Below are positions 1-64,000 of a DNA stretch of 64,000 nucleotides, piece after piece. A model generated the notes under the pieces. That model was not told the origin of the DNA. It did no database searches and was given only the letters and a program-made list of their open reading frames with translations. The stretch lies in assembly GCA_016124455.1 (NCBI GenBank), contig WGNQ01000006.1, positions 1-64,000 of the forward strand, given 5' to 3'. How positions within the stretch are numbered: position 1 is the first letter of the stretch; every line of letters begins with the position of its first letter. Made by a program: the position numbers and the translations under genes. This DNA is from Sideroxydans sp. (GTDB lineage Bacteria; Pseudomonadota; Gammaproteobacteria; Burkholderiales; Gallionellaceae).

Positions 1-503
<503 letters not shown>

Positions 504-514
504 GGAGCCATGCC

Positions 515-1900
515 ATGAAAAAACTATTAGTACTTTTCACGCTGCTGGCCGTACTGTGCGGTTTCGCGGCCCCATCGTTTGCTGACGAGACGGCTGCACC
601 TGCTGCCGTCATGGCGCCGGCAGACGCCGCCGCAGCGGCACCGGCTGCTCCAGCCGCCCCCGCTGCTGATGCACCCAAACTGGACAGTGGCGCCACTGCC
701 TGGATGCTGACTTCGACTGCGCTGGTGCTGTTGATGACGATTCCCGGTTTGGCACTGTTCTACGGCGGTATGGTCCGCAAGAAGAATGTGCTGTCCGTCA
801 TGATGCAAAGCTTTGCCATTACAGCCATGATCACTGTGCTGTGGATGGTGGCAGGCTATAGCATTGCTTTCGATACCACCGGCATGACAAAGGGAGTCGT
901 CAACTTCTACTCCTTCTTCGGCAGTCTGAACAAGGCATTCCTGTCCGGCATGGGCAAGGACAGCCTGACGGGCAGCATCCCGGAATCGGTATTCATGACG
1001 TTCCAGATGACTTTTGCGATCATCACCCCGGCACTGATTACCGGTGCTTTTGCTGATCGCATGAAGTTCTCCACCATGATGGTGTTCATGGCAATCTGGT
1101 CGCTGCTGGTGTACGCACCGATCACTCACATGGTCTGGTCCGGTGACGGCGGTTTCCTGTGGGATCTGGGCGTACTGGACTTCGCCGGTGGTACCGTGGT
1201 GCACATCAACGCTGGTGTTGCAGGCCTGATCACTGCCTTGATGCTTGGCCCACGTCTGGGTTACGGCAAGGAGCCAATGGCACCGCATAACCTGACTTTG
1301 ACTGTGATCGGTGCCGCAATGCTGTGGGTAGGCTGGTTCGGCTTCAACGCCGGCTCTGCTGTAGCTGCCGATGGTCGTGCCGGGATGGCGATGGCTGTTA
1401 CTCAGGTTGCTACCGGTGCTGCGGCTCTGGGCTGGATGTTCGCTGAATGGTTCAGCAAGGGCAAGCCCAGCGTTCTGGGCATCGCTTCCGGTGCTGTAGC
1501 TGGCTTGGTCGCCATTACCCCGGCTTCCGGTTTCGTCGACCCGATGGGTGCGCTGATCATCGGTATCGCTGCTGGCGTGATCTGTTTCTGGGCTGCAACT
1601 TCCCTGAAGCACATGCTGGGTTATGACGATTCGCTGGATGCCTTCGGCGTGCACGCTATCGGCGGTATCGTCGGTGCGCTGCTGACCGGTGTGTTTGCGG
1701 TGGAATCCATCGGTGGTACTGCTGGCAGCATGGGGCAGCTGTGGATTCAGGCAGAGAGTGTGGGCATTACCATTGCTTACACCGCCGTGATGACTTTCAT
1801 CATCCTGAAAGTGCTGGACCTGGTCATGGGGCTGCGCGTTACCGAAGAACAGGAACGCGAAGGTCTGGACATTGCACTTCACGGAGAACGAGTGGAATAA
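515..1900 (+). CDS. amtB: Ammonium channel AmtB
   Basis: 461 aa inner-membrane channel conducting NH3/NH4+. The first ~23 residues form a signal peptide (AAPSFADE cleavage region), followed by an Ala/Pro-rich spacer to about residue 55, then eleven membrane segments. Family hallmarks are LALFYGGMVRKKNVL near residue 80 and the twin pore histidines in GGTVVHINAGVAG (about residue 231) and DAFGVHAIGGI (about 377). The C-terminal cytoplasmic tail (GLRVTEEQEREGLD) is the segment that contacts GlnK. GGAG lies 9 nt upstream of the ATG. The gene is followed by an intrinsic terminator, so it closes the operon. Confidence 0.97.
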   Translation: MKKLLVLFTLLAVLCGFAAPSFADETAAPAAVMAPADAAAAAPAAPAAPAADAPKLDSGATAWMLTSTALVLLMTIPGLALFYGGMVRKKNVLSVMMQSFAITAMITVLWMVAGYSIAFDTTGMTKGVVNFYSFFGSLNKAFLSGMGKDSLTGSIPESVFMTFQMTFAIITPALITGAFADRMKFSTMMVFMAIWSLLVYAPITHMVWSGDGGFLWDLGVLDFAGGTVVHINAGVAGLITALMLGPRLGYGKEPMAPHNLTLTVIGAAMLWVGWFGFNAGSAVAADGRAGMAMAVTQVATGAAALGWMFAEWFSKGKPSVLGIASGAVAGLVAITPASGFVDPMGALIIGIAAGVICFWAATSLKHMLGYDDSLDAFGVHAIGGIVGALLTGVFAVESIGGTAGSMGQLWIQAESVGITIAYTAVMTFIILKVLDLVMGLRVTEEQEREGLDIALHGERVE

Positions 1901-1931
1901 GTTCCCTCCCCGACCCCTATGGGTGTTGGTT

Positions 1932-1957
1932 AGGGCGCCGCAAGGCGCCCTTTTTTT
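1932..1957 (+). terminator. Intrinsic terminator after amtB
   Basis: Stem AGGGCGCC / GGCGCCCT (1932-1939 with 1944-1951), loop GCAA, followed directly by seven T. It lies 31 nt after the amtB stop and ends the glnK-amtB operon. Confidence 0.9.
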
Positions 1958-2095
1958 ATCAATTGCCAGAACTGATCTGCAGGCTAAATCGCTCTTTGAT
2001 TTGGGAATCAGGCGATGATCCGAGAAGTTCGGGTGCGTTAAATAATATAGATGTTCGCGCTGGCCGGATCTTCAGCTGCCGGCGAGAGATCGAAA

Positions 2096-2124
2096 TAATT
2101 AAGGCCCGGCATAAGCCAGGCCTT
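2096..2124 (-). terminator. Candidate terminator of the microprotein gene
   Basis: On the minus strand the 10-bp arms AAGGCCTGGC and GCCGGGCCTT close a TTAT loop, followed by AATTATTT. The one non-Watson-Crick pair is U-G in minus-strand RNA but would be C-A in plus-strand RNA, which supports minus-strand transcription. The U tract is interrupted, so efficiency may be modest. It lies 37 nt after the stop codon of the small gene at 2162-2245. Confidence 0.6.
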
Positions 2125-2161
2125 ATTCAGCTCCGTCGTATTATGTGCTGGAGCAGTGCTG

Positions 2162-2245
2162 TTACTTATGGCCGACGACGACCATGGTGAGCCCGAGCAC
2201 AAAAAACGGCGAGAAGACTAATAAAGGATATACAAAAGCTGGCAC
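2162..2245 (-). CDS. 27-residue single-span membrane microprotein, unknown function
   Basis: GTG-started frame of 27 codons encoding MPAFVYPLLVFSPFFVLGL, then TMVVVGHK. Almost the whole chain is one hydrophobic helix with a short positively charged tail (HK). GGGAGG lies about 8 nt upstream of the GTG, one of the better ribosome-binding sites in the window, and a hairpin terminator follows the stop. This gene sits alone in a 646-nt stretch (1901-2546) that otherwise holds only the amtB terminator and the upstream region of the helicase gene. I do not recognise the family; small single-span subunits of respiratory or transport complexes look like this, but nothing nearby names a partner. Confidence 0.6.
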   Translation of the reverse strand: MPAFVYPLLVFSPFFVLGLTMVVVGHK

Positions 2246-2546
2246 AGTTAAACCTCCCAGATTTAAAGTTAATAAATTTGCACCTGCCGGCACAACCCCA
2301 ATGATTTAAATGGCGCATCATCGGTTGAGCTGGATATGATTTTCCAGTTGTGTGGCCATAAAATACTGCCATTAAACAGTCGGGAATACAAGTCCTGAAA
2401 CAAGCCAAATACCCATATAATCAACATGGTAAATAGGATATTTGCGGCATCGTAGTGTTTGTTTATCCTGAGGTTAGGGCCTGTGCCCAAGGGGCGGCGC
2501 AAGGCCGGGAATGTAAAACCGCATAAGCACTCACTGGTTCGGTATA

Positions 2547-3902
2547 ATGGAACGATCCATGGAACATGCTGCAACAGACAACATACCTTTTTCTTCCCTC
2601 GGCCTAGATCTGCAAATATTGCGAGCTATCGAGGAGCAAGGCTACACTACGCCAACGCCCATCCAGGCGCAGGCCATACCTCATGTCCTGGCGAATCGCG
2701 ATTTGATGGCGATGGCGCAGACAGGAACCGGCAAGACAGCTGCATTCACCTTGCCGTTGCTGCAGCGACTGTTGCCGCATGCCAGCACCAGTGCTTCGCC
2801 GGCACGCCACCCGGTACGTGCGTTGATCCTTGCGCCGACGCGTGAACTGGCGATACAGGTAGGCGAAAGCGTGGAGGCTTATTCCAGACACGTGCCGCTA
2901 CGCTCCACGGTCGTGTTTGGCGGCGTTGATATCAAAACCCAGAAACCCGCATTGCTGAAGGGCGTGGAAATCCTGGTGGCGACACCAGGCCGGTTGCTGG
3001 ATCACGTGGAAAGCCGCAACCTGATGCTCAACCAGGTGCAAATACTGATACTGGACGAAGCTGATCGCATGCTGGACATGGGTTTCATGCCCGATCTCAA
3101 ACGCATCCTGACGTTATTGCCAAGACAGCGTCAGACCTTGCTGTTCTCGGCAACGTTTTCCGACGAAATCAAAAAGCTTGCGCAGGATTTTCTTGTGCAG
3201 CCGGTTATGGTGGAAACGGCACGTCGCAACGCAGCGCAGGAAACCGTCAAGCAATCGGTGTTGCTGGTGGAGCATGACAAGAAATTAAATGTGCTGGTTG
3301 ACCTGATCCGTTCCCGCGGCGTAAATCAGGTGCTGGTGTTCACCCGTACCAAGCTGACTGCGGCACAACTGGCCAGGATGCTGAACCGTGACGGTATCGC
3401 TGCCGATGCCATACATGGCGACAAAAGCCAGCTGGAGCGCATCAAGGCGCTGGACGCATTCAAGAGTGGCGCTACCTCGGTGCTGGTGGCAACCGACGTT
3501 GCGGCACGCGGGCTGGATATAGACCAGTTGCCGCTGGTCATCAATTACGAGCTGCCGCCCCATGCCGAGGATTATGTCCATCGCATTGGCCGTACCGGGC
3601 GTGCGGGTGCCAGCGGTGAAGCCATTTCGCTGGTGGACGACAGCGATGCACGGCGGCTCAAGGATGTGGAAAAGCTGCTCAAGCGCGAATTGCCGCGGGA
3701 GCAGGCGGCAGTTTCGTCTGCGCTACGCTCAAGTCACCGCCATGCCGCAACGCCGGTCCACAGCAAGAAATCCGCGGCGGGGGATGACTGGTTCATGAAG
3801 CCCTACGAGCCTTCCCCGGTTTCCGCCAAGAAGGCCGAAGAGCGGCCGGCGGCCCGCGACGAAAAACCCAAGAAACAGATTGCGGCGCTATTGCGGAAAT
3901 AA
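2547..3902 (+). CDS. rhlE: DEAD-box ATP-dependent RNA helicase (RhlE type)
   Basis: About 451 aa. It unwinds short RNA duplexes in ribosome assembly and mRNA turnover, with cold response common in the family. Motifs run in order: Q motif ([14 protein letters not shown]), I AQTGTGKT, Ia PTRELA, TPGR, II DEAD in [18 protein letters not shown], then domain 2 with [17 protein letters not shown] and [10 protein letters not shown]. The basic, Lys/Arg-rich tail after residue ~385 is typical of RhlE. The start is uncertain: ATG 2547 lies inside a TATAAT-like hexamer (2543-2548), and ATG 2559 (MEHAATDN), with GGAACG in front, is an equally good choice. Confidence 0.92.
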
Positions 3903-3920
3903 CCGGGCAGACTGGGCAGA

Positions 3921-3953
3921 ATAACAAAAGGCGCATTCAGCGCCTTTTGTTAT
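3921..3953. terminator. Bidirectional terminator between helicase gene and purU
   Basis: Perfect 14-bp stem ATAACAAAAGGCGC / GCGCCTTTTGTTAT with loop ATTCA. It has A-rich and T-rich flanks on both strands and serves the two convergent genes. The purU stop codon (3950-3952 on the minus strand) lies inside the stem. Confidence 0.9.
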
Positions 3954-4801
3954 TTGAACACGATGGTTTTGTTGCTGCAAACCAGGACCCGGTCTTCGAC
4001 GTGATAGCGCAGTCCCCGCGCCAGCACGGTTTTTTCGATGTCGCGGCCATAGCGCACCATATCATCCACGCTGTCACCATGATCGATGCGCACGGTATCC
4101 TGTTCGATGATGGGTCCGGCATCCAGTTCGTCGGTGACGTAGTGGCAGGTTGCGCCGATCAGCTTCACGCCGCGCTGGTAGGCCTGGTGGTACGGCTTGG
4201 CGCCAACAAATGAAGGCAGAAAGCTGTGATGGATATTGATGATCTGGCCGGCATGGCGGCGGCATAAATCCGGTGGCAGGATTTGCATGAAGCGCGCCAG
4301 CACCATGGCATCGCCGTGATACAGCCTGAACAGATGCTCGATGTTCTCGAAGGCATCCGCCTTGTCTGTCATATCGACATGGTGGAACGGAATGCCGTGC
4401 CATTCGACGAAACCGCGCAGGTCTGCGTGGTTTGAGACGACACAGGGAATGTCCACCAGCAATTCGCCGCTGCGCCAGCGATGCAACAGGTCATTCAGGC
4501 AATGGTCCTGCTTGCTGACGAGAATGATGATGCGTTTTTTCTGGGCCGAATCGCTGATGTGCCAATCCATTTTGAATTCGGCAGCGAGATCGGTAAATTG
4601 TGCATGGAACTCGATCAGGTCGAAGGGAAGCGAGTCGGCGAGGATTTCCTGGCGCATGAAGAAACGCTGTGTTTCCAGATCGGTGTGATAGCTCGCTTCG
4701 ACGATCCAGCCTTTGTGTTGTGCGATGAACCCGCTGACTGCCGCAATGATGCCGGAGCGATCCGGGCATGAGATGGTCAGGGTGTAGCGACGTTCACTCA
4801 T
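3950..4801 (-). CDS. purU: Formyltetrahydrofolate deformylase PurU
   Basis: 283 aa. It hydrolyses 10-formyl-THF to THF and formate, balancing one-carbon pools and feeding formate to PurT. An N-terminal ACT domain (residues ~5-85, [19 protein letters not shown]) is followed by a formyltransferase fold with [51 protein letters not shown] and [13 protein letters not shown]. The length matches the family. The start overlaps the end of murI by 4 nt (ATGA on the minus strand), so the two are translationally coupled, and both follow ybiT. Confidence 0.95.
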
Positions 4802-5616
4802 GCGATTTCTCCCCTAGAGAATTTCTCTGGCAGGTATTGTACCGTTACCTGCTGCCCCCACAACGCGGAAATAATCCGGGATGTCTGTTGGGCATCGCCG
4901 CTGGTGAAGAATTGTGCGCTGCTCGAGGCGGTTTGCGGGCGTCCCGGTAGTTCCGCCTGCAGGCGCCGCTGTAGCTGGCGGGCGACGGCTGCGCCGGTAT
5001 CGACCAGTACGATGTGCTGGCCTGCCACGTCGCGTATAAGTGGCGCGAGAAAGGGGTAATGGGTGCAGCCCAGAATCAGGGTGTCGGCACCGCGGTCCAG
5101 CAAGGGCGAAATGTAGCGTTCGAGCAATTCGCGCGTACGTGCACTGTCCAGTTCGCCCTGCTCGACCTGCTCCACCAGCCCCGGGCAGCCCTGGGTGACG
5201 ATTTCGACAGCGCCGGCATGGCGCTCCAGCAGCGCGGCGAAGCGCGCGCTTTCCAGCGTGCCGATAGTGGCCAGCACGCCAACCACCCCGCTTTGCGTGG
5301 CGGCCACGGCTGGCTTTACGGCTGGCTCCATTGCTACGATGGGAACGGCAAACCGGCTGCGCAGCGTCGCGGCTGCGGCTGCCGTGGCGGTGTTGCAGGC
5401 GACGACAATGGCTTCCGCCCCCTGCTCGATCAGGAATCGCGAAAGGGCGAGTGCGCGCTGCTCGATATAGTCCGGCGACTTGTCGCCATAGGGCACATGG
5501 CCGGAGTCGGCGACGTAGATCAGGCGCTCGCCGGGCAGCAGTTCGCGGATGTGGCGCAGCACCGAGAGCCCGCCCACGCCGGAATCGAATACGCCGATTG
5601 CGCCAGCAGTCTGCAA
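4798..5616 (-). CDS. murI: Glutamate racemase MurI
   Basis: About 272 aa. It makes D-glutamate for peptidoglycan. Both catalytic Cys motifs are present, [12 protein letters not shown] and [10 protein letters not shown], together with the N-terminal [14 protein letters not shown] and the [11 protein letters not shown] segment. No ATG lies near the expected N-terminus; TTG at 5616 (giving [13 protein letters not shown]) fits the family best. A second TTG at about 5643 overlaps the end of ybiT. The frame is open further upstream, but that part is inside ybiT and does not look like MurI. Confidence 0.92.
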
Positions 5617-5632
5617 GGGGCGCTCTTCTGCG

Positions 5633-7231
5633 TCAGTCGACAATCTCCTGGCTGCGCAGATACTCCTCATAGGTGCCGTGGTAGTCGGTGACGCCCTTGT
5701 CGGAGATTTCGATGATGCGCGTGGCCAGCGAGGAAACGAATTCGCGGTCATGGCTGACGAATACCAGCGTGCCCTTGTACAGGTCGAGCGCGGTATTGAG
5801 CGATTCGATGGCTTCCATGTCCATGTGGTTGGTCGGTTCGTCCATCAGCAGCACGTTGGGTTTCTGCAGCATCAGTTTGCCGAACAGCATGCGCCCCTTT
5901 TCGCCGCCGGACAGCACTTTCACCTTTTTCTTTACGTCGTCGCCGGAAAACAGCAGGCGGCCCAGCGTGCCGCGCACCATCTGGTCGTCATCGGAAGGGC
6001 CGCGCCAGTTGGTCATCCATTCCATCATGCCGATGTCCTCGGCAAAGTCGGCGGCGTGATCCTGTGCGTAGTAGCCGAGCTTGGCCTTTTCCGTCCATTT
6101 GATGGTGCCGGTGTCCGGTTCAAGGTCGCCCGCCAGGCAGCGCAGCAGGGTGGTTTTGCCAATGCCGTTGGGGCCGATGATGGCCACTTTTTCGCCGGCA
6201 TCGATGCGGAAGTTCACGTTGGAGAAAAGCACCTTGTCGAAACCCTTGGCCATCTTCTGTACCTCGACCGCAGTGCGGTGCAGCTTGTCGCGCTCGTCGT
6301 ATTCGAAGCGGATGAACGGGTACTGGCGGCTGGAGGGCTTGATGTCCTCGATCTTGATCTTGTCGATCTGGCGGGCGCGCGAAGTGGCCTGCTTGGCCTT
6401 GGAGGCGTTGGCCGAGAAACGCGCGACGAAGGCCTTCAGTTCGGCAACCTTTTCCTTGGCCTTGGCGTTGTCCGCGGCCTGCTGTTCGCGTGCCTGGGTC
6501 GAGGCCAGCATGTAGTCGTTGTAGTTGCCCGGATAGACGGTGATCTTGCCGTAATCGAGGTCGGCCATGTGGGTGCACACGCTGTTCAGGAAGTGACGAT
6601 CGTGCGAGATGATGATCATGGTGCTGTTGCGCGCATTGAGTACGCCTTCCAGCCAGCGGATGGTATTGATGTCGAGGTTGTTGGTCGGCTCGTCGAGCAA
6701 CAGGATATCCGGGTTGGAGAACAGCGCCTGTGCCAGCAGTACGCGCAGCTTGAAACCGGGTGCGACTTCGCGCATGGGGCCCTGATGCAGCTCGATCGCG
6801 ATGCCGACGCCGAGCAGCAATTCGCCGGCGCGTGCCTCGGCCGTGTAGCCGTCGTATTCGGCGAAGGTCGCCTCGAGGTCGGCGGCGCGCATATAGTCCT
6901 CTTCGGTCGCGTCGGGATTGGCATAGATCGCATCGCGTTCCGACATGGCCGCCCACATTTCGGCGTGGCCCATCATCACCACATCCAGCACGCGCATGTC
7001 TTCGTAGGCGAACTGGTCCTGGCGCAGTTTGCCCAGGCGTTCGCCCTTGTCCAGCATCACTTCACCCGAGGTTTGCTCCAGGTCGCGGCCGAGGATTTTC
7101 ATGAACGTGGATTTGCCGCAGCCGTTGGCGCCGATCAGGCCATAGCGGTTGCCGTCGCCGAACTTGACGGAGACGTTCTCGAACAGTGGCTTGGCGCCGA
7201 ACTGCATGGTAATGTTTGCGGTAGATAACAT
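5633..7231 (-). CDS. ybiT: ABC-F family ATPase, YbiT type
   Basis: 532 aa with two nucleotide-binding domains and no membrane segments, as in ribosome-associated ABC-F proteins acting at the ribosomal E site. The start [12 protein letters not shown] and [13 protein letters not shown] match YbiT (530 aa in E. coli). The first domain has [12 protein letters not shown] and the second has [25 protein letters not shown] and [12 protein letters not shown]. The charged linker between the domains (residues ~240-310) fits the P-site tRNA interaction motif. AAGG lies 7 nt before the ATG. The frame is open upstream to 7348, but that part overlaps the gshA promoter region. First gene of ybiT-murI-purU. 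Confidence 0.93.
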
Positions 7232-7336
7232 GATAAGCCTTGCACTGAAACGCGGCATTTTAACACTACCCGCCACCGATTTCGCTTTGTCCGCCGGCTC
7301 CGCTAGAATGTACGCATTAAAACCACACTGAATGCC

Positions 7337-8608
7337 ATGGTTCCCCATCTTGCGACAGCACTGAACGGTCCGCTACTCGACCTCGAACAACGTATCCTGA
7401 ATGCACAGCCTGCGATTGAACACTGGTTCCGTACGCAGTGGCTGGAATGCTCCATTCCGTTTTATTCGTCTGTCGATCTGCGCAACAGCGGCTTCAAGCT
7501 GGCGCCGGTGGACACCAACCTGTTTCCCGGCGGATTCAACAACCTGAATCCGGATTTTCTGCCACTCTGCGTACAGGCCGCGCAGAGCGCGGTCGAAAAG
7601 ATTTGCCCGGATGCGCGAGGCATCCTGCTGGTGCCGGAGAACCATACGCGCAACCAGTATTACCTGCAGAACGTGGCGCAGATCGCACTGGTCCTGAAAC
7701 AGGCCGGCCTCAAGGTGCGCATCGGCAGCCTGCTGCCGGAAATCACCGAGCCTACGCCGCTGCAACTGCCGAATGGGGCGACACTGACGCTGGAGCCGTT
7801 GCGGCGGGCGGGCAACCGTCTCGGCGTGGACGGCTTCGACCCCTGCGTGGTGCTGCTCAATAACGATCTTTCGGCCGGGGTGCCGGAAATTCTGCAGAAC
7901 CTGGAGCAGGCGCTGTTGCCGCCACTTGCGGCGGGCTGGACCACGCGCCGCAAGAGCCGCCACTTTGCCGCCTATGACCGTGTGGCCGACGAATTTGCGC
8001 AATTGCTCGGCATTGATCCGTGGCTGATCAATCCCTATTTCTCCAGCTGCGGCAAAGTCGATTTCCAGCAGCGCACCGGCGAGGAATGCCTGGCCGCGCG
8101 CGTTGACGAAATCCTGCAGAAAATGCGTGCCAAATATACCGAATACGGTGTCAAAGAAACGCCTTTCGTCATTGCCAAGGCGGATGCCGGCACCTATGGC
8201 ATGGGCATCATGTCGGTGAAGGACGCCAGCGAAGTAAAGGGCCTGAACCGCAAGCAGCGCAACAAGATGGCGGTGGTGAAGGAAGGGCTGGAAGTGCACG
8301 ATGTGCTGGTGCAGGAGGGCGTGTACACCTTCGAAACCATCAACGACGCGGTGGCCGAGCCGGTGGTCTACATGGTCGACCATTATGTGGTGGGTGGTTT
8401 CTACCGTGTGCATACCGAGCGTGGCATTGACGAGAACCTCAATGCGCCGGGCATGCATTTTGTGCCGCTGGCCTTTGAGGTGGGGTGTACCCTGCCGAAT
8501 CCCGAGCGCGCACCGGATGATATTCCCAACCGTTTTTACGCCTACGGCGTGGTGGCGCGACTGGCGCTACTGGCGGCAGCGATCGAGCTTGAAGAAATGC
8601 AGCAATGA
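7337..8608 (+). CDS. gshA: Glutamate-cysteine ligase, acidithiobacillus/proteobacterial type
   Basis: 423 aa. It performs the first step of glutathione synthesis, joining Glu and Cys with ATP. The sequence matches the separate GshA class of TIGR02049 rather than the E. coli or plant classes: [20 protein letters not shown] near residue 45, [30 protein letters not shown] and [16 protein letters not shown]. It is divergent from ybiT with 105 nt between starts. A TAGAAT (7304-7309) may be the -10 element, but I see no convincing -35. The stop overlaps the start of apbE by 4 nt. No gshB is seen within the window. Confidence 0.92.
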
Positions 8609-9639
8609 CTTTGTTGCGGCGCATCTGCCTGCTGGGAGTTGCCTTGTTACTGTCGGCCTGCGGCAAGGAGCCGCTGTACCAGGAACAGGGTTACGTGTTC
8701 GGCACGCTGGTGGAAGTCAGCGTATATGGCGAACAGGAGCCCCGGGCGCGGCAAGCGGTGGCGGCAGTGATGCAGGAGTTCCAGCGCCTGCATAACATGC
8801 TGCATGCATGGCAGCCTTCCGAGTTGAGCGAATTGAACGCGGCCTTTGCGCAGGGCAGGCACAAGCAGGTATCGCCCGAACTGGCCGCGATTCTGCAGGA
8901 TGCGACGCAGCTTGCGGTGCAATCCGGAGAGCTGTTCGATCCGGCCATCGGCGGGCTGATCAGGCTGTGGGGCTTTCAGGCGGATACATTCAAGGCGGTG
9001 TTGCCGGATGAAAAGCGGGTCGCAGCACTGGTTGCGGCGAACCCGCAGATGAGCGATATCGTGCTCAAGGGTGATGTCGCATCCAGTCGCAACAAGGCAG
9101 TGCGACTCGACCTCGGCGGTTATGCCAAGGGTTATGCGCTGGACCGGGCGGCAGCATTGCTGAAAAAAATGGGTATACATAACGCGCTGATCAATATTGG
9201 CGGCAACGTGCTGGCGCTGGGCAGCCACGGTTCGCGGCCATGGCGCGTGGGCATCCAGCATCCGCGCAAGCCCGGTCCGTTCGCCACGGTGGAGCTGCAT
9301 GACGGCGAAGCTATCGGCACTTCGGGGGACTATCAGCGCTATTTTGAGGTGAATGGCAAACGCTATTGCCACCTGATCGATCCGCGGTCCGGCCAGCCGG
9401 CACAGGGCGTCGAAGCAGTGACCATCCTGACGCATGGTGCACATGCCGGGGTGCTGTCGGATGCCGATTCCAAGCCGTTGTTCATTTCCGGCGTGCAAGG
9501 CTGGCGGGAGGCCGCGGCCAGGATGGGGCTGGACGAGGCGCTGCTGATCGATGGCAACGGCAAAGTGTATCTCACCGCTGCGATGCAGAAACGGCTAGAA
9601 TTCACCGACAAGGCCACAGTTGGCAAGGTCGAACCATGA
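8605..9639 (+). CDS. apbE: FAD:protein FMN transferase ApbE (lipoprotein)
   Basis: 344 aa. It attaches FMN covalently to Thr/Ser of target flavoproteins such as Nqr and Rnf subunits, on the outer face of the inner membrane. A lipoprotein signal peptide ends in LLLSAC (Cys about residue 19). Family motifs are VFGTLVEVSVYG, the DLGGYAKGYALD nucleotide motif near residue 175, INIGGNV, and GTSGDYQRYFEVNGKRYCH with HLIDPRSG. It overlaps gshA by ATGA and is followed by a small membrane gene with the same overlap. No target flavoprotein gene is in the window. Confidence 0.93.
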   Translation: MTLLRRICLLGVALLLSACGKEPLYQEQGYVFGTLVEVSVYGEQEPRARQAVAAVMQEFQRLHNMLHAWQPSELSELNAAFAQGRHKQVSPELAAILQDATQLAVQSGELFDPAIGGLIRLWGFQADTFKAVLPDEKRVAALVAANPQMSDIVLKGDVASSRNKAVRLDLGGYAKGYALDRAAALLKKMGIHNALINIGGNVLALGSHGSRPWRVGIQHPRKPGPFATVELHDGEAIGTSGDYQRYFEVNGKRYCHLIDPRSGQPAQGVEAVTILTHGAHAGVLSDADSKPLFISGVQGWREAAARMGLDEALLIDGNGKVYLTAAMQKRLEFTDKATVGKVEP

Positions 9640-9845
9640 TCGCGAGAAATGACGAACGTCTGGCGCACAATATACGTCGCACCGTAGGCATCGCGGCGCT
9701 GCACAGGCTGCGCGCCATGATAGATGCGCAGCAGGAGGCAGACCTGGCACAAGGTAAATGGTTGCGCTATGTCCTGACCGGATTGCTGCTGCTGGCATGT
9801 TTCCTGGTGCCGTGTTTTCTTGCTTATCGTCTGGGAGTAATTTGA
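9636..9845 (+). CDS. Small single-span membrane protein, unknown function
   Basis: 69 aa. Residues 1-45 are charged and helical (LAHNIRRTVGIAALHRLRAM), followed by one strong transmembrane helix (residues ~47-66, LTGLLLLACFLVPCFLAYRL). It starts by ATGA overlap with apbE and ends one nucleotide before the PTS IIA gene, so it is an integral part of the operon. The topology predicts a cytoplasmic N-terminus and a membrane anchor at the C-terminus. I do not recognise a family. A link with ApbE or with the PTS proteins is inferred from position only. Confidence 0.75.
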   Translation: MIARNDERLAHNIRRTVGIAALHRLRAMIDAQQEADLAQGKWLRYVLTGLLLLACFLVPCFLAYRLGVI

Positions 9846-9846
9846 A

Positions 9847-10275
9847 TTGGTCGGTGTTCTGTTGGTGACGCATAACGGTTTGGGCGACAGTCTGGTGGAT
9901 TGCGTGCGGCATGTGCTGGGCTCGGCGCCCGACAACCTCAAGGTGTTGTCGGTGCTGGCGGAGGATGAGCCGGAGCAGAAAGAGCGGGAAGGGCGTGCGC
10001 TGGTGGCGAGCCTGGATACGGGCGACGGCGTGCTGCTGCTGGCGGACATGTTTGGCGCCACGCCCTGCAATATTGGCCGCCGTCTGTGCCAGCAGCCCAA
10101 TGTGGCCGGTGTGGCCGGCGTAAACCTGCCGATGCTGTTGCGCACCGTGTGTAATTGCGGGAAATCGCTGGATGAACTGGTGCAGATGGCGCTCGACGGC
10201 GGGCGCGAATGTATTGTTTCGATGAACGTAGCATTGGAAGAAAGTTGTAATGCCGCAACAAGATGCACTGATTAA
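9847..10275 (+). CDS. PTS mannose-type EIIA domain protein
   Basis: 142 aa. EIIA-Man domain taking phosphate from HPr. The phospho-acceptor His is in LLVTHNGLGDSL near residue 9, and LLLADMFGATPCNIGRRL matches the family's GGTPFN region. The start is TTG at 9847 with GGGAG about 8 nt upstream; no ATG is suitably placed. The 3' end overlaps ptsH by 26 nt. Betaproteobacteria often carry such a IIA without sugar permease, where it is thought to act in regulation (nitrogen or carbon sensing, links to HPr kinase). No EIIB or EIIC is seen here. Confidence 0.9.
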   Translation: MVGVLLVTHNGLGDSLVDCVRHVLGSAPDNLKVLSVLAEDEPEQKEREGRALVASLDTGDGVLLLADMFGATPCNIGRRLCQQPNVAGVAGVNLPMLLRTVCNCGKSLDELVQMALDGGRECIVSMNVALEESCNAATRCTD

Positions 10276-10519
10276 GAACAAGCTGGGGCTGCATGCGCGC
10301 GCCTCGGCCAAATTGACGCAACTGGCCTCGCAGTTTCCCTGTGAGGTGTGGTTGTCGCGTAACGGACGCCGGGTTAATGCGAAAAGCATCATGGGAGTAA
10401 TGATGCTGGCCGCAGCCAAGGGGACGACCATCGTCATCGAAACCAGCGGCGAGCAGGAGCAGGAAGCGATCGATGCGATCCAGGCGCTGATCGACGATTA
10501 TTTTGGGGAAGGCGAATGA
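10250..10519 (+). CDS. ptsH: Phosphocarrier protein HPr
   Basis: 89 aa. It carries phosphate from enzyme I to EIIA. The active His is in KLGLHARASAKL (about residue 16), and the regulatory Ser site NAKSIMGVMML (about residue 47) is intact, so control by HPr kinase is possible, though no hprK gene is in this window. The start lies inside the end of the IIA gene and the stop overlaps ptsI by 4 nt, which suggests coupled translation. Confidence 0.95.
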   Translation: MPQQDALIKNKLGLHARASAKLTQLASQFPCEVWLSRNGRRVNAKSIMGVMMLAAAKGTTIVIETSGEQEQEAIDAIQALIDDYFGEGE

Positions 10520-12243
10520 GTTTTACCCTGCACGGCATCCCGGTATCCAGCGGCATTGCCATCGGCCATGCCCACCTGGTTTCGCACACTACGCTGGAAG
10601 TAGCGCACTACACTTTGCCCAAGCATCGGGTGGAGGAAGAGGTCACGCGCTTTGCCGCCGCGCTGGAGACGACCAGACAGGAGCTGAGCGCACTGCACGC
10701 CAACCGCCCGCAGTATGCGGGTGCCGAGTTCGATGCGTTTCTTGATCTGCATCTGATGATTCTGGCTGACGACCATATCAGCCAGGCGCCACGCGAGATG
10801 ATATTGCGTGAACACTGCAATGCCGAGTGGGCGCTCAAGGTGCAGATGGATGAACTGGTGGAGCAATTCGACGCTTTCGAGGATGCCTACCTGCGTGAGC
10901 GCAAGACCGACGTGGTGCAGGTGGTGGGGCGCCTGCTCAAGACGCTTACCGGCCAGCCCGGGCATGTGCCGCCTGCGCCCGGCCATGACGACAACATGAT
11001 CCTGGTGGCGCATGACTTGAGCCCCGCCGACCTGATCCAGTTCAAGCCGCACCAGTTCGCCGCCTTCATCACCGATCTCGGCGGCGCCACGTCGCATACA
11101 GCGATCATCGCACGCGGCCTGAATACGCCGTGCGTGGTCGGCTTGCTGCATGCGCGCCAGTTGATGCGCGAGCACGACCTGCTGATCGTGGATGGGCGGC
11201 AGGGGGTGATTATCGTCAACCCGGACAAGCAGGTACTGGCCGAATACAAGCTGCGCCAGAGCCAGCTGGATCTGGAGCGGCAGAAGCTGCGGCGCCTGCG
11301 TACGGCGCGCGCCAATACGCTGGACGGGACGCATGTCGAACTGCACGCCAACATCGAGATGCCGCACGACCTTGCCGAGGTGAATGCTAACGGTGCGACC
11401 GGCATCGGCCTGTTCCGCAGCGAATTCCTGTTTCTCAACCGTGACGACCTGCCGGACGAGGAAGAACAGTTCGAGGCGTATTGTGCCGTGGCGGAAGGCA
11501 TGAAGGGATTGCCGGTGACCATCCGGACCTTCGACCTCGGCGCCGACAAGCAGCTCAACCATACCAAGCGTGTAGCCAGCAATCCTGCGCTGGGGCTGCG
11601 CGCAATCCGCCTCAGCCTGGCCGAACCGCAACTGTTCCGCATTCAGTTGCGTGCACTGCTGCGCGCTTCGCATTACGGCAACGTGAAAATCCTGGTGCCA
11701 ATGCTGTCCAGCCTGTCGGAAATAAACCAGACGCTGCAGTTCATTGATCACGTCAAGAAGGAGCTCGACGAAGAGGGCATCGCCTACAATCGCAATGTGC
11801 CGGTTGGCGGCATGATCGAGATTCCGGCCGCTGCGCTGGCGCTTAATGTGTTCACCAAGAAGCTGGATTTCCTGTCGATCGGCACCAACGACCTGATCCA
11901 GTACACGCTGGCCATCGACCGCACCGACGAGGAGGTGGCGCACTTGTATGATCCGTTACATCCGGCGGTCCTGCACCTGCTGGCACATGTCATTGCGGGC
12001 GCCAACAAGGCCGGCGTGCCGGTTTCGGTGTGCGGTGAAATGGCCGGTGAACTGGCTTATACGCGTTTGCTGCTGGGGCTGGGCCTGCGCCAGTTCTCGA
12101 TGCATCCTTCGCAGCTGCTCGGTATCAAGCAGCGCGTGCTGACCACCAGCCTGCCGGAGATTGCATCGTTGACACAGAAAATCCTGCGTGCGGACGACCC
12201 GTTGAAAATCCGCGAATTGCTGGAAAAACTCAATGCGCAATAG
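10516..12243 (+). CDS. ptsI: PTS enzyme I (phosphoenolpyruvate-protein phosphotransferase)
   Basis: 575 aa, the usual length. It autophosphorylates from PEP and passes phosphate to HPr. The N-terminal phosphohistidine domain holds GGATSHTAIIARGL (catalytic His about residue 193). The PEP-binding TIM barrel has TGIGLFRSEFLFLNRDDLP, TFDLGADKQL, GTNDLIQYTLAIDRTDE and the C-terminal active Cys in VSVCGEMAGE. It is the last gene of the IIA-ptsH-ptsI set. Seven bases after the stop begins the promoter of the metX riboswitch. Confidence 0.96.
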   Translation: MSFTLHGIPVSSGIAIGHAHLVSHTTLEVAHYTLPKHRVEEEVTRFAAALETTRQELSALHANRPQYAGAEFDAFLDLHLMILADDHISQAPREMILREHCNAEWALKVQMDELVEQFDAFEDAYLRERKTDVVQVVGRLLKTLTGQPGHVPPAPGHDDNMILVAHDLSPADLIQFKPHQFAAFITDLGGATSHTAIIARGLNTPCVVGLLHARQLMREHDLLIVDGRQGVIIVNPDKQVLAEYKLRQSQLDLERQKLRRLRTARANTLDGTHVELHANIEMPHDLAEVNANGATGIGLFRSEFLFLNRDDLPDEEEQFEAYCAVAEGMKGLPVTIRTFDLGADKQLNHTKRVASNPALGLRAIRLSLAEPQLFRIQLRALLRASHYGNVKILVPMLSSLSEINQTLQFIDHVKKELDEEGIAYNRNVPVGGMIEIPAAALALNVFTKKLDFLSIGTNDLIQYTLAIDRTDEEVAHLYDPLHPAVLHLLAHVIAGANKAGVPVSVCGEMAGELAYTRLLLGLGLRQFSMHPSQLLGIKQRVLTTSLPEIASLTQKILRADDPLKIRELLEKLNAQ

Positions 12244-12249
12244 CGATGA

Positions 12250-12278
12250 TTGACAGCATCAGCTAAAACCGGGACACT
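12250..12278 (+). promoter_or_regulatory. Sigma-70 promoter of metX-metW
   Basis: Perfect -35 TTGACA (12250-12255), 17-bp spacer, weak -10 GACACT (12273-12278). The predicted start, about 7 nt later (12285), falls exactly at the first base of the riboswitch P1 stem, which supports both calls. Confidence 0.55.
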
Positions 12279-12284
12279 TCGTTC

Positions 12285-12337
12285 CGTGCCGATTTGATCT
12301 CAGCTTGCGGGGCACGTAAAACATACCAGCTAAAGCG
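12285..12337 (+). promoter_or_regulatory. SAM-II riboswitch aptamer
   Basis: P1 is CGTGCC (12285-12290) with GGCACG (12311-12316). The core carries the conserved SAM-II elements in order and spacing: GATTTG (12291-12296), AGCTTGC (12302-12308) and the 3' pseudoknot strand GCTAAA (12329-12334), which pairs back to the AGCTT loop. It precedes metX, a known SAM-II target class. SAM binding is expected to shut off methionine synthesis. The terminator just downstream completes a transcriptional switch. Confidence 0.85.
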
Positions 12338-12340
12338 TTC

Positions 12341-12379
12341 AACCCGTTTTGGCGCAAGCTGGACGGGTTTTGTGTTTTT
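12341..12379 (+). terminator. Riboswitch-controlled terminator of metX
   Basis: Stem AACCCGT (12341-12347) with ACGGGTT (12363-12369), then TTGTGTTTTT. The loop contains CGCAAGCTG (12353-12361), a perfect 9-base complement of the aptamer segment CAGCTTGCG (12301-12309). Pairing of the two would break both aptamer and terminator, giving an antiterminator for the SAM-free state. Confidence 0.85.
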
Positions 12380-12389
12380 GGAGTTTCTT

Positions 12390-13523
12390 TTGGAAAATTC
12401 AGTAGGGATAGTCAGCGCGCAGCGCGCCACTTTCGATACCCCGCTTACCTGCAGCAGCGGCGCGGTACTGCCGCGCTATGAACTGGTGTATGAAACCTAT
12501 GGCAAGCTGAACGGCGACAAATCCAATGCCATCCTGGTCTGTCACGCACTTTCCGGTCATCACCACGTGGCGGGACAATATGCGGACGACCCCAAGAGCA
12601 CCGGCTGGTGGGACAACATGATCGGTCCGGGCAAGCCGATCGATACGGAAAAGTTTTTTGTCATCGGGCTCAACAACCTTGGCGGCTGCCACGGCTCCAC
12701 CGGCCCTTCCAGCATTGACCCGCAAACCGGCAAGCCATACGGCGCAAGTTTTCCGGTGGTGACGGTGGAGGACTGGGTAGCGTCGCAGGCGCGCCTTGCC
12801 GATATGCTCGGTATCGAACAATTTGCCGCCGTGGTCGGCGGCAGCCTTGGCGGGATGCAGGCCATGCAGTGGTCGCTCGACTTCCCCGAACGCGTGCGCC
12901 ATGTGCTGGCGATCGCGACCGCTCCCAGGCTGACTACCGAGAACATCGCGTTCAACGACGTGGCGCGCAACGCCATCCTGACCGACCCGGATTTCCACGG
13001 CGGCAATTACTACGAGCACGGCGTGGTGCCGAAACGCGGGCTGCGCCTGGCGCGCATGCTCGGCCACATCACGTATCTTTCCGACGATGCGATGGCCGAC
13101 AAATTCGGGCGCGGCTTGCGTTCCGGCAAGTACAACTACGGCTACGATATCGAATTCGAGATCGAGTCCTACCTGCGTTATCAGGGCGACAAGTTTGCCG
13201 CTTATTTCGATGCCAACACCTATCTGCTGATGACCAAGGCGCTGGATTATTTTGATCCGGCGCACCGCCACGGCGACGACCTGAACAAGGCGTTTGCCGC
13301 CGCGCAGGCAAATTTCCTGGTGCTGTCATTCACCACCGACTGGCGTTTCTCGCCCGAACGCTCGCGTGCCATCGTCAAGGCCCTGCTGCATAACCGCCTC
13401 AATGTGAGCTACGGCGAGATTGCCTCGACCCATGGCCATGATTCGTTCCTGATGCCGCATGCGCATTACCACGCGCTGATGCGCGCCTATCTGGAACGCA
13501 TTGCACAGGAGTTTTCCGCATGA
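12390..13523 (+). CDS. metX: Homoserine O-acyltransferase MetX
   Basis: About 377 aa alpha/beta hydrolase acylating homoserine (acetyl or succinyl donor), the entry step of methionine synthesis. Nucleophile Ser is in [14 protein letters not shown] (about residue 150). Also present are [24 protein letters not shown], and the late Asp and His of [12 protein letters not shown] and THGHDSFL. The start is TTG at 12390 with GGAG (12380-12383) 6 nt upstream. The frame is open further 5', but that segment is the riboswitch and terminator. metW follows with a 4-nt overlap, an arrangement often associated with succinyl-transferase MetX in proteobacteria. Confidence 0.94.
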
Positions 13524-14134
13524 GCGCGCACGATCCGGCAGAACTTGCTGCCGCACGCCCGGACTTCGCCGCCATTGCCGCCTGGATTCCGCAAGGCGCA
13601 TCGGTGCTCGATCTCGGTTGCGGCGACGGCAGCTTGTTGCGCTACCTGCAGGATACGCGGCAGGCGCGGGGTTACGGCGTGGAAATCAGCGATGCCAACA
13701 TCATTGCCTGTATCAGGAATGGCGTTAACGTGATTCAGGGTGACCTGGAATCCGGGCTGTCCGGTTTTGAGTCCAGTGCTTTCGATTTTGTGGTCCTGTC
13801 GCAGACGCTGCAGGCCACGCGTCATACCGAGGCACTGGTACGCGAGATGCTGCGGGTCGGGCGTGAGGGCATCGTCAGTTTCCCTAATTTCGGCTACTGG
13901 AAGAACCGCCTGAATATATTGCGCGGCCATATGCCGGTATCCAGGGACCTGCCCTACCAGTGGTATGACACGCCCAATGTCCACCTGTGCACGCTGGGGG
14001 ACTTCGAGACATTCTGCGGTGAACACCAGGTGCATATTCTTGAGCGCCGGGTAATGACCGGCGGTAGCGAAATAAGCGCGCTTCCCAACCTGCTGGGCAG
14101 CACCGCGGTGTACCGCTTCAAGCGCGCGGCCTGA
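13520..14134 (+). CDS. metW: Methionine biosynthesis protein MetW
   Basis: 204 aa protein with a class I methyltransferase fold: SAM-site [12 protein letters not shown] (about residue 30), GVEISDANI and [14 protein letters not shown]. MetW works with MetX for full homoserine acyltransferase activity in several proteobacteria. It overlaps metX by ATGA and shares the SAM-II riboswitch control. Confidence 0.94.
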
Positions 14135-14137
14135 CGG

Positions 14138-15400
14138 ATGAGCGTCTGGCGGCAGTTGTTTACCCGGCGCATGCTGATCTGCGTGTTCACCGGGTTCAGT
14201 TCCGGGCTGCCGCTGTACCTGCTGTTCAACTTGCTGCCGGCCTGGCTGCGCAGCGAGTCAGTCGACCTCAAGACCATCGGTCTGTTCGCGCTGATCCAGT
14301 TTCCCTACACCTGGAAATTCCTGTGGTCGCCGCTGCTTGACCGCTACGTGGTGCCCGCATTCGGCCGTCGCCGCGGCTGGATGCTGCTCACCCAGATCGG
14401 TTTGCTGGTGGTGATTGCCGCGATGGGCGCGTTCTCGCCGCAGCGGGATATCGCCGCCATTGCCTGGATCGCCACGCTGCTGGCCCTGCTCAGCGCTACC
14501 CAGGATATTGCACTGGACGCCTATCGGCGCGAACTGCTGGCAGACAGCGAGCTGGGGCTGGGCAATGCCGTGCATGTGAATGCCTACCGCATTGCCGGCC
14601 TGGTGCCAGGCTCGCTGTCGCTGATCCTGGCTGATTTTCTGCCGTGGCACATGGTGTTCATTGTCACCGCCTTGTTCATGCTGCCCGGCATAGCCATGGC
14701 ACTGCTGGTGAGTGAGCCGCACCGTGCCGCACCGCCCAAGACCTTGCGCGAAGCAGTGGTCGAGCCGTTCCATGAGTTCATTACGCGCCAGGGCTGGAAC
14801 GGCGCGTTGCTGATTCTCGCCTTCCTGTTTTTCTACAAGCTCGGCGACAGCATGTGCACCGCGCTGGCCACGCCGTTCTATCTCGATATGGGATTTTCCA
14901 AGACCCAGATCGGCCTGATCGCCAAGAATGCCGGATTGTGGCCGGCGGTGATCGGTGGCTTGCTCGGCGGGCTGTGGATGGTGAAGATCGGCATCAACCG
15001 TGCGCTGTGGCTGTTCGGCGTGGTGCAGGTAGCATCCATTTTCGGTTTTGCCTGGCTGGCCTCGATCGGCCACCATGCCGAGATTACCAGCGTGGAACTG
15101 GCTCAGCTCGCGATCGTGATTGGCCTCGAAGCGCTGGGTGTGGGGCTGGGCACGGCGGCATTTGTTGCGTTTATTGCGCGGACCACTCATCCGGCTTATA
15201 CCGCTACCCAGTTCGCGTTGTTCACCAGCCTGATGGCGGTGCCGCGGACTTTCGCCAATGCGGCTACAGGCTGGCTGGTCGAGGCCATGGGCTGGACCGG
15301 GTTTTTCCTGCTGTGCGCGTTGCTGGCGGTACCGGGAATGCTGTTGTTGCTGAAAGTCGCGCCGTGGAACCAGTCGTCGCCTTTACCTTTGAGGGAGTAG
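14138..15400 (+). CDS. ampG: Muropeptide permease AmpG-like MFS transporter
   Basis: 420 aa with about 12 membrane helices. AmpG imports GlcNAc-anhydro-muramyl peptides released by lytic transglycosylases. Recognisable parts are FTGFSSGLPLYLLFNLLPAW, FPYTWKFLWSPLLDR, the RRRGWMLLTQ loop and SATQDIALDAYRRELL. It begins 3 nt after metW and so may be in the same transcript, although its role (cell-wall recycling) is separate. mltA at 42548 provides a related activity. Confidence 0.88.
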   Translation: MSVWRQLFTRRMLICVFTGFSSGLPLYLLFNLLPAWLRSESVDLKTIGLFALIQFPYTWKFLWSPLLDRYVVPAFGRRRGWMLLTQIGLLVVIAAMGAFSPQRDIAAIAWIATLLALLSATQDIALDAYRRELLADSELGLGNAVHVNAYRIAGLVPGSLSLILADFLPWHMVFIVTALFMLPGIAMALLVSEPHRAAPPKTLREAVVEPFHEFITRQGWNGALLILAFLFFYKLGDSMCTALATPFYLDMGFSKTQIGLIAKNAGLWPAVIGGLLGGLWMVKIGINRALWLFGVVQVASIFGFAWLASIGHHAEITSVELAQLAIVIGLEALGVGLGTAAFVAFIARTTHPAYTATQFALFTSLMAVPRTFANAATGWLVEAMGWTGFFLLCALLAVPGMLLLLKVAPWNQSSPLPLRE

Positions 15401-15442
15401 GGTTTTGGCGCTGGATACCTGACTGCCGGGGTCGCCTAATGA

Positions 15443-15471
15443 TAGTAATCGGGACACATTGCCACTATAAT
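15443..15471 (+). promoter_or_regulatory. Candidate hemA promoter
   Basis: Perfect -10 TATAAT (15466-15471) with a weak -35 TAGTAA (15443-15448) and 17-bp spacer, in the 114-nt gap between ampG and hemA. The predicted start would leave a leader of roughly 35 nt. Confidence 0.45.
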
Positions 15472-15514
15472 CCACGACCAGCTTGGCTTTATACAATTTT
15501 ATCGAGTCCGCAAT

Positions 15515-16768
15515 ATGCAGTTGTTCGCCTTCGGCATTAACCATCAAACCGCGCCGCTCAACGTGCGCGAGCAGATCGCGTTCAATGCGGACACCATGGA
15601 GCCCGCGTTACGTGATCTGGTGGGGCATGGCGCAGCCAAGGAAGCGACCATACTTTCCACCTGCAACCGCACCGAGGTGTATTGCAACACACAAACACCA
15701 GAACAGCCAATCAACTGGCTGGCGGGCTACCACAAGTTGCAGCCGACGGAGATCGAGCCCTACCTCTATACCCTGCCGCGCGAACAGGCGGTGAAGCATG
15801 CTTTCCGCGTAGCCAGCGGACTGGACTCAATGGTGCTGGGCGAGCCGCAGATCCTCGGCCAGATGAAACAGGCGGTGCGCAGTGCAGAGCACGCCGGCAC
15901 CATGGGATTCATCCTGCACAAGCTGTTCCAGCGCACTTTTTCGGTGGCCAAGGACGTGCGCTCGCAAACCGAGATCGGTGCCAACCTGGTTTCCATGGCG
16001 GCTGCAGCCGTCAAGCTGGCCGAGCGCATCTATCCCAGCATCGCCGAGCAGAACGTGCTGTTCATCGGCGCAGGCGAGATGATCGAACTGAATGCGGTAC
16101 ATTTTGCTGCGCGCGGTCCCAGGCAGATTACCGTTGCCAACCGTACGCTGGAGCGTGCACAGGTTCTGGCGCGACGCATCAACGGCCAGGCGATCACCCT
16201 GAACGAGTTGCCGGAACAGCTGGCACATCACGACATCATCGTCACCTGTACCGCCAGCCAACTGCCCATTCTGGGTAAGGGCATGGTCGAGCGTGCATTG
16301 AAACAGCGCAAGCATCGTCCACTGTTCATCGTTGACCTGGCGGTACCGCGCGACGTGGAAGCGGAAGTGATGGAGCTGGATGATGTATTCCTGTATACGG
16401 TGGATGATCTCGGTGAACTGGTGCGCGATGGACTGGATGCGCGGCAGAACGCAGTGAAAGAAGCCGAAGTCATTATCGATGCCGGCGTGGCGAATTTCGT
16501 CCACTGGATGGAATCGCGCGAAGTGGTGCCGACCATACGCGCATTGCGCGACCACGTCGATCGCCAGCGTCGCCACGAACTGGAAAAGGCTGTACGCCTG
16601 CTGGCCAAAGGCGAGCCTGCGGAAAAGGTACTGGAAACACTGAGCAACGGCCTGACCAACAAATTCCTGCACGCCCCGACGCACGCGCTTAACCAGATGC
16701 AGGCGGACGAGCGTGATGCAATGATGGATGTCATCCACCGCCTGTACCAACTACACACCCCCGAATGA
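15515..16768 (+). CDS. hemA: Glutamyl-tRNA reductase HemA
   Basis: 417 aa. It reduces Glu-tRNA-Glu to glutamate semialdehyde with NADPH, the first step of the C5 heme route. The catalytic Cys is in [10 protein letters not shown] (about residue 50). Other signatures are [17 protein letters not shown], the NADPH-binding FIGAGEM and the C-terminal dimerisation helices. Its stop overlaps prfA by 4 nt. hemC-D-X-Y lie 10 kb downstream in a separate operon. Confidence 0.97.
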
Positions 16769-17847
16769 AACCCAGCATTACCGCCAAGCTCGCCCAGTTG
16801 GGTGCGCGCCTGGACGAGGTCAATCATCTGCTGAGCAGCGAACAGGCCACGCGCGACATGGAGCAGTTCCGCAAGCTCAACCGCGAGCGTGCGGAACTTG
16901 AGCCGGTAGTCGAGCGCTATCAAGCATGGCAGGCCTGTGTGTCGGATATTGCCGCGGCGCAGGAAATGGCCAGGGATCCGGAGATGCGCGAGTTTGCCGG
17001 GGAAGAAGCCGAGGCCGGCAGGGAGCGCCTGGAACAACTGGAAACAGAGCTGCAGAGGCTGCTGCTGCCCAAAGACCCGAATGACGAGCGCAACGTGATC
17101 CTCGAAGTGCGTGCGGGCACCGGCGGCGACGAGGCGGCATTGTTCGCGGGCGACCTGTTCCGCATGTACACTCGCTTTGCCGAGCGTAACCGCTGGCAGG
17201 TGGAACTGATCTCGGAAAGCCCGGGCGAAGTCGGCGGTTACAAGGAAGTCATCGCGCGCATCATCGGGCACGGTGCCTACTCCGTGCTTAAATTCGAGTC
17301 CGGCGCGCATCGCGTGCAGCGCGTACCGGCCACTGAAGCGCAGGGCCGCATCCATACTTCGGCCTGCACGGTGGCAATACTGCCCGAGGTGGACGAGGTC
17401 AGTGACGTGGTGCTGAACCCGGCCGACCTGCGTATCGATACTTTCCGTGCCTCGGGTGCGGGCGGGCAGCACATCAACAAGACCGATTCCGCAGTACGCC
17501 TTACCCACCTGCCCACCGGTACCGTGGTCGAGTGCCAGGACGGACGTTCGCAACACCAGAACAAGGCGCAGGCGATGCGCGTGCTGGCGGCGCGCATCAA
17601 GGATCAGCAGGAACGTGAAGCGCACAGCAAGCTGGCGGCCGAGCGCAAATCACTGGTCGGCAGCGGCGACCGTTCCGAGCGCATCCGTACCTATAATTTT
17701 CCGCAAGGCCGCGTTACCGACCATCGTATCAATCTCACACTGTACAAGATGGACTACATCATGGACGGGGACATCAGCGAACTGACCGGCGCGTTGATGG
17801 CCGAGCACCAGGCGGAACAGCTCGCGGCGCTCGCTGCAGAAAGCTGA
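16765..17847 (+). CDS. prfA: Peptide chain release factor 1
   Basis: 360 aa, the standard length. It recognises UAA and UAG. The catalytic GGQ is in [18 protein letters not shown] (GGQ about residue 233), the Gln being the methylation target of PrmC, which is encoded next. It overlaps hemA by ATGA; hemA-prfA-prmC is a conserved order. Confidence 0.98.
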
Positions 17848-17851
17848 TCGT

Positions 17852-18703
17852 TTGCCCAGCATCCAACAGCTGATGGCCGCGGATGCTGCAAGGCTCGCAG
17901 CAGTGCTGGCGCTGGACGCCGGCAGCGCACGCCTCGAAGTGCAATACCTGTTGCAGCATGTGCTGCACAAGCCGCGAGCCTGGTTGCTGGCATATCCGGA
18001 GCATACTCCAGACGCCGCACAGTTGATGGACTACCAGGGATTGCTGCAGCGCCGTCTGCAAGGTGAGCCGATGGCTTATCTGTTGGGAGTGCGTGAATTC
18101 TTCGGGCTGAATTTCAGGGTCACGCCGGCTACGCTGATTCCCCGCCCGGAAACCGAGCTGCTGGTGGAGCACGCGCTGCAACGCATTCCGCCGCAACAGC
18201 CTTGCCGGGTGCTGGACCTGGGTACCGGTTCGGGTGCCATTGCCCTGTCCATTGCCAACGCCCGACCTGCCGCCGAAGTGGTGGCGGTGGATGCGTCTCT
18301 GGCGGCAATTGCGGTGGCACGGGAGAACGCACAGCGGCTTGGCTTGAGTAATGCAGTTTTTCTGCGCAGCGACTGGTTCGGGTCACTGGGGGAACAGCGT
18401 TTCGACCTGATTGTGTCCAACCCTCCCTATGTGGCGGCAGGAGATCCGCATCTGCAGCAAGGTGACTTGCCCTTCGAGCCACTGTCGGCACTGGCTTCCG
18501 GGGCCGATGGCCTGGATGATATTCGCCGCATCATCAGCCAGGCGGCAGCCCATCTGAGGCCATGCGGCTGGCTGTTGCTGGAGCATGGCTATGACCAGGC
18601 AGGCAGGGTGAGGGAATTGCTGCTGCAGGCGGGATTCGGCGAGGTGTATTCGGCATGCGACCTGTCGGGTATCGAGCGGGTCAGTGGCGCATGCGCCGCT
18701 TGA
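17852..18703 (+). CDS. prmC: Release factor glutamine methyltransferase PrmC
   Basis: 283 aa. It methylates the Gln of the GGQ motif of release factors. The N-terminal helical domain is followed by the SAM-dependent domain with RPETELLVE, VLDLGTGSGAIALS and the NPPY catalytic motif in DLIVSNPPYVAAGD (about residue 190). The TTG at 17852 is preferred because it gives the usual MPSIQQLM N-terminus; ATG at 17873 is the alternative. It begins 4 nt after prfA. Confidence 0.94.
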   Translation: MPSIQQLMAADAARLAAVLALDAGSARLEVQYLLQHVLHKPRAWLLAYPEHTPDAAQLMDYQGLLQRRLQGEPMAYLLGVREFFGLNFRVTPATLIPRPETELLVEHALQRIPPQQPCRVLDLGTGSGAIALSIANARPAAEVVAVDASLAAIAVARENAQRLGLSNAVFLRSDWFGSLGEQRFDLIVSNPPYVAAGDPHLQQGDLPFEPLSALASGADGLDDIRRIISQAAAHLRPCGWLLLEHGYDQAGRVRELLLQAGFGEVYSACDLSGIERVSGACAA

Positions 18704-18729
18704 CCGGAGTTGCCTCACTCCACTAGAAT
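18700..18729 (+). promoter_or_regulatory. Sigma-70 promoter of grxD
   Basis: TTGACC (18700-18705), 18-bp spacer, TAGAAT (18724-18729). It overlaps the prmC stop codon and would give grxD its own transcript with a leader of roughly 30 nt. Confidence 0.6.
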
Positions 18730-18768
18730 TACCCAAGTTAATTACTCAACTAAAAGGAGTTGGCCGTT

Positions 18769-19077
18769 ATGGATGTTCAGGAGCTTATCAAGCAGCAAGT
18801 GACCGCTCACCCGGTGGTGCTATATATGAAGGGCACCCCCCAGTTTCCGATGTGCGGGTTTTCCGGGAATGCCGTGCGTATCCTCAATGCTTTGGGGGTA
18901 AAGGATTTTTTCAGTGTCGACGTGCTCAGCAATCCGGAAATCCGCCAAGGCATCAAAGATTATGCCAACTGGCCGACCATCCCGCAGCTCTATATCAATG
19001 GCGAATTTATCGGGGGCTCCGACATCGTGAGCGAAATGTATCAGAGCGGGGAATTGCAGGCTTTACTGAAGGGCTAG
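18769..19077 (+). CDS. grxD: Monothiol glutaredoxin, Grx4 type
   Basis: 102 aa. Monothiol CGFS glutaredoxins carry or transfer [2Fe-2S] clusters with glutathione and BolA partners. The active motif is in PQFPMCGFSGNAV (Cys about residue 30), and TIPQLYINGEFIGGSDI holds the glutathione-binding Thr-Val/Ile-Pro and GG segments. AAGGAG lies 9 nt before ATG 18769. A TTG three codons upstream is in frame but stands directly after the ribosome-binding site, so it was not chosen. Confidence 0.95.
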   Translation: MDVQELIKQQVTAHPVVLYMKGTPQFPMCGFSGNAVRILNALGVKDFFSVDVLSNPEIRQGIKDYANWPTIPQLYINGEFIGGSDIVSEMYQSGELQALLKG

Positions 19078-19090
19078 GCCAAAATATATA

Positions 19091-19121
19091 GGCCATTTGG
19101 CATATATGAATTTGCCAGGCC
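19091..19121 (+). other. Hairpin in the grxD 3' region
   Basis: Two-part stem GGCC-ATTT-GGCA / TGCC-A-GGCC closing a TATATGAATT loop, in the 118 nt between grxD and its terminator at 19196. No open frame with a ribosome-binding site is present. It may be a structured 3' UTR or the start of a 3'-derived small RNA. Confidence 0.35.
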
Positions 19122-19195
19122 AGACGCTATATTGGTTTCGGGCGTTAGAGCTTCGAGTTATTTCCAGCTCGTTTCTCTTACTCTCCTCCTACTTT

Positions 19196-19222
19196 GGGCG
19201 ATCATTAGATCGCCCATTTTTT
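19196..19222 (+). terminator. Terminator after grxD
   Basis: Stem GGGCGATC (19196-19203) and GATCGCCC (19208-19215) with ATTA loop, then ATTTTTT. On the minus strand it lies just after the argH stop but lacks a U tract, so its main use is for grxD. Confidence 0.85.
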
Positions 19223-20621
19223 ACGCTGCGCTTTTCCCGGCCAGATGCTGGCGCGCCCGTGCGATGGCGGCCTCTACTTGTTGCGGCGAGGTGCCGCCAG
19301 TATGGTTGCGTGCGGCCAGCGAGCCTTCCAGCGTGAGCACGCTGTAAATGTCATCTGTGATGAGTGAAGAGAATTTCTGCAATTCGTCCAGTTTGAGATC
19401 GGCCAGGTCGCAGTTGCGCTGTTCGGCAAAGCGTACCGCCAGCGCCACGGCTTCGTGCGCGTCACGGAACGGCAATCCTTTTTTCACCAGATAATCGGCC
19501 AGATCGGTGGCCGTGGCGTAGCCTTGCAACGCGGCGACGCGCATGGCTTCCGGCCTGACGGTGATGCCGCCCATCATGTCAGCATAAATGCGCAGGGTCT
19601 GGATCAGCGTGTCTACCGTGTCGAACAGCGGCTCCTTGTCTTCCTGATTATCCTTGTTGTAGGCCAGTGGCTGGCCTTTCATCAGTGTCAGCAGTGAGAC
19701 CAGGTGGCCGTTAACGCGCCCGGTCTTGCCGCGCACCAGCTCCGGTACATCAGGATTCTTCTTCTGCGGCATGATGGAAGAGCCGGTACAGAAGCGGTCG
19801 GCGATGTCGATAAAACTGAAACGCGGACTCATCCACAGGATCAGTTCTTCCGACAGGCGCGACAGGTGGGTCATGATCAGTGCGGCGGCAGCGGTGAACT
19901 CGATGGCGAAGTCACGATCGGATACGGCATCCAGGGAGTTCTCGCACACCGCATCGAAGCTCAGCAGCTCGGCCACATATTCGCGCTTGATCGGGTAGCT
20001 GGTGCCCGCTAACGCAGCAGCGCCCAGCGGCAGGCGGTTGACGCGTTTACGGCAGTCCGCGAGCCGTTCTGCATCGCGTTTGAACATTTCCAGATACGCC
20101 ATCAGATGATGGGCAAAACTCACCGGCTGGGCCACCTGCAAATGGGTGAAACCGGGCATGATGGTGTGGGTGTGTTGCGCCGCAAGTTCGACCAGTGCCG
20201 CTTGCAGGGCATGCGTGAGCAGGATGATTTCGTCGATGGCGTTGCGCAGGTACAGGCGTACATCGGTTGCCACCTGGTCATTGCGCGAACGGCCGGTATG
20301 CAGGCGTTTGCCGGCATCCCCTACCAGTGTGGTAAGGCGCTTCTCGATGTTGAGGTGCACATCCTCCAGGTCGAGCGACCATTCGAATTCGCCGGCAATG
20401 ATCTCGTTCTCGATCTGTGCCATGCCGCGGCGGATGTCATTCAGGTCCTGTTCGCTGATAATGTTGCAGGCCGCCAGCATTTGCGCATGGGCCAGCGACC
20501 CCTGGATGTCGAACAGCGCCAGTCGCTGGTCGAATTCCACCGACGCGGTATAGCGTTTCACCAGTTCTGCGACGGGTTCGTTAAAGCGTCCCGACCAGGT
20601 TTGTTTGTCTTGCATCGTCAT
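19221..20621 (-). CDS. argH: Argininosuccinate lyase
   Basis: About 466 aa. It splits argininosuccinate into arginine and fumarate, the last step of arginine synthesis. The fumarase-superfamily signature is [17 protein letters not shown], and the catalytic segments [15 protein letters not shown] and [15 protein letters not shown] are present. The start chosen is ATG 20621 ([13 protein letters not shown]); ATG 20615 is possible. The frame is open further upstream but runs into the divergent sensor kinase gene only 45 nt away. Confidence 0.95.
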
Positions 20622-20666
20622 CGTCTCTTGTCCAGAATGTGCGGCACGAACGGAAGGATATCCCGC

Positions 20667-21704
20667 ATGCCAAGGCCACAAAGTATAAATCAAAACCACC
20701 TGCCCGATGCGTTGCCCAATTTCCGCAATCTCGGTGTTGCCCTGCGCATCCTGCTGCTGGTATGTGGTATCGCGCTGCTCGCGGCGGTGGCACATGCCGG
20801 GTCGTGGTCAGATGTGCCCAATCAGCTGATTCACATCTTTGCGTTGTTGCAGCCGGTGCTGCTGAGCAGCCTGCTGCTGCTGTTTGCACTGAATTCGCTG
20901 CTCGCTAGGCTGGATTACCGGCAGGGGTGTGCCACCGTGCTGGCATTGGTGACAGCCGTTACGCTGGCAATTGTGCAGCTGGGCGGCGATCTGTATGTGC
21001 CGCCCTTTGAGCAGGGAAATTTCAGCTCATGGCGCTATGCCGTATTGAGCTGTGCGATCGCCGCGGCGCTGTTGGTATATTTCGGCCTGCGTGCGCAGGC
21101 GCTGTCGCCAGCTGTTTACCAGGCGCGGTTGCAGGCGCTGCAGGCGCGTATTCGCCCGCATTTCCTGTTCAACTGCATCAATTCCGTACTGGGGGTGGTG
21201 CGTAACGACCCGAAGCGCGCCGAAACCGCGCTGGAAGATATGGCCGACCTGTTCCGCATGGCCATGGCTGCTACCGATGAACTGGTACCGTTACGCCAGG
21301 AAGTCGAATTATCACGGCAATACCTGGCACTGGAACAGTTGCGCCTGGGCGAACGGCTGGCCATTGACTGGCATACCGGCGACATGCCCGACGATGCGCT
21401 GATTCCGCCGTTGCTGCTGCAGCCGTTGCTGGAAAACGCCGTGTATCATGGTATCGAACCCTTGGCAGGTGGCGGCCGCATCGATATCAATTTGTACCGC
21501 AGCGGCAACGAGATGCACCTCGAGGTGCACAACCCGCAGCAGGAACAGGAAGCGCAGCATCCCGGAAACAAGATGGCGCTGGATAACATTCGCGAGCGCC
21601 TGGCCCTGCAATTCGATGTCGAGGCGCATTACGCGGTGGAGGCAGGCAAAGGCTATTACCGGGTACACATAGTCATGCCTTATGTGAAAGAGGAGACACG
21701 ATGA
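20667..21704 (+). CDS. algZ: LytS/AlgZ-type sensor histidine kinase
   Basis: 345 aa. Four hydrophobic segments (residues ~15-140) precede the His_kinase domain. The phospho-His is in [16 protein letters not shown] (about residue 169) and the degenerate ATPase part has [14 protein letters not shown]. These kinases lack classical HATPase boxes; FimS/AlgZ of Pseudomonas is the model. AAGGA lies 9 nt before the ATG. The regulator gene overlaps by 4 nt, and the neighbours argH and hemC are those of algZ-algR in Pseudomonas. Confidence 0.9.
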
Positions 21705-22465
21705 GCGTGGTTGAATTGCCCTTGACGGTATTTGTGGTGGACGATGAGCCGCCTGCGCGCAATCGCATCAAGGAATTGCTGCTGGATTGCGCGCAGCAAT
21801 TGCCGCTGGAGCTGGTCGGCGAGGCCGGCAATGGGCGCGAAGCGCTGGACAAGCTGTCGGAGGTGCATGCCGACGTGGTGCTGATGGATATCCGCATGCC
21901 GCAGATGGATGGCCTCGAACTGGCCCTGCATCTGAACAAGCTCGAACGGCCACCGGTCATCATTTTTACTACTGCCTACGACAGCTATGCCATCAAGGCC
22001 TTTGAATTGCACGCTATCGATTACCTGCTCAAGCCAATCCGCCTGGGGCGCCTGTTCGATGCATTGATGCACGCGCGTTCGGCCGTCCCGTTGCGTACCG
22101 AGGAGCTGAAGGAGCTGATTCCCGAGCCGCGCAAGAACCTGTCGATCCACGAGCGCGGCAAGATCATGCTGATTCCCATTGAAGAGGTGCTCTACCTGCG
22201 GGCCGAACTGAAATACATCACCGTACGCACGGCGGAACACGAATACATTATCGAGGAATCGCTTACTGCGCTGGAAAAGGAATTTGCCGCACGCTTTGTG
22301 CGTATCCACCGCAACTGCCTGGTGGCAAAGAGTGAGATTGAGGGCTTTGAAAAGGTCTCCGACGATGAGAACGGCGATTCGCACTGGACGGTCAAGCTGA
22401 AAGGGCTGGACGAAAAACTGCCGATCAGCCGGCGGCAGCAGTTCATCGTCAAGGAGTTCAGCTGA
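21701..22465 (+). CDS. algR: LytTR-family response regulator, AlgR type
   Basis: 254 aa. The receiver domain (residues ~8-125) has DDE in VFVVDDEPPARNR, phospho-acceptor Asp in VVLMDIRMPQMDG (about residue 61), and Thr/Lys in TTAYD and LLKPI. The LytTR DNA-binding domain follows (residues ~145-245, VRIHRNCLVAKSEIEG). AlgR regulates type IV pili, alginate and other surface traits in Pseudomonas; targets here are unknown. It overlaps algZ by ATGA. Confidence 0.92.
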   Translation: MSVVELPLTVFVVDDEPPARNRIKELLLDCAQQLPLELVGEAGNGREALDKLSEVHADVVLMDIRMPQMDGLELALHLNKLERPPVIIFTTAYDSYAIKAFELHAIDYLLKPIRLGRLFDALMHARSAVPLRTEELKELIPEPRKNLSIHERGKIMLIPIEEVLYLRAELKYITVRTAEHEYIIEESLTALEKEFAARFVRIHRNCLVAKSEIEGFEKVSDDENGDSHWTVKLKGLDEKLPISRRQQFIVKEFS

Positions 22466-22500
22466 GGCATCAAGGCCGCTAGGCGTGACGGCTGTGCCGG

Positions 22501-23943
22501 TTAGCGGGCAGCTATTTGATCGCGTCCGCCCTGTTTCGCGACATACAAGGCGGTATCCACCCGGGCAAAGAAGCTGGTGAGGTCATCGGACTCGGCATAC
22601 TGGCTGGCACCGATGCTGACGGTCACCTGCTGCGGCAGGGAAAAATCGTGTTCGGCGATGGCTTTGCGCAGGTTGTTTGCGACGACCAGTGCTTGCGTCA
22701 GATCGCAGTCGCGCAACAGTACGACAAATTCCTCGCCGCCCCAGCGTGCTATCACGTCGCTGTCGCGCAGCAGTTCCCGTAACTTGTCGGCCAGGTTGCG
22801 CAGGATGCGGTCACCTGCCAGATGGCCGTAGGTGTCGTTGACGCGCTTGAAATAATCCACGTCAAGCAGCAATACGGACAGCGGCTGCTTGCTGCGCCCT
22901 AATTCCAGCTGTGCACGCTCGAACAGCACTTCAAATGTCTGTCGATTGTAGAGTTGGGTAAGCTGATCGAAGGTGGCCAGCGCTTCGAGATGTTTCTGGT
23001 AGCGATTGAGCGCATAGAACGCCAGCAGCAAGACCAGCAAAGTAACCAGCGTGCTGATGGCCAGGTTCACCCAGAAGATATGAACCATAGGTTGCAGGAT
23101 CTGGTTTTCATCCTGCTCCACGATCAGGAACAGCCCCAATTCCGGCAGATAGCGCGAGTTGACCCAGACGTTGCCGTTGTCGTTCGCGTAATGCAGGCGG
23201 CTGGCCTGCTGGCGGTTGTTCAGGATTTTGTCCGCAATGCCGCTGATTCCCGACATTGCGCGGATTGAACGGCTGGATGTGGGCATCGAGCTGCCGGCCA
23301 GCTTGATCTCGCCGCGCCCGTCCACGAAATAGACCCGGCGTTTGAAGCGGGCCTGGTAGTTGTCTATGGTGCGGCCTATGGTATTCATGGTCAGGCCGAC
23401 ACCTGTCGCGCCGATGTAGTTGCCCTTGAAGTCCAGCACCCGGTAATTGATGAAAACGGTCAGTGTGTCGCGGTTCGCCATGTCCACATCTACGTTGGTC
23501 TCGTATGGCTCCTGCATCTTGCGAACACGGTAGTACCAGGTGTCGCGCGGTTCGTGTGGATTGATTTTCTTCAGGATGCCGCCGGCGTAGTAGTAGCGTC
23601 CGGTATGTTCGGAAACGAAGAAGGCGGTGACGGTGCTGTACTTATCCTTGATCTCGCGCAAATAGCGCACGATATTGCGCGGGTCTTTTTCTCCACGCAA
23701 CACCCATTCCCGCAGGAAGGTGTCGTGTGCCATCGTCGACGAGATGAAAATCGGGCGCACCAGGTCGCGCTGGATTTCGGAATAAATGGTGTCGCTGGTC
23801 AGCGGCAGCGACTGCTCGGTCACGCCGCGGATCAGCGAGTTCTTCGATACCAGGTAACTGGCAATGGTCGTGGTCAGGAAGCCGGCGATCAGTATTGCCG
23901 CCAGCAGGCTGAGCAAACGGGATTTGTGGAGCAGGACGGGCAT
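22501..23943 (-). CDS. Membrane diguanylate cyclase with periplasmic Cache-like sensor
   Basis: 480 aa. Transmembrane helix at ~13-33, periplasmic sensor to about 275 (dCache-like, with YYYAGGILKKI and FINYRVLDFKGNYIGATGVG), second helix at ~280-303, then a GGDEF domain. The active site is GGEEF in ARWGGEEFVVLL. An RxxD inhibitory site (RDSD) lies five residues before it, so product inhibition is expected. It should make c-di-GMP from GTP in response to an external signal. It sits convergent to algR, which suggests a shared surface-behaviour theme, by position only. Confidence 0.9.
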   Translation of the reverse strand: MPVLLHKSRLLSLLAAILIAGFLTTTIASYLVSKNSLIRGVTEQSLPLTSDTIYSEIQRDLVRPIFISSTMAHDTFLREWVLRGEKDPRNIVRYLREIKDKYSTVTAFFVSEHTGRYYYAGGILKKINPHEPRDTWYYRVRKMQEPYETNVDVDMANRDTLTVFINYRVLDFKGNYIGATGVGLTMNTIGRTIDNYQARFKRRVYFVDGRGEIKLAGSSMPTSSRSIRAMSGISGIADKILNNRQQASRLHYANDNGNVWVNSRYLPELGLFLIVEQDENQILQPMVHIFWVNLAISTLVTLLVLLLAFYALNRYQKHLEALATFDQLTQLYNRQTFEVLFERAQLELGRSKQPLSVLLLDVDYFKRVNDTYGHLAGDRILRNLADKLRELLRDSDVIARWGGEEFVVLLRDCDLTQALVVANNLRKAIAEHDFSLPQQVTVSIGASQYAESDDLTSFFARVDTALYVAKQGGRDQIAAR

Positions 23944-23971
23944 GGCTGGCGCTCGGGGCTGTCTGCGAGAA

Positions 23972-26755
23972 CTACCCGCTGTTTCTCAGCCCCGCCGCGA
24001 TACCGTTGATGGTGATGTGGATCGCACGCTTGACCCGCTCGTCGGTGTCGCCATCCCGATGGCGATGCAGCAGCGATACCTGCAGGTGGTTGAGTGGGTC
24101 GATATACGGCGTACGCGTGGCCAGGCTACGCGCAAACGTCGGATTGTCGGCGAGCAGGGTCGAGGCGCCGGTAATGGCGAACAGCATCTCGATCGTGCGT
24201 TGCCATTCAGCCTCGATTTCCCCGAAAATCCTGTCGCGCAGGCTTTCGTCGGTAACCAGTTCGGCATAGCGCGAAGCGATGCCCATGTCGGTTTTGGACA
24301 GCACCATGTCCATGTTGGAGAGCAGGCCGCGGAAGAAGGCCCAGTCCTTGTTCATGGCCTGCAGCTGCTTGAGGCCGGCTTCGCCTTCACGCTCGACGAA
24401 CTGCTTTACGGCACTGCCGAAGCCGTACCAGCCCGGCAGGATCGCCCGGCTCAGGCTCCAGCTGAATACCCAGGGGATGGCACGCAAATCCTCGATTTTG
24501 TCCGAAGCCTTGCGCGCCGAGGGGCGGCTGCCGATGTTCAATTCGGCAATCTCGCGTATCGGCGTGGCCGCGAAGAAATAGTCGTTGAAGCCGGGCGTTT
24601 CGTATACCAGTTTCCGGTACGCGGCGAAGGCATCCAGGCTCAGCGCTTCCATGATGCGGTGGCATTCCGGCATTGCGCTGTCGGCACCGTGATGGTGCAG
24701 CAGCGTAGCCTCCATGGTTGCGGCGATCAGTGTTTCGAGATTGCGTCGCCCGATTTCCGGGTCGGAATATTTGCTGCCGATCACTTCGCCCTGCTCGGTG
24801 ATGCGGATCTGCGCATTCACGCTGCCCGGCGGTTGCGCCAGGATGGCCTGGAAGCTTGGCCCGCCGCCACGCCCGACAGTACCGCCGCGCCCATGGAACA
24901 GGCGCAGGTTCACGTCGTGCTTTTCAAACACCTTTACCAGTTCGAGCTCAGCCTTGTACAGCTCCCAGTTGGCGGTCAGGTAGCCGCCGTCCTTGTTGCT
25001 GTCGGAATAGCCCAGCATCACTTCCTGCGTGTTGCCGCGCCGTTTCAGCAGTGCGCGGTAATAGGGTATCGAGAACAGGTCGTCCATAATCTGGCCGCAG
25101 CCGCGCAGGTCGGCAATGGTTTCGAACAGCGGGGTGATGTTGATGTGCAGGGCAGGGGCCGTATCGGCATCCAGCAGCCCTGATTGCTGGAGCATCAGGG
25201 CCACTTCCAGCATGTCGGAGACGCCCTTGGTCATGGAAATAATGTAGTTGGGCAATGCGGCGCGACTGAAGCGGCGGTGAATGTCCGCTGCCGCCTGCAT
25301 GATGCGCAGCTCGCCCTGTACCGTGGGCGAGAATTTTTCCATGTCTGCCACGAGATGCTTGCCTGCCTGCAAGGTGGACAGCAGGATCATCCGACGTGCG
25401 GCTTCGTCCATTTCCATATAGCCGACGTGCCCAGCCGTTGCCAGCAGCTCGCTGACCACCTGCTCGTGCACGCCGCTGTGCTGGCGCATGTCCAGCGGCG
25501 CGAGGTGGAAGCCGAATACTTCCGCCGCGCGACGCAGGTTGGCGAGCCGTCCCCGCGCCAGGTAGAACGCCTTGTGGCGATACAGCGAGTCGATCAGGAT
25601 GTCGAGCTCGCCGATGAATTCCTGTGCATCGGCATAAGGCTTGGAATCCGGGTCGGCCGGGCGCAGGTGTGCCACACGGTGGCCGAGATTCTTGGCGGTC
25701 GCCGCCAGGCGCGAATAAATCGCAATCAGTGCGCGGCGGTATGGCTCGTCCTCGCGGCTCAGTGCTTCATCCGGCGACTGTGCGGAGAAAGCTTCGAGTT
25801 CCGGGCTGATGTTGACCAGCCGGGTGGACATGGAAAGACGCAGGCCCAAGGTGTTGACCTCGGACAAGTAGTGTTCGAGTATCAGCGCCGAATGGCGCTC
25901 GGCAGCATTCTGCATGACGTCATGCGTGACATACGGGTTGCCGTCGCGGTCGCCGCCGATCCAGCTGCCGATCCTCAGGAATGGCGGAATCGAGAACGGC
26001 TTGCCATAGCGTTTTTCCAGTTGCGCTTCCAGGTTGGCGTAGATGTTGGGAATCTCGTCAAGGAAGGTATAGCTGTAATAGGTCAGCCCGTTCTTGATTT
26101 CATCCGGTACCGTGAGTTTGGATGTGCGCAACATGCGCGTATCCCACAGGATCAGGATGAAGCGGCGCAGGGCAATTTCGTTTTCCTCGAGCTCTTCCGG
26201 CGTCATGTCCAGACGGTCGCGCTGGGCCAGGATGCTGGAGATGATCAGCTGGCTGTCGAGAATGCTTTTGCGTTGCACCTCGGTTGGGTGTGCGGTGAGC
26301 ACGGGCGAGATCAGCGCCTTGTCGAAGAACGCCTGCAACGCATCCGCATCAATATTTTTCCCCTGTATGCGATTCAGCGCCAGCTGCACGCTGCCTTCCT
26401 GTGGTTTGGAGCCGGCCTTGAGATGTGCGCGGCGTCGGCGGTTGTGGTGCAGGTCTTCGGCGATATTGGACAGTTGCGAGAAATAACTGAAGGCGCGTAC
26501 CACTGACAGTGTGTCGCGCGGGGACAGGGAGTCCAGCAACTGCTCGAGCTGGTCGCCGTCGACTTCGTCCTGCGTCTTGCGGAAGCGCACTGCGGCGCGG
26601 CGCACGTTTTCGACCAGTTCGAAGGTTTCGGTCCCCTCCTGCTCGCGCAGGGTGTCGCCGAGAATGCGCCCGAGCAGGCGGATGTCCTCGCGCAGCGGCA
26701 CGTCTTTACTCGAAATATCCGCTGGCGCGGCAAGCAGGTTCATTACATTCTTCAT
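23972..26755 (-). CDS. ppc: Phosphoenolpyruvate carboxylase
   Basis: 927 aa, the bacterial size. It makes oxaloacetate from PEP and bicarbonate. The catalytic His is in TAHPTEVQRKS, the Arg/Lys loops in GGDRDGNPYVTHDV and FHGRGGTVGRGGGP, and the C-terminus NGIAAGLRNSG matches the family end. It is divergent from hemC. A 28-nt gap separates it from the diguanylate cyclase gene downstream. Confidence 0.97.
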   Translation of the reverse strand: MKNVMNLLAAPADISSKDVPLREDIRLLGRILGDTLREQEGTETFELVENVRRAAVRFRKTQDEVDGDQLEQLLDSLSPRDTLSVVRAFSYFSQLSNIAEDLHHNRRRRAHLKAGSKPQEGSVQLALNRIQGKNIDADALQAFFDKALISPVLTAHPTEVQRKSILDSQLIISSILAQRDRLDMTPEELEENEIALRRFILILWDTRMLRTSKLTVPDEIKNGLTYYSYTFLDEIPNIYANLEAQLEKRYGKPFSIPPFLRIGSWIGGDRDGNPYVTHDVMQNAAERHSALILEHYLSEVNTLGLRLSMSTRLVNISPELEAFSAQSPDEALSREDEPYRRALIAIYSRLAATAKNLGHRVAHLRPADPDSKPYADAQEFIGELDILIDSLYRHKAFYLARGRLANLRRAAEVFGFHLAPLDMRQHSGVHEQVVSELLATAGHVGYMEMDEAARRMILLSTLQAGKHLVADMEKFSPTVQGELRIMQAAADIHRRFSRAALPNYIISMTKGVSDMLEVALMLQQSGLLDADTAPALHINITPLFETIADLRGCGQIMDDLFSIPYYRALLKRRGNTQEVMLGYSDSNKDGGYLTANWELYKAELELVKVFEKHDVNLRLFHGRGGTVGRGGGPSFQAILAQPPGSVNAQIRITEQGEVIGSKYSDPEIGRRNLETLIAATMEATLLHHHGADSAMPECHRIMEALSLDAFAAYRKLVYETPGFNDYFFAATPIREIAELNIGSRPSARKASDKIEDLRAIPWVFSWSLSRAILPGWYGFGSAVKQFVEREGEAGLKQLQAMNKDWAFFRGLLSNMDMVLSKTDMGIASRYAELVTDESLRDRIFGEIEAEWQRTIEMLFAITGASTLLADNPTFARSLATRTPYIDPLNHLQVSLLHRHRDGDTDERVKRAIHITINGIAAGLRNSG

Positions 26756-26847
26756 TTTATGATCACAGGCGTTAAAGCGTGCGCATCTTGCTCATGCTAA
26801 AATGCGCCGCAAACGGATTTACAAAAACGGATTTTCAGGGAAATCAA

Positions 26848-27801
26848 ATGAATCAGGCATCCCCGGCGCATCATACCCCCACAAAACTGGTTATCGCATC
26901 GCGCGAAAGCGCATTGGCGATGTGGCAGGCAGAACACATCCGAGACCGGCTGCGCGCATTATACCCGCAAACCGAGGTCAGCATATTGGGCATGACGACC
27001 CAAGGTGATCAAATCCTCGATGTGACGCTGTCCAAAATCGGCGGCAAGGGATTGTTCGTCAAGGAGCTGGAGACAGCGCTGGCAGAAGGGCGGGCCGATA
27101 TTGCGGTGCATTCGCTCAAGGATGTGCCGATGTATCTGCCCGAAGGCTTCACGCTGGCCTGTATCTGCGAACGTGAAGACCCGTGCGACGCGTTTGTTTC
27201 CAACAACTATGCCGATTTGGCCGCGCTGCCTGCCGGTGCGATAGTCGGCACGTCCAGCCTGCGCCGCGAAAGCCAGCTGCGCGCACGCTTCCCGCATCTG
27301 GAAGTCAAGCCGTTGCGCGGCAACGTACAGACCCGTTTGCGCAAACTGGATGAAGGGCAATATGCGGCGATCATTCTTGCCGCCTCGGGGTTGAAGCGGC
27401 TGGGTCTGGGTGCGCGTATCCGCAACATTATTTCCAGTGACGACAGCCTGCCTGCCGTGGGACAGGGGGCGCTGGGCATCGAGTGTCGTGCCGACCGTGC
27501 CGATCTGGTCGACCTGCTTGCGCCGCTGTATCACAGCGACAGCGCCACCTGTGTGCTGGCGGAGCGCGCGATGAGCCGGGCCTTGCAGGGCAGCTGCCAG
27601 GTTCCGCTGGGCGGCTTCGCTGAAATCATGGGCGACGGCAAACTGCGCATGCGCGGTTTCGTCGCCACCCCGGACGGCAGCCGGATGCTGCGTTCCGAGC
27701 AGACCGGCAGCATCGATGATCCCGAAGCATTGGGCGCGGCCGTGGCGCAGGAACTGCTGGCCCAGGGGGCGGGAGAAATCCTTGCCGCCTTGAATGACTG
27801 A
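26848..27801 (+). CDS. hemC: Porphobilinogen deaminase (hydroxymethylbilane synthase)
   Basis: About 317 aa. It joins four porphobilinogens into hydroxymethylbilane. The dipyrromethane cofactor Cys is in [14 protein letters not shown]. Other signatures are [31 protein letters not shown] and [19 protein letters not shown] 26848 (MNQASPAHH) is chosen with AGGGAA upstream; the frame extends to 26779 but there overlaps a likely promoter (TAAAAT at 26798). Confidence 0.95.
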
Positions 27802-28555
27802 ACAGCAGCCACTCTCCGCTTTACACATCGTGGTCACACGCCCGCGCGAGCAGGCGGCGCAACTGGCCCGGAATATTGAACGGGCCGGCGGAAAGGCCAT
27901 CCTGTTCCCGCTGTTGGAAATCACCCCGCCTGCCGACGCGCAGCCATTGCATGCCGTCCTGCAGCGTCTTGCCGAATTCGATCTGGCCATTTTCATCAGT
28001 CCCAATGCAGTGCGTTACGGCATGCAGGCCGCAGGTACGCTGCCGCCGCAACTAAAAGTGGCGACGGTTGGCCAGGGTAGTGCCCACGCATTGCAGGATC
28101 TGGGGGTGCGCGGAATTATTGCGCCACAGGACAGGTTCGACAGTGAGGCCTTGCTGGCATTGCCCGAATTGCAGCAGGTCGCAGGTTGGCGCGTGGCGAT
28201 TTTCCGCGGCGATGGCGGGCGCGAATTGCTGGGCGACACGCTGCGCGCGCGCGGCGCCGTCGTCGAATACGTTACCTGCTACCAGCGCAGTCGGCCGCAA
28301 CAGGACGTTAGCGTGCTGGATGGGGCGATCGATGCATTGACCGTGACCAGCAGCGAAGCGCTCGGCTATCTGTGGGATATGCTGGACGCTGCCGCGCGCA
28401 GGCGTTTTTCCGGTATCCCGTTGTTCGTGCCGCACCCGCGCATCGCCGCAGCAGCCAGGCAACTCGGCTGGCGCGAGGTAGTGCTGGCCGCAGGAGGGGA
28501 TGACGGATTGCTGGCAGGTTTGATAGCATGGGCAAAACACCGGGAACAGTCATGA
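27794..28555 (+). CDS. hemD: Uroporphyrinogen-III synthase
   Basis: 253 aa, weakly conserved family. It cyclises hydroxymethylbilane with ring D inversion. Seen are [17 protein letters not shown] at the N-terminus, [21 protein letters not shown] and [13 protein letters not shown]. The start overlaps hemC by 8 nt and the stop overlaps hemX by 4 nt. Confidence 0.92.
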
Positions 28556-29643
28556 GCGACCAGCCAACGCAAGCAACCCCAGCAGCCGAACAGGAAATCA
28601 TTCCGCCCGCCGCCAAACCTCGCACGCACAGGTCGCGCGGGGTGCCCCATGGGTTGGCACACATCAGTGTCATGCAGATGACGCTGGCGGTGGTGCTGGT
28701 GGTGTTCCTGTGGCAATGGTTCGATGCGCACCGCCAGATCGACAATCTGCAGCAGGAACTGGCGCGCCGCCTGTCGGTCATGGACGGCAACAACCAGGCC
28801 AATCTGGCGCTGGTCAAGCAGGAGCAGGAGGCGATGCGCGAGCTGTCGGCCAAGGTCGGCATGCTGGAGGCGCAAAGTGCCGAGATGCAGAATCAGCGCG
28901 CCGCGCTGTCGACGCTGTATCAGGATCTGTCCGGCAGCCGCGATGAAACCGTGCTGGCCGACGTCGAGCAGATGCTGATGATCGCCAACCAGCAACTCGA
29001 ATTGTCGGCCAACGTCAAGGCCGCACTGATCGCCATGCAGCAGGCGGATGAACGTCTGCAGCATATGGACCGGGCGCCGCTGAACAGCGTGCGCAAGGTG
29101 ATCGGGCGCGACATGGAGAAGCTGCGCGCGCTGCCGAATGTCGACATGCAGGGCATCAACCTGCAGCTCGACAGCCTGGTCGGCGCGGTCGACAGCATGC
29201 CGCTGACGCAGGAAATCCGTTTACAGCAGGAAACTGCGGCTGCCGGTGCGCCGGTTGCGGGCGATACGTCATGGCAAGGGTTCTGGCGCGAAATCTGGGA
29301 AGAGGCGCGCCATCTGGTGCTGATCGAAAATACACAGAAGCGGGAACTGCCGCTGCTGTCGCCGACCGAAACCTTCTTTCTGCGCGAGAACCTGAAGCTG
29401 CAGCTGCTTTCCGCGCGCCTGGCGCTGCTGTCGCGCGATGACGCGAGCTTCAAGCGGGAGCTGCAGACCGCGCAGGGCTGGGTGCAGCGCTATTTCGACG
29501 TCCAGTCGCCTGCCGGGGCGGAGGCGGTGGATACGCTGCGCAAGCTGCGCGCTTCCAGTATCAGCATCGAACTGCCCGACGTCAGCGACAGCCTGCAAGC
29601 CGTGCGTAACTATCGCGCATCGCTGACGAAAGGCGTGCGATGA
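28552..29643 (+). CDS. hemX: HemX-like membrane protein of the heme operon
   Basis: 363 aa. A short cytoplasmic N-terminus and one membrane helix (residues ~45-62, MTLAVVLVVFLW) are followed by a long coiled-coil (residues ~65-135) and the HemX domain. Despite frequent annotation as uroporphyrinogen methyltransferase, no SAM-binding methyltransferase motifs are present. Its biochemical role is unclear; it probably organises heme enzymes at the membrane with HemY. It overlaps both neighbours by ATGA. Confidence 0.9.
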   Translation: MSDQPTQATPAAEQEIIPPAAKPRTHRSRGVPHGLAHISVMQMTLAVVLVVFLWQWFDAHRQIDNLQQELARRLSVMDGNNQANLALVKQEQEAMRELSAKVGMLEAQSAEMQNQRAALSTLYQDLSGSRDETVLADVEQMLMIANQQLELSANVKAALIAMQQADERLQHMDRAPLNSVRKVIGRDMEKLRALPNVDMQGINLQLDSLVGAVDSMPLTQEIRLQQETAAAGAPVAGDTSWQGFWREIWEEARHLVLIENTQKRELPLLSPTETFFLRENLKLQLLSARLALLSRDDASFKRELQTAQGWVQRYFDVQSPAGAEAVDTLRKLRASSISIELPDVSDSLQAVRNYRASLTKGVR

Positions 29644-30818
29644 AATTCCTGCTGTGGCTGCTGGGCCTGTTCGCGGCGGCAGTGGCGCTGACGCTGGCCG
29701 CACACAACAACGGCTACATGCTGCTGGTGTACCCGCCGTACCGCATCGAAATGTCGCTTACCCTGTTCGTCCTGTCGTTGCTGGCTTTTTTCCTGCTTGG
29801 CTACATGCTGTTGCGCATCGTGCTGTCCGCCATGAATCTGCCGGAATTCGTGCGTCGCTTCCGTGCCGAACGCCTGCAGAAGAAAGGCCGCTCGGCAATG
29901 ATGGAAGCGCTCGCCGCTTTCTTCGAGGGACGTTATGCGGCAGCGGAGAAAGCCGCAGTGCGCGCGATGGACCTGGGTGAAAGGTCGGGCATCAATCCGA
30001 TCATCGCCGCGCGTGCCGCACATGAATTGCGCGAATTCGACAAGCGCGATACCTACCTCGCGGCGGCGGAAGGAAAATCGGTGGGCGAAGCCACCATGCG
30101 CCTGATGGCGCAAAGCAAGTTCATGCTTGACCAGCAGCAGCCGCAATCCGCGCTGAATGCGCTGAAGCAGTTGCGCGATAGCGGCGTCAAAGGCCACATC
30201 GGCGCGTTGCAGATGGAACTCAAGGCGCAGCAGCTGGCGCAGAACTGGGATGGCGTGCTGGAGGTGCTGGTGCAACTGGAAAAGCGCGCCGTACTGGATG
30301 CCGCAGTCATCGAACAGATGCGCCAGCAGGCATATGTCGGCAAACTGCGGCGCGCCCATGGTGCGTCGGAGCTGCAGGGGATATGGAAATCCATTCCGGG
30401 CAACTTCAGGCGCGGTGCCAAGGTTGCGGCGGCGGCGGCCAGCATATTTATCCAGCTCAAGGACTGCGCCATGGCGCAGCGCATATTGTCCGACAGTCTC
30501 GATGAGCAGTGGGACAGCAGCCTGCTCGAACTTTACGGCGAGTGTACCGGGGGCGAGGTGGTCACGCGGATCGAGCGCGCGGAAGGCTGGTTGCGGCAGC
30601 ACCCGGACGATGCTTCACTGTTGCTGGCGCTGGGCAGGCTGTGCCTGCATCAGGGGTTGTGGGGCAAGGCGCAGAATTATCTGGAGGCCAGCATCAGTGT
30701 TGCGCCGTCACGTGCCGCGTATACCGCGCTGGCTCAGCTGCTGGAAAAACTGCACAAGCCGGATGAGGCATTCCGCTATTACCAGAAGTCGCTCGAGCTG
30801 GCGAAAAGCGCCGGCTGA
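29640..30818 (+). CDS. hemY: HemY-like TPR membrane protein
   Basis: 392 aa. Two N-terminal membrane helices (residues ~1-20 and 40-62) are followed by TPR-like repeats including FFEGRYAAAEKAAVRAM and ALGRLCLHQGLWGKAQNYLE. This is the gammaproteobacterial/betaproteobacterial HemY of heme operons, unrelated to protoporphyrinogen oxidase HemY of Bacillus. Last gene of hemC-D-X-Y, with no clear terminator before the convergent reductase gene. Confidence 0.92.
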   Translation: MKFLLWLLGLFAAAVALTLAAHNNGYMLLVYPPYRIEMSLTLFVLSLLAFFLLGYMLLRIVLSAMNLPEFVRRFRAERLQKKGRSAMMEALAAFFEGRYAAAEKAAVRAMDLGERSGINPIIAARAAHELREFDKRDTYLAAAEGKSVGEATMRLMAQSKFMLDQQQPQSALNALKQLRDSGVKGHIGALQMELKAQQLAQNWDGVLEVLVQLEKRAVLDAAVIEQMRQQAYVGKLRRAHGASELQGIWKSIPGNFRRGAKVAAAAASIFIQLKDCAMAQRILSDSLDEQWDSSLLELYGECTGGEVVTRIERAEGWLRQHPDDASLLLALGRLCLHQGLWGKAQNYLEASISVAPSRAAYTALAQLLEKLHKPDEAFRYYQKSLELAKSAG

Positions 30819-30849
30819 CTGACGCTGTGCGGCCTGCCGGCGTCAGATA

Positions 30850-31851
30850 CTATGCCTTGGGGACGAAGGTAAAGGCGTCGGAGAAGAAGTCCTCGCTGGG
30901 CAGGCCGCGCGTCGTGGTGAACTCGCGGTGTGCGGATTCGACCACCACCGGCGCGCCGCAGGCGTAGACCTGGTAGCCGGAGAGGTCGGCGAAATCCTCG
31001 AGCACCGCCTGATGCACGAAGCCGCCCCGCCCTGGCCACGGCTCATCGGAAACGACCGGGGTGAACTTGATGCCGCGTGCCTCCCATTCCCTGACCGTGT
31101 CCAGCATATAGAGATCGGCCTGCCGGCGTACGCCCCAATAGAAAAACATGGGGCGCTGCACACCGATCTGCAGTGCGTGCTCGATAATCGCCTTGACCGG
31201 CGCGAAGCCGGTACCGCTGGCGACGAACACGATGGATTTGTCGGAATCCTCGCGCAGGAAGAAGCTGCCGAGCGGCCCCTTGATGCGCAGGATGTCGCGC
31301 TCTTTCATTTCGTTGAATACATGCTGGGTAAATGCACCGCCGGGAATGTTGCGCACATGCAGTTGCAGGTATTCATCATCGTGCGGGGCGTTGGCCAGCG
31401 AAAAACTGCGCGGCTTGTCGTCCTTCTGCAGGATGTCGATGTACTGGCCGGCGAGGAACTGCATGCGTTCGTTGGCGGGCAGTTTGAGCGAGAGCACCAT
31501 CACGTCATCCGCCACCCTCTCCATTTTCTGTACGCGGCACGGCAGCGTCTTCACCGGAATATCCTTGAGGCTGCTCACCTCGTTGCATTCGATCACCAGG
31601 TCGGATTTCGGCCTGGCGCGGCAGAACAGTGCCATACCTGCGGCTTTTTCTTCCTCGCTCAGTGCGAACGGCTGGTATTCGCCGTAATCCACCTCGCCCT
31701 GCAGGATCTTGCCCTTGCATGCGCCACACACGCCATCGCGGCAGCTGTAAGGCAGGTTATAGCCATGCTTCAGCCCGGCCTCAAGGATGGTTTCATCTCC
31801 TTCGGTCGGGTAGCAGTGATTACTCGGTTTGATAGTGGTGCTGAATCCCAT
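30850..31851 (-). CDS. NAD(P)H-flavin/ferredoxin reductase, [2Fe-2S] plus FNR domains (AscD-like)
   Basis: 333 aa. The N-terminal plant-type ferredoxin domain has Cys ligands in LPYSCRDGVCGACKGK and a fourth in ALFCRARP (about residue 77). The FNR domain follows with FAD-binding RSFSLANAP and NAD-binding VFVASGTGFAPVKAIIEHAL. This layout is usually annotated CDP-6-deoxy-3,4-glucoseen reductase, but in such betaproteobacteria no deoxysugar genes accompany it and none are here. Physiological partner unknown; an electron supplier to an oxygenase or an iron enzyme is possible. Confidence 0.87.
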   Translation of the reverse strand: MGFSTTIKPSNHCYPTEGDETILEAGLKHGYNLPYSCRDGVCGACKGKILQGEVDYGEYQPFALSEEEKAAGMALFCRARPKSDLVIECNEVSSLKDIPVKTLPCRVQKMERVADDVMVLSLKLPANERMQFLAGQYIDILQKDDKPRSFSLANAPHDDEYLQLHVRNIPGGAFTQHVFNEMKERDILRIKGPLGSFFLREDSDKSIVFVASGTGFAPVKAIIEHALQIGVQRPMFFYWGVRRQADLYMLDTVREWEARGIKFTPVVSDEPWPGRGGFVHQAVLEDFADLSGYQVYACGAPVVVESAHREFTTTRGLPSEDFFSDAFTFVPKA

Positions 31852-31902
31852 GATGATTCTGGTGCTTACGCGAAAGGCGCGATTCTAACGCATAATCGGC
31901 AT

Positions 31903-32787
31903 ATGGAAAAAGTTCTGATCATCGGGTGCGGCGACATTGCGCTGCGAGTCGCCGGGATGCTGCGCGCGCGCTATCGCCTGTTCGGGCTGCTGCGACATGC
32001 TGAACGCAGCGCGGAATTGCGCGCCGCCGGGATCATTCCGCTGCATGGTGATCTGGATGATCGGCATAGCCTGTATCGGCTGGCCGGGCTGGCCGATACC
32101 GTGCTGCATTTCGCGCCGCCACCTAATATGGGGCAAGGTGATCCGCGTACACGTCATTTGCTCGCTGCCTTGTCGCGCGGAAAACTGCCCGGGCATCTAC
32201 TCTATATCAGTACCAGCGGCGTGTATGGCGATTGCGGTGGAGCTGCGGTATGCGAAACGCATCCGCTCAATCCGCAGTCGGCACGCGCACAACGCCGGGT
32301 GGATGCGGAGCGGCAGATTCGCAACTGGGCCCGGCGCAACCGCGTGCATGCCGGGATACTGCGCGTTCCCGGCATCTATGCGGATAATCGCCTGCCGCTG
32401 GAGCGGTTGCGTGCGGGTACGCCGGCGATCGAGGCGACGGCAGACAGCTACACCAATCATATTCATGCAGAGGATCTGGCGCGTATCGTGATTGCGGCGA
32501 CGGGCTATGCGAAACCGAATCGTGTGTATCATGCCAGTGATGACAGCGATCTGAAAATGGGCGACTACTTTGACTTGGTGGCGGATACTCACGCCTTGCC
32601 GCACCCGCCGCGCCTGCCGCGCGAGGTGGTCGAGCGTGCGGTATCGCCGACACTGTGGTCGTTCATGAATGAATCGCGGCGCTTGGGCAACACCAGGATG
32701 AAGCGGGAGCTGAAAGTGATGTTACGTTATCCAACCGTGGCGGATATGCTGCAGGACATGCAGGCAAAGCGGCACTTTCAACTTTGA
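31903..32787 (+). CDS. NAD-dependent epimerase/dehydratase family protein
   Basis: 294 aa, an extended short-chain dehydrogenase fold. The Rossmann segment is KVLIIGCGDIALRVAGML (GxGxxA type). STSGVYGD provides the catalytic Ser and Tyr region, followed by THPLNPQSARAQRRVDAE where the usual YxxxK is replaced by RRVDAE, so classical epimerase chemistry is doubtful. HIHAEDLARIV is typical of the family. The start is ATG 31903; the open frame upstream belongs to the antisense of the reductase gene. The substrate is not known. Confidence 0.82.
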   Translation: MEKVLIIGCGDIALRVAGMLRARYRLFGLLRHAERSAELRAAGIIPLHGDLDDRHSLYRLAGLADTVLHFAPPPNMGQGDPRTRHLLAALSRGKLPGHLLYISTSGVYGDCGGAAVCETHPLNPQSARAQRRVDAERQIRNWARRNRVHAGILRVPGIYADNRLPLERLRAGTPAIEATADSYTNHIHAEDLARIVIAATGYAKPNRVYHASDDSDLKMGDYFDLVADTHALPHPPRLPREVVERAVSPTLWSFMNESRRLGNTRMKRELKVMLRYPTVADMLQDMQAKRHFQL

Positions 32788-32812
32788 CACGACAAAATTA
32801 TCAGACCAGAAT
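32784..32812 (+). promoter_or_regulatory. Sigma-70 promoter of oxyR
   Basis: Perfect TTGACA (32784-32789), 17-bp spacer, CAGAAT (32807-32812, four of six). It overlaps the stop codon of the preceding gene and gives a leader of about 40 nt to oxyR. Confidence 0.55.
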
Positions 32813-32858
32813 TAAAACAGTTTTTGTTCTTAATCTTTAAACAGGGAAGCCGGCAAAG

Positions 32859-33767
32859 ATGAAACTTTCGGCTTTACATTATCTGGTTGCCTTTGCCGAT
32901 GAGCTGTCGTTCAGCCGGGCGGCGGAACGCTGCTTTGTGAGCCAGCCGACGCTCAGTGTCGCCTTGCAGAACCTGGAAGCGGAACTGGGTGTGGCGCTGA
33001 TCGAGCGCAACAAGGGCAATGTGGCGCTGACCGATGTCGGGCACAAGGTGGTGGCCCAGGCGCGCCGCGCCCTGGATGAGGCGGCACGGGTAAAGCTGGT
33101 GGCCCAGCTGGGGCAGGATCCGCTGCATGGAGAGTTCCGCCTCGGGGTGATTCATTCCATCGCGCCTTATCTGCTGCCCGGGCTGGTTGCGGCACTGCGG
33201 CAATTGACACCGCAAATGACGCTCTATATCGAGGAGAGCATGACGGCGCTGCTGGCTGATTACCTGAAATACCGCACGATCGATGCTGCCATCGTCGCGC
33301 TGCCCTTCGATGTGCCCGGTATCGAGGTGCGCCCCCTGTACGACGAGACTTTCCAGGTTGTGGTGCCGAAAGGCCATCCGTGGGAGAAGCGCAAGCACAT
33401 CGCGACAGACGAGGTGCATGGGGACAACATGCTGGTACTGAAGGCGGGCAACTGTTTCCGCGAACAGGTGCTCGATGCCTGTCCGGACATCAGCCATGCG
33501 GAGGGATCGTTTCACCAGGGACATTCCATCGAAACCATACGCAGTATGGTGGCATCGGGTTATGGTATTTCCGTCTTGCCGACGGGTGCACTTTCCGGTC
33601 CTTACCAGTCCGATATGGTCAAGACGATTCCATTCAAGTTCCCCGAGCCGTCGCGGCGTGTTGCCCTGGCGTGGCGCCAGGGTTTCACCCGCCCGCAGGC
33701 GATAGATGCCATCGTCCGGGCGGTCGCCATGCTGGACAACCCCAGCTACCACATGCTGGTTTCCTGA
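32859..33767 (+). CDS. oxyR: Peroxide-sensing LysR regulator OxyR
   Basis: 302 aa. The N-terminal helix-turn-helix is SFSRAAERCFVSQPTLSVAL. The two redox Cys are at residues 199 and 208 by direct count (GNCFREQVLDACPD), identical in number to E. coli OxyR, so disulfide sensing of H2O2 should be intact. An OxyR-like DNA site lies 35 nt after the stop, ahead of the rubrerythrin gene. Confidence 0.95.
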   Translation: MKLSALHYLVAFADELSFSRAAERCFVSQPTLSVALQNLEAELGVALIERNKGNVALTDVGHKVVAQARRALDEAARVKLVAQLGQDPLHGEFRLGVIHSIAPYLLPGLVAALRQLTPQMTLYIEESMTALLADYLKYRTIDAAIVALPFDVPGIEVRPLYDETFQVVVPKGHPWEKRKHIATDEVHGDNMLVLKAGNCFREQVLDACPDISHAEGSFHQGHSIETIRSMVASGYGISVLPTGALSGPYQSDMVKTIPFKFPEPSRRVALAWRQGFTRPQAIDAIVRAVAMLDNPSYHMLVS

Positions 33768-33801
33768 GCGGCGGCAGCTGTTGCGCTGGTGCAGCCGGTC
33801 G

Positions 33802-33838
33802 ATAGTAATTAACTATCGGCAGGGTAGGTAAATTTAAT
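33802..33838 (+). promoter_or_regulatory. Candidate OxyR binding site upstream of rubrerythrin operon
   Basis: Four tetranucleotides with the OxyR spacing: ATAG (33802), N7, CTAT (33813), N7, GTAG (33824), N7, TAAT (33835). The first half is a perfect ATAG-N7-CTAT; the second is weaker. A TATGAT (33862-33867) downstream could be the -10, which would put the site directly against the -35 region, the position of OxyR-activated promoters. Confidence 0.6.
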
Positions 33839-33923
33839 TTCCATTTGTAACGTATGGCTCCTATGATGCATTCGTCAAGGCCAGCGAGTCTTGTCGCCAT
33901 ACCACTACGAAAGGAGTCTAACC

Positions 33924-34340
33924 ATGCAACTCAAAGGATCCAAGACAGAGCAACACCTGAAGGATGCGTTTTCCGGCGAATCCCAGGCCAATCGCCGTTA
34001 TCTGTATTTCGCAAACAAGGCTGATGTTGAAGGCCAGCCGGATGTCGCAGCGCTGTTCCGTTCCACCGCAGAGGGTGAGACCGGCCACGCCCATGGCCAC
34101 CTCGAATATCTCGAGAAATGTGGTGACCCGGCCACCGGCCTGCCATTCGGTTCCACAGTGGACAACCTGAAGTCGGCCGTAGCCGGTGAAACCCATGAGT
34201 ACACCGACATGTATCCCGGCATGGCCAAGGATGCGCGCGCGGAGGGCTTCGACGAAATTGCCGACTGGTTCGAAACTCTGGCCAAGGCCGAGCGTTCACA
34301 TGCCAATCGTTACCAGAAGGCGCTGAGCGAATTCGGTTAA
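33924..34340 (+). CDS. Rubrerythrin without rubredoxin domain (erythrin)
   Basis: 138 aa ferritin-like diiron protein. Ligand-bearing helices are seen in [48 protein letters not shown] and [15 protein letters not shown]. The C-terminal CxxC rubredoxin module of classical rubrerythrin is absent, so an external electron donor is needed for peroxide reduction; the Fe-S protein encoded next is a candidate. AAGGAG lies 7 nt before ATG 33924. Downstream of the OxyR-like site. Confidence 0.93.
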
Positions 34341-34350
34341 GCTGCATGCT

Positions 34351-34375
34351 GGCCGCCTCGTGCAGCGAGGCGGCC
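34351..34375 (+). other. Strong hairpin between rubrerythrin and Fe-S protein genes
   Basis: 10-bp stem GGCCGCCTCG / CGAGGCGGCC with loop TGCAG, followed by GGCCTTCTC rather than a T-run. It probably stabilises the rubrerythrin message or reduces transcription of the downstream genes, making rubrerythrin the most abundant product. Confidence 0.6.
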
Positions 34376-34412
34376 GGCCTTCTCATTCGGAAACGTTACA
34401 AGGGAGAAACAC

Positions 34413-35738
34413 ATGGCACGCGAAGGCAATCTCGATGCACCAACCCGTCATCCACTCGACTGGCAGAATGCCGATTTCTATAACGAGGAATCGCTCTACC
34501 AGGAAATGGAGCGCGTCTTCGATATTTGCCACGGTTGCCGCCGCTGCGTCAGCCTGTGCCAGTCCTTCCCTACCTTATTTGATCTTGTCGACAACTCGGA
34601 ATCGATGGAAGTCGACAGTGTCGCGAAAGAAGCTTACTGGCAGGTCGTCGACCATTGTTATTTGTGCGACCTGTGTTACATGACCAAGTGCCCGTATGTG
34701 CCGCCGCACGAATGGAACCTGGATTTTCCGCATCTCATGCTGCGCGCCAAGGCCGTGAAATTCCAGAAAGGCGACATCCTGCTGCGTGACCGGGTGCTGA
34801 CCAGCACCGATGCCGTCGGCCGTTTTGCCGGCATTCCCATCGTTGCGCAGACGGTCAACGCCGTGAACAAGATCGGCCCGGCGCGCAAGGCGCTGGAAGC
34901 GGTGGCCGGCATACATGCGGGTGCCTGGCTGCCGGAATTTTCCAGCCGCCCGCTGCGCAGCCGCCTGCAGGTGCTGCCGGATGCAACGCCGGGCGAGCCG
35001 GCCGGCCGCACGCGCGGCAAGGTGGCGCTGTTTGCCACCTGCTACATGAATCGCAATGAGCCGGGCCCGGGAGAAGACCTGGTTGCCGTGCTCGAGCACA
35101 ACGGCATTCCCGTTACCCTGGCCGAAAAGGAACAATGCTGCGGCATGCCCAAACTCGAACTCGGCGACCTGCAGGCGGTGAGGGCGGCCAAGGAGGCCAA
35201 CATTCCGGTGCTGGCCAGGCTGGTCGATGCGGGCTGGGACCTGATGGCGCTGATCCCGTCCTGCGTACTGATGTTCAAGCAGGAGCTGCCGCTGATGTTC
35301 CCGGACGATCCCGATGTGCAGAAAGTGAAGAATGCTTTCTATGACCCGTTCGAGTACCTGATGCTGCGCCACGGGGAAGGCAAGCTGAAGACCGATTTCA
35401 CACAGCCGTTGGGGAAAGTGGCTTACCACGCGGCCTGTCACCAGCGCGTGCAGAACATCGGCCAGAAAACGCGGGAAGCGCTGGCCCTGATACCGGATAC
35501 CGAAGTGGATATCATCGAGCGCTGCTCGGGGCACGACGGCACCTATGCGGTCAAGAAAGAGTTTCACGAATTTGCCATGAAAATCGTCAAGCCGGTGGTC
35601 AGCCGCGTGCAGCAGGCCGAGGCCGACCACTACGGCAGCGATTGCGCCATGGCGGGTCACCACATCGGCCATGCCATGGACGACGGGCGCGCGCCGGAAC
35701 ATCCGGTGACGTTGTTGAAGAAAGCCTACGGACTTTGA
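34413..35738 (+). CDS. Fe-S protein with two [4Fe-4S] motifs and CCG domains (GlpC/HdrD-like)
   Basis: 441 aa. The N-terminal ferredoxin region has CHGCRRCVSLC (about residue 39) and CYLCDLCYMTKCP (about residue 84). The first cysteine-rich CCG domain has EKEQCCGMPKLE (about residue 245). The second is degenerate, ERCSGHDGTYAVKKE (about residue 370). No signal peptide. Such proteins shuttle electrons among quinones, flavins and thiols. Always next to rubrerythrin and DUF3501 here, so electron delivery to the rubrerythrin is the simplest hypothesis. It starts 72 nt after the rubrerythrin gene with AAGGGAG upstream. Confidence 0.88.
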   Translation: MAREGNLDAPTRHPLDWQNADFYNEESLYQEMERVFDICHGCRRCVSLCQSFPTLFDLVDNSESMEVDSVAKEAYWQVVDHCYLCDLCYMTKCPYVPPHEWNLDFPHLMLRAKAVKFQKGDILLRDRVLTSTDAVGRFAGIPIVAQTVNAVNKIGPARKALEAVAGIHAGAWLPEFSSRPLRSRLQVLPDATPGEPAGRTRGKVALFATCYMNRNEPGPGEDLVAVLEHNGIPVTLAEKEQCCGMPKLELGDLQAVRAAKEANIPVLARLVDAGWDLMALIPSCVLMFKQELPLMFPDDPDVQKVKNAFYDPFEYLMLRHGEGKLKTDFTQPLGKVAYHAACHQRVQNIGQKTREALALIPDTEVDIIERCSGHDGTYAVKKEFHEFAMKIVKPVVSRVQQAEADHYGSDCAMAGHHIGHAMDDGRAPEHPVTLLKKAYGL

Positions 35739-35751
35739 AAGGAGACTAGCG

Positions 35752-36327
35752 ATGCTGAACCATACCGACCTTTACAGCCTTGAACACTATGCCCGCATCC
35801 GGCCGGAATACCGTGCCAGGGTCATCGAGCACAAGAAGCTGCGGCGCGTGCCGCTGGGCGATCATGCCGCGCTTTATTTCGAGGACGCCCTGACCATGCA
35901 GTACCAGGTACAGGAAATGCTGCGCCTGGAGCGCCTGTTCGAGGCCGAGGCCATCCAGGATGAGCTGGATGTCTACAATGCGCTGATTCCCGACGGCAGC
36001 AACTGGAAGGCCACGTTCATGGTGGAATATCCGGATGCCGAAGAGCGCCGGGCCGTCCTGGCGCGCCTGATCGGGATCGAGCGCGGGATCTGGGTTCGCG
36101 TTGCGGGTTTTGACAAGGTACATCCGATTGCCAACGAGGACCTGGATCGCGAGACCGAGGACAAGACCTCGGCGGTGCACTTCCTGCGCTTCGAGCTGAC
36201 GTCGGAAATGATCGCCGCGCTCAAGGCCGGCGCTGCGCTTTCTGCCGGGATCGAGCATCCTCAATACAATGTAGCCATAGAGGTTGCCGACGCAGTACGC
36301 TCGTCGCTGGTGGATGATCTGGCCTGA
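35752..36327 (+). CDS. DUF3501 family protein
   Basis: 191 aa, soluble, no signal peptide. Features are [19 protein letters not shown] at the N-terminus, [20 protein letters not shown] and [12 protein letters not shown]. The family has no established function but regularly follows a rubrerythrin and a CCG-type Fe-S protein. Spacing to the Fe-S gene is only 13 nt, with AAAGGAGA as ribosome-binding site, so these are co-transcribed. Confidence 0.88.
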
Positions 36328-36358
36328 ATTTCTTGTCACCGAACCAAGGAGAATCATC

Positions 36359-36823
36359 ATGGATATAGGTATAAACAAGAAGGATCGTGAAAAAATCACG
36401 CAGGGGCTGTCACGCCTGCTGGCCGACAGCTATACGCTTTACCTGATGACCCATAATTTCCACTGGAACGTGAAGGGCCCCATGTTCAATACGCTGCATC
36501 TGATGTTCATGCAGCAATATACCGAACAGTGGAATGCGCTGGATCTGATTGCCGAGCGCATCCGGGCGCTGGATTTCCCGGCACCCGGCACTTACAAGGA
36601 GTTTGTCAAACTGGCGTCGATCAAGGAGGTGGAAGGCGTGCCCAAGGCCGTCGACATGATTCGCCACCTGGTTTCCGCACAGGAGGCTACTGCACGTACG
36701 GCGCGTGAACTGTTCCCGCTGGTGGAAAAGGCCAATGACCAGCCGACTGCCGACCTGCTGACGCAGCGCCTTGAGGTCCACGAGAAAACGGCCTGGATGT
36801 TGCGCAGCCTGCTGGAAGACTAG
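36359..36823 (+). CDS. dps: Dps-family ferritin-like DNA-binding protein
   Basis: 154 aa. It oxidises Fe(II) with H2O2 and stores iron inside a dodecamer. The ferroxidase ligands are in [13 protein letters not shown] and the downstream [16 protein letters not shown]. The N-terminal tail is short, so DNA binding may be weak. The start is ATG 36359, with AAGGAG in front; the longer frame upstream overlaps DUF3501. Ends the putative peroxide-defence cluster. Confidence 0.95.
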
Positions 36824-36848
36824 ATGGCCAGCCTGGCCGATGTGGGGT

Positions 36849-37868
36849 TCAGAACTGGTTGCTGACTTTTACTAATTGCACCAGCCTGGACTTTGCCGCG
36901 CCGCTGGCAATGAGTGCGCCGGCATGCTGCACCCCTTCCGCCAGCGAGGCAGCGAGCCCTGCTACATAGATCGTCGCACCGGCATTGAGTTGCACGATAT
37001 CGCGCGCGGCGCCGGGACAGTTGTCGAGCACGCCGAGCAGCATGTCGCGTGAGGCTTCAACACTGGCCACGCTGATGTCCTGTAACGGGGCTGTGCCCAG
37101 GCCGAACTGCTGCGGGTGGATGGTGTATTCCAGCACTTCGTCATTTTTGAGTTCGGCCACCATGGTATTGCCGGTGATGGTGATCTCGTCCATGCCATCT
37201 TCGCCATGCACCACCAGCACGCGCTTGCTGCCGAGACGCTGCAGCACCCGTGCCTGGATGCCGACCAGGTCGGGATGAAATACCCCCATCAGTTGCTGTC
37301 TGGCGCCGGCCGGATTGGTCAGCGGGCCGAGGATGTTGAACAGTGTGCGTATGCCGAGTTCCTTGCGCACCGGTGCGGCGTGCTTCATCGCGCTGTGGTA
37401 GTTCGGCGCAAACATGAAACCGAAACCGACCTTCTCGACGCAGCGGATCGTTTGCTCCGGCGTGAGGTTGATGTTGATGCCCAGCGCTTCCAGCACATCG
37501 GCGCTGCCGGATTGCGAGGACACGGAACGTCCGCCATGCTTGGCGATTTTGGCCCCGCCGGCAGCCGCAACGAAGGCGGCGGCAGTGGAAATGTTGAAGG
37601 TATGTGCACCGTCGCCGCCGGTACCGCAGGTGTCGACCAGCGTGCCGTCGTCCACCATGTCCACCCTGGTGGACAGTTCGCGCATGACTTTGGCGGCGGC
37701 AGAGATTTCGCCGATGGTTTCCTTCTTCACGCGCAGTCCGGTGATGATCGCCGCGATCATCACCGGTGATACTTCGCCGCCCATGATCTGGCGCATCAGC
37801 GACACCATCTCATCGTGAAAGATTTCGCGGTGGTCGATGATGCGCTTGAGTGCTTCCTGCGGCTTCAT
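36849..37868 (-). CDS. trpD: Anthranilate phosphoribosyltransferase
   Basis: 339 aa. It transfers phosphoribosyl to anthranilate. Motifs are [17 protein letters not shown] (about residue 80), [18 protein letters not shown], and [14 protein letters not shown] 37868 gives [11 protein letters not shown]; upstream continuation lies inside trpG. It overlaps trpG by 4 nt in the trpE-trpG-trpD operon. Confidence 0.96.
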
Positions 37869-38434
37869 GGCTTGCCCTCCAGGAAATTCCGCAGCATCGC
37901 GTGGCCATGTTCGGTGAGGATGGATTCCGGGTGGAACTGCACGCCGTGCACGGCCAGCGTCTTGTGACGCACGCCCATGATCTCGCCGTCGTCGGTCCAG
38001 GCGGTGACTTCCAGGCACGCCGGCAGCGATTCGCGCTCGATCACCAGAGAATGGTAGCGCGTGGCCGTGAACGGGTTGGGCAGGCCGGTGAACACGCTGT
38101 TGCCGTGATGGTGGATCAGCGAGGTCTTGCCGTGCATCAGTTGCTTTGCGTGCACGATCCTGCCGCCGAAAGCCTGGCCGATGCTCTGGTGGCCGAGACA
38201 GACGCCGAGAATGGGGATCTTGCCGGCGAAGTGCTGGATTGCGGCAACCGAGATGCCGGCCTCGTTGGGCGTGCAGGGGCCGGGCGAGACGACGATGTGT
38301 TCGGGCTGCAGTGCCTCGATCTGCGCTACGCTGATTTCGTCGTTGCGATGCACGGCGACATCGGCGCCGAGCTCGGCGAAATACTGCACCAGGTTGTAGG
38401 TGAAGGAGTCGTAATTGTCGATCATCAATAACAT
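37865..38434 (-). CDS. trpG: Anthranilate synthase glutaminase component
   Basis: 189 aa class I amidotransferase. [19 protein letters not shown] at the start, nucleophile Cys in [16 protein letters not shown] (about residue 79), and the His-Glu pair in [15 protein letters not shown]. It supplies ammonia to TrpE and, in many bacteria, also to PabB. AGGAGAACGACC precedes the ATG. 10 nt after trpE. Confidence 0.96.
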
Positions 38435-38444
38435 GGTCGTTCTC

Positions 38445-39932
38445 CTAGCGGTGCAGTTTGGCGTCGAGGCCGTCGAGCACCATCTCGGCGGCACGCAGCA
38501 CGGCGCGTGCCTTGTTCTGCGTTTCCACCCATTCGTTTTCCGGCACCGAGTCGGCGACGATGCCGGCGCCCGCCTGCACGAATAGCGTGTTGTCCTTGAC
38601 CACTGCGGTGCGCAGCGCAATCGCCACGTCCATATCGCCATTGAAGCCGAGGTAGCCGACGGCGCCTGCATAGATGCCGCGCTTGCTGGGTTCCAGTTCA
38701 TCGATGATTTCCATTGCGCGCACCTTGGGGGCGCCGCTCACGGTGCCGGCCGGGAAGGTGGCCTTGAGCACGTCGATCGCATCCAGCCCGGGTTTGAGTG
38801 TGGCCTCGACATTGGACACGATGTGCATCACGTGCGAGTAGCGCTCGATCACCATCTTCTCGGTCAGCTTCACCGTGCCGTGTTGCGCTACGCGGCCCAC
38901 GTCGTTGCGGCCGAGGTCGATCAGCATCAGGTGCTCGGCCAGTTCCTTGGGGTCGGCCAGCAGTTCGGTGGCCAGTTCGGCATCCTGTTGCGGCGTCTTG
39001 CCACGCGGGCGGGTACCGGCGATGGGGCGCACGGTGACGCTGTCGCCTTCGAGCCGCACGAGGATTTCCGGCGAAGCGCCGACCACGTGATGGTCGCCCA
39101 TGTCGTAGTAGAACATGTAGGGTGAGGGATTGACGCTGCGCAGCGCACGGTACAGCGACAGGGGGGATGCCGGGAAGGGCTGCGCCATACGCTGTGCCAG
39201 CACTACCTGCATGATGTCGCCGTCAAAGATATAGCGCTTGGCTTTTTCCACCGCAGCCTTGAACGCGGCTTCGCCGAATTCCGACCTGGCTTCGTAGCCC
39301 ATCATCTGCGGCGCATGCGGGATAGTCGCCGGCTGGCGCAACGTACGCTGCAATTGCTCCAGCCGCTGTGTCGCCAGCTGGTAGGCGTCGGCGTGTTCCG
39401 GGTTGGCGTATACGATCAGCGTCAGCCTGCCGGAAAGGTTGTCGATCACTGCCAGCTGTTCGGTCAGCATCAGCAGGATATCGGGCGTGCCGAGCACGTC
39501 GGGTTTGTCGACGCCAGCCAGGCGCGGCTCGATGTAGCGCACCGTATCGTAACCGAAGTAGCCAGCCAGCCCGCCGGTGAAACGGGGCAGCCCGGGCAGC
39601 GACGCGACGCGGAAGCGCGACTGGTATTCCTTGATGAAATCGAGCGGGTTGCCGACTTCGTGCATGGTGTCGCTGCTGGCGTGGGTCAGCGTGACGGATT
39701 TGCCGCGCACCGTGAGGCGCGTTTCGGCAGGCAGGCCGATGAATGAATAGCGGCCGAAGCGCTCGCCGCCCTGCACCGATTCCAGCAGATAGGAATACGG
39801 CTTGTTGGCGAGCTTCAGGTAGAGCGACAGTGGCGTGTCGAGATCGGCCAGGGTTTCCACAACCAGCGGAATGCGGTTGTAGCCCTGCGCGGCCAGCTGA
39901 TTGAATTCCTGTTCGGTGATTGGTGACAACAT
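38445..39932 (-). CDS. trpE: Anthranilate synthase component I
   Basis: About 495 aa chorismate-binding enzyme. N-terminal regulatory part has [16 protein letters not shown] (Trp-binding LLES element), and the catalytic part has [31 protein letters not shown] and [17 protein letters not shown]. Start ATG 39932 with GAGGAG in front. No Trp-rich leader or attenuator was seen upstream, so feedback inhibition may be the main control. Confidence 0.96.
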
Positions 39933-39943
39933 AAACAAACTCC

Positions 39944-40012
39944 TCAATTCTTGCGAGAGAAAACGGCGGCAATGCGCACGCCGCAACGACTGGATACGAC
40001 GGTTACCACCAT
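39944..40012 (-). CDS. Possible 22-codon leader frame upstream of trpE
   Basis: ATG-started frame [17 protein letters not shown], then FSRKN and TGA, ending 11 nt before trpE so that its stop overlaps the trpE ribosome-binding region. It holds no Trp codon, so it is not a classical trpL. The ribosome-binding site is weak. It may be chance or a translational-coupling leader. Confidence 0.25.
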
Positions 40013-40062
40013 CGCCAGCTTGCGGGTTTTCTCCAGATTTTGAGGTTGCTATGTGTCATCAC

Positions 40063-40749
40063 TCAGGCTCGTTTGATGAGTTGCAATGCGGCAGGCAGGT
40101 TGTCGATGACTGCATCGAGGTCCAGCCCGTCCACCGGTTCGCCGTGATTATAACCATAAGGCACGCAGAATACCGGACAACCTGCGGCACGCGCGGCAAC
40201 CGCATCATTCAGCGAATCGCCGATCAGCAGCACCTGTGCCACCGGTGCGCCGAAGAATTTGGCGGCATGCAGCAGCGGCAGCGGGTGCGGTTTCTTTTCC
40301 GGCAGGCTGTCGCCGGACAGCACGATCTCGAAATAGCCGGCCAGGCCGATGCCCTTGAGCAGCGGCTCGGTGTAACGCGCCACCTTGTTGGTGATGCAGC
40401 CGAGGCGGAAGCCGGCAGTTTTCATTGCATCCAGCCCGGCGATTACGCCGTCGAACGGTTTGCTCTGCAGCAGCAGTTCGGTGTAATGGCGTTCGAAAAT
40501 CGGCAGCGCCTGTTCGTACAGTGCGGCCTCGGGTTCGGCATGCATGTCGCCGGTCAGCGCACGCTTCACCAGCCACGAAATGCCGTTGCCGATGTAGCTC
40601 ATCAGCAGGGCTTGCGACACGGGTGCGCGGCCCATGTCGCGCAGCATGCGGTTGGCGGATTCGGCCAGTTCGGGTGCGGTATGCAGCAGCGTGCCGTCGA
40701 GGTCGATGACGATGGCGGAAACCGCCAGCGGGAAGTCCTTGAACGACAT
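40063..40749 (-). CDS. gph: Phosphoglycolate phosphatase
   Basis: 228 aa HAD hydrolase. Nucleophile motif VIDLDGTLLHTAPE (about residue 16), a Thr-Asn motif in GCITNKVARYTEP and the acidic motif LLIGDSLNDAVAARAAG. It removes 2-phosphoglycolate from DNA repair or from RuBisCO oxygenation. It overlaps rpe by one base; the rpe-gph-trpE order is common in proteobacteria. Confidence 0.92.
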   Translation of the reverse strand: MSFKDFPLAVSAIVIDLDGTLLHTAPELAESANRMLRDMGRAPVSQALLMSYIGNGISWLVKRALTGDMHAEPEAALYEQALPIFERHYTELLLQSKPFDGVIAGLDAMKTAGFRLGCITNKVARYTEPLLKGIGLAGYFEIVLSGDSLPEKKPHPLPLLHAAKFFGAPVAQVLLIGDSLNDAVAARAAGCPVFCVPYGYNHGEPVDGLDLDAVIDNLPAALQLIKRA

Positions 40750-41435
40750 TATTTGCCGACCTTGGCCAGTTCGGCGCGCATTTCGCCGATGATGGTGTCA
40801 TAGCGATTCACATCGCCGTCGTTGCGTTTGCTGAATACGGCTGAGCCTGCGACGAAAGTGTCCACGCCGGCTTCCGCGATTTCCCTGATGTTGGCCGGGC
40901 CGACGCCGCCGTCGATTTCCAGGCGGCAGTCATAGCCGCCGGCGTCGATCATCTTGCGCACCGCACGAGCCTTGTCCAGCACGTAAGGAATGAACTTCTG
41001 GCCGCCGAAGCCGGGGTTCACCGACATCAGCAATACCATGTCGAGTTTGGGCAGGGTGTATTCGAGCACATCCAGCGGCGTGGCCGGGTTGAACACGAGG
41101 CCGGCCTTGCAGCCGCTTTCCTTGATCAGGCCGATGGTGCGGTCGATGTGCTCGGAGGCTTCCGGGTGGAAGGTGATGTAGGTTGCGCCAGCCTTGGCGA
41201 AGTCGGGAATGATGCGATCCACCGGCTTGACCATCAGGTGCACGTCAATCGGTGCGGTCACGCCGTGCTTGCGCAGCGCTTCGCACACCAGCGGGCCGAT
41301 GGTCAGGTTGGGTACGTAATGGTTGTCCATCACGTCGAAGTGAACGATGTCCGCGCCGGAGGCGAGCACGTTGTCGACTTCCTCGCCGAGCTGGGCGAAG
41401 TTGGCGGAGAGGATGCTGGGTGCGATCATGTACAT
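40749..41435 (-). CDS. rpe: Ribulose-phosphate 3-epimerase
   Basis: About 228 aa TIM barrel converting ribulose-5-P and xylulose-5-[41 protein letters not shown] and [13 protein letters not shown] are family signatures, with [11 protein letters not shown] holding the catalytic Asp. Start ATG 41435 (MYMIAPS) with AAGGG upstream; ATG 41429 is possible. Divergent from apaG. Confidence 0.95.
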
Positions 41436-41555
41436 GGTGGTGCCCTTTGCAATAATAAAACTGGAAACCGGCATTTTACCTGAAATGCCGCCGTCTCCCA
41501 AAGCGGATCCGGGTATGTGTTTAATCTCTTGTCATGACGCGCAAAATCGGGTGAA

Positions 41556-41948
41556 ATGGCAGCGATGGAAAATGACGAGAAATATCCAATTGATATCAGC
41601 GCCCGGGTGAACTACCTGGCAGAGCAGTCGGATGAAGCCGATAACCGCTTCGTTTTCGCCTATACCATCACCCTCACCAATGCCAGCAGCACTTCCGTGC
41701 AACTGATCAGCCGCCACTGGATCATTACCGACGCCGAGCGCCACGTGCAGGAAGTGCGTGGCAAGGGCGTAGTGGGTGAGCAGCCGGTGCTCAAGCCGGG
41801 ACAGAGCTTTGAATATTCCAGTGGCACCGTGCTTGCCACCCAGGTCGGCACCATGTCCGGCAGCTATCAGATGGTGGCCGAGGACGGCACCCAGTTTGAT
41901 GCACCGATCCCGATGTTCGTATTGAGCGTGCCGCGCGTACTGCACTAG
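41556..41948 (+). CDS. apaG: ApaG (Co2+/Mg2+ efflux-associated) protein
   Basis: 130 aa ApaG/FN3-like beta-sandwich. YTITLTNASSTSVQLISRHWIITD, GEQPVLKPGQSFEYSSGT and GSYQMVAEDGTQFDAPIP are typical. Molecular role is unsettled; Salmonella CorD mutants show altered Co2+ resistance. Start ATG 41556 with CGGGTG in front; ATG 41565 is possible. Divergent from rpe by 120 nt that hold no gene. Confidence 0.93.
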   Translation: MAAMENDEKYPIDISARVNYLAEQSDEADNRFVFAYTITLTNASSTSVQLISRHWIITDAERHVQEVRGKGVVGEQPVLKPGQSFEYSSGTVLATQVGTMSGSYQMVAEDGTQFDAPIPMFVLSVPRVLH

Positions 41949-41954
41949 TTCTGC

Positions 41955-42551
41955 ATGTCGCTGAAAACCAGCTACCGTTTCATCGCCCCGTTCTACGATG
42001 CGTTTCTCGAGCGAGCCTCGGCGAGCGCGCGACAGCGCAGCCTGGATAAGCTGGTACAGCAGCAGGGGCAGCGCGTGTTGATCGGGGGGGCAGGTACCGG
42101 GCTGGACTTTCCGTTTCTGCCGCCGCAGCATGATTATGTCGCGCTCGACCTTACCGCCGCGATGCTGGGGCGCGCACGGAAACGGATACACGGTTTGCGC
42201 ATGGAGCTGGTGCAGGGCGACAGCATGGCGCTGCCGTTTGCCGATGCGAGTTTTGATACGGTGGTATTGCACCTGATCACCGCCGTGGTGCCGCAGCCGC
42301 CGCGCTGCCTGATGGAGGCGGCGCGGGTGCTGCGGCCCGGGGGGCGCATCCTGTTGTTCGACAAATTCCTGCGGCGCGGGCAACATGCCTGGCTGCGGCG
42401 TGCAGCCAGCCCGTTGGCGGGCAGGCTGGCAACGCGCCTGGATGTGGTATTTGAGGATGTGCTGGAACGGGTGCCCCAATTGCATAAGCTGTCGGATGTG
42501 CCGGCGCTGGCAGGCGGCTGGTTCCGGCTGATTGAATTGCAGAAGGAATGA
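41955..42551 (+). CDS. Class I SAM-dependent methyltransferase
   Basis: 198 aa. SAM-binding motif VLIGGAGTGLDFPFL (about residue 40), DLTAAMLGRARKR, and motif DASFDTVVLHLITAVV and LRPGGRILLFDKFL. Resembles UbiE/phospholipid-methyltransferase relatives with LYDALLER-type N-terminus (FIAPFYDAFLE), but the substrate cannot be assigned. It starts 6 nt after apaG and overlaps mltA by 4 nt. Confidence 0.85.
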   Translation: MSLKTSYRFIAPFYDAFLERASASARQRSLDKLVQQQGQRVLIGGAGTGLDFPFLPPQHDYVALDLTAAMLGRARKRIHGLRMELVQGDSMALPFADASFDTVVLHLITAVVPQPPRCLMEAARVLRPGGRILLFDKFLRRGQHAWLRRAASPLAGRLATRLDVVFEDVLERVPQLHKLSDVPALAGGWFRLIELQKE

Positions 42552-43702
42552 CGATGTTGCAGGTAAGCAGAAAATGGCTGGTGCTGGTGGCGAGCGCGTT
42601 GCTGGCGGCATGTACCACCACGTTGCCGCCACCGGCCGTGCCGCCAGCCGCACCGGCGTTTGCGGTGAGCAAGTGGGCCATGCTACCGGACTGGGAATCG
42701 ATCAATCTCACGCTGGCGTGGCCGGCATTTCTGCAGAGTTGCCGTGCATTGCAGAACAAGCCGCACTGGCAGGAAGCCTGTACCGCCGCTGCGCAAGTCG
42801 ACCAGAACGACGCAGCTGCCCAGCGCGCCTTTTATGAAACCTGGTTCACTCCCTACCAGGTATATAACCCGGACGGCAGCGACCAGGGGCTGATCACCGG
42901 TTATTACGAACCACGGCTGTACGGCAGCCGTGTGAAGACCAGGCGTTTCCGCTATCCGCTGTATGCCGCGCCGGACGACCTGCTCACCATAGAGCTCAGC
43001 GAAGTCTACCCGCAACTCAAGGGCATGCGCCTGCGCGGGCGGCTGGAAGGCAACCGCGTGGTGCCTTACTACAGTCGCGCAGAAATCGACGCCGGCAAGC
43101 AGTCGCTGCATGGCCGCGAACTGTTCTGGGTGGACAATGCAGTGGACCTGTTTTTCCTGCAGGTGCAGGGCTCGGGGCGCATCGAATTGCCGGACGGATC
43201 GCTGGTCAAGGTCGGTTATGCCAACCAGAACGGCTATCCCTACGTGTCCATCGGCCGCAAGCTGGTCGATATGGGCGAGCTTACGCTGGATCAGGCTTCG
43301 ATGCAGAGCATCAAGGAATGGGCGGAAAAAAATCCGGACAAGCTGGCCGCGCTGCTGGAGGAAAATCCCAGCTATGTATTCTTCCGCGAGCTGCCGGACG
43401 GGGTGTCCGCACCGCTGGGGGCGCTGGGCGTCCCGCTTACCGGAAAATACAGCCTGGCCGTGGATGCGCGCACCATTCCGCTGGGTGCGCCGGTCTTTCT
43501 TGCGACCAGTGAGCCAGACAGCAACACCCCGCTGAACCGGCTGATGCTGGCGCAGGACACGGGCGGTGCGATCAAGGGCGCGGTGCGCGCGGATTTCTTC
43601 TGGGGCTTCGGTGATGACGCGGGCGCCATGGCCGGGCGCATGAAACAGCAGGGGCGGATGTGGGTACTGTTTCCCAAGGGGGTGGAGCCGGCGCTGAACT
43701 AA
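42548..43702 (+). CDS. mltA: Membrane-bound lytic murein transglycosylase A
   Basis: 384 aa lipoprotein (signal ends LLAAC, Cys about residue 22). MltA domain with GLITGYYEPRLYGS and YYSRAEIDAG, then the 3D domain with LMLAQDTGGAIKGAVRADFF (the three-Asp motif). It cleaves peptidoglycan into anhydro-muropeptides, the substrates of AmpG. Overlaps the methyltransferase gene by ATGA. Confidence 0.95.
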   Translation: MTMLQVSRKWLVLVASALLAACTTTLPPPAVPPAAPAFAVSKWAMLPDWESINLTLAWPAFLQSCRALQNKPHWQEACTAAAQVDQNDAAAQRAFYETWFTPYQVYNPDGSDQGLITGYYEPRLYGSRVKTRRFRYPLYAAPDDLLTIELSEVYPQLKGMRLRGRLEGNRVVPYYSRAEIDAGKQSLHGRELFWVDNAVDLFFLQVQGSGRIELPDGSLVKVGYANQNGYPYVSIGRKLVDMGELTLDQASMQSIKEWAEKNPDKLAALLEENPSYVFFRELPDGVSAPLGALGVPLTGKYSLAVDARTIPLGAPVFLATSEPDSNTPLNRLMLAQDTGGAIKGAVRADFFWGFGDDAGAMAGRMKQQGRMWVLFPKGVEPALN

Positions 43703-43842
43703 AGCAGAAGCCAATTTCCCGGCCGCAAACGGGTGCATTGCGGCACCGCGCACGTAGTGTATTCAGGTTTGCACTCGACAGGGAAACGGTGGAAACTCTT
43801 CCTGAAATTGTGCCATTTCATTTAATGTTAGGAGAACAAGCG

Positions 43843-44265
43843 ATGTACAACACCTTCAAACCCGAGCAGCCCATGAGCCTGATGGATTTCGTCCGGGCCG
43901 CCAAATCCTGTATCAAGGAAATCACTCCGCAAGAGCTGGTCAGCAAGCTCAACAACAAGGAAGATTTGCTGTTGATCGATGTGCGCGAACACGGTGAATA
44001 CGAAAACGGCCATATCAAGGGTGCCCACCTGGTGCCGCGCGGTATCCTTGAGCCTGCCGCCGACCCGGCTTATCCCAAGCACCTGCCGGAACTGGCCGCT
44101 GCGCGTGACCAGCAGGTTGTTGTGTACTGTGCAACCAGTGGCCGATCCGCCATGGCCTGTGCGGTACTCCAGATGATGGGTTTCAAGAACGTGCTCAATC
44201 TGGACGGTGGCTACACCCGCTGGGTGGCCGACGGCATGCCGGAAATACACGAAGCGACTTTCTGA
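43843..44265 (+). CDS. Rhodanese-like sulfurtransferase
   Basis: 140 aa single rhodanese domain, no signal peptide. Active-site Cys in VVVYCATSGRSAMACAVL (about residue 96). LIDVREHGEYENGHIKGA and LNLDGGYTRWV are family signatures. The loop is CATSGR, so sulfur rather than phosphate or arsenate chemistry is likely. AGGAG lies 8 nt before ATG 43843. A 140-nt gap separates it from mltA. Confidence 0.9.
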   Translation: MYNTFKPEQPMSLMDFVRAAKSCIKEITPQELVSKLNNKEDLLLIDVREHGEYENGHIKGAHLVPRGILEPAADPAYPKHLPELAAARDQQVVVYCATSGRSAMACAVLQMMGFKNVLNLDGGYTRWVADGMPEIHEATF

Positions 44266-44285
44266 TCGGGTGCACCAGTCACTCT

Positions 44286-44301
44286 GGCCCTGATCAGGGC
44301 C
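44286..44301. other. Perfect 16-bp palindrome
   Basis: GGCCCTGATCAGGGCC, twenty bases after the rhodanese stop and about 100 bases after the pldA stop, between convergent genes. No T-run on either side. It could be a weak shared terminator or a protein site. Confidence 0.4.
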
Positions 44302-44403
44302 TCTGATCCGAACAGCATGGGCTCATCCTGCAGCGGCAATGCGGCCAATGTGAGGGTGGAGGCAGCTGAGCGGGACGTCACTCAGCCGGGAGTCACGACC
44401 TGC

Positions 44404-45537
44404 CTACCAGTCCCTGAGTGCAACGCCCATCCCGTAGGTGAGCTGGCGATGGTTGTAGTCGATCAGACTTTCGCCGAAGCCATTGGTGACCTGTACAAAC
44501 AGCTTGGCGACTTTGCCGATCTGTACCGGCGTAGTCCAGTCCAGTTGCATAAAGCCGCGGTTCTGGCCGAGATTGAGGTTGTTGCGCAGCAGTAGCGAGA
44601 CGACCTGATTGTTGTCCGGTTCCCAGCGCAGCACTGCGTCGGCGCGGCCGATGTAATTCTGGATGTCCGGATTGTCGTTCTGCTGGGCGTTTTCCGGAAT
44701 GCGCCACCAGCCGCGCGCAAGCAACGAAAGATTGTTTCCCCATTCCCAGCCGCCCTGAAGATACAGGCGGTTCCAGCTTCTCGAGTACGGTAGCGACTGG
44801 CCGTTCGACTGGTGTTCCAGGCCGACATTCACCAGCTTGAGGCCCTCCGGGTTGCCGGTGCCGAAGGTGGCGATCAGTTCCGGCTCGTAATTGGTTTCGC
44901 GGAACGGCGAGGAGTTGCGGGTGTTGAACGCCTGCCAGTTGGACTGCTGGGTGTAGGCACCCCACAGCCGGAAGTTCTGGAAGTTCAGGAAGTGGATGGT
45001 GCGATAGTGCATGAGCTCACCTTTGAAGCTGAGCTGGAATTTCACTTCCAGGTCATCCAGGCCTGCCGGTACCGTGGCGGCATGGCCGGCAGCCGGGCTG
45101 TAAGGCAGGGTATTGGGCTTGCTGGACTCGCGCACGATCATGTAGCTTTGGCGGTAGGGGCGGGGCAGATTGATCTGCCCCGGCTGCTCGGGGTCGCCCA
45201 GACCGTCGAGATTCCAGGCTGTGGTCAGGTAGCTGCGCTTGTTTGCCGGCGGGCTCTTTTCTTTCTTGCTGTCCGGCAGGGAGATCAGCTGCGAAAATCC
45301 CTCGTTTTCTTCAGTTGTCGCGGCGTTGCTGGCCGGTGCCGTACTGGCGGGCATGTTGCTGGGGCTGGTGTCGGCATGCCCCGCGATGCCGTCATAGCAC
45401 TTCAGGCGTTCGCTGTCGTTGCGGATACCTGCGCATTGCTGCAGCACATCGTCTGCGGCATGGCCCAGTGGCGAATATGCGGCACACAGCCACAGGCATA
45501 ACAGGTGGCGGGGTAGCGTGTTAAGAGTCGATTTCAT
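44404..45537 (-). CDS. pldA: Outer-membrane phospholipase A1
   Basis: 377 aa. Signal peptide of about 27 residues (SPLGHAADD). A linker rich in Ser/Ala/Pro (residues ~55-80) precedes a beta barrel with the catalytic His-Ser pair in NVGLEHQSNGQSLPYSRSWN and a downstream NPDIQNYIG. It hydrolyses misplaced phospholipids in the outer leaflet. C-terminal aromatic Trp instead of Phe. Confidence 0.92.
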   Translation of the reverse strand: MKSTLNTLPRHLLCLWLCAAYSPLGHAADDVLQQCAGIRNDSERLKCYDGIAGHADTSPSNMPASTAPASNAATTEENEGFSQLISLPDSKKEKSPPANKRSYLTTAWNLDGLGDPEQPGQINLPRPYRQSYMIVRESSKPNTLPYSPAAGHAATVPAGLDDLEVKFQLSFKGELMHYRTIHFLNFQNFRLWGAYTQQSNWQAFNTRNSSPFRETNYEPELIATFGTGNPEGLKLVNVGLEHQSNGQSLPYSRSWNRLYLQGGWEWGNNLSLLARGWWRIPENAQQNDNPDIQNYIGRADAVLRWEPDNNQVVSLLLRNNLNLGQNRGFMQLDWTTPVQIGKVAKLFVQVTNGFGESLIDYNHRQLTYGMGVALRDW

Positions 45538-45558
45538 GCGGGCAGCCGGGCAAAGAGG

Positions 45559-46935
45559 TTACGATTTGGACACGATTAGTCTGACGTGCTCCATTTTAGT
45601 TCGCACCTTGAGCCAGGCGATGATTTTCTTCTGGTCTGCCGGTTCAATTGGGCTGCTGACTATCAGGTAGGCAAGCAGTGAGCTTTCCGTGGTGCTGCCG
45701 TCGGCCTGCCAGATGGGGGCTTTTGCCAGCGCCACTTTCAGCAGCATCGGGTATTGCGTGCGTAATTCGCGCGTAATGCTCTGGCCGTCGAGTTGCGCGG
45801 CCCTGGCTTGCGCCAGTTCGTTTTGCAGCGTCTGGATGTGCTGATCCTTTTCCTCGCTGGCCTTCAGGCTGGTGGCATACAGATCGCTCAGCAGGTTGGT
45901 CTTGAGCGAGGCGAGATCGATTTTCTTGTCGCCGGACTGGTGCACGATCAGCTTGGCATTGCCGAGACTGTAATTTTTCAGGTGTTTCTCGATGAGGGCG
46001 AGCTGTTCCTTGGAAATTTCATCGCCGACAAAAGTGACGTCGATCTCCTTGCGGGAAGGCGAAATTTTCTCGTGGGTGATAAGCGTGTTGTCGAAGCTCA
46101 GTTCGTTCTTGATGAAATCATGTGCCCGCGAGTTGAAGGCGACGTCGGTGACCATGTTGTAGGCCAGATAGGTGCTGGGCAGTACGGTAACCAGCACCAG
46201 CGCGATGATGTAGTTGCGCACCCGTGTTTCCATTGCGGCATCGACGAAGCGCTTGTGCGGCGGGTTGAGGTAGCCGATGAAAAGTACGGTGGCCAGCGCG
46301 ATGAATACCATGTTGATGAAGAACAGGTAGAACGCGCCGAAGAAATAGGAAAAGTGGCCGCTGGCCAGGCCGTAGCCCGCGGTGCAAAGCGGCGGCATCA
46401 GCGCGGTGGCGATGGCCACGCCGGGGATGACGCTGGACTTTTCCTTGCGTGTGGTGGCCAGGATGCCGGCGAGGCCGCCGAACAGTGCGATCAGTACGTC
46501 CCATAACGTCGGCGTGGTGCGCGCCAGCAGTTCGGAACGCGCTTCGGACAGCGGTGTGATCAGGAAGTACAGGGTCGCGCTGAGAATACTGATCAGCACG
46601 GCAATGCTGATGCTCTTGGCCGACTTCTTGATCAACTCGAAATCGTTGATGCCGACACCGTAACCGATGCCCATGATCGGGCCCATCAGCGGCGAGATCA
46701 GCATGGCGCCGATGATCACGGCGGTCGAATTCACATTGAGGCCAACCGAGGCGATGATGATGGCAAACATCAGCACCCACAGGCTGGTACCCTTGAATTC
46801 GACCATTTCGCGGATGTTGCTGTCGATCTCGGCATAGCCCGCCTGGTCGTCGCGGACACTGAACTGGTGAGCGAGCGCAGCCCGGATGTTCCTGGCGATA
46901 TTGCGGGGGTGGTGGTGTTCTTCTTGTTCGCTCAT
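45559..46935 (-). CDS. DUF389 (TIGR00341) membrane protein
   Basis: 458 aa. Six or more membrane helices in residues ~45-260, with GTSLWVLMFAIIIASVGLNV, LISPLMGPIMGIGYG and ATALMPPLCTAGYGLA typical of DUF389. The C-terminal part is cytoplasmic or periplasmic and coiled-coil rich (SLKASEEKDQHIQTL). Function unknown for the family. It starts 32 nt after the antiporter gene and may share its transcript. Confidence 0.9.
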   Translation of the reverse strand: MSEQEEHHHPRNIARNIRAALAHQFSVRDDQAGYAEIDSNIREMVEFKGTSLWVLMFAIIIASVGLNVNSTAVIIGAMLISPLMGPIMGIGYGVGINDFELIKKSAKSISIAVLISILSATLYFLITPLSEARSELLARTTPTLWDVLIALFGGLAGILATTRKEKSSVIPGVAIATALMPPLCTAGYGLASGHFSYFFGAFYLFFINMVFIALATVLFIGYLNPPHKRFVDAAMETRVRNYIIALVLVTVLPSTYLAYNMVTDVAFNSRAHDFIKNELSFDNTLITHEKISPSRKEIDVTFVGDEISKEQLALIEKHLKNYSLGNAKLIVHQSGDKKIDLASLKTNLLSDLYATSLKASEEKDQHIQTLQNELAQARAAQLDGQSITRELRTQYPMLLKVALAKAPIWQADGSTTESSLLAYLIVSSPIEPADQKKIIAWLKVRTKMEHVRLIVSKS

Positions 46936-46967
46936 GGCTGGCCTCTGCGGTCGGGGTGGAACGTGCC

Positions 46968-48161
46968 TTATTCCTTGGGGGGCGGGGAAATTTCCCCCAT
47001 CTTGCGCAGCATCGGCGTCATCGTAAGGCCCTGGGCAAAGATCGAGAATGCGACGACTGCGAACGCAATGGTGATGATTTCTTCATGGTGCGGGATGCTG
47101 TCGGGCAGTCCCAGCACCAGCGCCAGCGCCAGCGCGCCGCGCAATCCACCCCATACCAGCACGTGCTGGTGGCGCGCTGACACCCGCGAGCTGCTGCCCG
47201 AGAACAGCCAGCAAGTGGGGTAGATGGCCACGGCACGACCGATCATTACCAGCACGATGGCGAGTACGGCAACTGTCCAGATATCGGAAAAATTCTGTTG
47301 TTCCTCGCGGATGCCGATCAGCAGGAAGATCAGCGAGTTTGCCACGAAGGCGATGTATTCCCAGAATGATTCGACGGCATCGCGTCCGCGCGTCGAAATC
47401 GCCCCCATCGGGCCGATGTTGCCCATCATCAGGCCGGTGGTCAGCGTAGCCAGCACGCCGGACAGGTGGAAATGTTCGGCCAGCATGAAGGAGCCGTAAG
47501 CGGCGACCGTGGTGAAGGTGATCTCCACCAGGTGGTCCTTGGTGCGGCCGGCCACGAACAATAGCGCGCCAGCCACCAGCGCGCCGCACAGGATGCCGCC
47601 GCCCACGGTTTTGAGCAGCGCCAGGCCGACGAAGCCGGGCGTAACCTCCTGTCCAGCGGCAATGGCAATGACGATGGCGAACAGCACCGCCGCTACGCCG
47701 TCGTTAAACAGGCTTTCCGCTTCCACCAGCACACGCAGTCGTCCCTGTACGCCGGCTTCCTTGAAGGTGGCGATGACCGACACGGGGTCGGTGGCGGCGA
47801 TCAGTACGCCGAATATCAGCGCACCAATCCATTGCCAGCCGGCGAGGTAATGCATGCCGGCGGCAGTCACCGCAGCGGACAGCATGACGCCGATGCTGGC
47901 CAGTGTGGTGATTACCCAGAAGTCGCGGCGCAGCTCCTTCCAGTGCAGGAAAAAGGCGGCTTCGAAAATCAGTGGCGGCAACAGCGTAGTGAAGATCAGA
48001 TCCTTGGTGAGGGTGATGTCGAGCTGCACCGAGAACAGCGCCAATATGATGCCGGTGGCCACCAGGCCTACGCTGTAGGGAACACGCAGTTTACGTGTCA
48101 CCATCGCCACCATTGCAGCGATCAATAACAGCACTTCCAGAGTTTCTATGCCCAACGCCAT
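46968..48161 (-). CDS. Cation:proton antiporter, CPA1 family
   Basis: 397 aa with about 12 membrane helices. Family core is LIAATDPVSVIATFKEAGVQ and ESLFNDGVAAVLF. Probably Na+/H+ or K+/H+ exchange at the inner membrane. Lacks a long cytoplasmic regulatory tail. Lies between lgt and DUF389 on the same strand, with 25 nt to the lgt end. Confidence 0.9.
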   Translation of the reverse strand: MALGIETLEVLLLIAAMVAMVTRKLRVPYSVGLVATGIILALFSVQLDITLTKDLIFTTLLPPLIFEAAFFLHWKELRRDFWVITTLASIGVMLSAAVTAAGMHYLAGWQWIGALIFGVLIAATDPVSVIATFKEAGVQGRLRVLVEAESLFNDGVAAVLFAIVIAIAAGQEVTPGFVGLALLKTVGGGILCGALVAGALLFVAGRTKDHLVEITFTTVAAYGSFMLAEHFHLSGVLATLTTGLMMGNIGPMGAISTRGRDAVESFWEYIAFVANSLIFLLIGIREEQQNFSDIWTVAVLAIVLVMIGRAVAIYPTCWLFSGSSSRVSARHQHVLVWGGLRGALALALVLGLPDSIPHHEEIITIAFAVVAFSIFAQGLTMTPMLRKMGEISPPPKE

Positions 48162-48186
48162 TTTTGTTCTTTCTCTGTAACCATTA

Positions 48187-48981
48187 TCACCGTTCGCGGC
48201 CCGGTTGCCGGTATGCCCACACCATCATGGCGATTCCCGCCAGCACCATCGGCAGGCCCAGCCATTGGCCCATGCTGACGCCGAAGGTCATCAGGCCGAA
48301 GATGCCGTCGTCCGGGTTGCGGGTGAATTCGGCGAGGAAGCGGAAGCTGCCGTAGCCGATCAGGAACAGGCCGGACACCGCACCGGTCGGGCGCGGCTTT
48401 TTCGAGTATAGCCACAGTAGCGTGAATAGCGCGAGCCCTTCCAGTGCGAATTCGTATAACTGCGACGGGTGGCGCGGCACATTGTCCACTTGCGGAAAGA
48501 TCATTGCCCAGGGTACGTCGGTTGGGCGTCCCCACAGCTCACCGTTGATGAAATTCCCGATGCGTCCGGCACCCAGGCCGAGCGGCACCAGGGGGGCGAT
48601 AAAGTCCATCAGTTGCAGCCAGTGGAATTTCTGTTTGCGGGCGAACCATGCCATCGCCAGCATCACCCCGATAAAGCCGCCATGAAACGACATGCCGCCT
48701 TCCCACACAGCGAAAATTTTCAGCGGGTGGCTGAAATAATAGCCGGGTTCGTAAAACAGCACTTCGCCCAGTCTGCCGCCCAGCACCACGCCGAGTACGC
48801 CATAGAACAGCAGGTCATCCAGCATTTTGGCATCCCAGCCGGGGCGGTTGAGCGCGCGCAAGCGCTTCCTGCCAAGCAGCAGGAATAGTGTGAAACCCAG
48901 CAGGTACATCAGCCCATACCAGTGCACGGCAATCGGGCCGAGATGGATGGCGACGGGATCGAATTGTGGGTGGATAAACAT
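48187..48981 (-). CDS. lgt: Prolipoprotein diacylglyceryl transferase
   Basis: 264 aa inner-membrane enzyme attaching diacylglycerol to lipobox Cys. The Lgt signature [19 protein letters not shown] (about residue 138) is present, with [12 protein letters not shown] and the essential His in [11 protein letters not shown]. Needed for ApbE, MltA and the LivJ-like lipoprotein in this window. Divergent from ilvD. Confidence 0.96.
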
Positions 48982-49063
48982 TCGGGTAATCCTAAATCGG
49001 GTAGAATTTGCGCAGGATTATACGTTGGTGCGATGCTGCGCCTTTAATTTTCGAGAGAACAAG

Positions 49064-50914
49064 ATGCCTGTTTATCGTTCCCGTACTACCACCCACGGTC
49101 GCAACATGGCTGGCGCACGCGCTTTGTGGCGCGCCACCGGCATGAAGGACGGCGACTTCGACAAGCCGATCATCGCCGTGGTCAATTCGTTCACCCAGTT
49201 CGTGCCGGGGCATGTGCACCTGAAGGACATGGGGCAGCTGGTGGCACGCGAAATCGAGAAGGCGGGCGGTATCGCCAAGGAATTCAACACCATTGCAGTG
49301 GATGACGGCATTGCCATGGGGCACAGTGGCATGCTGTATTCGCTGCCTAGCCGCGACCTGATTGCGGACAGTGTGGAATACATGGTGAATGCGCATTGCG
49401 CCGATGCCATGGTGTGTATCTCCAATTGCGACAAGATTACGCCGGGCATGCTGATGGCTGCGTTGCGCCTGAACATTCCGGTGATATTCGTGTCGGGCGG
49501 GCCGATGGAAGCAGGCAAGGTGAACTGGCAGGGCGAGGCGCTCAAGCTGGATCTGGTCGATGCCATGGTGGCTGCTGCCGACGACAAGGTGTCGGACGAA
49601 AAATCGGAAGCCATTGAGCGCTCCGCCTGCCCGACTTGCGGTTCCTGTTCCGGCATGTTTACGGCGAATTCGATGAACTGCCTGACCGAGGCGTTGGGGC
49701 TGTCGTTGCCGGGCAACGGCTCCATCGTGGCAACGCATGCCGACAGGAAACAGCTGTTCCTGCGTGCCGGCCGCACCATAGTCGAGCTCGCCAAACGCTA
49801 TTACGAGCAGGATGATGCCAGTGCGTTGCCGCGCAATATCGCTACTTTCGAAGCATTCCAGAACGCGATGAGCCTCGATGTGGCGATGGGCGGCTCGACC
49901 AATACCGTGCTGCACCTGCTGGCTGCCGCACACGAAGCGGGCGTGGATTTCACCATGTCCGATATCGATGCGATTTCGCGCCGGGTGCCGTGCCTGTCCA
50001 AGGTTGCGCCGGCGACACAGAAATATCACATGGAGGATGTGCACCGTGCCGGCGGTGTGATGGCCATTCTGGGCGAACTGGATCGTGCCGGCTTGCTGGC
50101 GCGTGAAATTCCTACCGTGCATACGGCCACGATGGGTGAGGCGCTAGAACAATGGGATATCCGGCGCACGCAGGATGAAAATGTGAAGACGTTCTTCCGT
50201 GCGGCACCTGGCGGCGTGCCCACGACCATCGCCTTCTCGCAGTCGATGCATTACCCCACGCTGGACGATGATCGTGTCGGAGGGTGCATTCGCGACAAGG
50301 CGCATGCCTATTCGCAGGACGGCGGCCTGGCTGTGCTGCATGGCAACATTGCGCTGGACGGCTGCATCGTGAAGACCGCCGGGGTGGATGACAGCATCCT
50401 GAAATTCACCGGGCGCGCACGTATTTTCGAAAGCCAGGACAGTGCGGTGGAGGCAATACTCGCCGACCACATTGTCGCAGGCGATGTGGTGGTGATCCGT
50501 TACGAGGGGCCGCGTGGCGGGCCGGGCATGCAGGAAATGCTGTATCCGACCAGCTACCTCAAGTCGAAGGGGCTGGGCAAGGCATGTGCGTTGCTCACCG
50601 ACGGGCGTTTCTCGGGCGGTACGTCGGGCCTGTCCATTGGCCATGTCTCGCCGGAGGCGGCGGAAGGCGGCGCCATCGGCTTGGTGGAAGAGGGCGACAC
50701 CATTGAGATCGACATTCCCAATCGCCGTATCCATCTGGCCGTTTCGGTGGAGGGACTCGAGCAGCGGCGCGAGGCGATGGCGGCGAAGGGCGTGCGGGCA
50801 TGGAAGCCGGCCAGTCGCGAGCGTCATGTTTCTGCCGCACTCAGGGCCTATGCGGCAATGACGACCAGTGCCGCGAAAGGTGCGGTGCGCGATGTGTCGC
50901 AGGTGGAAAAATAA
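49064..50914 (+). CDS. ilvD: Dihydroxy-acid dehydratase
   Basis: 616 aa, same length as E. coli IlvD. Dehydration step of valine/isoleucine synthesis, Fe-S dependent. Cys ligands in [12 protein letters not shown] and [19 protein letters not shown]. Ends with the C-terminal swivelling domain ([20 protein letters not shown]). ATG 49064 with GAGAG in front. A TAGAAT (49002-49007) may serve as -10. Confidence 0.96.
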
Positions 50915-50935
50915 TCATCACATGGGAGCGCCCAT

Positions 50936-51559
50936 ATGAAAGCCATCCTGATCGCCAACCCCAAGGGCGGGAGCGGTAAGACCACGCTCTCGACCAATAT
51001 CGCGGGATATCTGGCATCGCGTGGGCAGCATGTGGCGGTGCTCGATCTCGACCGGCAGAAATCTGCCACGTTGTGGCTGGCGCAGCGTCCCGGGGAGTTG
51101 CCGGTAATCTGGCCGCTGCAGAACGGGGAAGGCAAGCGCGCGGAAGCGGCAGACTGGCTGGTCATCGATTCGCCGGCCGGCCTGCATGGCAAGAACCTGG
51201 AGCATGCGCTGAAGCTGGTGCATCGCGTCGTGGTGCCGATAGCGCCTTCGCTGTATGACATCCAGGCCAGCTATGATTTCCTGCAGGCGCTGGGCGAGAT
51301 GAAGGCCGCGCGCAAGGGGCGCGTGCAGATCGGCGTGGTCGGTATGCGCATGGCGCCGCGCACCCGTGCTGCGGTTACGCTGGAACAGTTTCTGCGGCAA
51401 CTCGACATGCCGGTGCTGGCCTACCTGCGTGAGGCGCAGCTGTATGTGAATGCGGCGTTCGAGGGCAAAAGTATTTTTGATCTGCCGTCCTACCAGGCCG
51501 AGCATGACGTGGCGCAGTGGGCGACGTTGCTGGGCTGGCTGGAAGCCGGAACCGACTAG
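50936..51559 (+). CDS. Orphan ParA/MinD-type ATPase
   Basis: 207 aa. Deviant Walker A in NPKGGSGKTTLSTNI, VLDLDRQKSATLW, and Walker B region DWLVIDSPAG. No ParB gene or parS-like repeats next to it, so plasmid or chromosome partitioning is unlikely; single ParA proteins place chemoreceptors, carboxysomes, pili or other cargo. It follows ilvD by 21 nt and could be co-transcribed. 231 nt downstream hold only a 7-bp hairpin (51584-51602) and the cytochrome leader. Confidence 0.87.
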   Translation: MKAILIANPKGGSGKTTLSTNIAGYLASRGQHVAVLDLDRQKSATLWLAQRPGELPVIWPLQNGEGKRAEAADWLVIDSPAGLHGKNLEHALKLVHRVVVPIAPSLYDIQASYDFLQALGEMKAARKGRVQIGVVGMRMAPRTRAAVTLEQFLRQLDMPVLAYLREAQLYVNAAFEGKSIFDLPSYQAEHDVAQWATLLGWLEAGTD

Positions 51560-51790
51560 TGTGTCTTTTGCCTGCGCGCAATTTCCCTGCTTGCAGCAGG
51601 GATGTCTGTGCGAATCTGCTGCCAATGGGCCTGCTGAATATGCAATGTGTCAACGTATCCAGATTGCTGGCGTTAATTACCTTAACTGGCAAAGTGTGGC
51701 TGTTCGGGCTGGGCGGCGTTGGTTGCGTAAACAGGGGGTGAGCAATATTCCTACCCTTTAGGTTGTAAATTCTAAAAATGGAGAGTGAAT

Positions 51791-52156
51791 ATGAAGTCTG
51801 TCATCGTAAGCATGGCCGCAGCAGCGGGCCTGGTGGTTGCAGGTAGTGCACTGGCGGTTGACATGCCGCCTTTGGCTCATAAACTCAACTGCGTAGCCTG
51901 TCACGCAATTGACCATAAAGTGGTTGGCCCGGCATGGAAAGATGTGGCGGAAAAATATACCGGCCATGGCGTCAAGACTTTTACCTACAACGGTAAGGAG
52001 TATCCGCTGATCGAAGGCCTGGTGATGAAAGTGTCCCATGGCGGTTCCGGCAACTGGGGTTCGATGCCCATGCCCGCCAATGACCCGAGCGGTGCTCATA
52101 AGGCCGAGATCACCGAGCTGGTCAAGTTTGAGCAGAGCTTGGCCACCAAGAAGTAA
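51791..52156 (+). CDS. Monoheme cytochrome c, copy 1 (c551/c552 type)
   Basis: 121 aa. Signal peptide of about 22 residues (VVAGSALAVD), heme motif CVACH (about residue 37-41), axial Met in WGSMPMPAND. Between them an insertion TFTYNGKEYPLIEGL not found in the third copy. Periplasmic electron carrier. GGAG lies 7 nt before ATG 51791. The promoter is not clear: a degenerate GTTGCGTAAAC (51722-51732) occurs where the two other copies have GTTTGCAAAC. Confidence 0.93.
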   Translation: MKSVIVSMAAAAGLVVAGSALAVDMPPLAHKLNCVACHAIDHKVVGPAWKDVAEKYTGHGVKTFTYNGKEYPLIEGLVMKVSHGGSGNWGSMPMPANDPSGAHKAEITELVKFEQSLATKK

Positions 52157-52183
52157 GTTCGTTACGACGTAATGCTTCATGCA

Positions 52184-52214
52184 GAAAGCTGGCGCAAGCC
52201 AGCTTTCTTGTTTT
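52184..52214 (+). terminator. Terminator of cytochrome copy 1
   Basis: Stem GAAAGCTGGC / GCCAGCTTTC with loop GCAA, then TTGTTTT. Confidence 0.9.
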
Positions 52215-52223
52215 CTGCTGCGG

Positions 52224-52253
52224 GTTTGCAAACGGGATGGAGTTGTTTAGAAT
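52224..52253 (+). promoter_or_regulatory. Promoter and palindrome of cytochrome copy 2
   Basis: Palindrome GTTTGCAAAC (52224-52233), 14 bp, then -10 TAGAAT (52248-52253). The palindrome covers the -35 position. The same layout occurs before copy 3. Confidence 0.6.
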
Positions 52254-52316
52254 AAGCCAAGAGGGTTATTTTACCTTCTGGTAGCAAGTTTAAATGCCTA
52301 AGCAAATGGAGAAATT

Positions 52317-52670
52317 ATGAAGTCTATCGTTATAAGCATGGCCGCAGCGGCGGGTCTGGTGGTTGCAGGTAATGCCTTGGCTGCGGATATGCCGCCTTTG
52401 GCCAAGGAACTCAATTGTACTGCCTGCCATGCGATTGACCACAAGGTGGTCGGCCCGGCATGGGCAGATGTGTCAGCCAAGTACAAGGGCGCAAAGACAT
52501 TCAATTACAACGGCAAGGATTATCCGCTGGTCGATGGTCTGATCATGAAGGTATCGAAGGGTGGTTCCGGCCACTGGGGTTCCATGCCCATGCCTGCCAA
52601 CGACCCGAGCGGCGCCAAGAAGGACAAGATCACCCAGCTGGTCAAGTTCGTACTGGGGTTGGCCAAGTAA
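52317..52670 (+). CDS. Monoheme cytochrome c, copy 2 (c551/c552 type)
   Basis: 117 aa, clear sister of copy 1: signal peptide SMAAAAGLVVAGNALA, heme motif CTACH (about residue 35), the shared insertion TFNYNGKDYPLVDGL and Met ligand in WGSMPMPAND. DNA of the signal region is also very similar to copy 1, pointing to a recent duplication. The leader from the predicted start is about 55 nt with GGAG before ATG. Flanked by its own promoter and terminator. Confidence 0.94.
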   Translation: MKSIVISMAAAAGLVVAGNALAADMPPLAKELNCTACHAIDHKVVGPAWADVSAKYKGAKTFNYNGKDYPLVDGLIMKVSKGGSGHWGSMPMPANDPSGAKKDKITQLVKFVLGLAK

Positions 52671-52693
52671 GTTATTGGTTCAGGCTTTCGGAG

Positions 52694-52719
52694 AGGCCGG
52701 CGTAAGCCGGTTTTTTCGT
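52694..52719 (+). terminator. Terminator of cytochrome copy 2
   Basis: Stem centred on CCGGC / GCCGG with loop GTAA, extended by G-U and A-U pairs, then TTTTTTCGTTT. Confidence 0.85.
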
Positions 52720-52753
52720 TTCCGGTTCAGGCATGTCGGATGAGCAACGGTTG

Positions 52754-52795
52754 ATTTGCAAATATGTTTGCAAACAGGGATGATAGGATTAAAAT
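52754..52795 (+). promoter_or_regulatory. Promoter with two palindromes before cytochrome copy 3
   Basis: ATTTGCAAAT (52754-52763) and GTTTGCAAAC (52766-52775), centres 12 bp apart, then 14 bp and -10 TAAAAT (52790-52795). The second palindrome sits at the -35 as in copy 2. A third 10-bp palindrome AGCAATTGCT (52801-52810) covers the predicted start. Confidence 0.6.
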
Positions 52796-52852
52796 ATATA
52801 AGCAATTGCTAATTTATAGTTTTTATCGTTGACTACTGAAATGGAGAGAGCC

Positions 52853-53173
52853 ATGAAAAACATCATCACGAGTCTGCTGGTTGTTACGGGTCTGTTGGTT
52901 ACCGGCAATGCGCTGGCTGTTGATATGCCACAACTGGCTAAAGATAATCGCTGCACTGCCTGTCATGCCATTGACAGGAAAATATTGGGGCCGGCATGGA
53001 TGGATGTATCGAAAAAGTACAAGGGCGACAAGAAAGCTGCGGCGATGCTGGTTGCCAAGGTACAGAAAGGTGGTAGTGGTGTCTGGGGGCCGATGGCAAT
53101 GCCGCCGCAGTCCGCTGCAAAAGAAGCTGATATCAAGGCGCTGGTCAAATTTATTCTGGGATTGGCCAAGTAG
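52853..53173 (+). CDS. Monoheme cytochrome c, copy 3 (c551/c552 type)
   Basis: 106 aa. Signal peptide of about 22 residues (LVTGNALAVD), CTACH (about residue 35) and Met ligand in WGPMAMPPQ. It lacks the 12-15 residue insertion of copies 1 and 2 and resembles classical c551. Start ATG 52853 with GGAGAG in front; an upstream in-frame TTG is less likely. Periplasmic carrier, perhaps to a terminal oxidase or nitrite reductase, neither of which is in the window. Confidence 0.93.
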   Translation: MKNIITSLLVVTGLLVTGNALAVDMPQLAKDNRCTACHAIDRKILGPAWMDVSKKYKGDKKAAAMLVAKVQKGGSGVWGPMAMPPQSAAKEADIKALVKFILGLAK

Positions 53174-53191
53174 TCGAAGACAAGCAGTTAC

Positions 53192-53224
53192 CAAAAAGCC
53201 GACGCAAGTCGGCTTTTTGTTTTT
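53192..53224 (+). terminator. Terminator of cytochrome copy 3
   Basis: Perfect 12-bp stem CAAAAAGCCGAC / GTCGGCTTTTTG with loop GCAA, followed by TTTTT. Confidence 0.92.
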
Positions 53225-53238
53225 GGCGGGCAGGTAAA

Positions 53239-53267
53239 TTGACAAGCACGGAGGGGCTACGGATAAT
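53239..53267 (+). promoter_or_regulatory. Sigma-70 promoter of the Liv operon
   Basis: TTGACA (53239-53244), 17-bp spacer, GATAAT (53262-53267): eleven of twelve consensus bases, the best promoter in the window. Confidence 0.8.
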
Positions 53268-53296
53268 TCAAGCGTTTATCTCTGCCTGGATTGATC

Positions 53297-54490
53297 ATGC
53301 CGCGTAACCCAATGCCCATGCTGCTTGCAGCGTTGCTGACTATTGCACTTGCTGCCTGTGGAAAAACTGAAGCGCCTGCCGTCCAGGCCGACGGCACAAC
53401 TGAACTGGTGGTGAAGATCGGTGCGGCGGCTCCGCTTACCGGCCCGCAGGCACATCTTGGCAAGGATAATGAGAACGGCACGCGCATGGCAATCGATGAT
53501 GCCAATGCCAAGGGCCTGACCATCGGCGGGCGCAAGGCCCACTTTGAATTGTTCAGCGAAGATGACCAGTCCGATCCGAAGACCGCCACCATCGTGGCGC
53601 AGAAACTGGTCGATGAAAAGGTAAATGGCGTAATCGGCCACATGAATTCCGGCACCAGCATTCCGGCCTCCAGGGTTTACAGCGACAACGGCATCGTGCA
53701 GATTTCCCCTTCTGCTACTGCCGTGGCTTATACCGCACAGGGATTCGGGACGGCGTTTCGCGTAATGGCCAACGACGGCCAGCAGGGCAGGGTGCTGGGC
53801 GAATTTGCGGCAGTGAATCTCGGTGCGAAGAAAATTGCGGTTATCGATGACCGCACTGCCTATGGACAGGGGCTGGCCGACGAGTTCATCAAGTCGGCGC
53901 AGGCGCATGGTGCGGAAATCGTTGCGCACGAATATACCAGCGATCACGCGGTGGATTTCACGGCAGTATTGACTTCCATCAAGGGCAAGCAGCCTGACCT
54001 GCTGTTCTTCGGCGGCATGGATCCGCAAGGCGTGCCGATGCTCAAGCAGCTGCGTGCGCTGGGTGTACAGGCTAAATTCATGATGGGCGACGGCGGCTAT
54101 ACGCCCGAGCTTATCCGGCTCGCCGGAACCGCTGCGGAGGGTGCCTACGCATCGTTGCCGGGCGTACCATTGGCGCAAATGCCGGGCGGCAAGGAGTTTG
54201 CGCAACGCTATCAGGCCGGGTTCAAGCAGCCGATCCAGCTGTATGCGCCGTACTGCTACGATGCGGTGAACGTGATGATCGCCGCGATGCAGAAGGCCGG
54301 CTCTGCCGATCCGGCGAAATACCTGCCAGCGCTGACCAAGAGTGACTATGATGGCGTAACGGCGAAGATTGCGTTCGATGAAAAGGGTGACCTCAAGGGC
54401 GGCGCAATCACTTTATATCAGGTACAGCACGGCAAGTGGCAGCCGCTGCAGACTATGGGGGGGGCAAGTGCGCCTGCGGCTGCTCATTGA
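53297..54490 (+). CDS. livJ: Branched-chain amino-acid type ABC transporter, substrate-binding lipoprotein
   Basis: 397 aa periplasmic binding protein of the Leu/Ile/Val family (Peripla_BP_6). The signal ends in LTIALAAC, a lipobox, so it is membrane-tethered rather than free. Family segments: IGAAAPLTGPQAHLGKDNEN, HMNSGTSIPASRVY, ISPSATAVAYT. Actual ligand (amino acid, amide or other) cannot be told. ATG 53297 chosen; TTG 53291 is in frame. Separated from permease genes by a terminator, as usual for high-level binding proteins. Confidence 0.9.
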   Translation: MPRNPMPMLLAALLTIALAACGKTEAPAVQADGTTELVVKIGAAAPLTGPQAHLGKDNENGTRMAIDDANAKGLTIGGRKAHFELFSEDDQSDPKTATIVAQKLVDEKVNGVIGHMNSGTSIPASRVYSDNGIVQISPSATAVAYTAQGFGTAFRVMANDGQQGRVLGEFAAVNLGAKKIAVIDDRTAYGQGLADEFIKSAQAHGAEIVAHEYTSDHAVDFTAVLTSIKGKQPDLLFFGGMDPQGVPMLKQLRALGVQAKFMMGDGGYTPELIRLAGTAAEGAYASLPGVPLAQMPGGKEFAQRYQAGFKQPIQLYAPYCYDAVNVMIAAMQKAGSADPAKYLPALTKSDYDGVTAKIAFDEKGDLKGGAITLYQVQHGKWQPLQTMGGASAPAAAH

Positions 54491-54511
54491 TGACGGGACA
54501 CTGAAAACCGG

Positions 54512-54541
54512 AGCGACACTTGGTGTCGCTTTTTTATTTTT
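54512..54541 (+). terminator. Attenuating terminator between livJ and livH
   Basis: Stem AGCGACAC / GTGTCGCT with TTG loop, followed by TTTTTATTTTT. It lets the binding protein be made in excess over the permease. Confidence 0.85.
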
Positions 54542-54556
54542 CCGGGGAGCTGCGCA

Positions 54557-55480
54557 TTGAGCATTCTGCTGCAGCAGATCGTGAACGGGCTGGTGCAGGG
54601 CAGCGTTTACGCACTGGTTGCGCTTGGCTATACCATGGTCTACGGCATTCTCGGCCTGATCAATTTTGCGCACGGCGAAGTGGTGATGGTCGGTGCAATG
54701 GTCGCGCTGATGGTAGTCCAGCTGCTGATCACGTCCGCGCTGGCACCTGTGCTGGTGCTGCTGATTGCCTTGCTGGTCGCTGCCATGGCCTGCATGGCGC
54801 TGGGTTATGGCATCGAGCGTATCGCTTACCGTCCGCTGCGCAATGCCCCGCGGCTGGCGCCGCTGATTACCGCCATCGGCATGTCCATCGTGCTGCAGAA
54901 CCTGGCAATGATGATCTGGGGGCGCGAATATCATCCGTTTCCCGCGCTGTTGCCGCACAGCCCCCATCTGCTGTTCGGCGCAATCATCAACGACGTGCAG
55001 ATCATTATCGTGCTGGTGGCGCTGGCGGTGATGGCGGGATTGCTGCTGCTGGTACATCGCACCCGTCTGGGGCGGGCGATGCGTGCGGTGGCCGAGAACC
55101 CCGGTGCCGCTATGCTGATGGGGGTGGATGTCAATCGCGTGATTTCCGCCACTTTCATGCTGGGCTCGGCACTGGCGGCGGTAGCGGGCATCATGGTGAG
55201 CGTGAATTACGGCATCGTGCATTACTACATGGGCTTCATGCTTGGTCTCAAAGCCTTCACCGCTGCCGTGCTGGGCGGCATCGGCAACCTGCGCGGCGCC
55301 ATGCTGGGCGGCTTGCTGCTGGGGCTGATCGAAAGCCTGGGTGCCGGCTATATCGGTGATTTGTCCGGTGGAATCTTCGGCAGCAACTATCAGGATGTGT
55401 TCGCATTCTTCGTACTGATTGCGGTGCTGGTGTTCCGTCCATCCGGGCTGCTGGGAGAGCGTGTTGCGGAACGTGCTTAA
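54557..55480 (+). CDS. livH: Branched-chain amino-acid ABC transporter permease LivH
   Basis: 307 aa, eight or more membrane helices. NGLVQGSVYALVALGYTMVY and LINFAHGEVVMVGAM are LivH signatures, ending with GGIGNLRGAMLGG, the cytoplasmic EAA-like loop. Start is TTG 54557 with GGGGAG 7 nt upstream. Overlaps livM by 17 nt. Confidence 0.94.
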   Translation: MSILLQQIVNGLVQGSVYALVALGYTMVYGILGLINFAHGEVVMVGAMVALMVVQLLITSALAPVLVLLIALLVAAMACMALGYGIERIAYRPLRNAPRLAPLITAIGMSIVLQNLAMMIWGREYHPFPALLPHSPHLLFGAIINDVQIIIVLVALAVMAGLLLLVHRTRLGRAMRAVAENPGAAMLMGVDVNRVISATFMLGSALAAVAGIMVSVNYGIVHYYMGFMLGLKAFTAAVLGGIGNLRGAMLGGLLLGLIESLGAGYIGDLSGGIFGSNYQDVFAFFVLIAVLVFRPSGLLGERVAERA

Positions 55481-56594
55481 TCACCTGTTGCGTCACGAGC
55501 GACGCAATGCGTGGGCTGCCTTCCTGCTGGCCGGTATTGTGCTGCTGGTATTGCCGTTTGCCACCGATGCGCTGCTCGGTCGCGGCTGGGTGCGCATCAT
55601 GGATTTTGCCCTGCTGTACATGATGCTGGCGCTCGGACTGAACATAGTGGTCGGTTATGCCGGCCTGCTGGACCTGGGTTACGTCGCCTTCTTCGCGGTG
55701 GGAGCATACACCTACGCACTGTTCGGTTCGCCGCAGTTCGGATTGCACTGGCCGTTCTGGGCAGTCTTGCCGATGGGGGCGCTGTTCGCCTGCATTTTCG
55801 GTGTGCTGCTCGGTGCGCCCACCCTGCGCCTGCGCGGTGACTACCTGGCCATCGTTACGCTGGGTTTCGGCGAGATTATCCGCATCTTCCTCAATAACCT
55901 GAATGCACCCGTAAACATTACCAACGGTCCGCAGGGTATCAGCCAGATCGATCCAGTCCGCTTCGGCAGTTTTTCACTGGGCAGCAGCCATAGCCTGGCG
56001 GGAATCGTGTTCTCCCCGGTGCACCTGTATTACTACCTGTTCCTGCTGTTCACGCTGCTGGTGATTTTTGTTTCCATGCGCCTGGAAAAGTCGCGCATCG
56101 GCCGTGCCTGGATGGCGATTCGTGAGGATGAGGTGGCGGCAGAAGCCATGGGCATCAATACGCGCAATATCAAGTTGCTGGCCTTTGCCATGGGCGCCAG
56201 TTTCGGTGGTATTTCCGGGGGGCTGTTTGCGGGGTTCCAGGGTTTCGTCAGCCCGGAAAGCTTCAGCCTGATGGAGTCGATCATGATCCTGTGCATGGTG
56301 GTGCTGGGCGGCATGGGCAACATCGGCGGAGTCATTCTCGGCAGCGTGTTGCTGGTGCTGCTGCCCGAGGCATTGCGCAACGGCGCGGGGCCGGTGCAGC
56401 AGGCCCTGTTCGGCAAGGTCGTGGTCGATCCCGAAGCGTTGCGCATGCTGTTGTTCGGTGTGGCGTTGATCGCGGTGATGGTGCTGCGTCCTGCGGGCTT
56501 GTGGCCTTCCGCCCAGCGTCGCCGCGAACTGGTGGTGGACGACGCAGCAATCGCAGAGCAGGAACAGGAGACAGTGTATGACGCAGCAAAATAG
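55464..56594 (+). CDS. livM: Branched-chain amino-acid ABC transporter permease LivM
   Basis: About 376 aa. ALGLNIVVGYAGLLDLGYVA and LRLRGDYLAIVTLGFGEIIR are LivM signatures. Start uncertain: TTG 55464, GTG 55461 or GTG 55476 all lie in the end of livH; TTG 55464 has GGGAG at 6 nt. Overlaps livG by 17 nt. Confidence 0.93.
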   Translation: MRNVLNHLLRHERRNAWAAFLLAGIVLLVLPFATDALLGRGWVRIMDFALLYMMLALGLNIVVGYAGLLDLGYVAFFAVGAYTYALFGSPQFGLHWPFWAVLPMGALFACIFGVLLGAPTLRLRGDYLAIVTLGFGEIIRIFLNNLNAPVNITNGPQGISQIDPVRFGSFSLGSSHSLAGIVFSPVHLYYYLFLLFTLLVIFVSMRLEKSRIGRAWMAIREDEVAAEAMGINTRNIKLLAFAMGASFGGISGGLFAGFQGFVSPESFSLMESIMILCMVVLGGMGNIGGVILGSVLLVLLPEALRNGAGPVQQALFGKVVVDPEALRMLLFGVALIAVMVLRPAGLWPSAQRRRELVVDDAAIAEQEQETVYDAAK

Positions 56595-57369
56595 CGTGCT
56601 GCTCGACCTGTCCGGTGTCGGCAAGCATTTTGGCGGGCTGGCTGCATTGAGCGAGGTGTCGCTGCACATCAGGCGTGGCGAAATCTATGGCCTGATAGGT
56701 CCCAACGGGGCGGGCAAGACTACGTTGTTCAACGTCATTACCGGGCTGTACCAGCTCGATGCGGGAAACTTCACATTTGACGGCGCCCGCTATGTGCGTT
56801 GCAAGCCTCATGTCCTGGCTGAGGCCGGCATTGCGCGCACCTTCCAGAACATTCGCCTGTTTGCCAACATGACGGCGCTGGAAAACGTGATGGTTGGACG
56901 ACACGTGTGCAGCAGCAGCGGTATCTGGGGGGCGCTGTTGCGGAATGCTGCCGCACGCGCCGAGGAGCATGCCATTGCCGAACGCGCGCGTGAGCTGCTG
57001 AGCTATGTTGGCATTGACCGGCCGCACCAGACGCTGGCCAAACACCTGTCCTATGGCGAACAGCGGCGCCTCGAGATCGCACGCGCACTGGCTACCGATC
57101 CGAAACTGCTCGCGCTGGACGAACCGGCGGCAGGCATGAACGCCACGGAAACAGCGAGCCTCAAGGAGTTGTTGCAGACCATCCGCGGCAGCGGCATTAC
57201 GGTGTTGCTGATCGAGCATGATGTGAAGCTGGTACTCGGCCTGTGCGACCGTGTAGCCGTGCTGGACTACGGTAAAAAGATCGCCGAAGGCGTGCCGGAA
57301 GAAGTGCGCCGCAACCCGGCAGTGATTGTGGCCTATCTCGGCGGAGATGCAGGCGAGGCGGCAGCATGA
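56578..57369 (+). CDS. livG: Branched-chain amino-acid ABC transporter ATPase LivG
   Basis: 263 aa. Walker A GPNGAGKTTLFN, Q-loop ARTFQNIRLF, signature LSYGEQRRLEIARALA, Walker B LLALDEPAAGMN, His switch IEHD. Energises LivH/LivM with LivF. Overlaps livF by 4 nt. Confidence 0.95.
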   Translation: MTQQNSVLLDLSGVGKHFGGLAALSEVSLHIRRGEIYGLIGPNGAGKTTLFNVITGLYQLDAGNFTFDGARYVRCKPHVLAEAGIARTFQNIRLFANMTALENVMVGRHVCSSSGIWGALLRNAAARAEEHAIAERARELLSYVGIDRPHQTLAKHLSYGEQRRLEIARALATDPKLLALDEPAAGMNATETASLKELLQTIRGSGITVLLIEHDVKLVLGLCDRVAVLDYGKKIAEGVPEEVRRNPAVIVAYLGGDAGEAAA

Positions 57370-58079
57370 GTCAGTTGCTTGAAGTACGCGGACTGAAGGT
57401 GGCTTACGGCGGGATCAAGGCGGTGAAAGGCATTGATTTCGACATTGCGGCGGGCGAACTGGTCGCGTTGATCGGCAGCAACGGCGCAGGCAAGACCACT
57501 ACGCTCAAGGCACTGGCCGGCTTGTTGCACCCGACAGCGGGCAGATTGCATTACGATGGCAAATCGCTGCACAGTGTTGCCGCGCATCAGCGTGTGTACC
57601 GTGGCATGGCGCTGGTGCCGGAAGGGCGCGGCATTTTCGCCCGGCTCAGCGTGGAAGAAAACCTGCAGATGGGCGCGTATTGCCGAAACGACAAGGCCGA
57701 AATTGACCAGGATATGCAGCGCATCTACCAGCTGTTCCCTCGCCTCGCGGAGCGCCGCATGCAACTTGCCGGTACGCTGTCCGGTGGCGAGCAGCAAATG
57801 GTGGCAATGGGCCGTGCCATGATGTCGCGCCCGAAACTGCTGATGCTGGACGAACCCAGCATGGGGCTCGCCCCGATGATGGTGGAGAAAATCTTCGAGA
57901 CCATACGCGACATTTCTGCCCAAGGCGTTGCCATTTTGCTGGTCGAACAGAATGCCAGGCTTGCACTCGAGGTTGCGCAGCGCGGTTATGTGCTGGAAGG
58001 CGGAGTGGTCGGTTTGTCGGACAGTGCGGCCAACCTGCTGGGCAGCGACGACGTAAGACGTGCTTATCTTGGTGCCTGA
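57366..58079 (+). CDS. livF: Branched-chain amino-acid ABC transporter ATPase LivF
   Basis: 237 aa. Walker A GSNGAGKTTTLK, signature LSGGEQQMVAMGRAMM, Walker B LLMLDEPSMGLAP. The LivF-type VPEGRGIFARLSVEENL is present. Last gene of the Liv operon, convergent with the TSUP gene 4 nt away. Confidence 0.95.
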   Translation: MSQLLEVRGLKVAYGGIKAVKGIDFDIAAGELVALIGSNGAGKTTTLKALAGLLHPTAGRLHYDGKSLHSVAAHQRVYRGMALVPEGRGIFARLSVEENLQMGAYCRNDKAEIDQDMQRIYQLFPRLAERRMQLAGTLSGGEQQMVAMGRAMMSRPKLLMLDEPSMGLAPMMVEKIFETIRDISAQGVAILLVEQNARLALEVAQRGYVLEGGVVGLSDSAANLLGSDDVRRAYLGA

Positions 58080-58083
58080 ACGG

Positions 58084-58878
58084 CTATAACACTTTCAACA
58101 GCAGCTTCGTCGCCAGTATCAGCAGCAGCACGGCAAACAGCTTGCGCAGCAATCCCACTTTCATGCGATGTGCGGCCTTTGCTCCCAGCGGTGCAGTGAC
58201 CAGGCTGGCCAGTGCGACCCACAGCAGCGCGGGCAGATAAACGAAGCCCAGGTTTGGGGACGGCAGTGAGTGAGTGCTCATGCCGGTGACGATGTAGCCG
58301 ATGCTGCCGCCCACTGCGACCGGAAAACCGACCGCGGCCGAGGTGCCGATCGCGTTGCGCAGCGACAGGTTGCACCAGACCAGGAACGGCACGACCACGG
58401 TGCCGCCACCGATCGAGACCAGGCTGCTGATCCAGCCGGTGAAGGTGCCGACGGCGCTCATGCCGGCGATGCCCGGCAACTGGCGTGACGGCTTGGGGCG
58501 CACGTCGAGCAGGATCTGTGCGGCGGCGAAGTAGACGAACAGCGCGAAGAAAATACCCAGGCCCAGTGGCGAGATCGCTGCGGCGGACAGTGCGCCCAGC
58601 GCGGCACCGAGCAGGATGCCGGGAGTGATGCCGCGCACCACTTGCCAGTTTACTGCGCCATGCTGATGGTGTTTGCGCGCACTGGCGATCGAGGTGAACA
58701 GGATGGTGGCCATCGAAGTGCCGAGCGCCATGTGCATCAAGTGTGTGGCAGGAAAGTGCTGGGCGTCGAACAGCAACAGCAGCATGGGTACCAGCACCAG
58801 GCCGCCGCCGACACCGAACAGCCCGGCGAGGAAGCCCGTGATGGCGCCCAGCAGCAAATAGGCGAGCGCCCACTCCAT
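58084..58878 (-). CDS. TSUP-family anion permease (TauE/SafE)
   Basis: 264 aa with about eight membrane helices. Two GxGGG-like motifs FGVGGGLVLVPML and VSIGGGTVVVPFL are typical of the internal repeat. The family exports sulfite, sulfoacetate or related anions; substrate unknown here. Start ATG 58878 gives MEWALAYLL; the frame is open upstream into the EVE gene, whose stop is one base away. Confidence 0.9.
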   Translation of the reverse strand: MEWALAYLLLGAITGFLAGLFGVGGGLVLVPMLLLLFDAQHFPATHLMHMALGTSMATILFTSIASARKHHQHGAVNWQVVRGITPGILLGAALGALSAAAISPLGLGIFFALFVYFAAAQILLDVRPKPSRQLPGIAGMSAVGTFTGWISSLVSIGGGTVVVPFLVWCNLSLRNAIGTSAAVGFPVAVGGSIGYIVTGMSTHSLPSPNLGFVYLPALLWVALASLVTAPLGAKAAHRMKVGLLRKLFAVLLLILATKLLLKVL

Positions 58879-58879
58879 C

Positions 58880-59344
58880 TCAGTTGTGGGCCAGCCTGGT
58901 GGTGATGAATTTCCACTCGGCAGGATCAAGCGGAGTGATCGACAGGCGATTGCCGCGTTGCAGGGTACGCATGTGCTCTAGCTCGGGGTGGCTGCGCAAT
59001 TCGGCCAGTGGGATCAGGTCGATTCTCCTGACCAGCTGTACGTCGACGTTGAACCAGCGCGGTGTTTCCTGCGTGGCTTTGGGGTCGAAATATTTGCTGT
59101 CGCGCTTGAACTGGGTGGCATCGGGATACGCGGTGCTGCTCACGCGCGCGATGCCGGCGATGCCGGGTTCCTTGCAGTTGGAGTGGTAGAACAGCACGCC
59201 ATCGCCGACCTGCATCTGGTCGCGCATGAAATTGCGGGCCTGGTAGTTGCGCACGCCGTACCAGGCAACAGTCTGGTTGGGCAGCGCGGCCAGATCGTCG
59301 ATGCTGACGTCGGCGGGTTCGGATTTCATCAGCCAGTAACGCAT
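58880..59344 (-). CDS. EVE domain protein
   Basis: 154 aa. MRYWLMKSEPADVSIDDL, WYGVRNYQARNFMRD and VGDGVLFYHSNCKEPGIAG are EVE/thymocyte nuclear protein 1 signatures. The PUA-like fold is predicted to bind modified bases in DNA or RNA. It stands between 6S RNA and the TSUP gene on the same strand. Confidence 0.94.
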   Translation of the reverse strand: MRYWLMKSEPADVSIDDLAALPNQTVAWYGVRNYQARNFMRDQMQVGDGVLFYHSNCKEPGIAGIARVSSTAYPDATQFKRDSKYFDPKATQETPRWFNVDVQLVRRIDLIPLAELRSHPELEHMRTLQRGNRLSITPLDPAEWKFITTRLAHN

Positions 59345-59370
59345 GGTGAGAGTCTTTGGAAATTTGGCAG

Positions 59371-59398
59371 AAAAAATAATGCGGCTTGCGCCGCATTA
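59371..59398 (-). terminator. Terminator of the 6S RNA gene
   Basis: Minus-strand stem TAATGCGGC / GCCGCATTA (59377-59398) followed by TTTTTT (59371-59376). It ends the transcript of ssrS before the EVE gene. Confidence 0.85.
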
Positions 59399-59403
59399 AA
59401 AAT

Positions 59404-59592
59404 AAAAGTCCCCCACCTGTGCCGTTTTGGTTCAGCATCTTGAACCTGAAGTTCAAGAAGGCCATTCGCCAGTCGCATCAGGTACATCCGCAAAGGGACG
59501 CGCACAACAGCAACATTCGGGTCACGACCGTACGCAATGCGTATTGGTTCTAAGAGTATATGAACCTTGCGAACACCGCAGGGGACAACTCC
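59404..59592 (-). ncRNA. ssrS: 6S RNA
   Basis: About 185-190 nt RNA downstream of zapA, the usual site. On the minus strand the ends pair through GTCCCCTG and CAGGTGGGGGAC, with the long rod interrupted by a central bubble, and the strong inner hairpin CTTGAACTTCAGGTTCAAG (about 59437-59459) matches the equivalent TTGAAC element of E. coli 6S RNA. 6S RNA binds sigma-70 holoenzyme in stationary phase. The exact ends are approximate. Confidence 0.85.
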
Positions 59593-59602
59593 TGACAACC
59601 AT

Positions 59603-59917
59603 CTAGAACAACTCGTCCTGTTCGGCGAGCGTTGTGTCGATGACTGTCTCCATGGCATTCATTCTACGCTTAAACTCGGCCAAGTCAAAACCGCCGCCAA
59701 GGCGCATGGTCAGTAGTTCGTGGGCAATGTTGAGGGCAGCCATGATGGCGATGCGTTCGACTGATGCGACTTTGCCGCTATCGCGAATCTCGCGCATCTT
59801 CTTGTCGAGATAGGCGACCGCATCGAGCAATTCCGCCCGCTCGTCTTCCGGACAGGCAACGCGCAGGTCGCGATCCAGGATCTTGATATCCAGTGTTTTG
59901 ACTTTATCGTTGCTCAT
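59603..59917 (-). CDS. zapA: Cell division protein ZapA
   Basis: 104 aa. KTLDIKILDRDLRVACPEDE begins the ZapA domain and a C-terminal coiled-coil follows (residues ~55-95). It cross-links FtsZ filaments. Overlaps the ZapB-like gene by 4 nt and is followed by 6S RNA, the classic arrangement. Confidence 0.95.
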   Translation of the reverse strand: MSNDKVKTLDIKILDRDLRVACPEDERAELLDAVAYLDKKMREIRDSGKVASVERIAIMAALNIAHELLTMRLGGGFDLAEFKRRMNAMETVIDTTLAEQDELF

Positions 59918-60111
59918 GCGTCTTCGGGTAATTGTGCAAGCAGTTTTTCCAGCCGGGCCTTGGCGTGGTCAATTTTGTCGCTGCACTGGCGCTGGTGGCT
60001 CTGGCTGTCCGCCAGTGCTTGCCGCAATTCGTGGTTCTCCGCGCGCAAGCGCTGGCTCAACTGCACGAGCTGCGCCAGTTTATGTTCCAAAGTGTCGAAT
60101 TCGCTTTTCAC
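59914..60111 (-). CDS. ZapB-like coiled-coil protein (TIGR02449)
   Basis: About 65 aa, almost wholly coiled coil (EFDTLEHKLAQLVQLSQRL, ENHELRQAL). Family partner of ZapA in betaproteobacteria. Start GTG 60111 is chosen to match family length; TTG 60147 gives 77 aa. Neither has a strong ribosome-binding site. Confidence 0.85.
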   Translation of the reverse strand: MKSEFDTLEHKLAQLVQLSQRLRAENHELRQALADSQSHQRQCSDKIDHAKARLEKLLAQLPEDA

Positions 60112-60224
60112 TTTCAAACTATAGTTCAGAAAAACCTGATGAGTCAAACGGTAACGAGAATTTCTGAAAGTTGTTTGCGATGAAGGGTGGCTGGCCGCAT
60201 AGTTTGTTACAATAGCGGCGCTTC

Positions 60225-60396
60225 AAGGTGCCGGGCAAATTATTTGCCCGGTTAAACGGGAAACAGGTGCGAAACCTGTGCTGCCCCCGCAACGGTAAGC
60301 AGGTGCGGGCGTGTCATCAAGCCACTGTGAGTGATCATGGGAAGGCGATGCGCCCCGATCTTTCGGATCAACCCTGCGAGCCCGGATACCGGCCTT
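60225..60396 (+). promoter_or_regulatory. Cobalamin (AdoCbl) riboswitch
   Basis: Contains the B12-box elements in order: TTAAACGGGAAAC, GGTGCGAAACCTGTGCTGCCC then CCGCAACGGTAAG, GCCACTG, GGGAAGGCG, and GCGAGCCCGGATACCGGCC. Ends pair AAGG / CCTT. It lies 190 nt before btuB. A TACAAT (60208-60213) just upstream could be the -10 of its promoter. The region 60112-60224 holds no gene. Confidence 0.93.
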
Positions 60397-60545
60397 GGCG
60401 CGGGATTGTTGAATGGCCGGCTGGCCGCTCAGCAGTCCACAGGTCGGGAAATGCTGCGGGCGGCGCATGGACGGCAGGCAAATGCGCCGTGATGGCGTCC
60501 GCCTTCCGTTTCTGTCACCCTCCGCGGTATTTCCTGTGTTTGAAC

Positions 60546-60568
60546 ATTCCAACGGGGACGTTTGGAAT
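60546..60568 (+). promoter_or_regulatory. Hairpin just upstream of the btuB start
   Basis: ATTCCAA / TTGGAAT stem around CGGGGACGT, ending 17 nt before the btuB ATG and next to the AGGA ribosome-binding site. It may be part of the riboswitch expression platform acting on translation; there is no T-run for termination. Confidence 0.4.
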
Positions 60569-60585
60569 TCGCTCAGGAAAATCTC

Positions 60586-62463
60586 ATGAAACATACCAGG
60601 TTGTTTGCCGCCATTTTATGTGCGGCGCCCCCATTCGCCTACGCGGCAACAGGCGATACATCCGATGAAATTGTAGTGACCGCCACACGCATCGCACAAC
60701 CCTTGAACCAGACGCTGGCGCATACCTCGGTGATCAGCCGGCAGGACATCAGGAATGCGCAGGCCGTGGACGTGCCGTCCGTGCTGAGGGATCTGGCCGG
60801 CGTCGAGTTTTACCAGTCCGGAGGTATTGGCAAGCAAAGCAGCCTGTTCCTGCGCGGCGCCAATTCCAGCCATGTGCTGATCCTGCTGGACGGGGTGCGT
60901 ATCAATTCCGCGACGACAGGCAGCACGGAACTCGATCAGCTGATGCTGGACCAGGTCGAACGTATCGAGGTGGTGCGCGGCAATGCCAGCAGCCTGTATG
61001 GTTCCGAGGCCATCGGCGGTGTTATCCAGATTTTTACCCGGCATGGCGGGGGCGCGCCCTGTTTCAATGCCAGCGCAGGTATTGGCACGCATAATACCCG
61101 GCATGTCTCCGCAGGGTTCAGCGGGCAGAGCGGTGATGCAGACTTCAGTGTGCAGGCTTCACATTACAAGACTGCCGGCGTGTCGGCCATCAAGCCCAGC
61201 ATCGTACCCACGGTGAACCCGGATCGGGACGGCTACGACAACACCAGCTTGTCGGCCAGCCTGCATTACGCACTGGATATGGACAACGGCCTGGCGGTTT
61301 CCCTGCTCGACAGCCAGGGTAGCAGCCAGAACGACAATTCCTTTGGCCTGCCCACCGATGTGAACACCAGTAAATCGCATATCCAGAAATTGTCGCTGCT
61401 GTCGGACAACCGGATCAACGCAACATGGCACAGCAAGCTGCAACTGGCGCAAGGCGTGGACGATACCCGGAATTTTCTGAATGGGATGCCCGATATAGCG
61501 CTGGGCGCGCTGTTCAAGACAGTCAACAACCAGGTGACCTGGCAGAATGCGTTGCAGTTCGATGAAAACAGCATCTTGAACCTTGGTGCGGAAGGTCTTA
61601 CGCAGCAGGTGGCAAGCGACACTGCCTATACCCGCAACAAGCGTACTGCGCACAGCCTGTTCGCCGGCTATACCGGAAACTTTGGCGCGCATCAGCTGCA
61701 GGCCAACCTGCGCGAGGATCGCTATTCCGATTTTGGTGTGGCGGATACCGGATTGCTGGGCTACGGTTATGCCATCAACGAGAAGTGGCGTGCCACGGCT
61801 GTGGCAAGTACTGCATTCAAGGCGCCAACGTTGAATGACTTGTACTACCCCCTGATAAATTATGGCACTTTCGGCGGAGTGACCTATTCATACCAGGGCA
61901 ATCCGAATCTGAAGCCCGAGCGTTCGCGCAATGCAGAGCTGGGCATGCACTATACGGCCGGCGGACAGCAGGTGGATGTTGCATATTTCGACAGTCGCAT
62001 CCGAGACCTGATTGCCAGCAACGGTTTGGCCGCAGGATCGGTAATCAACCTGAGCCAGGCACGCAACGAAGGCTGGGAATTCAGTTATGACGGACAGTTC
62101 GGCGATACCGGCGTCAAGGCGGCATTGACGTTGCAGAATCCGCGTGATGGCCAGACCGGCCAGTTGCTGGTGCGTCGTGCCAGGTCGTATGGCAGCATCG
62201 GGATAACGCAGCGACTGGGACTCTGGAAGGTCGGTGGAGAGTGCCAGTTCAGCGGCCCGCGTGTGGATTACGATATCAACACCTTTGCGCGTACCACGCT
62301 GTCCGGATACCAGGTGGTCAACCTGACTGCGAACTATGCGCTCGACAAGCATCTCAACCTGTCGCTGCGTGCCGACAATGTGTTCAACAGGGACTACATG
62401 CTGGCCCATGGTTATAACACTCTGGGGCGCACCGTGTTCGTTGCCGTGAACTATCAGCAATAA
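60586..62463 (+). CDS. btuB: TonB-dependent vitamin B12 receptor BtuB
   Basis: 625 aa. Signal peptide of about 20 residues (PFAYAATG), TonB box DEIVVTATRI, plug domain with FLRGANSSHVLILLDGVRIN and VERIEVVRGNASSLYGSEAIGGVIQIF, then 22-strand barrel ending VFVAVNYQQ. Start ATG 60586 (MKHTRLFAA) with AGGA upstream. Control by the preceding cobalamin riboswitch supports the B12 substrate. Confidence 0.94.
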   Translation: MKHTRLFAAILCAAPPFAYAATGDTSDEIVVTATRIAQPLNQTLAHTSVISRQDIRNAQAVDVPSVLRDLAGVEFYQSGGIGKQSSLFLRGANSSHVLILLDGVRINSATTGSTELDQLMLDQVERIEVVRGNASSLYGSEAIGGVIQIFTRHGGGAPCFNASAGIGTHNTRHVSAGFSGQSGDADFSVQASHYKTAGVSAIKPSIVPTVNPDRDGYDNTSLSASLHYALDMDNGLAVSLLDSQGSSQNDNSFGLPTDVNTSKSHIQKLSLLSDNRINATWHSKLQLAQGVDDTRNFLNGMPDIALGALFKTVNNQVTWQNALQFDENSILNLGAEGLTQQVASDTAYTRNKRTAHSLFAGYTGNFGAHQLQANLREDRYSDFGVADTGLLGYGYAINEKWRATAVASTAFKAPTLNDLYYPLINYGTFGGVTYSYQGNPNLKPERSRNAELGMHYTAGGQQVDVAYFDSRIRDLIASNGLAAGSVINLSQARNEGWEFSYDGQFGDTGVKAALTLQNPRDGQTGQLLVRRARSYGSIGITQRLGLWKVGGECQFSGPRVDYDINTFARTTLSGYQVVNLTANYALDKHLNLSLRADNVFNRDYMLAHGYNTLGRTVFVAVNYQQ

Positions 62464-62487
62464 GCGCCAGAATCGGCGTAAAACAAG

Positions 62488-62514
62488 AGGCGGCAGCGAT
62501 GCCGCCTTTTTGTT
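62488..62514 (+). terminator. Terminator of btuB
   Basis: Stem AGGCGGCA / TGCCGCCT with GCGA loop, then TTTTGTTT. Confidence 0.9.
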
Positions 62515-62544
62515 TCCGGTAGGATTTCTGCTAGAGTGCGCGCC

Positions 62545-64000
62545 ATGGATATGACTAGTTCCCAGCTTTATCTGCGTCTGTTAGGTTACGTCAAACGTTA
62601 CTGGCGCGTATTTGCGGCATCGATAGGCGGCATGATGGTGGCGGCAGCGACCGAGCCGTTGATCCCGGCCCTGCTCAAGCCGATGCTGGACGGGACATTC
62701 GTGCACAAGGACCAGACGGTCATCGATCTGGCACCGATCTTTATCTTGGGGATTTTTTTCGTGCGTGGCGTGTCGACTTTCATTGCGACCTACGCCATCA
62801 ACTGGGTCGGCAACAAGGTGGTCATGGATCTGCGCGACGAAATGTTCCGCAAGCTGATTTCCCTGCCGACGAATTTTTACGACGACCATGCTACCGGCAA
62901 CCTGATTTCCAAGCTGACTTTCGATGTCACGCAGGTAACCGCCGCCGCGACCAATGTGGTTACCATTTCCATCCGCGATTCCATCATCATCGCCGGTTTG
63001 CTGGGCTGGCTGCTTTACCTTAACTGGAAACTGACGCTGCTTACGCTGGTGATGGCGCCGGTGATCGCGCTCATTATCCGTACCGTCAACCGCCGCCTGC
63101 GCACCGCCAGTCGTGATTCGCAGCGCGCGATGGGTGACATCACGCAGGTGATAGAGGAAAGTGTTACCGCACACAAGGTGGTGAAGCTGTTCGGCGGACA
63201 GCAGTATGAGAGCGGGCGCTTCAACGAGCAGGCCAATTGGGTGCGTCGCCATACCATGAAGCAGGCCGCGGCCGCCGCAGCCAACGTGCCCATCGTGCAG
63301 ATGGTGGCGGCGCTGGCGCTGGCCGTTATCGTCTATCTGGCGACGGCACAATCGAAAGCGGATGAAACCACGGTAGGCGGTTTTCTTTCCTTCATCGCCG
63401 CGATGCTGATGCTGACTGCGCCACTCAAGCGCCTGACCAGCGTCAGCGAGTTCCTGCAACGCGGGCTGGCCGCATCGGAAAGCGTATTTGAGCTGATCGA
63501 TACCCCCGGCGAGGTGGATGGTGGCAGTACCGTAATCGGGCGCGCTGCCGGCAAGCTCACGTTCGAGCATGTGACCTTTGCTTACCAGGCGGATGGCCGG
63601 AATGCGCTGCACGACATCGACCTTGATATCCCCGCCGGGCAGACCGTGGCACTGGTCGGCGCCTCCGGCAGTGGTAAAAGCACGCTGGCCAATCTGGTGC
63701 CGCGGTTCTATTTGCCGAGCAGCGGGCGTATCACGCTGGATGGCCATGACCTGGCCGACCTGACGCTGGACAGCCTGCGTACCAATATCGCACTGGTCAG
63801 CCAGGAGGTGGTGCTGTTCAACGACACGGTTGCCGCGAATATTGCCTATGGCCAGATGCGCGCAGTACCGGAGGCGGAAATTATCGCTGCAGCCGAGGCG
63901 GCGCATGCGCTGGAATTCATCCGCGACATGCCGCAGGGCATGAATACACTGATCGGCGAGAAAGGGGTGCGCCTGTCCGGTGGGCAGCGTCAGCGCATCG
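62545..64000 (+). CDS. msbA: Lipid A export ABC transporter MsbA (3' end outside window)
   Basis: The first ~485 codons are present and the gene runs off the end. N-terminal half has six membrane helices (residues ~20-310), including FVRGVSTFIATYAINWVGNK; nucleotide domain has Walker A VGASGSGKSTLAN (about residue 375), Q-loop VSQEVVLFNDT and signature LSGGQRQRI. Flips lipid A-core across the inner membrane. ATG 62545 chosen; ATG 62551 also possible. 31 nt after the btuB terminator. Confidence 0.93.
   Translation, partial: MDMTSSQLYLRLLGYVKRYWRVFAASIGGMMVAAATEPLIPALLKPMLDGTFVHKDQTVIDLAPIFILGIFFVRGVSTFIATYAINWVGNKVVMDLRDEMFRKLISLPTNFYDDHATGNLISKLTFDVTQVTAAATNVVTISIRDSIIIAGLLGWLLYLNWKLTLLTLVMAPVIALIIRTVNRRLRTASRDSQRAMGDITQVIEESVTAHKVVKLFGGQQYESGRFNEQANWVRRHTMKQAAAAAANVPIVQMVAALALAVIVYLATAQSKADETTVGGFLSFIAAMLMLTAPLKRLTSVSEFLQRGLAASESVFELIDTPGEVDGGSTVIGRAAGKLTFEHVTFAYQADGRNALHDIDLDIPAGQTVALVGASGSGKSTLANLVPRFYLPSSGRITLDGHDLADLTLDSLRTNIALVSQEVVLFNDTVAANIAYGQMRAVPEAEIIAAAEAAHALEFIRDMPQGMNTLIGEKGVRLSGGQRQRI

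Follow-up and report, generated by a model that had tools for sequence, protein, structure and literature searches.

The SAM-II riboswitch class (SAM_alpha, RF00521) was shown to bind SAM and was proposed to work with OFF logic by Corbino 2005 (PMC1273637), and terminator-linked members were reported in both alpha- and beta-Proteobacteria by Barrick and Breaker 2007 (PMC2258182). That this class controls transcription had yet to be proven in 2007, and the question has since been followed mainly in S. meliloti, where no response to SAM is predicted for the terminator of the metA SAM-II (PMC9373788). Two further descriptions are close to the locus studied here. In the accessible sections of Leyn 2014 (PMC4239095), a “metXZ” element that is treated as novel is described from 35 beta-proteobacterial genomes, where it precedes metXW or metZ, with Nitrosospira multiformis listed as carrying it before metZ; its pseudoknot is formed from regions 1–4 and 2–6, terminators of variable sequence follow, and SAM_alpha is said to occur only in Rhizobiales and Rhodobacterales. 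Khoo 2012 (PMC3521395) described the Burkholderia sRNA Bp2_Cand287_SIPHT, which is Rfam family RF02424. No mention of SAM-II was found in the accessible parts of transcript studies of B. cenocepacia and H. seropedicae.

Within the window, i.e., the whole 64,000-nt stretch of DNA that was analysed, the leader of interest is located between an upstream 575-codon ORF, which ends at 12243, and metX. From 5′ to 3′ it runs from TTGACA/GACACT through P1 CGUGCC, GAUUUG, CAGCUUGCG and P1′ GGCACG to GCUAAAGCG, the terminator, GGAG and a UUG start, with the following features:

12250–12278, plus strand: putative sigma-70 type promoter (−35 TTGACA 12250–12255, 17-nt spacer, −10 GACACT 12273–12278)
12285–12337, plus strand: SAM-II aptamer (P1, L1, P2 pseudoknot strands, L3), from RF00521, the beta model and P1 covariation
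12285–12290, plus strand: P1 5′ strand, CGUGCC
12291–12296, plus strand: GAUUUG
12301–12309, plus strand: strand 0, the P2 5′ strand CAGCUUGCG; alternative partner 12353–12361
12302–12308, plus strand: AGCUUGC
12311–12316, plus strand: P1 3′ strand, GGCACG
12329–12334, plus strand: GCUAAA
12329–12337, plus strand: strand 1, the P2 3′ strand GCUAAAGCG; alternative partner 12345–12353
12341–12379, plus strand: intrinsic terminator (hairpin 12341–12369, −13.7 kcal/mol, GCAA tetraloop; U tract 12368–12379)
12345–12353, plus strand: strand 2, CGUUUUGGC, terminator 5′ half; predicted partner of strand 1 in the read-through state
12353–12361, plus strand: strand 3, CGCAAGCUG, terminator apex and 3′ half; predicted partner of strand 0 in the read-through state
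12380–12392, plus strand: metX Shine-Dalgarno GGAG (12380–12383) and UUG start codon (12390–12392)
12390–13523, plus strand: metX, homoserine O-succinyltransferase type (NF047916, NCBIfam MetX_succinyl, 680 bits, cut-off 560)
13520–14134, plus strand: metW (TIGR02081, 266 bits; PF07021, E 3.9e-69)

The first-pass annotation had read P1, GATTTG, AGCTTGC, GCTAAA and the terminator from the letters alone, and all of these are real and were placed correctly. Its assignment of the downstream genes to metX–metW agrees with the MetX_succinyl and MetW matches, and its betaproteobacterial host with the neighbours of MetX, which are from Gallionellaceae (those with names are Gallionella, Sideroxydans, Nitrotoga and Ferrigenium). 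Of 58 distinct metX leaders from Gallionellaceae, 52 contain an exact TTGACA, in most of them 41–42 nt 5′ of GATTTG, compared with 4% of shuffled upstream sequences when one mismatch is allowed; the −10 GACACT is weak (3/6), and from this promoter transcription is expected to start at ~12285. The terminator stem pairs AACCCGU (12341–12347) with ACGGGUU (12363–12369) and is followed by UUUUGUGUUUUU (12368–12379); it was not flagged by a simple terminator scan, presumably owing to the stem and loop limits of the scan. An upstream repeat of CAGCTAAA at 12260–12267, considered as the remnant of a second aptamer, was put down to chance, as it lies in the promoter spacer and is absent there in relatives, and the weak Rfam matches in the leader (anti-hemB, BjrC68) are likewise chance matches far under their cut-offs. 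Elsewhere in the window we observed a Cobalamin riboswitch (60209–60411, 118.6 bits) upstream of an ORF at ~60562–62463 that resembles a TonB-dependent BtuB-type receptor, as well as a 6S RNA on the minus strand (59406–59587, 52.6 bits).

Judged by sequence and covariation, the element is a real SAM-II riboswitch and an ordinary member of its family, with SAM binding expected from class membership. The Rfam model RF00521 matched 12276–12354 with 37.0 bits, where the gathering score is 36, so that the class named in the first-pass annotation passed the covariance check by 1 bit, while a beta-type covariance model built from 40 members of the order (this one included) gave 62.8 bits (E 2.9e-14). 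Across these 40 diverse sequences the six P1 pairs are 97.9% paired, and two of them show both-sided changes; such changes number 15 overall, compared with 4.1 in shuffles. When the pairing was slid, the paired fraction reached no more than 59%, down from 96%. The P2 pseudoknot can form six pairs and stays 95% paired; four of the pairs are invariant and none covaries, so covariation is uninformative for P2 because it hardly varies. GAUUUG, GCUUGC and GCUAAA, all present here, are near-invariant across 198 elements, the flanks CAGCUUGCGGG and GCUAAAGCG are nearly fixed in the beta-type, and P1 exists in the versions GCGCC/GGCGC and GTGCC/GGCAC, with a third, GCGTC/GACGC, in genomes of one family (f31) that were found via RF02424.

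The first-pass annotation took the presence of SAM-II in this group to be notable and suggestive of transfer, a view that did not survive a search of related betaproteobacteria, in which the riboswitch is common and beta-proteobacterial cases were already published in 2007. With RF00521 it was found in 112 of 158 Gallionellaceae genomes covering 15/15 genera, in 178 of 399 genomes drawn from the order and in 89 of 274 sampled throughout the class. Within the order, the beta model detected it in 189 of 250 genomes, which represent 100 of 121 genera, so that about half to three quarters of the genomes of the order carry it. The first description of the class came from Alphaproteobacteria, which would fit a recent horizontal acquisition of SAM-II from that group, but the element occurs in all 15 family genera and 100/121 order genera at metX, metZ, metH and metK, and has a beta-type consensus of its own. 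Because of this distribution we reject transfer as extremely improbable; the pattern looks like vertical inheritance.

The genome carries a second SAM-II before metZ (O-succinylhomoserine sulfhydrylase; 30.1 bits with Rfam, 74.4 with the beta model), and since the two switches are placed before metX and metZ, they cover both consecutive steps from homoserine to homocysteine. Downstream genes of the 198 elements were metX in 104 cases and metZ in 53, and the rest include metH, metK and a MATE exporter operon. The MATE-family exporter, a regulon member that is absent from the cited literature, has SAM-II upstream of it in leaders L120, L136, L148, L163, L170, L178 and L190 and further in L193, L200, L203, L206, L226 and L228; where these loci were inspected, a small ORF comes first (~110 aa, starting MFDC or MYDC), which had no Pfam match in two examples. 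Tandem SAM-II elements were seen at L190, L206, L239, L247 and L270 with L274 (Vogesella oryzae), where a canonical copy is followed by a divergent second one (GATTTAAT..ACAACTTGCGGGGCGC.ATCGAAAT..CGCTAAAGCG or near) that directly precedes a small ORF and after which no terminator was seen; the ligand of this second copy may differ from that of the first. Some Gallionella metX leaders contain a small extra hairpin in L3, between P1 and GCTAAA (L265 at G046:C29, L266 at G047:C20, L069 and L076).

How the aptamer acts on metX and metW was assessed from its pairing options, using 237 unrelated terminators from the retrieved DNA as controls. An intrinsic terminator follows the aptamer and, by sequence and folding prediction, has a mutually exclusive alternative. 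The 9-base complement between 12301–12309 and 12353–12361 reported in the first-pass annotation is exact, with a duplex energy of −17 kcal/mol; its placing in the terminator loop was wrong, since the hairpin (12341–12369) reaches the GCAA tetraloop and 12353–12361 is thus the terminator apex and 3′ arm, not a free loop. A run of at least nine pairs with strand 0 occurs in 1.7% of the control terminators and the duplex energy is reached by 0.4%, which makes a match by chance unlikely but not extraordinary. Strands 1 and 2 form a 9-bp run with two G–U pairs that is equalled in none of the 237 controls, and this second pairing, missing from the first-pass annotation, leaves the antiterminator given there real but incomplete. 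Both pairings are stronger in Gallionellaceae metX leaders than in control terminators (p 3e-14 for 0:3 and p 3e-10 for 1:2), for related sequences that are not independent; within the family, runs of at least six pairs were found in 98–100% for strands 0:3 against 50% of controls, and in 45–100% for strands 1:2 against 15%. Leaders of metZ, both in this family and in others, favour the 1:2 pairing, and at metX outside Gallionellaceae it was no better than in controls. A terminator within 110 nt 3′ of the aptamer is kept in 189 of 198 related leaders, and the expression platform clearly drifts between lineages.

The timing of synthesis distinguishes the two pairings. Strands 1:2 are available ~8 nt sooner than strands 0:3 and dominate the co-transcriptional folds; with the nascent end at 12354, when neither strand 3 nor the 3′ arm of the terminator has been made, the 1:2 hairpin is in the minimum fold (−19.4 kcal/mol). 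Constrained full-length folds gave −27.1 and −27.2 kcal/mol for read-through and −26.7 kcal/mol for the terminated state (0.5 apart), in a programme that scores neither pseudoknot nor ligand, and such nearly equal energies are as expected for a switch. The models suggest that the 1:2 and 0:3 pairings are compatible and together would make up a four-strand exchange. Without SAM, strand 1 (GCUAAAGCG) would pair with the 5′ half of the terminator immediately upon its synthesis and strand 0 (CAGCUUGCG) could pair with the terminator 3′ half, so that the terminator would be consumed and RNA polymerase would read through. With SAM, the P2 strands 0 and 1 would pair together around the ligand, leaving terminator halves 2 and 3 to pair and stop transcription before metX. 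We consider it probable that this beta-type SAM-II controls metX–metW transcription by attenuation through such an exchange, where SAM binding, the order of events and the OFF logic are what we infer. The riboswitch probably turns the methionine genes off when SAM is plentiful, which supports in outline the OFF logic via an intrinsic terminator that the first-pass annotation had put forward.

Other uses of the same strands were weighed against the four-strand exchange. That the 0:3 pairing is the only antiterminator, as first modelled, draws on its perfect 9 bp at −17 kcal/mol with so few controls as strong, on AAGCUG being kept in most Gallionellaceae metX terminators and on enrichment at metX in other families too. 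Its partner, however, is made only after the terminator 3′ arm has begun to appear, formation of the duplex melts or entangles P1, and GCAA-capped terminators give a partial match for free, as the half of controls with at least six pairs illustrates. In the Gallionellaceae metZ leaders, moreover, the 0:3 duplex energy is not significantly better than that of controls, whereas that of 1:2 is. The complementarity of strands 0 and 3 is also partly necessary because 0–1, 1–2 and 2–3 must each pair, and the 9-mer is therefore not independent proof of the model built on it; we regard 0:3 acting by itself as unlikely. A local antiterminator, in which CCAGCU at 12326–12331 (the 3′ P2 strand region) pairs with AGCUGG at 12357–12362, i.e., strand 1 with strand 3, is a third pairing and the one present in the free minimum-energy fold. 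Across the order, CGGCUAAA in place of CAGCUAAA goes with AGCCG in place of AGCUG in the terminator (13 against 5, versus 3 against 48), counts that are not independent of kinship, and in some lineages the base before GCUAAA shows covariation-like changes with the terminator 3′ arm. Leaders with CCGCUAAA, on the other hand, often keep AGCUG (7 cases), which would break the pairing, and we find the local antiterminator possible yet doubtful.

A different division of labour, in which the aptamer acts mainly on translation and the terminator is constitutive, has a precedent in the S. meliloti metA SAM-II, which controls translation while its terminator seems to be unregulated (PMC9373788); in keeping with it, the ribosome-binding site here directly follows the U tract, and a few relatives (e.g., L175 and L179) have GAGG inside the P2 strand and are without a terminator. 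This site nevertheless lies outside every predicted aptamer and terminator helix, and the terminator soon after the aptamer is kept in nearly all relatives (189/198), so translational action at this locus seems decidedly improbable. As an observation on other leaders, GAGG stands in the P2 3′ strand shortly before ATG in L175, L176, L179, L187 and L189, a type for which the sequence makes translation control likely; no terminator was found at L175.

The riboswitch itself is ordinary, and what reaches beyond it is a moderately useful correction of annotation. Many betaproteobacterial copies escape the Rfam SAM-II model, that at metZ of Nitrosospira multiformis among them; SAM-II apparently accounts for methionine regulation in Betaproteobacteria that has been labelled unknown or novel, and the SAM-II antisense strand is what one Rfam “sRNA” family seems to represent. 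A small terminator-linked aptamer with near-equal computed states would also offer a compact test of SAM-II transcription control.

Compared with SAM-II as described (RF00521; Corbino 2005, PMC1273637), the beta-type shares the layout of P1 and pseudoknot, the GAUUUG, GCUUGC and GCUAAA core, a sulfur-pathway gene downstream and the terminator; it differs in its nearly fixed CAGCUUGCGGG and GCUAAAGCG and in having little of the long variable P2a of the Rfam consensus. Because the flanks are fixed and P2a is mostly missing, it scores near or under the Rfam cut-off. With the metXZ element, as far as the accessible sections of Leyn 2014 (PMC4239095) describe it, it shares genes (metXW, metZ), group, position, pseudoknot topology and terminators, and in two Nitrosospira multiformis genomes the beta model gave 71.4 bits before metZ, exactly where those sections place metXZ, with no RF00521 match there at E 0.001. 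RF02424 (PMC3521395) likewise overlies SAM-II matches upstream of metZ or metX but was built on the opposite strand and described as an sRNA. Comparison of match lists placed RF02424 opposite a SAM-II element at no fewer than 25 sites, among them all three matches above its 70-bit cut-off (L232–L234, 107–204 bits), the sense strands of which carry GCGTC, GATTTGA, CAGCTTGCG, GACGC and CAGCTAAAGCG before metZ; in the window it reached 17.6 bits on the minus strand (12290–12360), under that cut-off. RF02424 apparently represents SAM-II leaders of Betaproteobacteria in reverse complement, and by position, strand and sequence metXZ and RF02424 appear to be the same riboswitch. The full proposal, that one beta-type SAM-II stands behind three names (SAM_alpha, metXZ and RF02424) and switches by a four-strand exchange with both P2 strands and both terminator arms, is tentative, and we give it slightly less than an even chance. 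The metZ SAM-II of S. meliloti (PMC9373788) has in common with the element described here a terminator that is predicted to depend on SAM and lies upstream of an enzyme that forms homocysteine, and differs in belonging to an alphaproteobacterium and in that its expression was studied in vivo.
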